Position numbers and translations under genes: made by a program. Positions 1 through 34,405 of a stretch of DNA of 34,405 bases are shown piece after piece. The first letter of the stretch is position 1. Each line of letters starts with the position of its first letter. Origin of the DNA: Acidobacteriota bacterium (GTDB lineage: Bacteria > Acidobacteriota > Vicinamibacteria > Vicinamibacterales > UBA8438). The notes under the pieces were generated by a model. That model was not told the DNA's origin. It saw only the letters and a program-made list of their open reading frames with translations, and made no database searches. The stretch is from contig PAUN01000077.1 in the NCBI GenBank assembly GCA_002712885.1, forward strand, positions 13,446-47,850. Direction: 5' to 3'.

Positions 1-87
1 TTGGCCGAGGGGCCAAGGGCTGCCGTCCCCGCGCTGACCGGCTGCGGCGGACGCCCCCTATCTCCCGGCCAGGTCAGGGTGCGGGAG

Positions 88-153
88 ATGACCGAACCGA
101 TCGCCCTCTGCTTCAGTGGCGGCAAGGACAGCGCGCTGGCGCTGCTCTACTTC
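88..153 (+). pseudogene. N-terminal fragment of a PP-loop ATPase (diphthine--ammonia ligase-like)
   Basis: From the ATG the frame encodes about 22 residues with a textbook PP-loop, IALCFSGGKDSALALLYF. This is the ATP-pyrophosphatase signature of the adenine-nucleotide alpha-hydrolase superfamily, at the N-terminal position it holds in diphthine--ammonia-ligase-like proteins. After LLYF, around position 153, the similarity stops. The frame runs through unrelated residues to a TGA at 259-261, whereas family members are normally over 200 residues. The gene is therefore cut just after its ATP-binding loop. On the minus strand, 250 down to 147 has a short open tail ending in TAG at 149-147; I do not recognise it, but it may be foreign sequence joined here. 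The next gene is a broken BtuF-like gene, so this looks like a decayed cobalamin-related neighbourhood. Confidence 0.6.
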
Positions 154-268
154 CGGAACACGTTGATCAGCATGACCGTGTTCCTACCCATCCTGTTCAG
201 CCGGGTCTCCTTGCGGACGACCGCGCCGACCGCCCGACGGCTGGCGACACAACGCGGGTGAGCCGATC

Positions 269-1140
269 ATGGCCTCGCTCGGATTCGAGGACCAGCTCGT
301 GGGTCGCTCGCACGAGTGCGACTTCCCCGCCGTCGTGGAACGACTGCTCACGTGCTCGTCGTCGCGGGTGGACATCGACGCGGGGAGCCGGGCCATCGAC
401 GCCCAGGTCCGATCGATCGTCGCCAACGCGCTGTCGGTGTACAGCGTCAACGCGGACCTGCTGGACCAGCTGGCGCGACCATCATCATCACCCAGACTCA
501 GTGTGAGATCTGCGCGGTGAGTCTCAAGGACGTGGAACGGGCAGTCTGCGAGCTGGTCACGTCGCACCCGCGGATCGTCTCTTTGGAGCCGATGTCGTTG
601 AGCGCTGTCTGAACCAACATCCAGACCGTCGCCACCGCGCTCGACCGCCCGGACCGCGGAACCCGGCTGGGCGACGAACTGCGAGGGCGATTGGCGACGA
701 TTCGCGAGCGGGCCGCCCAACTTCCGGCTCGCCCGTCGATCGCCTGCGTAGAGTGGATCGACCCGCTGATGATGGCCGGCAACTGTGTCCCGGAGCTCGT
801 AGACGCCGCCGGCGGCGCGAATCTGTTCGGCACCGCAGGACAGCACTCCGGCTGCCTGGAACCGGCGCAACTGGCCGCGACCGACCCGGACGTGATTGCC
901 ATCATGCCCTGTGGATTCGACATCGACCGAGCCAGACGCGAGATTCCGGCGTTGACGGCACGTCCCGAGTGGGCGGGACTTTCGGCGGTGGCACGCGGAC
1001 GCGTGTTCATCACCGATGGGAATCAGAACTTCAACCGACCGGGCCCACAGATGGCGGAGTCGGCCGAGATTTTGGCCGAACTGCTGCACCCCGGCACGTT
1101 CGACGTCGGCCACGAGGGAACCGGCTGGGCCCCGCCGTGA
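269..1140 (+). pseudogene. Broken cobalamin-binding (BtuF-like) substrate-binding protein gene
   Basis: Conceptual repair gives one continuous periplasmic-binding-protein-like chain of the BtuF/FepB class. It begins LGFEDQLVGRSHECDFP, continues through TQCEICAVSLKDVERAV and VDAAGGANLFG, and ends near the stop at 1138-1140. Three defects are visible. The N-terminal strand before LGFED is missing or scrambled. One C appears lost near 476, where gcgcgacc would read gcgccgacc and restore LAPTIIITQ, moving the frame from 2 to 1. An in-frame TGA at 610-612 replaces what is probably a Trp codon (SAV-W-TNIQTV). The part after the stop (613-1140) is intact and well conserved in style. Family members scavenge corrinoids or act in cobalamin-dependent contexts. 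Sequencing error could explain the single-base loss but is less likely to explain all three defects. Confidence 0.75.
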
Positions 1141-1288
1141 CGGCGACGTCCCGACGACAGTGACCGGCCACCCTTGTCTCTCCTCATCGTTCGAGCCACG
1201 CTCTCCGAGAAGCGATGCTTTTCGAGGTGGTCACGCTGACACGCGCAGTATGATGAAGGCGGCGAACCTGATGAGGGGGGACAAACTG

Positions 1289-1681
1289 ATGACGCGGCGT
1301 CTGGGTGTGCTAATTGCAGCCGTTGTGTGTTCGGCGCAATTTCCGCTTCAGGCCCATCACGCTATCGGGGAAACGTACGACGAAGAGCGGACGATTGTCG
1401 TCGAAGGCGAGGTCAGCTCGTTCCTGTTCGGCAACCCACATTCCATGATTCAGCTTCGCGTGCCCAACGGCCAGGGAGCGGTGCACACATGGGCTCTGGA
1501 GTGGCGTGGAGCGGGACATCTGCAGCAACTGGGTTGGACCGACAACGCACTGACCACGAGCGACCACGGGCGGATCTGCGGGAACCCGGGCCGCGACTCC
1601 GGCGCCGCCACGACGTCGGACAGCACCCTGTGCACGCCGACACTGCGTGGCCCAGCCGCCTTACCCACCGTCAGTCGGTGA
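1289..1681 (+). CDS. Secreted DUF6152-family protein
   Basis: A 130-residue protein with a clear Sec signal peptide (MTRRLGVLIAAVVCSAQFPL, cleavage likely after QA). The mature protein starts HHAIG. It then follows the DUF6152 pattern of a small beta domain: a GEVSSFLFGNPHSMIQLRV strand with the NPH motif, and a WALEWRGAGHLQQLGW segment. The family has no known enzymatic role; the N-terminal His pair and NPH motif suggest metal binding, which is inference. ATG 1289 is preferred over in-frame ATGs at 1250, 1253 and 1271 because AGGGGGGA lies 8 bases upstream and the signal peptide then starts correctly. The C-terminal 25 residues look low-complexity and diverge from the family, so a late frameshift cannot be excluded. 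The stop overlaps the GTG of otsB (GTGA), suggesting translational coupling. Confidence 0.75.
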   Translation: MTRRLGVLIAAVVCSAQFPLQAHHAIGETYDEERTIVVEGEVSSFLFGNPHSMIQLRVPNGQGAVHTWALEWRGAGHLQQLGWTDNALTTSDHGRICGNPGRDSGAATTSDSTLCTPTLRGPAALPTVSR

Positions 1682-2490
1682 CCTTCGCTCCCCCGTTCTC
1701 GACCACCGAGCGTCTCGCCAACACCATCATCGGTGAAGACCGTCGGCCGCTCCTGGTACTCACCGATTTCGACGGCACCCTGTGCGAGTTCCAGCCTGAC
1801 CCGGAGGCGGTGTTCCTCGGAGACGGGCTCCGGACGACACTATCCGCCCTGGCGGCACAACCGCGGACGATGGTGGGCGTCGTCAGCGGACGACGGGCGG
1901 ACGACGTGCGACGACGGACTGGGCTCGGCGACGGTCTCTACTACGCTGGCCTGCACGGCATGGAGATCGATGGCCCGAACACCCGCTTCGAGGTGCCGGG
2001 GTTTGGCGCCCGCGCCAAGGAACTGCAGCGGCTCGGCTCCCTGATCGCCGAGACGGTCGCCCCGCTCCGGGGCGCCCTGGTCGAAAACAAGGGACTAGCC
2101 GTGGCCTTGCACGTACGCGCGGCGACTCCCGCCGACCGCGAGCGAGCCGAACAGGCGTTCTGGGCCCTGGCCACCCCGGCCCTCGAGGCCGGCGACGTGC
2201 GGCTGCAGCGTGGTGAGTGCGTCTTCGAGCTGCTGCCCGACATCGCCTGGAACAAGGGTGACGCTGTGCTCTGGATCGAAGCGGATGCCAAACGTGCCCA
2301 CGGCGCCCCGTTCCGCCCTGTCTACCTCGGAGACGACCAAACCGACGAACATGCGTTCGACGCGATTGATGACCGCGGTGTCAGCGTGATGGTGGGATCG
2401 CGGCCATCACGCGCCCGCTACCGAGTGCCGGATCCGGCGGCGGTCGCAGAGCTGCTGGCTCGACTGGTGGCACGTGGCCGACCCGGCTGA
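1678..2490 (+). CDS. otsB: Trehalose-6-phosphate phosphatase OtsB
   Basis: A 270-residue HAD-superfamily phosphatase that removes phosphate from trehalose-6-phosphate, the second step of the OtsA/OtsB trehalose pathway in the cytoplasm. HAD motif I is DFDGTL at residues 30-35 (nucleophile Asp30). Motif II is in VVSGR, motif III is the Lys of WNKGDAV, and motif IV is GDDQTDE at 218-224. GLHGMEI and ENKGLAVALHVR are typical of the trehalose-phosphatase cap. The GTG start at 1678 overlaps the stop of the upstream DUF6152 gene. The frame is open further upstream, but nothing before this GTG resembles the family and the length here is normal. The partner synthase otsA lies on the other strand at 8511-9983, so the two steps are not co-transcribed. 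Confidence 0.93.
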   Translation: MTFAPPFSTTERLANTIIGEDRRPLLVLTDFDGTLCEFQPDPEAVFLGDGLRTTLSALAAQPRTMVGVVSGRRADDVRRRTGLGDGLYYAGLHGMEIDGPNTRFEVPGFGARAKELQRLGSLIAETVAPLRGALVENKGLAVALHVRAATPADRERAEQAFWALATPALEAGDVRLQRGECVFELLPDIAWNKGDAVLWIEADAKRAHGAPFRPVYLGDDQTDEHAFDAIDDRGVSVMVGSRPSRARYRVPDPAAVAELLARLVARGRPG

Positions 2491-2543
2491 TTCATACTCC
2501 GCGGCGTCGCGCCACCCAGCCCGGAGCGTGCAATCGCTAGTGG

Positions 2544-2549
2544 TACACT
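2544..2549 (+). promoter_or_regulatory. Candidate extended -10 promoter element
   Basis: TGGTACACT provides an extended -10 (TGn followed by TACACT). No convincing -35 is seen. The hexamer ends 8 bases before the ATG at 2558, so transcription would start almost at the start codon and the mRNA would be nearly leaderless, consistent with the absence of a Shine-Dalgarno sequence. Confidence 0.4.
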
Positions 2550-2557
2550 CGCCGCTG

Positions 2558-3061
2558 ATGTCTCTGGGAAACGCGATACGCGGAGTGGCGCAGCACCCGA
2601 TGCGCGCCTACTACTGGCCGATTGCCGCCAGCGCTGTACTTGCCGCGAGCGCGTTCATGCCCTGGGTCGCGGTGGGAACACAACAGTTCGGCGGCGTGCC
2701 AGACCTAGCTGGGCTCTTGGTGCTGGGGTGCGCGATCCTGGCCGTGGTGCTGGCCGGTCTCAGTATCGTGACCCGGAAGAATTCCCGGCACCCACTGTTG
2801 CTCGTGGGGCTGTGCGCGTTCGGCATCCTGTTTCTCGCCGAACAACTGATGCAACGCTCGGCCGCCCAACAGGGCTGGTCGACATCGCAGGCACGAGCGA
2901 TTGTCGAAGGGCGACCGGCGCAGCCCACACTCGAACCGACCTTGGCACCGGGTGCCTACGTCGGGCTGGCTGCCTCCACCGCGATTGGCCTCTTTGGCCT
3001 GACGGTCGTCTTCAGACGCGCCCCCCAGATCCAGGCCAACGCCACCGACGACGACGTGTAG
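2558..3061 (+). CDS. Four-helix membrane protein of unknown function
   Basis: A 167-residue protein with four predicted transmembrane segments: YYWPIAASAVLAASAFMPWV, DLAGLLVLGCAILAVVLAGL, LLLVGLCAFGILFLAEQLM, and GAYVGLAASTAIGLFGLTVVF. A loop between helices 3 and 4 (about 35 residues, RSAAQQGWSTSQAR and following) should face one compartment, and the short tail ends in acidic residues (ATDDDV). I recognise no family motif. The frame is open from 2474, overlapping otsB, but ATG 2558 is preferred because the residues before it are not membrane-like and a -10-like TACACT sits just ahead of it. It follows otsB on the same strand and could be part of the same or a separate transcript. Confidence 0.65.
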   Translation: MSLGNAIRGVAQHPMRAYYWPIAASAVLAASAFMPWVAVGTQQFGGVPDLAGLLVLGCAILAVVLAGLSIVTRKNSRHPLLLVGLCAFGILFLAEQLMQRSAAQQGWSTSQARAIVEGRPAQPTLEPTLAPGAYVGLAASTAIGLFGLTVVFRRAPQIQANATDDDV

Positions 3062-3098
3062 CGGCCGTGCCATCTTCTCGGCATCAAGGCGCCGATCC

Positions 3099-3144
3099 GC
3101 CTGACGTCATAGTGCCCGAGGCGCGAACCGGATTGTAGCGGCAT
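3099..3144 (-). pseudogene. N-terminal stub of a serine/threonine protein kinase
   Basis: From the minus-strand ATG at 3144 the frame reads MPLQSGSRLGHYDV. This is the characteristic opening of acidobacterial serine/threonine kinases (usually followed by the glycine-rich loop, xLIGEGGMGEVY). Here the similarity stops after about 15 residues, before the glycine-rich loop. It lies directly downstream of the C-terminal fragment of another kinase, in the tandem arrangement these genes often show. Confidence 0.5.
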
Positions 3145-3570
3145 GGCCACGGCACCGGGACACGCGCTTTGAGTTCCTCGAACCAGTTCAGCACCGCGAT
3201 GGTCTCCAGAGGTGGGGCGTCGTCGCCCGGACTCGTCCCCGTGATCATGAGTAATCGGCCGTTCGGGGGCCACGTCGTAGTTGCGGCCGTCGCGACCAAA
3301 GAAGTAGTCCCCCTCGAACAGCACCTCCGCGCGGCCGTGGTCGAAGCTCGGGTCCGTCCGGATCGGCGCAGCCATCATCCGGCGGCCGGCCAGGTAGAAC
3401 AGTTCGCTACCGTCGGACCCCCAGGTCGGGTCGGCGCCGCCCTCGGTCCAGATCTGCCATCGTCCACCATCCACATCGGGGAACGGCCGCACGAAGACTT
3501 CCATCTGCCCCGAGTCATCGGACTGGAAGGTGAGCCACAGGCCGTCTGGGTCGCACACCCTCCCGTCTCG
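3145..3570 (-). pseudogene. C-terminal PD40 fragment of a serine/threonine kinase/TolB-like propeller
   Basis: The minus strand encodes the last propeller repeats typical of kinase-PD40 fusion proteins: LWLTFQSDDSGQMEVFVRPF, then GGADPTWGSDGSELFYLAGR, then FEGDYFFGRDGRNYDVAP. At about 3262 the frame shifts by one base (one extra base in ccgaacggccga). It then continues as NGRLLMITG and ends in VLNWFEELKARVPVP, the usual tail of this family. The kinase domain and most of the propeller are absent upstream of about 3570. Such proteins combine a cytoplasmic Ser/Thr kinase with an extracytoplasmic WD40-like sensor. What remains cannot work as either. Confidence 0.75.
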
Positions 3571-3595
3571 CACCCGCGTCACGCCACCATCCCGA

Positions 3596-3601
3596 TATAA
3601 T
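3596..3601 (+). promoter_or_regulatory. Candidate -10 box (TATAAT)
   Basis: A perfect TATAAT lies 20 bases upstream of the ATG of the plus-strand kinase stub. No clear -35 hexamer is visible. It is probably the retained promoter of the lost kinase gene. Confidence 0.45.
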
Positions 3602-3621
3602 CGGCCTGCTTCCAGGCCACC

Positions 3622-3738
3622 ATGTCACTGAGTCCCGGCGCCAACCTCGGCCACTACAACGTGACCGCCCTCATTGGAGAGGGCGGCATAGGCCAGGCCT
3701 GGCAGGCAACGGACACCCAGCTCGATCGACAGGTCGAT
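3622..3738 (+). pseudogene. N-terminal stub of a second-orientation serine/threonine protein kinase
   Basis: The frame starts MSLSPGANLGHYNVTALIGE and runs through a glycine-rich loop (GEGGIGQAW) to QATDTQLDRQV. This is the first 39 residues of a Hanks-type serine/threonine kinase. Where the family continues with ALKIL (the catalytic Lys region), the reading turns into unrelated sequence (DFPRAQQDPVH). All catalytic motifs, including the Lys and the HRD and DFG loops, are missing. The break falls about 45 bases before the next intact gene, so a deletion joined the kinase N-terminus to the leader of the SMP-30-like gene. Confidence 0.7.
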
Positions 3739-3785
3739 TTTCCCAGGGCACAGCAAGACCCAGTGCACACACCGGAGGTGACGTC

Positions 3786-4793
3786 ATGTCGCGAGCTATC
3801 TTGTCCTTCTCTCTGTTGCTTGTCGTTCTCGTCTTGGGTTTGTTCGGCGGCAACGCCGTCTCTGCCCAGACTTGCACCCCAGACGGTGACGTGCCGTTCG
3901 TCTGTGGCACCACCAATCCCGAAGACCTGTATCAGGTTCCCGACACTCCCTGGGTGATCGCTTCCGGCCGGGTATCCGATGTGGCCGGTCCGATCTACGC
4001 GGTACACACGCGCGACCACACCGTGCGAGAAATATTTCCGCAAGGCGCCGCGTCGCCGGACCACGACACCACCACCTATCGGGATTGCCCAAGTTTCAAC
4101 CCCGTCTTTCAACCCCATGGCCTCACGCTACGAGAGGGTCGTGGTGGCGTGCATACCCTCTACGTTGTCGGTCATGGCGCTCGGGAGGCAATTGAAGTCT
4201 TCGACCTGGATGTTCGGGGCAATGTTCCGTCACTGACATGGGTCGGGTGCATCGTGTCCCCGGCAGGCACCCGACGCATCAATTCCATCACCGCGTTACC
4301 CGACGGCACTCTCGGCGCGACGAATTTCGATACGGAGGGCGGCGAGCTCTGGGAGTGGCATCCGGAGACCGGTTGGACCGAGGTGCCCGGCAGCCAGATG
4401 CCCGGGCCCAATGGTCTGATTTCTTCCCCCGACGGTCGATGGTTCTACATCGGCGGGTGGAGCGATCAGGCGCTGGTTCGTCTCTCGCGGGGACAGACCC
4501 CGATTCGAATCGATGCGGCCCCGGTCGGCTTCAACGTCGACAACGTTCGCTGGGGGAACAATGGCCAGATCGTCGTGGCCGGTCATGTCACCCGTTGCCC
4601 CGAGGCCAGCGACTGTGAGCTGGCGGTCGCGCGTGTCGCCACGGTCGATCCAGACACGCTGCAGGTGCAACAGCGGGTGGACTACCAGGGCAACGAGTTC
4701 TTCCGGCTGGGGACCGTAGCCATCGAAGTCGATGACGAGGTCTGGGTCGGCGGCATCCGTGGCAGCTTGGGCATAGCCCGATTTCCACGATGA
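3786..4793 (+). CDS. Secreted SMP-30/strictosidine-synthase-like beta-propeller protein
   Basis: A 335-residue protein with a Sec signal peptide (hydrophobic core LLLVVLVLGLFGG, cleavage after VSA-Q). The mature part has repeated propeller-blade strands. These include INSITALPDGTLGATNFDT, MPGPNGLISSPDGRWFYIGG and VDNVRWGNNGQIVVAGHV, and the PNG-SPDG pattern is that of the SMP-30/gluconolactonase/strictosidine-synthase-like fold. Four or more Cys residues in the mature protein (CTPDG, FVCGT, RDCPS, VGCIV) fit an exported location. Family enzymes are metal-dependent lactonases or esterases; the substrate cannot be read from sequence. The start is supported by GGAGG 8 bases before ATG 3786. Its stop overlaps the ATG of a small remnant reading frame (ATGA). 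Confidence 0.8.
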   Translation: MSRAILSFSLLLVVLVLGLFGGNAVSAQTCTPDGDVPFVCGTTNPEDLYQVPDTPWVIASGRVSDVAGPIYAVHTRDHTVREIFPQGAASPDHDTTTYRDCPSFNPVFQPHGLTLREGRGGVHTLYVVGHGAREAIEVFDLDVRGNVPSLTWVGCIVSPAGTRRINSITALPDGTLGATNFDTEGGELWEWHPETGWTEVPGSQMPGPNGLISSPDGRWFYIGGWSDQALVRLSRGQTPIRIDAAPVGFNVDNVRWGNNGQIVVAGHVTRCPEASDCELAVARVATVDPDTLQVQQRVDYQGNEFFRLGTVAIEVDDEVWVGGIRGSLGIARFPR

Positions 4794-4945
4794 CCGGAGA
4801 TGTCCGGGAGGCCATCACCGGCGTGGCCGGCGTGTCGACCGTGCATGTGATGATCATCACGCCGGTGATCTTCTTCATCATGAAGCGCCGGGCCTTGAGG
4901 CGAGGGAGGCTGCGGCCGTCCACAATGACGTCGGCGCCCTCGTGA
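4790..4945 (+). pseudogene. Probable C-terminal remnant of an RND heavy-metal efflux pump
   Basis: A 51-codon frame begins at ATG 4790, overlapping the previous stop. Its middle reads HVMIITPVIFFIMKRRALRR followed by GRL. A hydrophobic helix ending in xPVIFFxxKRRxLRRG is how CusA/CzcA-type RND transporters end (last transmembrane helix plus basic tail). The first 17 residues do not match an RND helix, so only the final 30 or so residues of the pump seem to be retained. It could instead be a small membrane peptide translated by coupling to the upstream gene. The similarity is from pattern recognition only. Confidence 0.4.
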
Positions 4946-5319
4946 CACCTACCAGGCGAACCGATGCCGGCTCGAAACCGTCCGGCAATTCGCTGCGCCC
5001 GGTGTAGCTGGCGGCTACCCCGGTGCGCTAGTGTCCTGTAATCGTGATTCACTGCACAAGTCGATGGGACGGCGCGTGGATGAAAAGGCGTGACAAGGGA
5101 ACAAATTGGATATTTGTGACCGCGGAACAATGCATTCAGGCCTGATGCCCCGATGGCGACCTATGTTGCGAATCACGGTTACAGGGCACCAGGGTCACGA
5201 AGGTGGCGGGGCCCGTCGGGCTGATGCCGTAGAGGAGTGCCCCGATCAACCTGGACAGTGCGATCGCCACAGGCGAACGCCTCGCCCGCAACCCACACCT
5301 CATCGCTCTGAGCACGCTG
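4946..5319. other. Intergenic region containing a MITE-like element
   Basis: No gene is supported here. The only clear structure is the inverted-repeat element at 5031-5189. The flanking sequence (4946-5030 and 5190-5319) holds no recognisable coding remnant. The short open frames on both strands lack start signals and family resemblance. Confidence 0.6.
5031..5189. mobile_element. MITE-like element with 22-bp imperfect terminal inverted repeats
   Basis: The left end reads GTGTCCTGTAATCGTGATTC (continuing AC, 5031-5052). The right end (5168-5189) is its reverse complement with 19 of 22 matches. The arms enclose 115 bp with no transposase-like frame. Length, terminal repeats and lack of coding capacity fit a non-autonomous miniature inverted-repeat element. 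A target duplication is not clear (flanks GCTA and CAGG). Confidence 0.6.
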
Positions 5320-5739
5320 CTATCGTTGCAGGGTCTTGAGATAGTTGACGAGGTGCCAGATGTCTTCGTCTGTGATGCGAGCGGCGTACGGCTGCATGTC
5401 GGCCGACACGCCCTCTTTGATCACCAGGAAGATCTCGCCGTCTGAGGGTCCGTGCAACCAGGTGTCATCGGTGAAGTCCGGCACGTCGCCGCCCGCGTGC
5501 GCCATATCGCCGTCGCCGAGACCGGTGTTGCCATGGCAATCGCGGCACATGAACACATAGCGCTGTCGGCCGGTGGCCTTCGAGTCCGCGGTCGCCTCCA
5601 TCGGATTCTCGAGGGCTTGGCCCTCCGGGTGCCGGTGCGGTTCGGCGGGATGCGACTGGAGAACCGCGACCGTCACGGTAGCGTAGCCGCCGATGGCCAG
5701 GATGACGACCGCGAGTAGACGGACACAGTACTGCTGCAT
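5320..5739 (-). CDS. Membrane-anchored or exported class I cytochrome c
   Basis: A 139-residue protein with an N-terminal hydrophobic segment (VRLLAVVILAIGGYATVTVAVL) that is either an anchor or a signal sequence. A His/Pro-rich linker and one cytochrome c domain follow. The haem motif is CRDCH (Cys65, Cys68, His69) in FMCRDCHGNTGLGDG. The distal ligand is probably Met115 in SADMQPYAARIT, followed by the usual C-terminal helix DEDIWHLVNYLKTL. It should carry electrons in the periplasm. ATG 5739 is chosen because GGAGA lies 7-8 bases upstream and the signal segment starts there. It follows a conserved unknown gene (44-base gap) and, further upstream on the same strand, a Tat-exported ThDP enzyme, which suggests it may be that enzyme's electron acceptor. 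Confidence 0.88.
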   Translation of the reverse strand: MQQYCVRLLAVVILAIGGYATVTVAVLQSHPAEPHRHPEGQALENPMEATADSKATGRQRYVFMCRDCHGNTGLGDGDMAHAGGDVPDFTDDTWLHGPSDGEIFLVIKEGVSADMQPYAARITDEDIWHLVNYLKTLQR

Positions 5740-5783
5740 GTTCGATTCTCCGTGTGACCTGTGGCAGATGGCAGGCGACATCC

Positions 5784-6305
5784 TTATTCTTGGGGTGCGT
5801 CGAAATGCTTCCACATGTACTCCGGCTGATACGTATGGAGATACAAGAAAATCTCGTGCGCCAGATTGACGACCCGGTTGACGCCGTACTCGTGATGGTT
5901 CCGCGTCGCCACAAGCTCCACCGACACGGCGCCGCGTGAGGGCACGCACCCGATCCGCGCCCGCCGCCGGTCGACCCGACGATGCGGAGGCAGACGTGGA
6001 GAGGAGCGACCGGCCACGAACCCCTGCAGGTCGCGAGAGAGCGATGAACGAGCGGGAATGCCGGGCAGGAGATTACGAAACAGGAACGTCCCGGTTTCCG
6101 GCGTGTAGTCCAGCGACAACGATCGCACACCAAGCCACGAGAATCGGAATCGATGACGTCCGGCGAGAGGGGCCTGCTCACTGAACCCTCGAAACACGCC
6201 GCGGTCGGCATATGTCTGCAGGCGCTCGCGCACCACCGCCAACGATTGTTTCGCCGTCAGCCGCCGATGAGAGAGGGGCGGCGCGCCCTTGGTTCGTGCT
6301 GTCAC
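5784..6305 (-). CDS. Conserved hypothetical protein
   Basis: A 173-residue soluble protein with no signal peptide or membrane helix. It has an N-terminal basic stretch and an LPAHRRxD-like motif in the middle (RLPPHRRVDRRRA). A conserved-looking C-terminal block, YGVNRVVNLAHEIFLYLHTY, should form a helix. I have an impression of similar uncharacterised proteins in many bacteria, but no function. The start is a GTG at 6305 with no Shine-Dalgarno sequence. TATATT lies 6 bases upstream, so the mRNA may be leaderless. It sits between the ThDP enzyme and cytochrome c genes on the same strand. A strong hairpin separates it from the ThDP gene, so it may be transcribed on its own. Confidence 0.6.
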   Translation of the reverse strand: MTARTKGAPPLSHRRLTAKQSLAVVRERLQTYADRGVFRGFSEQAPLAGRHRFRFSWLGVRSLSLDYTPETGTFLFRNLLPGIPARSSLSRDLQGFVAGRSSPRLPPHRRVDRRRARIGCVPSRGAVSVELVATRNHHEYGVNRVVNLAHEIFLYLHTYQPEYMWKHFDAPQE

Positions 6306-6311
6306 GTTCTC

Positions 6312-6317
6312 AATATA
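6312..6317 (-). promoter_or_regulatory. Candidate -10 box for a leaderless transcript
   Basis: TATATT on the minus strand ends 6 bases before the GTG start of the conserved hypothetical gene. A -10 box at this distance places the transcription start on the start codon. The usual -35 position is occupied by the hairpin at 6318-6348. Confidence 0.4.
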
Positions 6318-6348
6318 GAAGAAGCCGGCACAGCGTGCCGGCTTCTTC
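6318..6348 (-). terminator. Perfect 14-bp hairpin downstream of the ThDP-enzyme gene
   Basis: GAAGAAGCCGGCAC at 6318-6331 and its exact reverse complement at 6335-6348 enclose an AGC loop. It lies 45 bases past the stop of the ThDP-enzyme gene. In the minus direction it is followed by TATATTG, a modest T-rich tail. This fits an intrinsic terminator, although the T-tract is weak. Confidence 0.65.
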
Positions 6349-6392
6349 CTCTCCGTAGGTAGCCTCGGGTGCCCTTCGACTCGTGCACCCCG

Positions 6393-8321
6393 CTAGTGGT
6401 AGTACGACATCACGCCCGGCTCGATCTTGCCGAGGAATCCCGGCGCATACTGATCGCGCAGCCAGAACTCCTTCTTCGCCTGCACGTTCACCACCGAGGG
6501 ACGGCTCTCGTCGAGCGCCACTTGATAGGCTCGCTCGAGTGCCGGCCTGAACTCGCCCGGCGTCGTCACATACTCACCGTGCGCGCCAAGCGCCTCACCG
6601 AGCTTGTCGTACCGCAGGTTCTCCTGAAACAGATGGACCGGCAATCCGACCTGATTGTTGCGTTGCCCTTCCCAGGTGCCCCACGCGTTATTGTTGTAGA
6701 CAATGACGACAGCGGGCAATCGATACTTCGAGAGGGTTTCCATCTCCATCCCGCTGTAGCCAAAACCAGCGTCACCCGTGATCGCGATGATCGGGTGGCC
6801 TTTGTAGGCGGCCTGCACCCCGGCCCCCTGCTGGACCGCCGCCGCGACCCCGATGGTGTAGCCAACGTCGGGACCAATGGCGCCGTACTGGTAGGCGCCG
6901 TTCATGATCTGTCCAGGCCGGTAGCTCCGCAGATACCGGCGCGTATATCGGGCGATACCGTACCCGCCCTGGACAATCGTCGTCCGGTCGCGTGGCAGGT
7001 TGCCGGCGTGCAGGAAGTCCGCCAGCTCCTTGCCGATGACTGACGGGTGAACGGCGTCGGTGTAGCCGAGGCCGGTCTGGTAGTACTGCTCGTTCTCCGC
7101 TTCGAACTCGGTCCTCGCGGCGGCCACTTCAGCCACCCAGGCGTCGTGACGCATCTGAGGCACGGCGGCGGCCAGTGCTTCGAGCGCCGCCTTCTCGTCG
7201 CTGACGATGCCCAGATCGATCGGGAGGTTCCGGCCAATATCCCCCGCCTCCGGATCAATCCGGATGTACTTCGTGTCCGGGCCAAAGGCGAACTCGCCCT
7301 GGGTGGGCATGCAGTATTGGCCCACCAGCAGCACCAGGTCCGCACTGGCCAGTGCGCCCGGGGCGGTACTGGCCGACAGCGTGTGGTCAGCGGGAAACTG
7401 CCCCTTGGTCGCACCGGACTCGACAACCGGAATCTGTGCCCGCTCGGCGACCTGGCGGAGAGCGTCCCACGCCCGTGTGTGGAACACGCCGTTGCTCGAC
7501 ACGATCATCGGGCGCTCGGCATCACGCAGCAACGCAACCGCCTGATCGATGGCACGCGGGTCCGGGTGCGGTTTTGTGTCGGTGCGGTACTTCGTCTTGT
7601 CGTAGAAGTACTCGATCTCGCTGGCGTCCCGGAACCGGGCGTTAGCGATCTCGGCCGGGAAGTCAAGGTGGACCGGCTTGGGCACGCCGCTCCGGAGCTG
7701 CCGGAATGCGTAACCGGCATACTCGTGCACGCGGGCCGGGGTAATCAGCCGCTTCCCGTACTTGCGCAGGCCTTCGGTGGTCGGCTGCTGATAGGCGTCC
7801 TGAATACCCCGCTCTGTGTCTTCGGCAAAAATCGTCTTGTTGCTCGCCAGCACCAGCACGGGCGACCGGGCGGCGTTGGCCGTCGCGATGCCGCAGATCA
7901 TGTCAGTGAATCCCGGCCCCTCGGTCCCGGACGTCGCGGCGACCTCGCCCGTCACACGGGTGAAGGCATCGGCTGCATGGCAGAGCGACCCTTCGTGACG
8001 ACCGCCATAGGTCGGGATACCGGTGTCGGAAATGGCGTGCACCACGCTGTAGTTGCCGGGGCAACAGAACAGCGCCGCGACACCCTCTTCCTTGCAGGCC
8101 CGCGCGAAGACTTGCGCCCCGGTCATCGGGAAATCGACGGCCGGCAGCGCGGCGTTCTTGGCGGTTTCGAATTCGTCCGGCACCCGAATCGGTGCCGTGT
8201 CCTCTTCGGCCGCAGCCAATCCGACGCTTCCAGCCCCCAGCGTTGCCGCCGTGGCACCGGCGCCCAGCACCGCCTGTTTCATGAACCGACGCCGCGAGTT
8301 CCCCTGCTTTGCACGTGGCAT
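6393..8321 (-). CDS. Tat-exported thiamine-diphosphate-dependent enzyme (acetolactate-synthase/POX superfamily)
   Basis: A 642-residue protein with a twin-arginine signal (SRRRFMK at residues 9-15, then a hydrophobic [15 protein letters not shown] stretch and an Ala-rich cleavage region). The body has the three-domain ThDP fold. The N-terminal Pyr domain carries the activating Glu in [16 protein letters not shown] central Rossmann-like domain ([14 protein letters not shown] to LVLLVGQY) follows. The C-terminal PP domain has [13 protein letters not shown], 24 residues and NN, the ThDP/Mg motif with GDA in place of GDG. ATG 8321 is fixed by AGAAGGAG about 7 bases upstream and by the Tat motif. 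Relatives include acetolactate synthase, pyruvate oxidase and oxalyl-CoA decarboxylase; the substrate is not evident. Export of a ThDP enzyme is unusual, and Tat would carry it folded with its cofactor. A class I cytochrome c gene is encoded nearby on the same strand. Confidence 0.9.
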
Positions 8322-8510
8322 GTGGTCGCTCCTTCTGAATTCGCAGTTCAGAGAATGGCACGCGGGAGAGGCTGAGCGCAACCCTAACGCCGGTCGCCGT
8401 GTCCGCACCGGAGGCGGCCCCCAGTCCCTCCTGGAGTGGCCTGAAGACCCACCGGTACAGATGACCGCTTGGGAGCCAAAAGGTGGAGCATGTCGCTACT
8501 GGCTTCGTCG

Positions 8511-9983
8511 CTACGCGGTCTGAATGTGGCCACCCGGGGCAGGCGGCCACGAGCGCGGGTCCAGGTGGTCGAGTCCTCCGAAAATATCCGATGCCCAACG
8601 AAAGACGTCGTGGCCGGCCACGACGCGCCGTTGCGCGCGCATACGACGCTGACGCTCGTCGACCGGCATGTCCAGTGCTTGCTGGAGCCCGTTCGCGAAC
8701 CCTTCGACGTCGTAGGGATTGATGATGACCGCTTCTCTCAGTTCCTGCGCCGAACCGGCCATCTCGCTCAGCACCAGCACGCCGTCGAGATCGTCCCGCG
8801 CCGCGACGAACTCCTTGGCCACGAGATTCATTCCATCGTGGAGGGAACTCACGATGCAAAAGTCGGCCAATCGATACAACGCGACGAGACGTTTGATGCG
8901 GAGCGCCGATTTCCGATACCGGATCGGCCCACCGCCACCCGGGCCCGGGCCATGCTTGGTGTTCAGCGCGGCGACGCGCTGGTCGATGTCTGCCTCGACG
9001 GCCGCATAGCGGTCCAGCTTCGACCGGGACGGCACCGCGATCTGGACGAACGTCAGCTGATGGGCCAGCCCCGGGCATCGGGTGAACAAGGCGTCGAGCG
9101 CATCGAGACGCTCCGGAATCCCTTTCGTGTAGTCGAGTCGGTCGACCCCGACGCCGACCAGCGGCGTCTCGATCCGCAGCTCCCGGCGCAACCGGGCCAT
9201 CTCCGTCTCGAGGCCGGGGTCTCTGGCAATGGACTGGATGCGATCGAAGTCAACGCCGATCGGCGCGGTGCAGACCGTGGTGGTGTGGTTCGACGCATAA
9301 ACCCGACCGTGTTTCACGGTGGCCCCCAGCTCGGCGCGGGCCGCCGCCAGGAAATTGCGTCGGTCCCGCTCGAGCTGGAACGCGAGGAGATCCGTCGCCG
9401 CCAAGCCTTCAAGAATCTCTCGACGGTAGGGGCAGATCCGTAGCGTATCGGGATGCGGGAACGGAATGTGCCAGAACAGCGCGATACGCGCGTCCGGACG
9501 CCGCTGTCGCAAGTAGTGCGGCACCAGCGTGAGGTGATAGTCCTGAATGAACACCGGAGCCACTCGGTCCGGCAGCTCGTCATCGACGGCGCGTGCGAAC
9601 CGGTCGTTGACTGCTCGATACACACGCCAGTCTTCTGCCCGGAACACAGGCTTGACGTGCGCCACATGCGAGAGCGGCCATAGTCCTTCGTTGGCGAATC
9701 CCTCGTAGTAGTGCCGCTCCTCGGTTTCGCTCAGCCAGATGCGGCGAAGAGCATAGGCCGGCGCGTCCGGTGGCACCCGCACCCGGTCCCCGTCGTCGAC
9801 GACACTCTTGTCGGCGTCACCGGCGCCGTGGGCGACCCACACGCCCCCACGTTCCCGCATGAGCGCGTCCAGCGCGACCGATACCCCACCTGTCGTTGGT
9901 GACCAGGTGACGGACCCGTCTTCCGCCTTGGAGTGCAGATAAGGCTCCCGATTCGACACCACAGCCAGTGGCCGGGTGGCCAT
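8511..9983 (-). CDS. otsA: Trehalose-6-phosphate synthase OtsA (GT20)
   Basis: A 490-residue retaining glycosyltransferase of family GT20. It joins UDP-glucose (or another NDP-glucose) to glucose-6-phosphate to give trehalose-6-phosphate. Motifs in order: VVSNREPY (8-15), [10 protein letters not shown] (32-41), QDYHLTLVP (147-155), [10 protein letters not shown] (170-179), [15 protein letters not shown] (278-292), [14 protein letters not shown] (381-394) and [13 protein letters not shown] (403-415). All are canonical, so the protein should be active. ATG 9983 is chosen because homologues begin just before VVSN. The frame is open to an ATG at 10067, which would add 28 unconvincing residues, and neither start has a strong ribosome-binding site. 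It follows iscA on the same strand with about 130 bases between. otsB is 6 kb away on the other strand. Confidence 0.95.
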
Positions 9984-10115
9984 CGAGGATCGGGTTTGCG
10001 GCGGCGGGGGACATGTCGCTCTGGTGGACGCAGCGTGGCCCTCGGTGAAAGCCGGCGCGGCCATCACATCACCCGGAGGCTCGCCGGCGGGGACACTGGC
10101 GCGCGTGGGACCCGC

Positions 10116-10442
10116 TCACAGGCCGAACGACAGACCGCATCCGCACTCAGTCTTGGCGTGGGGATTCCGCAGAATCAAGTTCTGGCCGAGCATGTTCGGG
10201 TCACAGTCCAGCACGGTGCCGTCGAGATACTTGAAGCTCTTGGGGTCAACGAAAATCTTCGCCCCATCGTCGCTCTCAAAAATCTCGTCATCCGACGTGG
10301 GTGTCTGCTCCCACTTGAAGATGTAGCTCATACCCGAGCACCCCCCAGCCTTGACGCCCACCCGGAGACCGCCCTCGGCAATCCCCTCCTGTCGCATGGC
10401 GCTCTGGATCCGTTTCGCCGCCGCCTGGGTGATCTCAATCAT
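10116..10442 (-). CDS. iscA: A-type iron-sulfur carrier protein (IscA/ErpA/HesB family)
   Basis: A 108-residue A-type scaffold or carrier that binds an Fe-S cluster or iron and hands it to apo-proteins. The three invariant cysteines are present: Cys35 in KAGGCSGMSY, and Cys100 and Cys102 in the C-terminal ECGCGLSF. Length and motifs are those of the HesB/IscA family; IscA and ErpA cannot be separated with certainty. It lies 19 bases downstream of iscS, so it is almost surely co-transcribed with iscR-iscS. No iscU or nifU scaffold gene is in this block. Confidence 0.92.
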   Translation of the reverse strand: MIEITQAAAKRIQSAMRQEGIAEGGLRVGVKAGGCSGMSYIFKWEQTPTSDDEIFESDDGAKIFVDPKSFKYLDGTVLDCDPNMLGQNLILRNPHAKTECGCGLSFGL

Positions 10443-10461
10443 GGTCTTTTCTCAGTCTACC

Positions 10462-11688
10462 TTAGGCCCCCCGGTTCGGACGGTCTGGTGCCGCGGCCCA
10501 ACCTGGCGGCAGTTCAGGCGCGTCATCCTCGATCTCGAACACCGGGACGGGCGCCCGCAACCTGGCGACCAAGTCTCGGAGCTTCTCAACAACGTAATTA
10601 ATATCCTCGTCCGTATTGAAGCGACCGAGACCAAACCGGATCGAGGCCTGCGCCGCGGCCTCCCGCAGACCCAGCGCTGTGAGCACGTGTGACGGCGACC
10701 GACGACTCGACGAACAGGCGGCGCCCGACGACACCGCCACGTCATCGAGGCCGATCAACAGTTGCTCGCCGTCCACGCCGTCAAACGTGACATTGAGATT
10801 GTGCGGCAACCGCGACGTCATCGACCCATTGACCGAGACTCCAGGCAATGCTTGCTGGAGCCCATGCCAGAGGCGGTTGCGCAGCTGCGTCAGGCGCTCG
10901 GCCTCTTCGCTCATCTCTGCCATACACAACCGCGCCGCGTGCCCGAGACCGACGATGGCCGGAACGTTCAAGGTACCGGAACGTAGTCCCGATTCATGCC
11001 CACCGCCGTCGACGAGCGGTGTAAGCGTCAGACCGCGGCGGACATACAGCGCACCGATTCCCTTGGGCCCATACAGCTTATGGGCGGTCATCGACAGCAG
11101 GTCGATGCCATCTTCGGAGACATCGATCTTGACTTGCCCAACCGCCTGAGCGGCATCCGTATGAAACAGGGCACCGCCGGAATGGGCCACGCGGGCCAGA
11201 TCGCCGATTGGCTGGAGCACGCCGATTTCGTTGTTGGCCGACATCACGCTGACCAGCACCGTGGCCGGCGTGAGCGCGGCCGCGAGCGTGCCCACGTCGA
11301 GCAACCCGTCGCCCCGCACTGGCAGATACGAGACGGTGACCCCTTGCTGCTCCAACCGGGCGCACGGGTCCAGAATCGCCCGATGTTCCGTGCATGCCGT
11401 GACGATGTGATTGCCCCGGGCGCGGGACGCGTCCATCACACCCTTCAGTGCCAGGTTGTTTGACTCGGTGGCACCGCTCGTGAATACCACCTCTCGGGAG
11501 GTGGCTCCGATGAGCCTGGCGACCGCCAACCGGGACTCGACCACCGCGTCTCGCGCCGCCCACCCGAACTGGTGATGACGACTCGCCGCGTTGCCGTAGT
11601 ACTCACCAAAGAACGGTACCATCGCGGCGATAACGCGAGGGTCGACACGCGTCGTCGCGTGACCGTCCATGTAGATTGGCAGGTTCAT
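10462..11688 (-). CDS. iscS: Cysteine desulfurase IscS/NifS
   Basis: A 408-residue PLP enzyme of fold type I that takes sulfur from cysteine as an enzyme persulfide. Visible features are SGATESNN (71-78), His101 in TEHRAIL, Asp178 in HTDAAQ, and the PLP lysine Lys204 in SMTAHKLYGPKG. The persulfide cysteine is Cys325 in SSGAACSSSRRSPSHVL, on the long flexible loop typical of group I (IscS/NifS) enzymes. The C-terminal 25 residues (PVFEIEDDAPELPPGWAAAP) are Pro/acidic and family-atypical, perhaps a docking tail. It is placed after iscR (75-base gap) and before iscA (19-base gap). In this context it could feed both Fe-S assembly and the sulfur-carrier system upstream. Confidence 0.95.
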   Translation of the reverse strand: MNLPIYMDGHATTRVDPRVIAAMVPFFGEYYGNAASRHHQFGWAARDAVVESRLAVARLIGATSREVVFTSGATESNNLALKGVMDASRARGNHIVTACTEHRAILDPCARLEQQGVTVSYLPVRGDGLLDVGTLAAALTPATVLVSVMSANNEIGVLQPIGDLARVAHSGGALFHTDAAQAVGQVKIDVSEDGIDLLSMTAHKLYGPKGIGALYVRRGLTLTPLVDGGGHESGLRSGTLNVPAIVGLGHAARLCMAEMSEEAERLTQLRNRLWHGLQQALPGVSVNGSMTSRLPHNLNVTFDGVDGEQLLIGLDDVAVSSGAACSSSRRSPSHVLTALGLREAAAQASIRFGLGRFNTDEDINYVVEKLRDLVARLRAPVPVFEIEDDAPELPPGWAAAPDRPNRGA

Positions 11689-11763
11689 TGGTTGGTTGAA
11701 GCGGCGCGGGCATTCCTCAGACGGGGCGGCGACGTCGGCCCCTACGGCGCCTTGCCCGGGAAC

Positions 11764-12252
11764 CTACGTTTGAGGCACGTGCGCCACGGGTGGCAGCGCG
11801 TCTGGCTCCGACGAGCGAGGCGACAGCGAGATCGGCACCAGCGGGGACTCGTCCGCGGCGAGCGCCTGGAGGCTGTAGGAGGTCAGCGCCTGTACGATCT
11901 GGTCCTTGATGCGCCACAGTGGATCGCGAATATTGCAGGTGGCGAATTGTTCGCACTCGTCATCCAAACTGGTACAGGCGGTGACCATCACGGGACCATC
12001 GATCGCCTCGATGACGTCGGCCACTGAGATCCGCTCGGGCGAACGGGCGAGATGATACCCGCCACGCGTGCCATGGTGAGAGGCCAGCAAGTCCTGCCGC
12101 ACCAATCGCTGCAAGACCTTCGCCATCAGCTCGACCGGAATCCCGTAGCGCTCCGCGATCTCGCGGGCGCTCGCGGCCTCGGACTCCGGGCGCGAGGCCA
12201 AGTCTTTGACCGCCATCAGCGCGTATTCAGCCTTCTTGGAGAGTCGCAGCAT
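11764..12252 (-). CDS. iscR: Rrf2-family Fe-S regulator IscR
   Basis: A 162-residue winged-helix regulator: LSKKAEYALMAVKDLA, then SAREIAERYGIP and a recognition region ending HHGTRGGYHLAR, as in IscR. Three cysteines for a [2Fe-2S] cluster are present: Cys93, Cys100 and Cys106 in CTSLDDECEQFATC, with C-x6-C-x5-C spacing slightly wider than in E. coli IscR. RDPLW follows, as in other family members. It should sense cluster supply and control the iscS-iscA genes just downstream. It lies 48 bases behind the MoeZ-type gene, and a TACAAT at 12270-12275 may give it its own promoter. Confidence 0.92.
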   Translation of the reverse strand: MLRLSKKAEYALMAVKDLASRPESEAASAREIAERYGIPVELMAKVLQRLVRQDLLASHHGTRGGYHLARSPERISVADVIEAIDGPVMVTACTSLDDECEQFATCNIRDPLWRIKDQIVQALTSYSLQALAADESPLVPISLSPRSSEPDALPPVAHVPQT

Positions 12253-12269
12253 CGAAATACCGGTGCTTC

Positions 12270-12275
12270 ATTGTA
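12270..12275 (-). promoter_or_regulatory. Possible -10 box upstream of iscR
   Basis: TACAAT on the minus strand lies 17 bases before the iscR ATG. No good -35 is seen at 16-18 bases. If real, it lets iscR-iscS-iscA be transcribed separately from the upstream sulfur-carrier genes. I could not find a clear IscR operator. Confidence 0.3.
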
Positions 12276-12300
12276 GCCGGATTAGCCGCCCGTGGTCCCA

Positions 12301-13467
12301 TCAATACCTGGGGAGCGTTGGATCGACGCGGTCGATCCACGCCAAGATACCGCCCTGGAGATTACGCGTCCGGGTGTAACCTGCATCCCGCAACAGCGCG
12401 ACGGCCTTTCTGCTCCGAACGCCCGACTTGCAGTGCACGATCACGTCGGCGTGGCCGTCCAGCTCGGACATTCGAGCTGGAAGCTCGCCGAGCGGGATCA
12501 ACACGGAGCCGGGGATGCGGCAGATCTCGAACTCGCGCTGCTCGCGCACATCGAGCAGCAGGAACGAGTCCTGGCGATCGAGGCGTGTCTTGAGTTCTTC
12601 GACGGTTGCGTCCGTCGACCCGGAAGTCGGTGTGGCCGCTGGGACTGGCGGCGTGATTCCACAGAATTGGTCGTAGTCGATCGGGGTGGTGACGGTCGGG
12701 TGCTCGCCGCACACCGGGCAGTTCGGGTCTTGTCGCACTTTCAGTTCGCGGAACCGCATCTTGAGCGCGTCGAACAGCAAGAACCGCCCCACCAGCGATT
12801 CACCAACCCCGAGGATGAGCTTGATCGCCTCGGTGGCCTGCAAGGTCCCGACAACGCCCGGCAAGATGCCGAGCACACCGCCCTCGGCACAACTGGGCAC
12901 CAGTCCCGGCGGTGGTGGCTCTGGGAACATGCAACGGTAACAGGGACCATCCTCGGCGGCGAACACGGTTGCCTGGCCTTCGAACCGGGAAATGCTGCCG
13001 TACACGTTCGGCTTGCCCGTCAGCACGCACGCATCGTTGACCAGATAGCGCGTTGGAAAGTTGTCGGTCCCGTCGACGACCATGTCGTAGTCGGTAAACA
13101 ACCCGAGCGCATTCTGGGACGACAGCGCCATCTCGTACGTCACGACCTCGACCTCCGGGTTGAGGGCGTTCAGCCGCGCCTTGGCCGACTCGAGCTTCGA
13201 GCGCCCGACGTCCGGTGTCCCGTGGATGATCTGACGCTGCAGGTTGCTGTGGTCAACGGTGTCGAAGTCGACGATGCCGATGGTACCGACCCCGGCCGCG
13301 GTCAGATACAACGCCACTGGAGAGCCCAACCCGCCAGCGCCGATACACAACACGCGCGCCGCCTTCAATTTCAGCTGGCCCTCCATACCCACCTCGGGCA
13401 TGATGAGGTGCCGGCTGTAGCGGCCGACCTCCTCGTTGGTCAGGGCGGCCGGCCCGGCCTGGGTCAC
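12301..13467 (-). CDS. moeZ: MoeZ-type E1-like adenylyltransferase with C-terminal rhodanese domain
   Basis: A 388-residue fusion. The ThiF/MoeB domain has the ATP loop GAGGLGSP (43-50) and DFDTVDHSNLQRQ. Its zinc site has CYRC (176-179) and CPVC (250-253), and the catalytic Cys193 is in PSCAEGGVLG. The rhodanese domain (about 283-388) carries Cys346 in VHCKSGVRS. Such proteins adenylate the C-terminal Gly of a ubiquitin-like sulfur carrier and convert it to a thiocarboxylate with persulfide sulfur from the rhodanese. The start GTG 13467 overlaps the stop of the sulfur-carrier gene (GTGA) and has GGAGGG 5-6 bases ahead. A GTG two codons earlier (13473) would sit directly on the ribosome-binding site. 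Adjacency to the CysO-like gene makes it the likely activating enzyme. Confidence 0.92.
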   Translation of the reverse strand: MTQAGPAALTNEEVGRYSRHLIMPEVGMEGQLKLKAARVLCIGAGGLGSPVALYLTAAGVGTIGIVDFDTVDHSNLQRQIIHGTPDVGRSKLESAKARLNALNPEVEVVTYEMALSSQNALGLFTDYDMVVDGTDNFPTRYLVNDACVLTGKPNVYGSISRFEGQATVFAAEDGPCYRCMFPEPPPPGLVPSCAEGGVLGILPGVVGTLQATEAIKLILGVGESLVGRFLLFDALKMRFRELKVRQDPNCPVCGEHPTVTTPIDYDQFCGITPPVPAATPTSGSTDATVEELKTRLDRQDSFLLLDVREQREFEICRIPGSVLIPLGELPARMSELDGHADVIVHCKSGVRSRKAVALLRDAGYTRTRNLQGGILAWIDRVDPTLPRY

Positions 13468-13748
13468 GACCACCCTCCACCCGCCACGGAGGGAATGATG
13501 CTCACGGTGTCGTCCGCGGTCACGGGCGTCTGGTCCTTCTCGAGATATCGGATGTCGTCATCGTTCAGGTAGATGTTGACGAAGTTGCGGCGCGTACCGT
13601 CTTCCGCGTACAGATGCTTGCGGAGGTCGGCGTACCGCGTCGTGAGGTTCGCGAGCAATTCACCAACGGTGGCGCCTTCGGCCTCGACCTCATCGAGCTG
13701 GTCGGTGTAGCCGCGAAGGGGCGTCGGAATCAGAATCTTGGTTGCCAT
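13464..13748 (-). CDS. cysO: CysO/MoaD-like ubiquitin-fold sulfur carrier with extra C-terminal residues
   Basis: A 94-residue beta-grasp sulfur carrier. It resembles mycobacterial CysO: an opening IPTPLRGYTDQ, a central RNFVNIYLNDDDIRY, and a closing DDTVSIIPSVAGG. CysO ends at GG and is charged as a C-terminal thiocarboxylate. Here the chain continues: Gly90-Gly91-Gly92-Trp93-Ser94 before TGA. The two or three residues beyond GG must be removed before adenylation is possible. This parallels QbsE-type carriers, which end in GG plus two residues and are trimmed by a JAMM protease. ATG 13748 has a GAAGGA ribosome-binding site (agaaggacgacc). It lies 85 bases after the JAMM protease gene and overlaps the E1 gene. 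Confidence 0.9.
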   Translation of the reverse strand: MATKILIPTPLRGYTDQLDEVEAEGATVGELLANLTTRYADLRKHLYAEDGTRRNFVNIYLNDDDIRYLEKDQTPVTADDTVSIIPSVAGGGWS

Positions 13749-13756
13749 GGTCGTCC

Positions 13757-13820
13757 TTCTCTCAGACGGGGCTGCGCCCCGAACCCGCACGCGGCCGCGG
13801 GGCGCCCATTGTCGGGGGGC
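13757..13820. repeat. Dispersed intergenic repeat, short copy
   Basis: CAGACGGGGCTGCG-CCCGAACCC here, followed by CGGCCGCGGGGCGC and CATTGTCG, matches the reverse complement of 19400-19503. A block of about 42 bases present in that longer copy is missing here. CGGGGC-TGC-GCCCCG forms a short hairpin. It sits between the JAMM protease and sulfur-carrier genes inside the operon. Confidence 0.6.
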
Positions 13821-13833
13821 TTTGTTTTGTCCA

Positions 13834-14259
13834 TCAATCGTGCTCCACCGCGACCGGTTCTTCCTCGAATGCCGACCGATCTTCTCGTAGACGCCAAGAG
13901 GTCAGCGCGCGCGGCGTGGACCGCTCCACCGCGACGATGACGTACGCGAATGCGGGCCACGCGTGGTCGAGGTCGTACTGCGACGGTCGGGCCCGGCTGT
14001 CCGGATGCGAGTGGTAGAACCCGATCAACTCGGCATCCAGCGCCGCGGCTCGCCGTTCTGCCACGAGGTAGTCGACCGGCCGAACCAAGAATCGCCGGCG
14101 CGGCCCCTCGTCGGTGCTGTTGGGCAACGCCAACGCCTCCGTTACCACGTGGTCGCGTCCGATCAACGCGCCGCAACACTCATGCGGGTACGCCTCGCGG
14201 CCGTGCCGGCGGATCCCGCGGTCAGCATCGGCCTGGAGCACGAGCGTCTGGGGCGCCAT
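13834..14259 (-). CDS. mec: JAMM/MPN+ metalloprotease (Mec/QbsD-like)
   Basis: A 141-residue single-domain JAMM protease. The zinc site is complete: Glu27 in YPHECCG, His83 and His85 in YHSHPDSRARPSQYD, Ser93, and Asp96, spaced HxHx7SxxD. In mycobacteria Mec cleaves cysteine off the CysO-cysteine adduct. In QbsD-type systems the relative trims residues after the GG of the carrier. Either or both roles fit here because the neighbouring carrier ends in GGGWS. ATG 14259 overlaps the cysM stop (TGATG), giving tight translational coupling. An upstream in-frame start inside cysM was rejected for that reason. Confidence 0.93.
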   Translation of the reverse strand: MAPQTLVLQADADRGIRRHGREAYPHECCGALIGRDHVVTEALALPNSTDEGPRRRFLVRPVDYLVAERRAAALDAELIGFYHSHPDSRARPSQYDLDHAWPAFAYVIVAVERSTPRALTSWRLREDRSAFEEEPVAVEHD

Positions 14260-15605
14260 CACTCCGAGTCGGTGACGAAGCCCTTGTCCCGCCACGCCAG
14301 CGTTCCTCCATCGACGCTCCGGACGTTGCGATAGCCGAGCGACTTCAGAAACAACAGCCCGGAGAGCGACGCATTCCCGCGCTGGCAGATGCTCAGGATC
14401 GGCGCATCCAGATCGCGCGGCAGCATGTTCAGCGCCTCGCTACTCTCCCCGACCTCGGCCAGCGGCATATTGATCGCTCCCGGCACGTGGGCCTCGTCGT
14501 ACTGATCGGTCGGACGCACGTCCAGGACGAACGGCTTGTCGCGCTGCCACTGGGTGTGCGCGTCCTCGACCCCAATCGTCAGGCCCGCATTTCCTCGGAC
14601 GTTTTCTCGCATCCGATCGAGCAAGGGATTTCGCCCGGCCCCGGTCGCCGCACCCGGCGCCACCATCCCGGGGAGATGCTTGACGAAAGACGAGGCGTAC
14701 TTGAAGGCGTTGTCCGGAAAGATCACCACCACGAGATTGCCCGGCTCGTCGGGCACGAGCTTGAGCGCGCCCGCCAGCGCCATGGCGGAGCTCGGCCCCG
14801 CGATGATGCTCTCTTCCCGATTGAGCCGCAGGCACAGCTGATACGCAATGTCGTCAGTAACCTCGACCACCTGGTCGTACCCGTCCGGACGAAACAGCTG
14901 CGTCTGCTGGAGTTGACGCAAGCTGCGCACGCCAGGAATGTCGTGTCCATCTTGCGGATGGATCCCGAGCACCTGGATGTCTGCACGCTGTTCCTTCAAG
15001 AACCGACCGGTACCCGTGATGGTGCCGCAGGTGCCGAGCCCGGCGGCAAAGTGGGTCACTCTGCCCGCGGTCTGCCGCCAGATCTCCGGGCCGGTGGTCT
15101 TGTAGTGCGCGGCTGGATTGGCTTCGTTCACATACTGATTCAGCATGTGGAAGTCCGGCTCGGCACCGAGTTCCATCGCCTTCGCGATCGCCCCCTCGGG
15201 GGCGCCGGGGGCGGGGCACAGCGTGTCTTGCAGTTCGATGACATCGGCGCCAAAGAACCGCAACATGGTGCGTTTCTCGAGCGGAATCGCACTCGACAAG
15301 GGCGTGGTGAGGGTGTAACCCCTCGCGTTGGCCATCATGACGAGCGCCATGCCGGTGTTGCCGGAGGTGGGCTCGACCAGCTTTTGGTTCGGCCCCACGG
15401 CGTGTCGCGCTTCACCGTCTAAGAGGAGATTCGCCGCGACGCGGTCCTTCACGGCACCGAACGGGTTGTACCACTCGAGCTTGGCGTAGACCTCGGTGTG
15501 CTGAAACGGGCTTACTCGATTCAGCCGCACCAACGGGGTGGGGTTCTCGGCGTCGCACTGGAGACCAAGAATCGAGTCGTAGACGCGGCGCGCGTGATCG
15601 TCCAT
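14259..15605 (-). CDS. cysM: Cysteine synthase (CysM family) fused to a rhodanese domain
   Basis: A 448-residue protein. Residues 1 to about 325 are a fold-type II PLP enzyme with the Schiff-base lysine Lys53 in NPFGAVKDRVA, the substrate loop PTSGNTGMAL (79-88) and a Gly-rich phosphate loop GLGTCGTITGTG. This is the O-phosphoserine/O-acetylserine sulfhydrylase family. Residues about 327-448 form a rhodanese domain with Cys407 in the loop SICQRGNAS. In the CysO pathway CysM uses thiocarboxylated CysO as the sulfur donor. A built-in rhodanese could supply or receive persulfide. ATG 15605 starts the family-like region; the frame is open further but unconvincing. It is the first gene of the sulfur operon and lies about 65 bases from a good predicted transcription start. 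Confidence 0.92.
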   Translation of the reverse strand: MDDHARRVYDSILGLQCDAENPTPLVRLNRVSPFQHTEVYAKLEWYNPFGAVKDRVAANLLLDGEARHAVGPNQKLVEPTSGNTGMALVMMANARGYTLTTPLSSAIPLEKRTMLRFFGADVIELQDTLCPAPGAPEGAIAKAMELGAEPDFHMLNQYVNEANPAAHYKTTGPEIWRQTAGRVTHFAAGLGTCGTITGTGRFLKEQRADIQVLGIHPQDGHDIPGVRSLRQLQQTQLFRPDGYDQVVEVTDDIAYQLCLRLNREESIIAGPSSAMALAGALKLVPDEPGNLVVVIFPDNAFKYASSFVKHLPGMVAPGAATGAGRNPLLDRMRENVRGNAGLTIGVEDAHTQWQRDKPFVLDVRPTDQYDEAHVPGAINMPLAEVGESSEALNMLPRDLDAPILSICQRGNASLSGLLFLKSLGYRNVRSVDGGTLAWRDKGFVTDSE

Positions 15606-15675
15606 TACCTGGTCAGTCCTCGTATGAGTGTGTCTCCAGCACCAGTCGTTTGCCGACGGGACACCAGAACCGTAT

Positions 15676-15704
15676 ATTTTATGCTGCCTTTTGACCGTCT
15701 TCAA
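15676..15704 (-). promoter_or_regulatory. Sigma-70-like promoter of the cysM-mec-cysO-moeZ operon
   Basis: On the minus strand TTGAAG (15699-15704) and TAAAAT (15676-15681) are separated by exactly 17 bases. This predicts transcription starting near 15669 and an untranslated leader of about 64 bases ahead of cysM. The AT-rich patch stands out in this GC-rich DNA. Confidence 0.7.
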
Positions 15705-15821
15705 GGTGGCGCCGAGCCGTCGCCACGGCCGCCCCACCGGTTACACTTGTGAGACGCGTCACAGTTACGCTCAGATCCCGGCACTGGCGTCACACCCCCA
15801 CGGCCCAGGTAAGCGAACACA

Positions 15822-16031
15822 GTGGACACCGTCTCGATGCTCGTAGGAGTGGCCCTTGGTTTGGCCGTGGGCGACCTCGCCGGCTGGAAACTGGACCGAC
15901 TGGGCGAGCGCACGGCCGGACCGCAAGCGGAGGCGGCGGCGGCACGCGCGCACGCCCGCGAACAGGCTGAGCGGCTGGTCCGCGCGACCGCCGAGCTGGA
16001 CAGGGAACGCCGCTTAGGGGCCGACTGGTGA
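15822..16031 (+). CDS. Small single-pass membrane protein with coiled-coil tail
   Basis: A 69-residue protein: an N-terminal helix (MLVGVALGLAVGDLAGWKLD), then an Ala/Arg/Glu-rich segment (AAAARAHAREQAERLVRATA) expected to form an amphipathic or coiled-coil helix. The start is GTG 15822 or the internal ATG 15837 (MLVGV), which removes five residues. No family is recognised; the layout resembles the N-terminus of RmuC-like proteins, but the catalytic part is absent. The stop overlaps the GTG of the next small frame (GTGA), so both are probably translated together. A TACACT at 15742-15747 may be its -10. Confidence 0.5.
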   Translation: MDTVSMLVGVALGLAVGDLAGWKLDRLGERTAGPQAEAAAARAHAREQAERLVRATAELDRERRLGADW

Positions 16032-16192
16032 CCGCGCGGCGGTTCAAGGAACTCGGCGTCAGCGCCACGGAACCGATTCCGGAGACCCCGCTGGTCGAGC
16101 GAAGACCGCGCCCATTGCAAGCTCCCGAGATGGCCGACCTATTCGGCGATCTCGACCCGTCGCCGACGGCCGACGACGCGGACCACGACTGA
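16028..16192 (+). CDS. Tiny coupled open reading frame
   Basis: A 54-residue frame starting at a GTG that overlaps the previous stop. The product is VTARRFKELGVSATEPIPET, then a basic patch, then LFGDLDPSPTADDADHD, rich in Pro and Asp and probably disordered. Codon use looks coding (G/C in most third positions). It ends 19 bases before the aminotransferase start, so it may be part of that transcript. I do not recognise it, and it could instead be the broken-off tail of the preceding gene. Confidence 0.4.
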   Translation: MTARRFKELGVSATEPIPETPLVERRPRPLQAPEMADLFGDLDPSPTADDADHD

Positions 16193-16211
16193 CGACAGCG
16201 GCCGCGACCTC

Positions 16212-17324
16212 ATGCCAATCGAACCGTTCGCACTCGAGCGCTGGCAGTCCAGGTACGAACATACGGTTGGCATCAACCTGTCTGAGAGCGGCGTGCACCC
16301 GCTTCGAGTGCGTGATCTGCTAGAGCCCGATGACCTGGACTCGCTGCTGGAGCAGTCACTGGAGTACACCCAGACCAATGGCACGATCGCCCTGCGAGAA
16401 CGGATCGCCACCCTCTATCAGGGGGCGACACCTGCTGACATCCTGGTCACCAACGGTGGCTCGGAAGCGAACTTTGTCACCTGCTGGAAGCTGATCTCCC
16501 CCGGCGACGAGGTCGTCAGCATCCAACCCAACTACATGCAGATTCCCGGATTGGCCAAGGCGTTCGGCGCCACCATCCGCGAGGTCTGGCTGCGCGCGGA
16601 GCAGTCCCGCTGGACACTCGACCTCGACGCCGTCCGGGCGGCCGTCACCGACCGGACTCGCCTGATCGCGGTCTGCAACCCGAACAACCCGACCGGCAGC
16701 CGGTTGAGTGACGCGGACGTGACCAAGCTGTGCGACATCGCCGCCACCCACGGGTGCTGGGTGCTGGCGGACGAGATCTACCGAGGGGCGGAACTCGATG
16801 GACTGGCGGCGCCGACCGCCTGGGGCCGATATGACCGGGTGCTCATCACCGCCGGCGTGTCGAAGGCCTACGGGCTCCCTGGACTCCGTATCGGATGGGT
16901 CGCGGGTCCGTCGGACATCATCGACGACCTGTGGGGTCGGCGGGACTATACCTCGATCGCGACCGGCGCCATCAGCGATCTGCTGGCGCGAGCGGCACTT
17001 GAACCGGCGCGGCGGGACCTCCTGCTGCAGCGCACGCGTCGTATCCTCAGGCAGAATCAGGACACGGTCGCCGCCTGGGTGTCCAGACAGCCCAGTGTCC
17101 ACCAGATTCCTCCGGAAGCCGGCGGGGTCACCCTGGTAGGCTATTCAGGATCCCGGGACTCGACGGCGCTGGCAGAAGCGATTCGCGTGGAGCATGACCT
17201 GCTCGTCGTCCCCGGCGCGCACTTCGGACTGGATTACCATTTCCGGCTGGGCATCGGCGGCAAATCGGCGCCGCTGAGCACCGGGCTGGAGCGGCTTGGG
17301 CGAGCCATCGCCGCCCAGACCTAA
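16212..17324 (+). CDS. Class I/II PLP aminotransferase
   Basis: A 370-residue fold-type I aminotransferase of the aspartate-aminotransferase superfamily. Visible features are TNGGSEANF (84-92, cofactor phosphate contact), NPNNPTG (156-162), Asp187 in VLADEIY, and the Schiff-base lysine Lys218 in AGVSKAYGLPGLRIGW, with Arg226. The substrate cannot be told: the sequence is of the general type also annotated as capreomycidine synthase-like or aspartate/tyrosine aminotransferase. ATG 16212 gives a normal length. It is 30 bases upstream of a class III CoA-transferase on the same strand. The pairing hints at a shared catabolic pathway for an amino or keto acid, which is inference. Confidence 0.88.
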   Translation: MPIEPFALERWQSRYEHTVGINLSESGVHPLRVRDLLEPDDLDSLLEQSLEYTQTNGTIALRERIATLYQGATPADILVTNGGSEANFVTCWKLISPGDEVVSIQPNYMQIPGLAKAFGATIREVWLRAEQSRWTLDLDAVRAAVTDRTRLIAVCNPNNPTGSRLSDADVTKLCDIAATHGCWVLADEIYRGAELDGLAAPTAWGRYDRVLITAGVSKAYGLPGLRIGWVAGPSDIIDDLWGRRDYTSIATGAISDLLARAALEPARRDLLLQRTRRILRQNQDTVAAWVSRQPSVHQIPPEAGGVTLVGYSGSRDSTALAEAIRVEHDLLVVPGAHFGLDYHFRLGIGGKSAPLSTGLERLGRAIAAQT

Positions 17325-17354
17325 CCACGACGACCTGAGAGAGACACAGACACG

Positions 17355-18575
17355 ATGAGCGATACCAGTGCTACGTCCATACCAGCGACCGGCGGGGCCC
17401 TCGCCGGGCTGAAGGTACTCGATTTGACGCGCGTTCTGTCCGGCCCGTATTGCACGATGATGCTGGCCGATATGGGGGCCCGGGTCATCAAGGTGGAGCA
17501 ACCGGGCAAGGGCGACGACACCCGCGGGTGGGGACCACCGTTCCAAAACGGCGAGAGCTCCTACTTCCTCAGCGTCAACCGAAACAAGGAAAGCCTGACG
17601 CTCAACTTCAAGCGCCCAGAAGGACGGGCGGTGCTCGACAAGCTCATCGCCAACGCCGACGTCCTGGTCGAGAACTTTCGACCCGGCACGCTCGATCGAC
17701 AGGGCCTCGGGTACGACGCCGTGTCGGCGATCCATCCCCGCCTCGTCTACTGCTCGATCTCAGGCTTCGGACAGACCGGACCTCGCCGTTCCGAACCAGG
17801 CTATGACGCGGTCATGCAGGGCGAAGGCGGACTGATGAGCATCACCGGGCCAGGTGGCGGCACCCCGTATCGTCTCGGCGTCGCCATCGCGGACATCGTG
17901 TCCGGCATGTTCGCGGCCTACGGTGTGGCCCTAGGTCTCCTCGCCCGCGAGCGCATGGGACAGGGCCAATATATTGATGTCGGGATGCTTGACTCCGTCG
18001 CTGCGTTGCTCACCTATCAGGCCGGCATCTGTTTCGCGACCGGCCAGGCGCCACCTCGCCTCGGAAACCAGCATCCGACCATCGTGCCCTATGAGACGTT
18101 CACCGCCTCGGATGGCGACATCGTCGTCGCGTGTGGGAACGACGGGTTGTTCGTCAAGTTCTGCGCGGTGGTAGAGGCGCCGGCCCTGGCCGAAGACGAC
18201 CGTTTCGCAACGAACAAGAGCCGCGTCGAGAATCAGGACGCCCTGCGACCGTTGCTCGCCGGGCGGCTAGGCACCCGGTCCAGAGGCGCGTGGCTCGACG
18301 CACTCAAGACCGCCGGCGTCCCCTGCGGGGCGGTGCGCGACCTGGCTGAGGTGCTCTCAGACCCGCAACTGCTCGAACGGATGATGGTGCTGCCGATGAA
18401 CCATCCCAAGGCGGGCAACATCAATGTACTGGGCGTTCCCGTCAAGATGGCCGGCACCCCCGGTAGCGTGCGGATACCACCGCCGGTCCTGGGTCAGCAC
18501 AGCCACGCGATACTCGAAGAGTTGGGATACGACGCGGCCGGTATCTCCGCGCTGGAACAGGAGCAGGTGATCTAG
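17355..18575 (+). CDS. Class III (CaiB/BaiF family) acyl-CoA transferase
   Basis: A 406-residue family III CoA-transferase, which moves CoA between acyl groups through a mixed anhydride on a catalytic Asp. The N-terminal GLKVLDLTRVLSGPYCTMML and ADMGARVIKVEQP are signature segments. FLSVNRNKESLTLN and ADVLVENFRPGTLDRQGLGY are also canonical. The catalytic residue is probably Asp151 in EPGYDAVMQ. Substrates in the family range from carnitine and bile acids to oxalate and succinate, and the sequence does not decide. A GAGAGA motif precedes the start. It is encoded between the aminotransferase and a barrel protein whose start overlaps its stop (TAGTG). Confidence 0.92.
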   Translation: MSDTSATSIPATGGALAGLKVLDLTRVLSGPYCTMMLADMGARVIKVEQPGKGDDTRGWGPPFQNGESSYFLSVNRNKESLTLNFKRPEGRAVLDKLIANADVLVENFRPGTLDRQGLGYDAVSAIHPRLVYCSISGFGQTGPRRSEPGYDAVMQGEGGLMSITGPGGGTPYRLGVAIADIVSGMFAAYGVALGLLARERMGQGQYIDVGMLDSVAALLTYQAGICFATGQAPPRLGNQHPTIVPYETFTASDGDIVVACGNDGLFVKFCAVVEAPALAEDDRFATNKSRVENQDALRPLLAGRLGTRSRGAWLDALKTAGVPCGAVRDLAEVLSDPQLLERMMVLPMNHPKAGNINVLGVPVKMAGTPGSVRIPPPVLGQHSHAILEELGYDAAGISALEQEQVI

Positions 18576-19291
18576 TGGGGCGCCGACCGAGTGCGGATCG
18601 CGGGACTCATGTCGGCGGGTGGTGGCTGTCACTGCTTGTCGGCATGCTGACGGTTCCGACTGTAGCCGACGCGCAGCAAGTCGTCGGTATCAGCGTGGGA
18701 CAGTTCTCGGTTGTCTCCGAGAGCAGCCGTTCCACCGAGGACGTCCTGAGAGCTAACCGGGGGTTTCAGACGTTTGACATCGGAGACTTCGACAACATCG
18801 TCGTCGGCGGGGACTGGACGCTGGCCTTCAGCGACTACATTGAGGCCGGCGCCGGCCTCGAGTTCTATCAGCGGAGCGTGTCAGGCACGCCGCCCGTCGA
18901 CGAGGCCACGACAGGGAGCAGCCTAGCCGTGGACATGACCGTCCGCACGGTCTCGGTCCCGATCACGGCACGTCTCTTTCCCCTGACCCGGGACGCGCGC
19001 GTTCAGCCATATGTCGGTGGTGGTGCCACCATCCACTTCTGGCGCTACACGGAGGAACGCGTCCTCACGGTCGGGAGCTTCTCGGGCCAGTCCAGTGCCA
19101 TTGACCAGGGCATCACAGCGGGACCGGTGGTCTTCGGCGGTGTACGCGTGCCGGTCGGTGCCGTCAATATCGGCGGCGAATTACGTCACCGGGCCAGCGA
19201 CGCCCGGCTCAATGGACCGGTCTTCGATGGCACCACGCTCAATCTGGGGGGGATCAGCACGGTCGCCACGGTCCAGTTCCGCATCCCGTAG
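18575..19291 (+). CDS. Outer-membrane beta-barrel protein
   Basis: A 238-residue protein with a Sec signal (WWLSLLVGMLTVPTVADAQQ). It then has alternating amphipathic strands such as NIVVGGDWTLAFSDYIEAGA, VRTVSVPITARLFPL, VQPYVGGGATIHFW and INIGGELRHRASD-like segments. It ends in a final strand VATVQFRIP. This is the pattern of an 8-stranded barrel of the OmpA/OmpW-like porin family. The start is GTG 18575, overlapping the CoA-transferase stop by one base. A later GTG or ATG (for example Met24) would shorten the signal too much. No binding function can be assigned. Confidence 0.75.
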   Translation: MGRRPSADRGTHVGGWWLSLLVGMLTVPTVADAQQVVGISVGQFSVVSESSRSTEDVLRANRGFQTFDIGDFDNIVVGGDWTLAFSDYIEAGAGLEFYQRSVSGTPPVDEATTGSSLAVDMTVRTVSVPITARLFPLTRDARVQPYVGGGATIHFWRYTEERVLTVGSFSGQSSAIDQGITAGPVVFGGVRVPVGAVNIGGELRHRASDARLNGPVFDGTTLNLGGISTVATVQFRIP

Positions 19292-19597
19292 CCCAGCCGC
19301 CAAACAGAGTGAGTACGGCCACATCCGGGTGGTCAGACGTGGCGGTGCGGTTGGGCGACGGGAGCGACAAACAGGGGACGGGACTTCGATTGTGCGACGC
19401 CAGGGCGCGCGACAATGCGCGCCCCGCGGCCGTGGAGTGGGGCACTCGGGGTCCCCGCGGAACAGCCGCGGGGGGTTCGGGACGCAGCCCCGTCTGGAAG
19501 AGGTCGTGTCCGGCTGGCAAGGCGCGACGAGGGAGCAGGCGGGCGGGGGCGACCGAGGAAGCAACGCCGCCAGACGGGCACCTCGCCAGGAAACCTA
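19292..19597. other. Intergenic region dominated by a repeat
   Basis: About 300 bases without a supported gene. Positions 19292-19399 show nothing recognisable. From about 19400 onward the sequence is the long copy of a dispersed repeat described separately. Open frames here on both strands encode Arg/Gly/Pro-rich sequence that follows the repeat rather than any protein family. Confidence 0.65.
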
Positions 19598-19600
19598 CTA
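19400..19600. repeat. Dispersed intergenic repeat, long copy
   Basis: The right half (19511-19600) matches 24624-24725. Shared blocks include GCGA-GAGGGAGCAG, CGGGGGCGACCGA-GAA, CAACGCCGCCA and GGAAACCTA. The left half matches 13757-13820 in reverse complement (GCAGCCCCGTCTG and the CATTGTCG / GCGGGGC block). It contains the hairpin CCGCGG-AACAG-CCGCGG (19455-19471). The final CTA is the stop codon of the minus-strand gene that follows. Confidence 0.65.
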
Positions 19601-20029
19601 GCGCTGGACGAAGGTGGGTAGCGCCTCGAGCAGAAATTCGAGCACGTCTTCGTGAGTGAGCTGGTCAATGTCGACGCCTGCACGCAGCGGGCGTTCCGCG
19701 GTGGACACCCGTTTCCCATGCAAGTGGCTCACTACCGTCGTGATGGCCACCGGGTCCTGGGTGGTATCGACGGCCAGGTCGATGAAGTCTTCGTGACGAG
19801 ACTCCGACACAAGCCGAACCGCCCCGGCCGGTGTCGACAAGCGAAAGAAAAAGCCCTCCGACTTGAGCACGGATGCGAACTGGCGCAGGACCGGTGTAGC
19901 GGTCAATTCCAGGAACTCTCGGGCGTGTGCTCCGTCGCGTTCGGCCCGCACACGACGATCCGCCGCGTCCGACCGGGCTTGTTCGATGGTGGCCCTCACG
20001 CGCCGACTGACATCGGACATCTCAGACAT
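19598..20029 (-). CDS. Conserved hypothetical protein, last gene of the metal operon
   Basis: A 143-residue soluble alpha/beta protein with a charged helical N-terminus (VRATIEQARSDAADRRVRAE). A compact domain follows (FLELTATPVLRQFASVLKSE, RLSTPAGAVRLVSES, DFIDLAVDTTQDPVAITTVV). It ends in a short acidic helix, DIDQLTHEDVLEFLLEAL. No motif or signal peptide is recognised. The start at 20029 overlaps the upstream gene's end by 8 bases (an in-frame ATG three codons later avoids the overlap). This coupling to the next unknown, behind the cupredoxin gene, suggests the pair belongs to the metal operon, but their role is not evident. The stop codon lies inside the dispersed repeat. Confidence 0.55.
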   Translation of the reverse strand: MSEMSDVSRRVRATIEQARSDAADRRVRAERDGAHAREFLELTATPVLRQFASVLKSEGFFFRLSTPAGAVRLVSESRHEDFIDLAVDTTQDPVAITTVVSHLHGKRVSTAERPLRAGVDIDQLTHEDVLEFLLEALPTFVQR

Positions 20030-20465
20030 CGTCCGGTGCCTGCCGCGACTCGGAGCCCACCTCGTAAATCCTGACGAGCTCGACGAGCTTATATCCTCGA
20101 GTTTGATAGGGCGGCACGATGCGCTCCGTTCGTAAGTACTGCAGCATCCCGGCGTCGGCGTAGTCGGGCGGTCCGACCCCGTCGATCTCGCACAACGCGC
20201 GCTCGAGCTCGCTCACGGTCATCACCGGTTCGGTCACTGTCCTGGTGACCGGCACAATGCCCAACATCTTGGCACGTACCTGTCGATCGCGGGTGCCAAA
20301 CCGGAGGAACAGCTCATTGCTGATGAAGTTGAACTCGACGTCCGACCGCGACGACGACGCATCTTCTACACGGAGCAGGGCTACCTGCTCGACGGCGTCC
20401 AGCGCATCGATTAAGGTCTGGGTGAACGTCCCCTCTCCAGACCAGTTGGTCGTATCGAGTTTCAT
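20022..20465 (-). CDS. Conserved hypothetical protein in the metal operon
   Basis: A 147-residue soluble protein. It has the segments FTQTLIDALDAVEQVALLRV, VEFNFISNELFLRFGTRDRQ, and a C-terminal MLQYLRTERIVPPYQTRGYK followed by LVELVRIYEV. No Cys, His cluster, signal or membrane helix is present, so direct metal binding is not suggested. The start is ATG 20465 (a TTG immediately before it is also in frame). There is no clear ribosome-binding site, so translation may depend on the upstream cupredoxin gene, 45 bases away. It overlaps the following unknown by 8 bases. I do not recognise the family. Confidence 0.55.
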   Translation of the reverse strand: MKLDTTNWSGEGTFTQTLIDALDAVEQVALLRVEDASSSRSDVEFNFISNELFLRFGTRDRQVRAKMLGIVPVTRTVTEPVMTVSELERALCEIDGVGPPDYADAGMLQYLRTERIVPPYQTRGYKLVELVRIYEVGSESRQAPDDV

Positions 20466-20510
20466 CAAGCGGGGCGTTCGAAGATTGGAGGACAGCCTGA
20501 ACGTCGCGAG

Positions 20511-21026
20511 TCAATCGTCTTCCACGACTTCGATGATGCCGCGCATCATCTTCTCGTGCGGCACACAGACGTAGACCTGACGACCGGGTCGCGCGGGGGC
20601 GCGCACAAGCACCGTCGTCGACGCTTCGGTCTTGAGATAGCGAGTTTCGAGGCCCCAGGCCTCGACGGCGAGGTTGTGGGTAAGACCGGGGTCCCGATTG
20701 AGGACGGTGAATCGCACCTCTTCGCCGGCTCGCAGCTGAATCGTGGGGTTTGGCTCCGACTCGCCCTCCAAATAGAAGGCCATGTCCCGCGTGATGAGCG
20801 TGATCTCCCGCACGGCCGCGCTCGTACTGGCGGTCAAGGGCAATAGCAGCATCACACATAGCAGACCGATCGCTACGACGAGCACCGCCGCCACCGCACC
20901 GCGCGCTCCGTGACCTAGCAGCCCGTGTTGAAGGTCCCGCTGCATTCGACCGGCCCAGCGCCGGTCTCGGTGCGACGCGCGACCTTCAACACGGGCTGCT
21001 AGTCCAGCGCGCTCATTCTCCACCAT
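20511..21026 (-). CDS. Membrane-anchored cupredoxin (plastocyanin/azurin-like)
   Basis: A 171-residue protein: a cytoplasmic N-terminal tail (residues 1 to about 43), one transmembrane helix (AVAAVLVVAIGLLCVMLLLP), then a periplasmic cupredoxin domain. The type 1 copper ligands are His117 in LTHNLAV, Cys154, His157 and Met160 or Met161 in YVCVPHEKMMRG. It should carry electrons or bind copper at the outer face of the membrane. ATG 21026 has GAGGG about 9 bases upstream. Residues 9-36 are encoded by an 88-bp palindromic element lying in frame. Removing one 84-base unit would leave MVENERAG-LGHGARG-AVAAV. It is 42 bases behind the ZIP gene in the same operon. Confidence 0.82.
   Translation of the reverse strand: MVENERAGLAARVEGRASHRDRRWAGRMQRDLQHGLLGHGARGAVAAVLVVAIGLLCVMLLLPLTASTSAAVREITLITRDMAFYLEGESEPNPTIQLRAGEEVRFTVLNRDPGLTHNLAVEAWGLETRYLKTEASTTVLVRAPARPGRQVYVCVPHEKMMRGIIEVVEDD
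20915..21002. mobile_element. 88-bp palindromic element with perfect 22-bp inverted repeats
   Basis: CTAGCAGCCCGTGTTGAAGG (continuing TC, 20915-20936) is repeated exactly in reverse complement at 20981-21002. The centre holds a second hairpin, GACCGGC-CCAGC-GCCGGTC (20948-20966). Both ends are CTAG, which may be a 4-bp target duplication. The net insert is then 84 bp, a multiple of three. It lies in the 5' end of the cupredoxin gene and remains open in that frame. Confidence 0.75.
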
Positions 21027-21068
21027 GTCTCTACCCTCAGCTCGACCGCCCGACATCCTCAACCACCC

Positions 21069-22292
21069 TCATCCGACAATGAGCCCAGTCACATACATCA
21101 CCGCCGCCCCGGCGAAGAGACCGCTCGCGACCGGTGCGGTCGTCACATACCCAGCGAATGACCTGTCACCGACCATCTGGCGCGACAGCTGGACGATCAC
21201 CTGGGCGATGGCCCCCGCCCCGAGCGCGAGACAGAGCACCGACCAGATCGGGGAATAGACGAGCCCACCGATCCAGGCGCCGACGATCGTGGGCCCGCCG
21301 CCCAACGCGCCCAGGCGGACAAGCTGAGAGAGCCGGACCCGCTCGTGCGCCAGCGGCGCCACGATCGCCAATCCTTCGGTGGTGTTATGCAGCGTGAAAC
21401 CCACAATCAACACGGTGCCCAGCGACGCCTCGCCGAGCGAGAACGCGGCGCCAATCGCCAACCCTTCTCCGAAGTTGTGCAATCCGATGCCGGTAGCCAC
21501 CAGCAGGGCCAGGACCCAGCCGCGGCCTGCCCCATCGGTCTCCGCCCGTCGACCACGTAACGACCCGCCTACCATCTCGAGTCCGATGAACGCAGCGAGC
21601 GCGCCGAACGCGAACAGCGCCACCCCCTGGAACGACCCGGGCGCCAGCGCCGCCGCCTCCAGTCCCTCCTGGCCCGCCTCGATGAGCAGGAACAGCAGCA
21701 GGCCGATCGTCAGCGCAAGCAGGAAGTCGAGACCAGTACGGCCCGTCCGTGAGACAAGCGGTAGCCAGAGCAGACCGATGGCGACCGGGATGACCCCGAC
21801 ATACAACCCGATCAGCGTGAAAATACCGAGAAACCGCGCATCGGCCCGCGGTGTCTCGACCGCGACGGCGACCTCGTGGTCGACGGTGACCCCGGTTGCG
21901 GTCACGACCCGCACCACATGCGTGTCCCCCTGCACCCAGGGATAGGGAATCGTCAGGGTCGTGCGCCCGAGATGCGCCAGCGTCGTGCCTGGATCGGCGG
22001 AAAACCCCCAGAACGCATCGTCCACCTGCACCTGGGCAATGGTCACCGGGTCTGGGCCGTCGTTGAACACGGTGGCAACAAAGCCGTCTGGTCCGAGCGT
22101 GATCCGTTGGAACGCCAGGTCCTCAACCGGTGGGTACGCCTCGCCTCGGAGGACGTCGGCCGGGCCGGACCACAGCATCAACCCGAGCAATCCGCCAAGC
22201 AGAACCAGAGGCAGCGCTGCGAGGGCCCAGAGCGTCGGTCCCCGCACCTGTCGGTCGGCGATTGGGGCGGCGGCGCGCGACTCAAGCGGCAC
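21069..22292 (-). CDS. ZIP-family metal transporter with N-terminal extracytoplasmic domain
   Basis: A 407-residue membrane protein. One N-terminal helix (LWALAALPLVLLGGLLGLML) is followed by about 110 residues of Ig-like or FixG-like beta structure (FVATVFNDGPDPVTIAQVQV to VDHEVAVAVET). Seven or eight transmembrane helices follow. The ZIP metal site is clear: TGIGLHNFGEGLAIGAAF (helix IV, HN-x2-GE) and FTLHNTTEGLAI (helix V, HN-x2-EG), the binuclear site for Zn, Fe or Mn. The added domain is not part of a standard ZIP transporter. The GTG start at 22292 has GGAGG 6 bases before it and overlaps the multicopper oxidase stop by 11 bases, so the two are coupled. The metal is likely Mn or Fe, judging only from the DtxR-type neighbour. 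Confidence 0.87.
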   Translation of the reverse strand: MPLESRAAAPIADRQVRGPTLWALAALPLVLLGGLLGLMLWSGPADVLRGEAYPPVEDLAFQRITLGPDGFVATVFNDGPDPVTIAQVQVDDAFWGFSADPGTTLAHLGRTTLTIPYPWVQGDTHVVRVVTATGVTVDHEVAVAVETPRADARFLGIFTLIGLYVGVIPVAIGLLWLPLVSRTGRTGLDFLLALTIGLLLFLLIEAGQEGLEAAALAPGSFQGVALFAFGALAAFIGLEMVGGSLRGRRAETDGAGRGWVLALLVATGIGLHNFGEGLAIGAAFSLGEASLGTVLIVGFTLHNTTEGLAIVAPLAHERVRLSQLVRLGALGGGPTIVGAWIGGLVYSPIWSVLCLALGAGAIAQVIVQLSRQMVGDRSFAGYVTTAPVASGLFAGAAVMYVTGLIVG

Positions 22293-23370
22293 TTCGGGCC
22301 TCCGCTCGAAACAGCCCCATCCAACCCAACTCCGCGAACTCGCTCTGGTGGGCGTGGAACATGAACTCGCCGGGATAGCGGAACGTGGTTTCCAGAATCG
22401 CCCGCTCGCCCTGACACAGCATGATGGTGTCGGTAGACTCGGAGGGGGTCATGGAGGTGCCGGTCTTGAACACATCGAAGAACATCCCGTGCAGATGCAT
22501 GCTGTTGATCAGATCAAACTCGGTGAGGTTGACCACATACATGCGAACCAGCTGGCCCACCTGGACGCGAATCGGTTCCTGCACATAGAAACTGGCCACC
22601 GTGTTGGCGGCATACACCTCGTTCTCGGCGTCGAAATTAGTGTCGAACGCGTTGAGCACCATCACCATTTCGTCGGCCGGCGGCCGTGGCGACGTGGCCG
22701 GAGGATCGATGATGAACGCGCCGTATAGTCCTTTGTGTACGTGCCGCTTCAGCGGATTCGCGTGACAGTGATACAGGTGCACGCCGAACGGGTCCGCATC
22801 AAACTCGTAGAGAAAGCTCTCTCCCGGCAACACCTGGTGGGCCGGCAGCGAGCCATCCATATCCGGTGGATGCCAGCCGTGAAAATGCAGCGTGTGCGGG
22901 TGCGACCCCTGGTTGACGAAGTTGATCCGGAGACGGTCGCCGGCGGTGGCCCGGAGAGTCGGACCGGGCACCTGCCCGTTGTAGGTCCACGCCGGAAAGA
23001 ACACGCCGGGCGCAATCTCGATGTCACGGTCAATCGCAAACATCTCGTATTCGCGCAAGGTGGTACCGTCAATCCGGGGCGTTTCGCGGTAGAATCGCGC
23101 CCGCTCGTCAGCCGGGAGATCCGAGAAGTTCCAGGAGCGTAAAAACCGGGTTGGGTCGAACGTCTCGGTGGACACGCGGCCGACGGGACCCATCGCGCTG
23201 CCGCGATGATCCGGCGTGGAGACGACCTCAGGTGTCCCTTGACCACCCACCGTGCCTTGCGCCACGGCCGCGACACCGCCAGTCAGCGACCCAAGCCCGG
23301 CCAGCCGCAGCCATGCCCGGCGGGACCAGGGTCTGGTTTTGGCACCATCAAGATTCCGTGTTTGAGTCAT
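22282..23370 (-). CDS. Tat-exported two-domain multicopper oxidase
   Basis: A 362-residue multicopper oxidase with a Tat signal (SRRAWLRLAG, residues 16-25). Domain 1 carries HPHTLHFHGWH (157-167) and YHCH (200-203) with His210 or His212 after it, so it holds the type 1 copper Cys202. Domain 2 carries MHLHGMFF (291-298) and FHAHQSEFAELGWMG (338-352), with Ala340 where a type 1 Cys would be. The type 1 site is therefore only in domain 1, the arrangement of some two-domain laccase-like oxidases. Family enzymes oxidise metals or phenols with oxygen, or reduce nitrite. Placement with ZIP and DtxR-like genes favours metal oxidation, by inference. It is the first gene of the operon, 19 bases from the predicted transcription start. 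Confidence 0.92.
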   Translation of the reverse strand: MTQTRNLDGAKTRPWSRRAWLRLAGLGSLTGGVAAVAQGTVGGQGTPEVVSTPDHRGSAMGPVGRVSTETFDPTRFLRSWNFSDLPADERARFYRETPRIDGTTLREYEMFAIDRDIEIAPGVFFPAWTYNGQVPGPTLRATAGDRLRINFVNQGSHPHTLHFHGWHPPDMDGSLPAHQVLPGESFLYEFDADPFGVHLYHCHANPLKRHVHKGLYGAFIIDPPATSPRPPADEMVMVLNAFDTNFDAENEVYAANTVASFYVQEPIRVQVGQLVRMYVVNLTEFDLINSMHLHGMFFDVFKTGTSMTPSESTDTIMLCQGERAILETTFRYPGEFMFHAHQSEFAELGWMGLFRAEARSAA

Positions 23371-23396
23371 TGACAGTCACGTTTTGACAACTCAAA
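23361..23396. promoter_or_regulatory. Inverted repeat in the divergent promoter region, candidate metalloregulator operator
   Basis: TTTGAGT (23361-23367) and ACTCAAA (23390-23396) form a 7-bp inverted repeat with 22 bases between, and TTGACA occurs twice inside it (23370, 23384). It overlaps the start of the oxidase gene and lies within both divergent promoters. It is a plausible binding site for the DtxR-like protein, but no known DtxR/MntR consensus is matched. Confidence 0.35.
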
Positions 23397-23398
23397 AT
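23370..23398 (+). promoter_or_regulatory. Promoter for the DtxR-family regulator gene
   Basis: TTGACA (23370-23375) and CAAAAT (23393-23398) are 17 bases apart, followed about 40 bases later by the ATG. The -35 is perfect and the -10 matches four of six bases. It overlaps the candidate operator. Confidence 0.5.
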
Positions 23399-23425
23399 AT
23401 AGAACTGACGGAGTAGAAAAGTCAA
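23396..23425 (-). promoter_or_regulatory. Promoter for the multicopper oxidase-ZIP-cupredoxin operon
   Basis: On the minus strand TTGACT (23420-23425) and TATATT (23396-23401) are 18 bases apart, in an unusually AT-rich intergenic patch. The predicted start is near 23389, giving a leader of about 19 bases. Confidence 0.6.
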
Positions 23426-23444
23426 TCAAATCCATTGGCAGCCC

Positions 23445-24113
23445 ATGCTTGCATCCAGCACCGTCGAGAACTATCTGAAGGCGCTCTATCAGGCCGAAAC
23501 CTCACGGAGGGACAAGGCGCTGGTGCCAATGGGGCAGCTCGCGACCGCCGTCGGGGTCGCCCCGGGCACGGCCACGACGATGGTCAAGGCGCTGGCCGAC
23601 TCGGGGCTCGTTGACTACGAGCCCTACGTCGGAGTCCGGCTGTCATCGGCCGGAGCCAAACTGGCGGCGTTGGTGCTCCGACGGCACCGTCTCATCGAAC
23701 AGTTCCTGGTCGAAGTCGTGGGAATGAGCTGGGCCGAGGTCCACGAGGATGCGGAACAACTCGAGCATGTCGTGTCGGACCGCTTAATCGAGCGGATGGA
23801 TGCCATACTGGGACATCCGTCTGTCGATCCCCACGGCGACCCGATTCCGACCCCGGACGGCACGGTTGCCGCGCCCAACTACCACTCGCTGCTGACGTGC
23901 CCACTCCACATCGCGGTGACGGTAACGCGGGTCACGGATCAGGATGCCAGCTTCCTCAGATTTCTGGAAAACCAGAATCTGAAGCCGGGCAACTCGCTCG
24001 AGGTGGAGGCGCGAGACTCAGCGGCCGACAGCGTGCAGCTACGGACCAGCGCCGGGCACCAGATCACCATCGGTATGCAGGCCGCATCCAAGGTCCTGAT
24101 CGAGGCGTCGTAG
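23445..24113 (+). CDS. DtxR/MntR-family metal-dependent transcriptional regulator
   Basis: A 222-residue regulator with three regions. The N-terminal winged helix (residues 1-65) has SSTVENYLKALYQAE, LATAVGVAPGTATTMVKALA and SGLVDYEPYVGVRLS. The metal-binding dimerisation domain (about 66-140) has LRRHRLIEQFLVEVVGMSWA, EVHEDAEQLEHVVSDRLIER and HPSVDPHGDPIP. The C-terminal FeoA/SH3-like domain is about 145-222. The HRLIEQFL, HEDAEQLEH and HPxxDPHGxPIP segments supply the metal ligands of the family. It should repress when Fe(II) or Mn(II) binds. It diverges from the oxidase-ZIP-cupredoxin operon with 74 bases between starts, so that operon is its likely target. No strong ribosome-binding site precedes the ATG. 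Confidence 0.92.
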   Translation: MLASSTVENYLKALYQAETSRRDKALVPMGQLATAVGVAPGTATTMVKALADSGLVDYEPYVGVRLSSAGAKLAALVLRRHRLIEQFLVEVVGMSWAEVHEDAEQLEHVVSDRLIERMDAILGHPSVDPHGDPIPTPDGTVAAPNYHSLLTCPLHIAVTVTRVTDQDASFLRFLENQNLKPGNSLEVEARDSAADSVQLRTSAGHQITIGMQAASKVLIEAS

Positions 24114-24121
24114 CGGGGCGG

Positions 24122-24559
24122 CTACCTCGGGTGGGAATAGGTGGCCTGCGACGACGGCGTTTCCCATACCGTCACCCGCGCGACGGGAAGCCCCGAGACC
24201 TCCGCGTGCTGAAAGATCAGCCGGGCAATGCACTCAGCAGTTGGGTTCTCGTCAACGAGATACACCGGTTCTCCCGCGGCGGTGAGCGGAGCCACCAGCG
24301 GATCGTCGCGTCGCAGGATCATCCGATGGTCGAGCTGCCGGTCGACCCAAGTTTTCACCACCCGCTTGATTTCGGAGAAGTCACACACCATGGCGTGATC
24401 ATCGAGCGCCGCGGAGCGCACCTCGACCTCCACTACGGCATTGTGCCCGTGCAGATGTTTGCACGGCCCGTCGTAGTCGAGCAGCCGATGTCCGTAGCAG
24501 AACTCGATGCCCTTGGTCACCGAGTAGGCGGGAAAAGATCGGGGTGGAATGTCTGACAC
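24122..24559 (-). CDS. queD: 6-pyruvoyl-tetrahydropterin synthase/QueD family protein
   Basis: A 145-residue protein of the PTPS/QueD family. Zinc ligands are His24, His37 and His39 (CYGHRLL and CKHLHGHN), and the catalytic Cys33 is in GPCKHLHGH. QLDHRMIL supplies the catalytic His, and DENPTAECIA and VWETPSSQATY supply the conserved Glu residues. QueD turns 7,8-dihydroneopterin triphosphate into 6-carboxytetrahydropterin for queuosine; PTPS-like side activities are possible. The start is GTG 24559 with AGGA about 11 bases upstream. Sequence before it belongs to a repeat, so longer starts were rejected. No other queuosine genes are nearby. It converges on the DtxR-like gene with 8 bases between stops. 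Confidence 0.88.
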   Translation of the reverse strand: MSDIPPRSFPAYSVTKGIEFCYGHRLLDYDGPCKHLHGHNAVVEVEVRSAALDDHAMVCDFSEIKRVVKTWVDRQLDHRMILRRDDPLVAPLTAAGEPVYLVDENPTAECIARLIFQHAEVSGLPVARVTVWETPSSQATYSHPR

Positions 24560-24571
24560 GTTGGGCCGGAT

Positions 24572-24725
24572 CCTAGCAGGTTGCTGAAAAAAGGTCCGAG
24601 GGCGTTTTCTGACGAGGCGTCTGCCTGGCCAGGCGCGAGGAGGGAGCAGCCAGGCGGGCGCCCCGCCCGGCGGGGGCGACCGACGAAACAACGCCGCCAA
24701 ACGGACGCTCCGCTCGGAAACCTAG
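24572..24725. repeat. Dispersed intergenic repeat, second copy
   Basis: Positions 24624-24725 match 19511-19600 with high identity (GAGGGAGCAG, GGGGGCGACCGA, CAACGCCGCCA, CGGAAACCTA), with about 16-20 extra bases forming a GC hairpin. The left end, CTAGCAGGTTGCTGAAAAAA, resembles the boundary of an intergenic palindromic element. The stop codon of the following minus-strand gene lies in its last bases, as at the other long copy. Confidence 0.65.
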
Positions 24726-25840
24726 GTCGGGCGACGGGCACGCGCCTGGCGCGCCAACTCGGCCATCATCTCGCCACGCCGGTCCATGAGGCGTCGGGGC
24801 TGACGACGGCTATGTTCCGAGCTGACGACATACTCACACAAGATGGGAAACGCGATGGTCGAATCGCAGTAGGTCACTACCGTGTCCGGCAGCATCCCCG
24901 GGTTGATCTTGCCCCAGCTGACCGCCTCGGAGGGTGTTGCCCCCGAGAGCCCCCCCCAGACCGCCTGGTCCGTCGTGATCTGGACGAAATAGTCGTTGCC
25001 ACCCTTCGGGATCCCGTAGATTTCCCAGAGCGTCGGCTGGCCCTGGAGGTAGAAGTTCTTTGGCGACCCACCGCCCAGAATCAGACACCCGTTGCGTGTG
25101 CCGTCAAGAATGATGGCGGCCACCTCGTTGACGTCCCGGTTCGAATCGATCAGACAGCCGCCGCCCCCGAGGAGTTCGTGCGCCGCCAGATTCATCCCAA
25201 TCGAGCTATCGCCCGGCGACGACGTGTATAGGGGCACCCCCGTGGCCGCCGCGCAGGCCACGACCGAATGCGTCTCGCACCCGGGATGCCGTGCCATCAG
25301 GTCCTGGCCGACGGCGTAGTGCAGCACGGCCGAAGAGATCGGCCCATCGAACGCCTGCCGGGTCAAGAAGCCGCGGATGTAGGCGTCGGTCTCCAGCAGC
25401 ACCTGGGCGGGAAACAGGACGTCGTAGATCCGGATGACGCCGTCCGCATGCAAGGCCACGTCGTCGAGAAATGGCGACCCACGGTGCAGCGTGAAGTTCA
25501 GCGCGTAGTGCAGGTCGTGATACAGATTGGCGCCGGTGCTAATCACGAAGTCGACGAGTCCCCGCTCCATCAGCTCGATGACGCATCCGCCAAGACCGGC
25601 CGGCGTCAGCGCCCCGGCGATCGTCAACCCGATGGTGGTATCGCTGGCGGGAGCCAACATCTTGTCGGCGTAGACGTGGCAGGCTTCCGCCAAGCGGCTC
25701 GCATTGAACGCTTGAAACCCCTGGTCGACCAGATGCCTGATGTCAGGGCTGCCCTGGGGCCGATAGTATTGGATAGGGTTGCCGGTCAGATGTCGGGCGG
25801 CAGACGAAGGAGCAGCTGGACCGGAAGGACGATGGGGCAC
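24722..25840 (-). CDS. Deoxyhypusine-synthase-like protein
   Basis: A 372-residue NAD-dependent enzyme of the deoxyhypusine synthase fold. Characteristic segments are SDTTIGLTIAGALTPAGLGG, STGANLYHDLHYALN, LGGGSPKNF, GGNDYFVQITTDQ and SEAVSWGKI with Lys311, the residue that forms the imine intermediate. Bacteria lack eIF5A, so homologues are thought to act on polyamines (homospermidine-type or aminopropyl-agmatine-type products); which one applies here is not readable. The start is GTG 25840, because GGAGG lies 6 bases upstream and a -10-like TACACT at 25902-25907 lies upstream of it. The frame is open to an ATG at 25969, but that lies before the predicted promoter and adds low-complexity residues. 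The first 17 residues (to RHLTGNPI) are still atypical. Confidence 0.88.
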   Translation of the reverse strand: MPHRPSGPAAPSSAARHLTGNPIQYYRPQGSPDIRHLVDQGFQAFNASRLAEACHVYADKMLAPASDTTIGLTIAGALTPAGLGGCVIELMERGLVDFVISTGANLYHDLHYALNFTLHRGSPFLDDVALHADGVIRIYDVLFPAQVLLETDAYIRGFLTRQAFDGPISSAVLHYAVGQDLMARHPGCETHSVVACAAATGVPLYTSSPGDSSIGMNLAAHELLGGGGCLIDSNRDVNEVAAIILDGTRNGCLILGGGSPKNFYLQGQPTLWEIYGIPKGGNDYFVQITTDQAVWGGLSGATPSEAVSWGKINPGMLPDTVVTYCDSTIAFPILCEYVVSSEHSRRQPRRLMDRRGEMMAELARQARARRPT

Positions 25841-25901
25841 GCGGCGCCTCCGACGCGGCGCGAAGATCGACCCGAGGAGGCCGTTGGCGTCGCGGGCTGA
25901 A

Positions 25902-25907
25902 AGTGTA
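25902..25907 (-). promoter_or_regulatory. Candidate extended -10 for the deoxyhypusine-synthase-like gene
   Basis: TGCTACACT on the minus strand is an extended -10 (TGn-TACACT), the same hexamer as at 2544. A possible -35, TGTCAA, is 19 bases upstream. It predicts a transcript that starts before GTG 25840 but after ATG 25969. Confidence 0.45.
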
Positions 25908-25967
25908 GCATCGTTTCGACGTCGGCTTGACAGACTAGGTGAGGCAGGAACGTGTACTCGGGTGAGC

Positions 25968-27290
25968 ATGACTTTGCCGTCGACGGGTACTCGGGAAGTG
26001 ACGGACCTCCCAGGCCGTTCTAAGTGATTGGAGCAGTCTCCGCTCCGGTCTGATCCGTTACCTGCACTCCAGAACCCACGAAGCTTTCAGTGTCGAAGGG
26101 TTCATGCAGCGCTTTGGCCGGCTGCAGCAGGACGTCGAGAACTGTCTACGGAAACTCGTGGCGTTCGGAATCGCCCGCCGGGCACCGGGCACACCGGCTC
26201 AGTACGAGGCGGCACGGCCCGGCGACTCGGCCGCGGCACGATTGCTCGACGGTTTCCTGGCCGAGCAGGCTGTCGTCAATCACGAAGGCCGCTCTCCGGC
26301 GGTGCAACGCTTCCGCGAGATGATCGGCTCCGACGAGGAGATGCTGATCGTCTTCGAGTGGATCCGCACGGCGGCGAAATCGGACATCTCGGCGCTGATG
26401 CTTGGCCCGACCGGCTCCGGCAAAGAAGTCGTGGCCAAGATGATCCACGAGCTGAGCCGCCGAGGATCTGGGCGGTTCCAGGCCGTCAACTGCACCGCGC
26501 TCCCGGATACGCTGTTGGAATCGGAGCTGTTTGGCTATGAAAAGTGCGCGTTCACCGGCGCCCACGAACAAAAGCCAGGACGAATCGAACTGGCGAACAA
26601 CGGCACGCTCTTTCTCGACGAGATCGGCGACCTGTCGATGGTGGCCCAGTGAAGCTGTTGCGGGTGCTCGAGGACCGGCGAATCGAGCGACTGGGCGAGC
26701 GCGAGAGCATCGAGGTGAACTTTCGGCTGATCTCGGCCACGAATCGACCGCTCGATCAGTTCGTGCGCGACGACCGTTTCCGGGAAGACCTGTATCACCG
26801 GGTCAACGCGTCTTCGATCCGACTGCCGTCGTTGCGGGAACGCGCGTCCGATATTCCGCTCTTGGCGCACCGACTGTTAGCCCGCTACTGTGACGCGAAC
26901 GGTCTGGCCGTCGACAGCAAGACGATCGAGCAGGGGGCGCTGGATCTGTTTGGCTCGTATCACTGGCCCGGCAACATACGCGAACTTGAGAGCACGGTGT
27001 CCCGGGCCGCGGTCTCGGCCGCCGGCAACGTGATTCGGGCGGCTGACGTGCAGTTTCTGCGTCCGGCCGAGACTCCAGTCATCAAACCGCGCGAGCCGTT
27101 GACCTCGCTACGCGGCGCTGAGCGGGTGCACATTCTGCGGGTGCTGGAACAACTCGGGTGGAACAAGAAGCAGGCGGCGAAGGTGCTTGAAATCAGTCGC
27201 GGCACCCTCTACCGCAAGATCTTGGAATACGAACTCAAGGCGAACCAACCGGAGCCCCGCCCGGTCGCCAGAGCACCGTCGCAGTTGTAG
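25968..27290 (+). pseudogene. Sigma-54-dependent transcriptional activator with two compensating frameshifts
   Basis: The gene reads in frame 3 from ATG 25968 (MTLPSTGTREVTDLPGRS). It shifts to frame 1 at about 26022 by one extra A, then returns to frame 3 near 26650, where a G is missing from CAGGTGAAG (the visible cagtga creates a stop at 26650-26652). Repaired, it is about 440 residues. An N-terminal winged-helix-like region has LIRYLHSRTHEAFSVEGFMQ. The AAA+ domain has Walker A GPTGSGKE, CAFTGA where GAFTGA is expected, Walker B LFLDEIGDL and the arginine region FREDLYHRVN. The Fis-type HTH has WNKKQAAKVLEISRGTLYRK. It has no receiver or PAS domain. The Gly-to-Cys change in the sigma-54-contacting loop also argues for loss of function. 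It diverges from the deoxyhypusine-synthase-like gene. Confidence 0.8.
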
Positions 27291-27324
27291 GGCGAGGCCG
27301 CCGCCCTCACCCCCGCGGCCAGCC

Positions 27325-27573
27325 TTACCGCTCGACCGGTTCGTCGGGATCGACCCAATCCGGCCGCCGACCGGCGAGACCGGTGAAGACGAGTGCGGCC
27401 CCGGTCGCGCCCAGGATCAATCCCAGACCGTCGGTCACCCAGCTCTCCCAGGTGTAGTCTCCGGTGGCGGTGGCCGCGGCCGGCAACAATAAGGCCAGTC
27501 CGACCAGAACGGTGGCGGGGCGGTTGAGCGCCAGCCGCAACAGCGCGCCGCGGGTGCGTCGGATCGAGGACAC
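27325..27573 (-). CDS. Small two-helix membrane protein
   Basis: An 82-residue protein with two hydrophobic helices, RPATVLVGLALLLPAAATAT and WVTDGLGLILGATGAALVFTGL. A short basic N-terminus (SSIRRTRGALLR) precedes them and an acidic tail (DWVDPDEPVER) follows. The GTG start at 27573 has no clear ribosome-binding site. Length and hydropathy support a real gene, but I cannot assign a family. It follows the zinc-ribbon gene by 87 bases on the same strand and may be co-transcribed with it. Confidence 0.55.
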   Translation of the reverse strand: MSSIRRTRGALLRLALNRPATVLVGLALLLPAAATATGDYTWESWVTDGLGLILGATGAALVFTGLAGRRPDWVDPDEPVER

Positions 27574-27660
27574 TAGCTATCCGTGGGAAGGGCTGGCGAA
27601 GGAATCCAGGCGACCAGCACGGTTGGATCGAGCGGGTGAGTATCCTGCACCCGCAGAACA

Positions 27661-28365
27661 CTAGCGCGAACGACCCTTACCGCGACTGCGTGGCTGGCTC
27701 CGGTTCGCGCGATCAGGTCGATCGGAACGGTCGGGACGGCTCCCCGCCCCCCGCGACCGATGAGACTTCGCGCCATTCTTGCCGTGGTTAGGTCGGGCGG
27801 ACTGGCCCTGATACCCATCGATACGATTGCCGTTGGGCTCGGCGCCCGGCCGGCCGCCGCTCCGCCCTTTGCGACCCTGCCGACCGCCACGGTCGGCGGC
27901 GCCGTCGCGACCATTGTTCTCGCGAATAGTGAACACGGGGGCTTGGCGAGCCGGCGGCGGCGTCCCCTCGGGTCGTGCCAGGGTGGCGCGGATGAGGGGT
28001 CGCTGTACCGAGTCGATTCGCAGCCGGATGGGCGACTCCGTCGCCTCGGGCGGTGGCGCGTCAGCCGAGGCCGCCATCGGGGTCTCCGTCTCGGCCGCGG
28101 CCTCGACGTCAGCCTTGGCGATCGGCCCCTGCAAGGCGGGGGCTGGACGATCGGCGTTGGCACTTGACAGCGCCGCCACCAGCTTCGTCTGGCGCCGAGG
28201 CGGCACCCGTGCCGCCTTGTAAGGATGCTCGGTGTCACACGTCGTGCATCGGGTCAACTTGACCTCGTTGCCTACCAGTGCGACCACGGCGTGGTTGGTG
28301 ACTCGACGCTCGCGCGTGCAATAGTCGTCTAGAACGTCACCCAGACGGACCTGGCGCTGCTCCAT
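27661..28365 (-). CDS. Zinc-ribbon protein with long disordered Arg/Gly-rich tail
   Basis: A 234-residue protein. Residues 1-50 look folded and conserved: MEQRQVRLGDVLDDYCTRER, then RVTNHAVVALVGNEVKLTRC and CTTCDTEHPYKAARVPPRR. Cys16 and the CTTC pair, with nearby His residues, suggest a zinc ribbon. Residues about 60-160 are Ala/Pro-rich. The last 75 are a basic Gly/Arg/Ser/Asn tail (GRQGRKGRSGGRPG, RSDRPDRANRSQPRSRGKGR) like RNA- or DNA-binding low-complexity tails. ATG 28365 has GAGAGGGA about 4 bases upstream, so the start is firm. A nucleic-acid-related role is inferred only from composition. Confidence 0.65.
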   Translation of the reverse strand: MEQRQVRLGDVLDDYCTRERRVTNHAVVALVGNEVKLTRCTTCDTEHPYKAARVPPRRQTKLVAALSSANADRPAPALQGPIAKADVEAAAETETPMAASADAPPPEATESPIRLRIDSVQRPLIRATLARPEGTPPPARQAPVFTIRENNGRDGAADRGGRQGRKGRSGGRPGAEPNGNRIDGYQGQSARPNHGKNGAKSHRSRGAGSRPDRSDRPDRANRSQPRSRGKGRSR

Positions 28366-28680
28366 GAATCCCTCTCAAGCAAATAGGTTGGTCAGACGTG
28401 GCGGGACCATTCAGTGGATGGGTGCATACCGTCGGTATCAGAACAGATCAATGGCCGCTATACCACGGCTGTGACGAGCCGTCAGGCACGGGAGACACAC
28501 ACCCGAGTCACAAAACTGAGAAGCACGTAGTCCGTCGCTTCAGGAAGAAGAATTGCGCTGCGCAGCGGGACGGTCACGAACGGCCTAGACGGCAGCATCT
28601 TCTCCGTGTGGAGGCTGCCCGGCGGCTGCGAAGCGCAGTGGAGATATTCTACTACTCCTAGCGCGTCCCGTAAACGATCA
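28366..28680. other. Intergenic region, no gene supported
   Basis: About 315 bases between the argH stop and the zinc-ribbon start. I see no tRNA-like cloverleaf, promoter with good spacing, or coding remnant. A 12-bp palindrome, CGCTGCGCAGCG, is at 28556-28567. The region is richer in A and T than its surroundings near 28500-28560. Confidence 0.5.
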
Positions 28681-30072
28681 TTAATCAGTCGCGGGGGTTG
28701 ATGCCTCCACCCACGCCCGCGCATCGGCCAGGGCGGCCGCCACCGCGTCGGGGGCCGTCGATTGCGGTGTACGGCGGGCCTCCACCGAACCCCGGGCTGT
28801 GATCCGGCTCGCCGCCTCGGCGTCGAGCGCCGGGTGATACCCCTGCCACTCGTCGTGCGTCATCGCGGAGAAGTCGCGATTGGCGGCGAGCAGGTCCCGC
28901 ACCATCCGGCCGACCACTTCGTGCGCCTCCCGGAACGGGACACCCCTCGCAACGAGTACATCGGCCACGTCGGTAGCGAGCGCGAGACCGGATGCCGCCG
29001 CCTCGGTGCGCGTGTCCTGCAAACGCAACGACCGGACGACCGCGGTCACCACGCGCAACGAGCGCGCCACGGTGTGGTCGGTGTCAAACACGGCTTCCTT
29101 GTCCTCCTGCAGGTCTTTGTTGTAGCCGCTGGGAAGTCCTTTCATCGTAGCGAGCCACCCGCTGTGATGGCCGATCACCCGACCGGCCTTGCCACGCACC
29201 AGTTCGAGCGGATCCGGATTTTTTTTCTGCGGCATCAGGCTACTGCCGGTCGTGACCGCGTCCGACAGCGCGAAGAACGCGAATTCTTCGGTGGTAAAGA
29301 TGATGAAATCCTCGGCCATCCGGCTCAAATGCACCATCGTCAAGGCGCTGGCGTGCAGGAACGTCGAGACGAAATCGCGATCGGCAGTGGCGTCCAGACT
29401 GTTGCAGACGACACGCGCAAAACCCAGGCGGCGCGCCAACGCGGCGGTATCGATGGGATAGCTCGCCCCGGCGATCGCCCCGGATCCGAGCGGCAGCGCG
29501 TCGGCTTCGACAAAGGCCGCCGCGAACCGGGCGTGGTCCCGCCGGACGGCCGCGATGTGGGCCAGTAGGAAGTGCGACACCAGAATCGGCTGAGCCCGCC
29601 GGAGGTGTGTGTAGGACGGCATCAGGGCCGACCGAGCCGATGCGGCCTGACCGGCCAACGAATCGACCAATGCCACGAGTTCCCGCTGGATCACGCCAAT
29701 GCGGCGTCGCAGATACAGGCGGAGGTCGAGAGACACCTGCTCATTCCGCGACCGACCAGTGTGCAGCCGTTTCCCGGCATCGCCAACCCGTTCGATCAGT
29801 TGGCGCTCCACGAACGCATGCACGTCCTCGTCGTCGCCATCAACAAAGCTCGGATCGGTCACGCCGCGCTGACGGATCTCCTCGAGCGCCGCTCGGACGG
29901 CCGTCGCGTCTTCGGCCGAGAGCACGCCGGCCAAGGCGAGGCCCTCTGCCCACGCCAGACTCCCGTTCACATCGTCCTCGAACAGTCGGCGGTCGAACGC
30001 AAATGACGATTGAAACTCAAAGACCTCTTCGTCTGGCGCCGAGTCAAACCGGCCGGACCACAAATGTGCCAT
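28681..30072 (-). CDS. argH: Argininosuccinate lyase
   Basis: A 463-residue member of the fumarase/aspartase superfamily that splits argininosuccinate into arginine and fumarate, the last step of arginine synthesis. The signature GSSLMPQKKNPDPLE is intact, as are LWSGRFDSAPDEEVFEFQSS at the N-terminus, HTGRSRNEQVSLDLRLYLR and MPSYTHLRRAQPI. Length is normal. It lies 25 bases downstream of argR on the same strand and diverges from argCBDJ. argF and argG are not in the window and may lie beyond argJ. Confidence 0.97.
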   Translation of the reverse strand: MAHLWSGRFDSAPDEEVFEFQSSFAFDRRLFEDDVNGSLAWAEGLALAGVLSAEDATAVRAALEEIRQRGVTDPSFVDGDDEDVHAFVERQLIERVGDAGKRLHTGRSRNEQVSLDLRLYLRRRIGVIQRELVALVDSLAGQAASARSALMPSYTHLRRAQPILVSHFLLAHIAAVRRDHARFAAAFVEADALPLGSGAIAGASYPIDTAALARRLGFARVVCNSLDATADRDFVSTFLHASALTMVHLSRMAEDFIIFTTEEFAFFALSDAVTTGSSLMPQKKNPDPLELVRGKAGRVIGHHSGWLATMKGLPSGYNKDLQEDKEAVFDTDHTVARSLRVVTAVVRSLRLQDTRTEAAASGLALATDVADVLVARGVPFREAHEVVGRMVRDLLAANRDFSAMTHDEWQGYHPALDAEAASRITARGSVEARRTPQSTAPDAVAAALADARAWVEASTPATD

Positions 30073-30097
30073 CAGTTCTCTTGCTCCCTACAAGCGG

Positions 30098-30550
30098 CTA
30101 TGCCTTGGCCCACTGCTCAACCCGACGTTGCAGCGAGATGGCGTTGCGTTCGTTCCGCGTCACCACGAGGATGGTGTCGTCGCCCGCCACGGTGCCCACC
30201 ACCTCCGGCCACCCGGCCTGATCGACCGCGAGCGCCAGCGATTGCGCATATCCGGGGTCGGTCTTGAGGACCACCAATTGCTGTACTCGCTCGGCGCGTC
30301 GGAGACAGTCCACCACAGCGCGGCGCACCCGGTCGCCAGTTGCGAGCTGCGACCGAGACATGTCCTGACCGGCCTGATAGGCCCCGTCGGCCGCCCGCTT
30401 GACCAGCCCGAGCTCCTTGATGTCGCGCGAGATGGTCGCCTGGGTTGCCGTAATACCCAGGGCGGCCAACAGCCGACGCAAGGCGTCTTGGCTGTGGACG
30501 TCCTGCTGCGACACCAGGTCGAGAATGGCTGATTGACGATAGGCCTTCAT
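30098..30550 (-). CDS. argR: Arginine repressor ArgR
   Basis: A 150-residue repressor. The N-terminal winged helix has SAILDLVSQQDVHSQDALRR and TQATISRDIKELGLVKR. The C-terminal hexamerisation and arginine-binding domain has VQQLVVLKTDPGYAQSLALA and VVGTVAGDDTILVVTRNE; the GD-D pair binds arginine. It should repress or tune the arginine genes on both sides through ARG boxes in the 136-base divergent region. The argR promoter itself overlaps an ARG-like box, so autoregulation is likely. argH follows directly. Confidence 0.96.
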   Translation of the reverse strand: MKAYRQSAILDLVSQQDVHSQDALRRLLAALGITATQATISRDIKELGLVKRAADGAYQAGQDMSRSQLATGDRVRRAVVDCLRRAERVQQLVVLKTDPGYAQSLALAVDQAGWPEVVGTVAGDDTILVVTRNERNAISLQRRVEQWAKA

Positions 30551-30563
30551 AGTTATTCAGTGT

Positions 30564-30579
30564 TGTGCATTATCATACA
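30564..30579. promoter_or_regulatory. Candidate ARG box over the argR promoter
   Basis: TGTGCATTATCATACA is a near-palindrome of the ARG-box type (T-rich and A-rich half-sites around an AT core). It covers the argR -10 element. Confidence 0.5.
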
Positions 30580-30598
30580 TCACCAGGTACAATGCCAA
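30569..30598 (-). promoter_or_regulatory. argR promoter
   Basis: On the minus strand TTGGCA (30593-30598) and GATAAT (30569-30574) are 18 bases apart. The predicted start lies about 10 bases before the argR ATG. Confidence 0.55.
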
Positions 30599-30632
30599 CC
30601 GCGTGAACGTCGACGCCCGAAACAGTTTTCCC

Positions 30633-30661
30633 TTGACGCGTCGGAGTTCGTTATGTATAAA
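30633..30661 (+). promoter_or_regulatory. argC operon promoter
   Basis: TTGACG (30633-30638) and TATAAA (30656-30661) are separated by exactly 17 bases, 25 bases ahead of the argC ATG. This is the best plus-strand promoter in the window. Confidence 0.7.
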
Positions 30662-30669
30662 TAGTCATA
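30652..30669. promoter_or_regulatory. Candidate ARG box over the argC -10
   Basis: TATGTATAAATAGTCATA is an 18-bp near-palindrome overlapping the argC -10. A second half-site-like sequence (ACTATTCATGA, 30680-30690) follows at the start codon. ArgR binding here would block initiation. Confidence 0.55.
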
Positions 30670-30686
30670 TAAAAGTATAACTATTC

Positions 30687-31676
30687 ATGACACCCGTATC
30701 CATCGGAGTCGCCGGCGCGTCCGGGTATGCCGGTCAGGAACTCATTCGACTGGCGGCCAGACATCCGTTCATTCGAGTCACGACGGCCATGGCCTCCGGC
30801 TCGACTGACGGCGCGCGAACACTGCCGGCACTGACTGGCGTGTGGGACGGTCAGATCACGCCGCTCTCGCTCGACCAGCTGGCGGCCGAGACCCAGGCCG
30901 TGTTCATGACCTTGCCGGATTCGGTGGCCGCGGAGGTCGGACCGGCGCTGGTCGCGAGAGGCGTCCGCGTCTTCGACATCGGAGGCACATTCCGCCTACG
31001 CGATCGGGCACTGCGTCACCAGTGGTATCCGGCGGCCCCGGATCTGGAGACCCCGGTCGTCTACGGCCTCACGGAGTACTACCGTCGTGAATTGGTCGAG
31101 GCGCGACTGGTCGCCTGTCCCGGCTGCTATCCGACGGCGGCCCTGCTGGCGCTCCGCCCGCTCATCGACGCGAACCTGATCGACGGCGACGTGATCATTG
31201 ACGCAAAGTCCGGCATTTCGGGCGCCGGCAAGAAACCGTCCGAACGAACACACTTCTCGGAGTGTCACGGCAATGTCGCGGCCTACGGTGTGCTGGGGCA
31301 CCGGCACGGCGCGGAAATCGAGCAGGAGCTGCGTCAGACCGTCACCTTCACCCCACACCTGGTACCGCTCGACCGCGGCCTTCTCGCCACCAGCTACGTG
31401 CGAGTACGCCCGGGCGTAGACGGCGCGGCCATCGCGGCGACATTTGCCAGCGCGTACGCGAACGCCCCGTTCGTGCGAGTCAGAGGCGACGCGCTTCCCG
31501 AAATCAAACACGTCGTCCATACCAACTTTTGTGACATCGGCTGGAAGTACGACGCCGCCTCTCGCCGTCTGGTGCTGGTGTCGTGTCTCGATAACCTGGT
31601 CAAGGGTGCCGCCGGTCAGGCGCTGCAAAACCTGAACGTGGCGTTCGGCTGGGACGAAACGGCCGGCCTGTCATGA
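30687..31676 (+). CDS. argC: N-acetyl-gamma-glutamyl-phosphate reductase
   Basis: A 329-residue NADPH-dependent reductase, third step of the acetylated arginine pathway. It has the dinucleotide-binding GVAGASGYAGQEL (7-19) and the catalytic Cys147 in VACPGCYPTAALL. DAKSGISGAGKKPSE and HLVPLDRGLLATSYV are family hallmarks. Normal length for the ASD-like ArgC type. The start lies just after the ARG-box promoter. The stop overlaps the argB start (ATGA at 31673-31676). Confidence 0.97.
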   Translation: MTPVSIGVAGASGYAGQELIRLAARHPFIRVTTAMASGSTDGARTLPALTGVWDGQITPLSLDQLAAETQAVFMTLPDSVAAEVGPALVARGVRVFDIGGTFRLRDRALRHQWYPAAPDLETPVVYGLTEYYRRELVEARLVACPGCYPTAALLALRPLIDANLIDGDVIIDAKSGISGAGKKPSERTHFSECHGNVAAYGVLGHRHGAEIEQELRQTVTFTPHLVPLDRGLLATSYVRVRPGVDGAAIAATFASAYANAPFVRVRGDALPEIKHVVHTNFCDIGWKYDAASRRLVLVSCLDNLVKGAAGQALQNLNVAFGWDETAGLS

Positions 31677-32473
31677 CCACCGACGGGACCGGGGTGCTCC
31701 TCAAGCTGGGCGGTGAGCTCCTCGAACAGCCGAACGGCCGGAGAAACATCGCTCGCGCCATGCATCGACTCCGGAACAGCGGCCCGCTGGTCGTCGTCCA
31801 TGGTGGTGGTCGTGAGGTGGATGCGGAAATGGCCGCGAAGAACATCCCCAAGCGCGCCGTCGACGGACTACGGCTGACGGACTCTGACACCCTGGAGGTG
31901 GTGGTGGGGGTGCTGGCCGGCCGGGTCAACACGCGGCTCGTGGCGGCCGCGCGTGTCGCAGGGATCCCGGCGGTCGGGCTGACGGCCGCCGACGCGGGTG
32001 TCTCGCCCATGCGGCGCGCCGACACCTACACGGCCGCCGACGGCACGCAGGTGGACCTCGGATGGGTCGGGACACCGGTGGGCACCGAGCCACCCGTTCT
32101 GCTCACGCGACTGTGTGACGCCGGGTTCGTGCCGATCATCGCGAGCATCGGAGCTGATGCCGATGGACAGTTGCTGAACGTGAACGCCGATACCCTGGCC
32201 GGGCATCTGGCGGCGCGCTTGTCGGTAGAGCGTCTGCTCATCGCGGGCGGCACCCCGGGAGTGCTCGACGAACACGGGGACACGATCGCGTCCCTCACCG
32301 CGGGCCGGCTGGAACAGATGATCGCCGACGGACGGGCCAGCGCGGGGATGGTCGCCAAACTGATCGCGTGCCGCGAGGCTCACCGCGGAGGGGTGGCCAG
32401 CGTGCGGATTGTCAGCGGCAAAAACACGACCAACCTTGATGACAGCCCGGGGACGACGGTCGACGGGCGATAG
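31673..32473 (+). CDS. argB: Acetylglutamate kinase
   Basis: A 266-residue amino-acid kinase that phosphorylates N-acetylglutamate. The ATP-binding KLGGELLEQ and the VVVHGGGREVDAEM loop are at the N-terminus. GLTAADAGVSPMRR, IASIGADADGQLLNVNADTL and AGGTPGVLDEHGD are canonical; KLGGE stands where KxGG is expected. The N-terminus is short and lacks the extra helix linked to arginine feedback inhibition in some enzymes, so control may rest with ArgR. Translation is coupled to argC; argD follows after 63 bases. Confidence 0.95.
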   Translation: MTTDGTGVLLKLGGELLEQPNGRRNIARAMHRLRNSGPLVVVHGGGREVDAEMAAKNIPKRAVDGLRLTDSDTLEVVVGVLAGRVNTRLVAAARVAGIPAVGLTAADAGVSPMRRADTYTAADGTQVDLGWVGTPVGTEPPVLLTRLCDAGFVPIIASIGADADGQLLNVNADTLAGHLAARLSVERLLIAGGTPGVLDEHGDTIASLTAGRLEQMIADGRASAGMVAKLIACREAHRGGVASVRIVSGKNTTNLDDSPGTTVDGR

Positions 32474-32536
32474 CGAGTGAGCGACATCGCACCGGATATC
32501 TGACGTGTCCGACGCGCGATCGCGGAGTAGAGAGAC

Positions 32537-33748
32537 ATGGCGACGCAGGAGCAGCAGATCAAGGCAGTTGAGGCAGAACACCTGTTACAGGTGTACAAAC
32601 GGATTCCGATCGTGTTCGCGCGCGGAGAGGGCAGTTATCTGTTCGACATCGACGACCGCCCGTATCTGGACTTCTTGTCCGGTTTGGGTGTCGCGTCGCT
32701 GGGTCATGCGAACCCTGATCTGGCCGAGGCGGTGGCCGATCAGGCGCGCACGCTGGTCCACACGTCCAATCTGTATTTTCACCCGCTGCAAGGGGAAGTC
32801 GGTCGACGACTCACGACGCTCTCCGGGCTCGCACGAGCCTTCTTCTGCAACAGCGGGACCGAGGCGGTCGAAGGGTGCCTGAAGTTTGCCAGGCGGTACT
32901 GGCACACCCGGGGTGAGCCTCGCACCCGGTTTGTAGCGCTGGAGCGATCGTTTCACGGACGCACCCTGGGGTCGTTGTCGACCACATGGGAGCCGGGCTA
33001 TCGCGCGCCTTTCGAGCCGCTGCTCGACGTGACCTTCGTCTCCCCGACCGACCCGGCCGCGCTCGCGACGGCCTGCGGTCCCGATGTGGCGGCCATCATC
33101 GTCGAACCGATCCAAGGCGAGGGTGGCGTCTGGCCTCTGGCGCCCGCGTTCACCGACGCGGTCACGGAGGCCTGTCGAACGAGCGGGGCGCTCCTGATCG
33201 CCGACGAAATCCAATGCGGGCTGGGGCGGACGGGGGCGCCATTCTACTCAGCCACCCTTGGCCTGCAGCCGGACCTGATGTCGCTGGGGAAGGCGCTGGG
33301 CGCCGGGGTGCCGATCGGCGCCATCCTCTTGAGCCAGCGAGTCGCCGACGCGATCTCGCCCGGAGACCATGGCACCACCTATGGTGGGAACTTGCTGGCG
33401 TGCCGAGCCGCCCTCGTGTTTCTAGAGGCCATGGAAGACGGCGGCTTCGAGCGGGTCCGCCAGGCTGGTGTCACGCTTGGCAGAGGACTCGACGCACTGG
33501 CCCAACGGTACCCGGTGATCACCGACATCCGAGGCGCCGGACTCATGCGCGGCCTCGAGATGCCCGCGGACACCGCGGCCCAGGTGGTCGAGGGCGCCCT
33601 AGCACGACGACTGTTGGTCAACCGCACCGCCGGCGACGTGGTGCGGATGCTGCCGCCGTTGACGGTGTCGGACGCGGAGATCGACAAGGCGGTCGGCATG
33701 TTGGCCGAGGTCCTGGACACGCTCCAGTCTGGTGAGAGCGATGTCTGA
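32537..33748 (+). CDS. argD: Acetylornithine aminotransferase
   Basis: A 403-residue class III aminotransferase that makes N-acetylornithine. Features are FLSGLGVASLGHANPDLAEA, SGTEAVEGCLKFAR (106-119), ERSFHGRTLGSLS, IVEPIQGEGGV, Asp223 in IADEIQCGLGRTG, and the PLP lysine Lys252 in MSLGKALGAGVPIGA. ATG 32537 has a GAGAGA-type ribosome-binding site. The argJ start overlaps its last 8 bases (ATGTCTGA), so these two are coupled. Confidence 0.96.
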   Translation: MATQEQQIKAVEAEHLLQVYKRIPIVFARGEGSYLFDIDDRPYLDFLSGLGVASLGHANPDLAEAVADQARTLVHTSNLYFHPLQGEVGRRLTTLSGLARAFFCNSGTEAVEGCLKFARRYWHTRGEPRTRFVALERSFHGRTLGSLSTTWEPGYRAPFEPLLDVTFVSPTDPAALATACGPDVAAIIVEPIQGEGGVWPLAPAFTDAVTEACRTSGALLIADEIQCGLGRTGAPFYSATLGLQPDLMSLGKALGAGVPIGAILLSQRVADAISPGDHGTTYGGNLLACRAALVFLEAMEDGGFERVRQAGVTLGRGLDALAQRYPVITDIRGAGLMRGLEMPADTAAQVVEGALARRLLVNRTAGDVVRMLPPLTVSDAEIDKAVGMLAEVLDTLQSGESDV

Positions 33749-34405
33749 ACCCACGGTGGAACGTATTTCGGGGGGCATCACAGCACCCGAGGGCTTCGAG
33801 GCCGCCGGTGTCGCCTGCGGCATCAAGGCATCGGGGCTCGACTTGGCGCTGGTCCAGTCGACTCCGCCGGCCCGGGTCGCTGGCATCTTCACGACGAACC
33901 TCGCGGTCGCGGCGCCACTGGTCGTGACCCGTGACCATCTCCGAGCGTCGCAGGACACCGCCGCGGCCGTCGTGGTCAACAGCGGCTGCGCCAACGCCTG
34001 CACCGGAGCCAAAGGCCTCGCGGCCTCCCGCACGATGGCGGCCGACACGGCGGCGGCGCTCGGGTGCCCGGTGGAGCAGGTGTTGGTCTCGTCAACCGGG
34101 GTCATCGGTTTGTTGCTGGACGCCGAGAAAGTCCGTCGCGGCGTGGCGCAGGCCGCCGGCGCCCTGCGGCGTGACGGACACGCTGCGGCCGCCGAGGCGA
34201 TCATGACGACCGATCCATCGCCGAAGGAAACGGCGGTCCGGGTGCAGACGCCCGCCGGAGTCTTCCATATCGGAGGCATGGCCAAAGGGGCCGGAATGAT
34301 CGAGCCAAACATGGCGACGATGCTGGGCTTCCTGACCACCGACGCGGCGGTCGAGCCGGCCCTGTTGCAGCGAGCGCTGAAGGAGGCCGCCGTCGACACG
34401 TTCAA
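33741..34405 (+). CDS. argJ: Ornithine acetyltransferase/N-acetylglutamate synthase ArgJ (partial, runs off the window)
   Basis: The first 221 residues of ArgJ, which transfers acetyl from acetylornithine to glutamate and so recycles the acetyl group. Visible are GGITAPEGFEAAGVACGIK, VNSGCANACTGAKG, SSTGVIG and the self-cleavage site KGAGMIEPNMATML, where Thr193 becomes the catalytic N-terminus of the beta chain. The ATG at 33741 overlaps the argD stop by 8 bases. No stop codon occurs before the window ends. Its presence shows that the pathway is the cyclic (acetyl-recycling) form. Confidence 0.96.
   Translation, partial: MSEPTVERISGGITAPEGFEAAGVACGIKASGLDLALVQSTPPARVAGIFTTNLAVAAPLVVTRDHLRASQDTAAAVVVNSGCANACTGAKGLAASRTMAADTAAALGCPVEQVLVSSTGVIGLLLDAEKVRRGVAQAAGALRRDGHAAAAEAIMTTDPSPKETAVRVQTPAGVFHIGGMAKGAGMIEPNMATMLGFLTTDAAVEPALLQRALKEAAVDTF

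Follow-up and report, generated by a model that had tools for sequence, protein, structure and literature searches.

A MITE of an IS5/IS1182-like transposon, very probably fused in frame into a cupredoxin-like gene in the Vicinamibacterales

Small mobile repeats in bacterial genes

In-frame fusions of MITEs and similar repeats with bacterial genes are already known, as is the targeting of CTAG by bacterial transposons. The Rickettsia palindromic elements (RPE; Ogata et al., 2000, 2002, as cited in PMC10969869 and PMC2229807) are, in the accounts given there, small palindromic repeats with an open frame that have become fused in frame into genes for conserved proteins, and in-frame fusions are also known for ERIC and for the 107-bp Correia elements (PMC2229807), which occur in unrelated hosts. 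The tetranucleotide duplicated by IS5 is Py-T-A-Pu, usually CTAG (PMC5493358), and MITEPsy1 of Pseudomonas syringae, an element of about 100 bp with 18-bp terminal repeats, makes a 4-bp duplication of CTAG or YTAA, shares its ends with a resident transposon, and is tentatively placed with IS5 (PMC3189936). REP elements, another class of palindromic repeat, are 20–40 bp long (PMC3733652).

The element described here resembles each of these in part. Its likeness to the RPE, judged by their description in PMC10969869 and PMC2229807, is one of behavior and not of sequence: the RPE are, by those accounts, about 150 bp long and often intragenic, whereas in the present family only a few of the copies lie in frame within genes, those few being N-terminal, and a parent transposon can be identified. 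The comparison with ERIC and the Correia elements is likewise one of description. MITEPsy1 is similar in size, terminal repeats, duplication, and relation to a transposon, but it has a different end sequence, its insertion of 104 bp shifts the reading frame, and its transposition has been shown in the laboratory (PMC3189936). With IS5- and IS1182-type insertion sequences the family shares a DDE transposase, which fits neither model fully. In the literature searched for such elements we found no description of this MITE family or its parent transposon; the family, in a lineage for which we found no such report, together with its parent transposon, empty sites, and positional pattern, thus appears to be undescribed. 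It offers a clear example of mobile DNA turned into coding sequence in uncultured environmental bacteria, backed by empty sites in sister genomes, by a parent transposon whose ends match, and by one insert kept across two species.

A palindromic insert in a cupredoxin-like gene

The window, by which we mean the whole stretch of 34,405 nucleotides that was analyzed, has its strongest inverted repeat at positions 20915–21002, the next pairs being 71–82% complementary. An earlier note, made from the sequence alone, had described a perfect 22-bp inverted repeat with CTAG ends here, and this is what we find: the arms at 20915–20936 and 20981–21002 match perfectly over 22 bp (and at 96% over 26 bp) and enclose 44 bp that contain a second hairpin. 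The mobile unit is the 80 bp at 20919–20998 (CAGC...GCTG, running from CAGCCCGTGTTGAAGGTC to GACCTTCAACACGGGCTG and read through on the minus strand), flanked by one copy of CTAG at 20915–20918 and another at 20999–21002. It is too short to encode a transposase and ends in perfect 18-bp arms, the first at 20919–20936 on the plus strand (CAGCCCGTGTTGAAGGTC) and the second, its exact reverse complement, at 20981–20998 on the minus strand; the window has two occurrences of this 18-bp arm where 0.04 would be expected. As RNA the 88 nt are predicted to fold at −70.8 kcal/mol (z = −11.1), which none of 200 shuffled sequences equaled, and an Rfam search of the window gave no match.

The insert lies after codon 8 of a gene on the minus strand (20511–21026) for a membrane-anchored cupredoxin-like protein of 171 aa. 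Its start codon is the ATG at 21024–21026 on the minus strand, preceded by a GAGGG ribosome site at 21034–21038, and the GAGGGTAG...ATG arrangement is kept with minor change in three congeners (G002, G003, and G004). From the ATG at 21026 the frame runs open through the element and into the transmembrane helix without a stop codon; counted with one CTAG, the element adds 84 bp, or 28 codons, and leaves the frame unbroken. Both this count and the position between the start signals and the transmembrane helix agree with the earlier note. The protein matches NCBIfam TIGR03095 (E 9e-5, under that model's cut-off) and the PDB entries 6hbe (E 4e-4) and 5u7n (E 4e-3), a Pfam search with it gave no match, and it is weakly related to rusticyanin, to CuA and nitrite-reductase cupredoxins, and to the copper domains of cytochrome oxidase.

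Orthologues are present in four congeners and all are without the 28 residues, which is the empty site that had been predicted for relatives. Two of them (G003, MRATERAGRRHGTRG; G004, MVDTERVGAWHGTRG) have the same length here as the predicted ancestor MVENERAGLGHGARG, and the closest congener (G002, 93% identity) reads MVKNQRHGARG, four residues shorter at the insertion point. CTAG itself is found at the empty site in none of the four, so the pre-insertion sequence is deduced from length and flanks. Against G002 the gene has a dN/dS of 0.25, a value that averages the time before and after the insertion and so does not by itself prove constraint since then; by this measure the gene appears to be still constrained. 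Beside it in the window (21069–24113) lie genes for a ZIP-like transporter, a multicopper oxidase, and, recognized by eye, a DtxR/MntR-like regulator, with which the cupredoxin gene likely forms a metal-handling cluster.

We consider it very probable that the 88 bp are an 80-bp non-autonomous MITE of an IS5/IS1182-like transposon of this Vicinamibacterales family, plus the duplicated CTAG, fused in frame into the gene. Supplied in trans, a DDE transposase that recognizes ends of the CAGCCCGTGGTGAAAGTC type would have cut the target and inserted the element with a 4-bp duplication. The target would have been a CTAG within the gene, after codon 8 and ahead of the membrane helix, read as CTA-G with CTA for Leu. 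Since 84 bp are 28 codons and the CTA frame has no stop, the gene would have survived with an Arg-rich extension of 28 residues on its predicted cytoplasmic tail. The copies of the element, its target duplication, and the empty sites thus uphold the proposal that the added residues come from mobile DNA; the tail is presumably translated, and it presumably brought no new function.

Other in-frame fusions and what they suggest

We know of four in-frame insertions in total: that in the cupredoxin gene, two more with empty sites, and one without. The second, in the same genome, is in a di-haem oxidoreductase that reads MSRRAELV-[29 residues]-RAVIAVGW, against MIRSAELVGVVVAVGW in G002; the site is empty in G002 and G003, and the gene lies downstream of an apparent coxB. 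Near the 3' end of this insert-bearing gene there is also a different palindromic repeat (L167, 1368–1472; 26-bp arms, 92% complementary). The third is in a PQQ-dehydrogenase of two species (G018 and G017), where the insert stands between AKSAG and LVTLALMVTLAA and the empty site in G016 reads AKSAGLVALALCMTLAA; the insert differs between the two species by a 12-bp indel with the frame kept, and its dN/dS is 0.45, against 0.12 for the remainder of the gene. The fourth (L204) is a plausible in-frame insertion directly following a signal peptide that was predicted by eye; we looked for a homologue with an empty site and did not find one.

Of the four inserts, three are thus in the basic region that precedes a signal or transmembrane helix, and the other directly follows a signal peptide. 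The frame that is read, CTA-GCA-GCC (LAARGE...HGLL), is open in 136 of 232 strand-copies, versus 34 and 17 for the other two frames. A scan of all copies, with genes found by a codon-usage score that was trained on the window and is approximate, turned up no in-frame copy whose two flanks both have a clear coding signal. A candidate intragenic insertion with a long open frame (L194 in G018, 1263 residues reported) was rejected, as coding statistics favor the opposite strand on its right flank, and another candidate for a fusion before a helix (L258) is out of frame at codon 3. The latter, a 160-bp copy in G008 (1191–1350) with a TTAC/TTAC duplication, breaks the gene of a predicted secreted protein.

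Such a broken gene lends some weight to the alternative that the cupredoxin insert is a pseudogene lesion, in which the stem prevents expression or ribosomes start again at the in-frame ATG inside the element (MQRDLQHGLL), so that no extended protein is made. The earlier note had expected a strong stem near the start of the mRNA, and the predicted fold does contain a very stable one from about +14; strong repression does not follow, because the predicted stem leaves the ribosome-binding site and the ATG largely outside. The frame is intact and free of stops, the internal ATG has no ribosome site evident to the eye, and the related insert in the PQQ-dehydrogenase has stayed in frame across two species despite the indel. 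We regard a lesion as unlikely.

It is more doubtful still that the element was kept for a useful basic tail or RNA stem, for example, as a stronger n-region or as a brake on expression. The encoded peptide is Arg-rich, and the in-frame cases affect exported redox or secreted proteins, three of them directly in front of a hydrophobic helix and one right behind a signal peptide. However, the same positions would be expected if n-regions tolerate insertions, the PQQ-dehydrogenase insert is under less constraint than the gene around it, and the window copy occurs in one genome only. We give similarly little credence to a broader form of this idea, that the MITE family is a recurrent source of N-terminal leader extensions, its Arg-rich ...HGLL peptide joining directly onto the hydrophobic helix in redox proteins that are exported, with some insertions kept for altered export, anchoring, or expression.

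Copies, target duplications, and the parent transposon

A MITE should have multiple dispersed copies, and the earlier note had suggested looking for the arm elsewhere in the genome. Related arms are plentiful: when 3 mismatches or fewer are allowed, the family consensus CAGCCCGTGGTGAAAGTC, extended by two flanking bases, has 44 sites in this genome against 1 for a reversed-pattern control, and the window copy's own arm has 17 at the same tolerance. Arm matches are present in 22 of 28 genomes of the family (Vicinamibacterales), with more than 200 in one of them. The exact arm of the window copy, on the other hand, has no other occurrence in 193 genomes of the class, so the family, visible only with the consensus arm, would have been missed by looking for nothing but identical copies. 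The window copy departs from that consensus at two bases, with the same changes in both arms; among 116 copies it is the only one in which two off-consensus bases are common to the arms and neither arm has one of its own. A subfamily that has not been sampled, or repair templated by the hairpin, could account for this.

We extracted 73 distinct two-ended copies at first and 116 later. The length met most often is 158 bp; copies of 80 bp, like that in the window, are rare. The insertion length is divisible by 3 in 80 of the 116 copies, which we do not read as selection: the 158-bp type by itself gives an insertion of 162 bp, and without it the bias is weak (31 of 67). That CTAG is a target duplication had been left conditional in the earlier note. 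The flanking 4-mers are identical in 47 of the 73 copies, with none matching at 5 bp or more, and an exact 4-bp duplication is present in 66 of the larger set of 116. Most are CTAG, the window copy with CTAG on both sides among them. Others are CCAG/CCAG, CTGG/CTGG, and CTCG/CTCG, and because these non-palindromic 4-mers cannot be the ends of a palindrome, CTAG can be taken as a true target duplication, a conclusion strengthened by autonomous copies that are flanked on both sides by CTAG, CTAC, or GTAG.

These autonomous copies belong to an IS5/IS1182-like transposon of 1457–1490 bp with the same ends as the MITE, which is intact in the congener G003 and in other members of the family. G003, of the same genus, has three apparently intact copies of 1465 bp with the exact consensus 18-bp arm, two of them flanked by CTAG/CTAG, and it is through this form that the ends of the MITE can be tied to an autonomous element. 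G015 has a 1457-bp form in about a dozen intact copies, with GTAG/GTAG and CTAC/CTAC flanks. A 1490-bp element with similar ends and CTAC/CTAC flanks (L064, in G027) lies inside an ISAzo13-like transposase gene, recognized by eye, which continues in one frame outside the CTAC pair. Its own transposase has DUF772 and DDE domains and matches both IS1182- and IS5-type models under their cut-offs (NCBIfam NF033551, 185.7 bits against 270; NF033581, IS5_4, 120.7 bits against 140). The preference for CTAG in a 4-bp Py-T-A-Pu duplication is an IS5 trait that the MITE copies share, from which CTAC and GTAG at autonomous copies depart if YTAR is taken strictly. In the window's own assembly (about 94% complete) there is only a transposase remnant of 36 residues, so the enzyme that mobilized the window copy is not seen there; this copy is perhaps stranded, or unassembled sequence may encode the enzyme.

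An origin as a REP/RAYT-type palindrome or an IS200/IS605-type element would account for a palindromic, mostly intergenic repeat that often lies just after genes and in some copies has GTAG at one end, but REP elements are palindromes of 20–40 bp with a GTAG or CGTC tag at one end whereas these copies are commonly 80–170 bp with a commonest length of 158 bp, and the 4-bp duplications and the ends shared with a DDE transposon rule out REP/RAYT and leave such an origin next to no probability.

Insertions at stop codons and the filtering of sites

Since CTAG holds TAG on both strands, a transposon that duplicates it can land on a TAG stop codon and recreate that stop. The TAG stop of an adjoining gene falls within the duplicated 4-mer in 54 of 110 copies (among them L003, L010, L011, L034, L043, L049, and L058), compared with 59 of 238 element-free CTAG sites; this is about twice the background, with an odds ratio of 2.9 and p = 8e-6, a value that is optimistic because some of the copies are related by descent. 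Three copies lie between convergent genes that both end in the duplicated 4-mer. On the simplest reading, insertions at stop sites are harmless, the duplication restoring the stop. CTAG is scarce in the window (23 occurrences versus 37 expected from trinucleotides).

The best explanation for the pattern of surviving copies is that insertion is random and selection then acts as a filter: those in mid-gene or out of frame would be lost, and those at stop codons or in the tolerant region before a signal or transmembrane helix would persist. Two rules follow, both of which can be tested on hundreds of copies. First, a CTAG-duplicating transposon can recreate the TAG stop on which it lands. Second, in-frame insertions would be retained chiefly at the export-signal end of proteins, where the clearest fusions all lie.

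In G003, an 83-bp copy is found with identical upstream context (a gene ending ...FELEEW) at three places (L040, L041, and L042), and the downstream sequence differs or the contig ends, as though the copy marked the border of a larger repeat.
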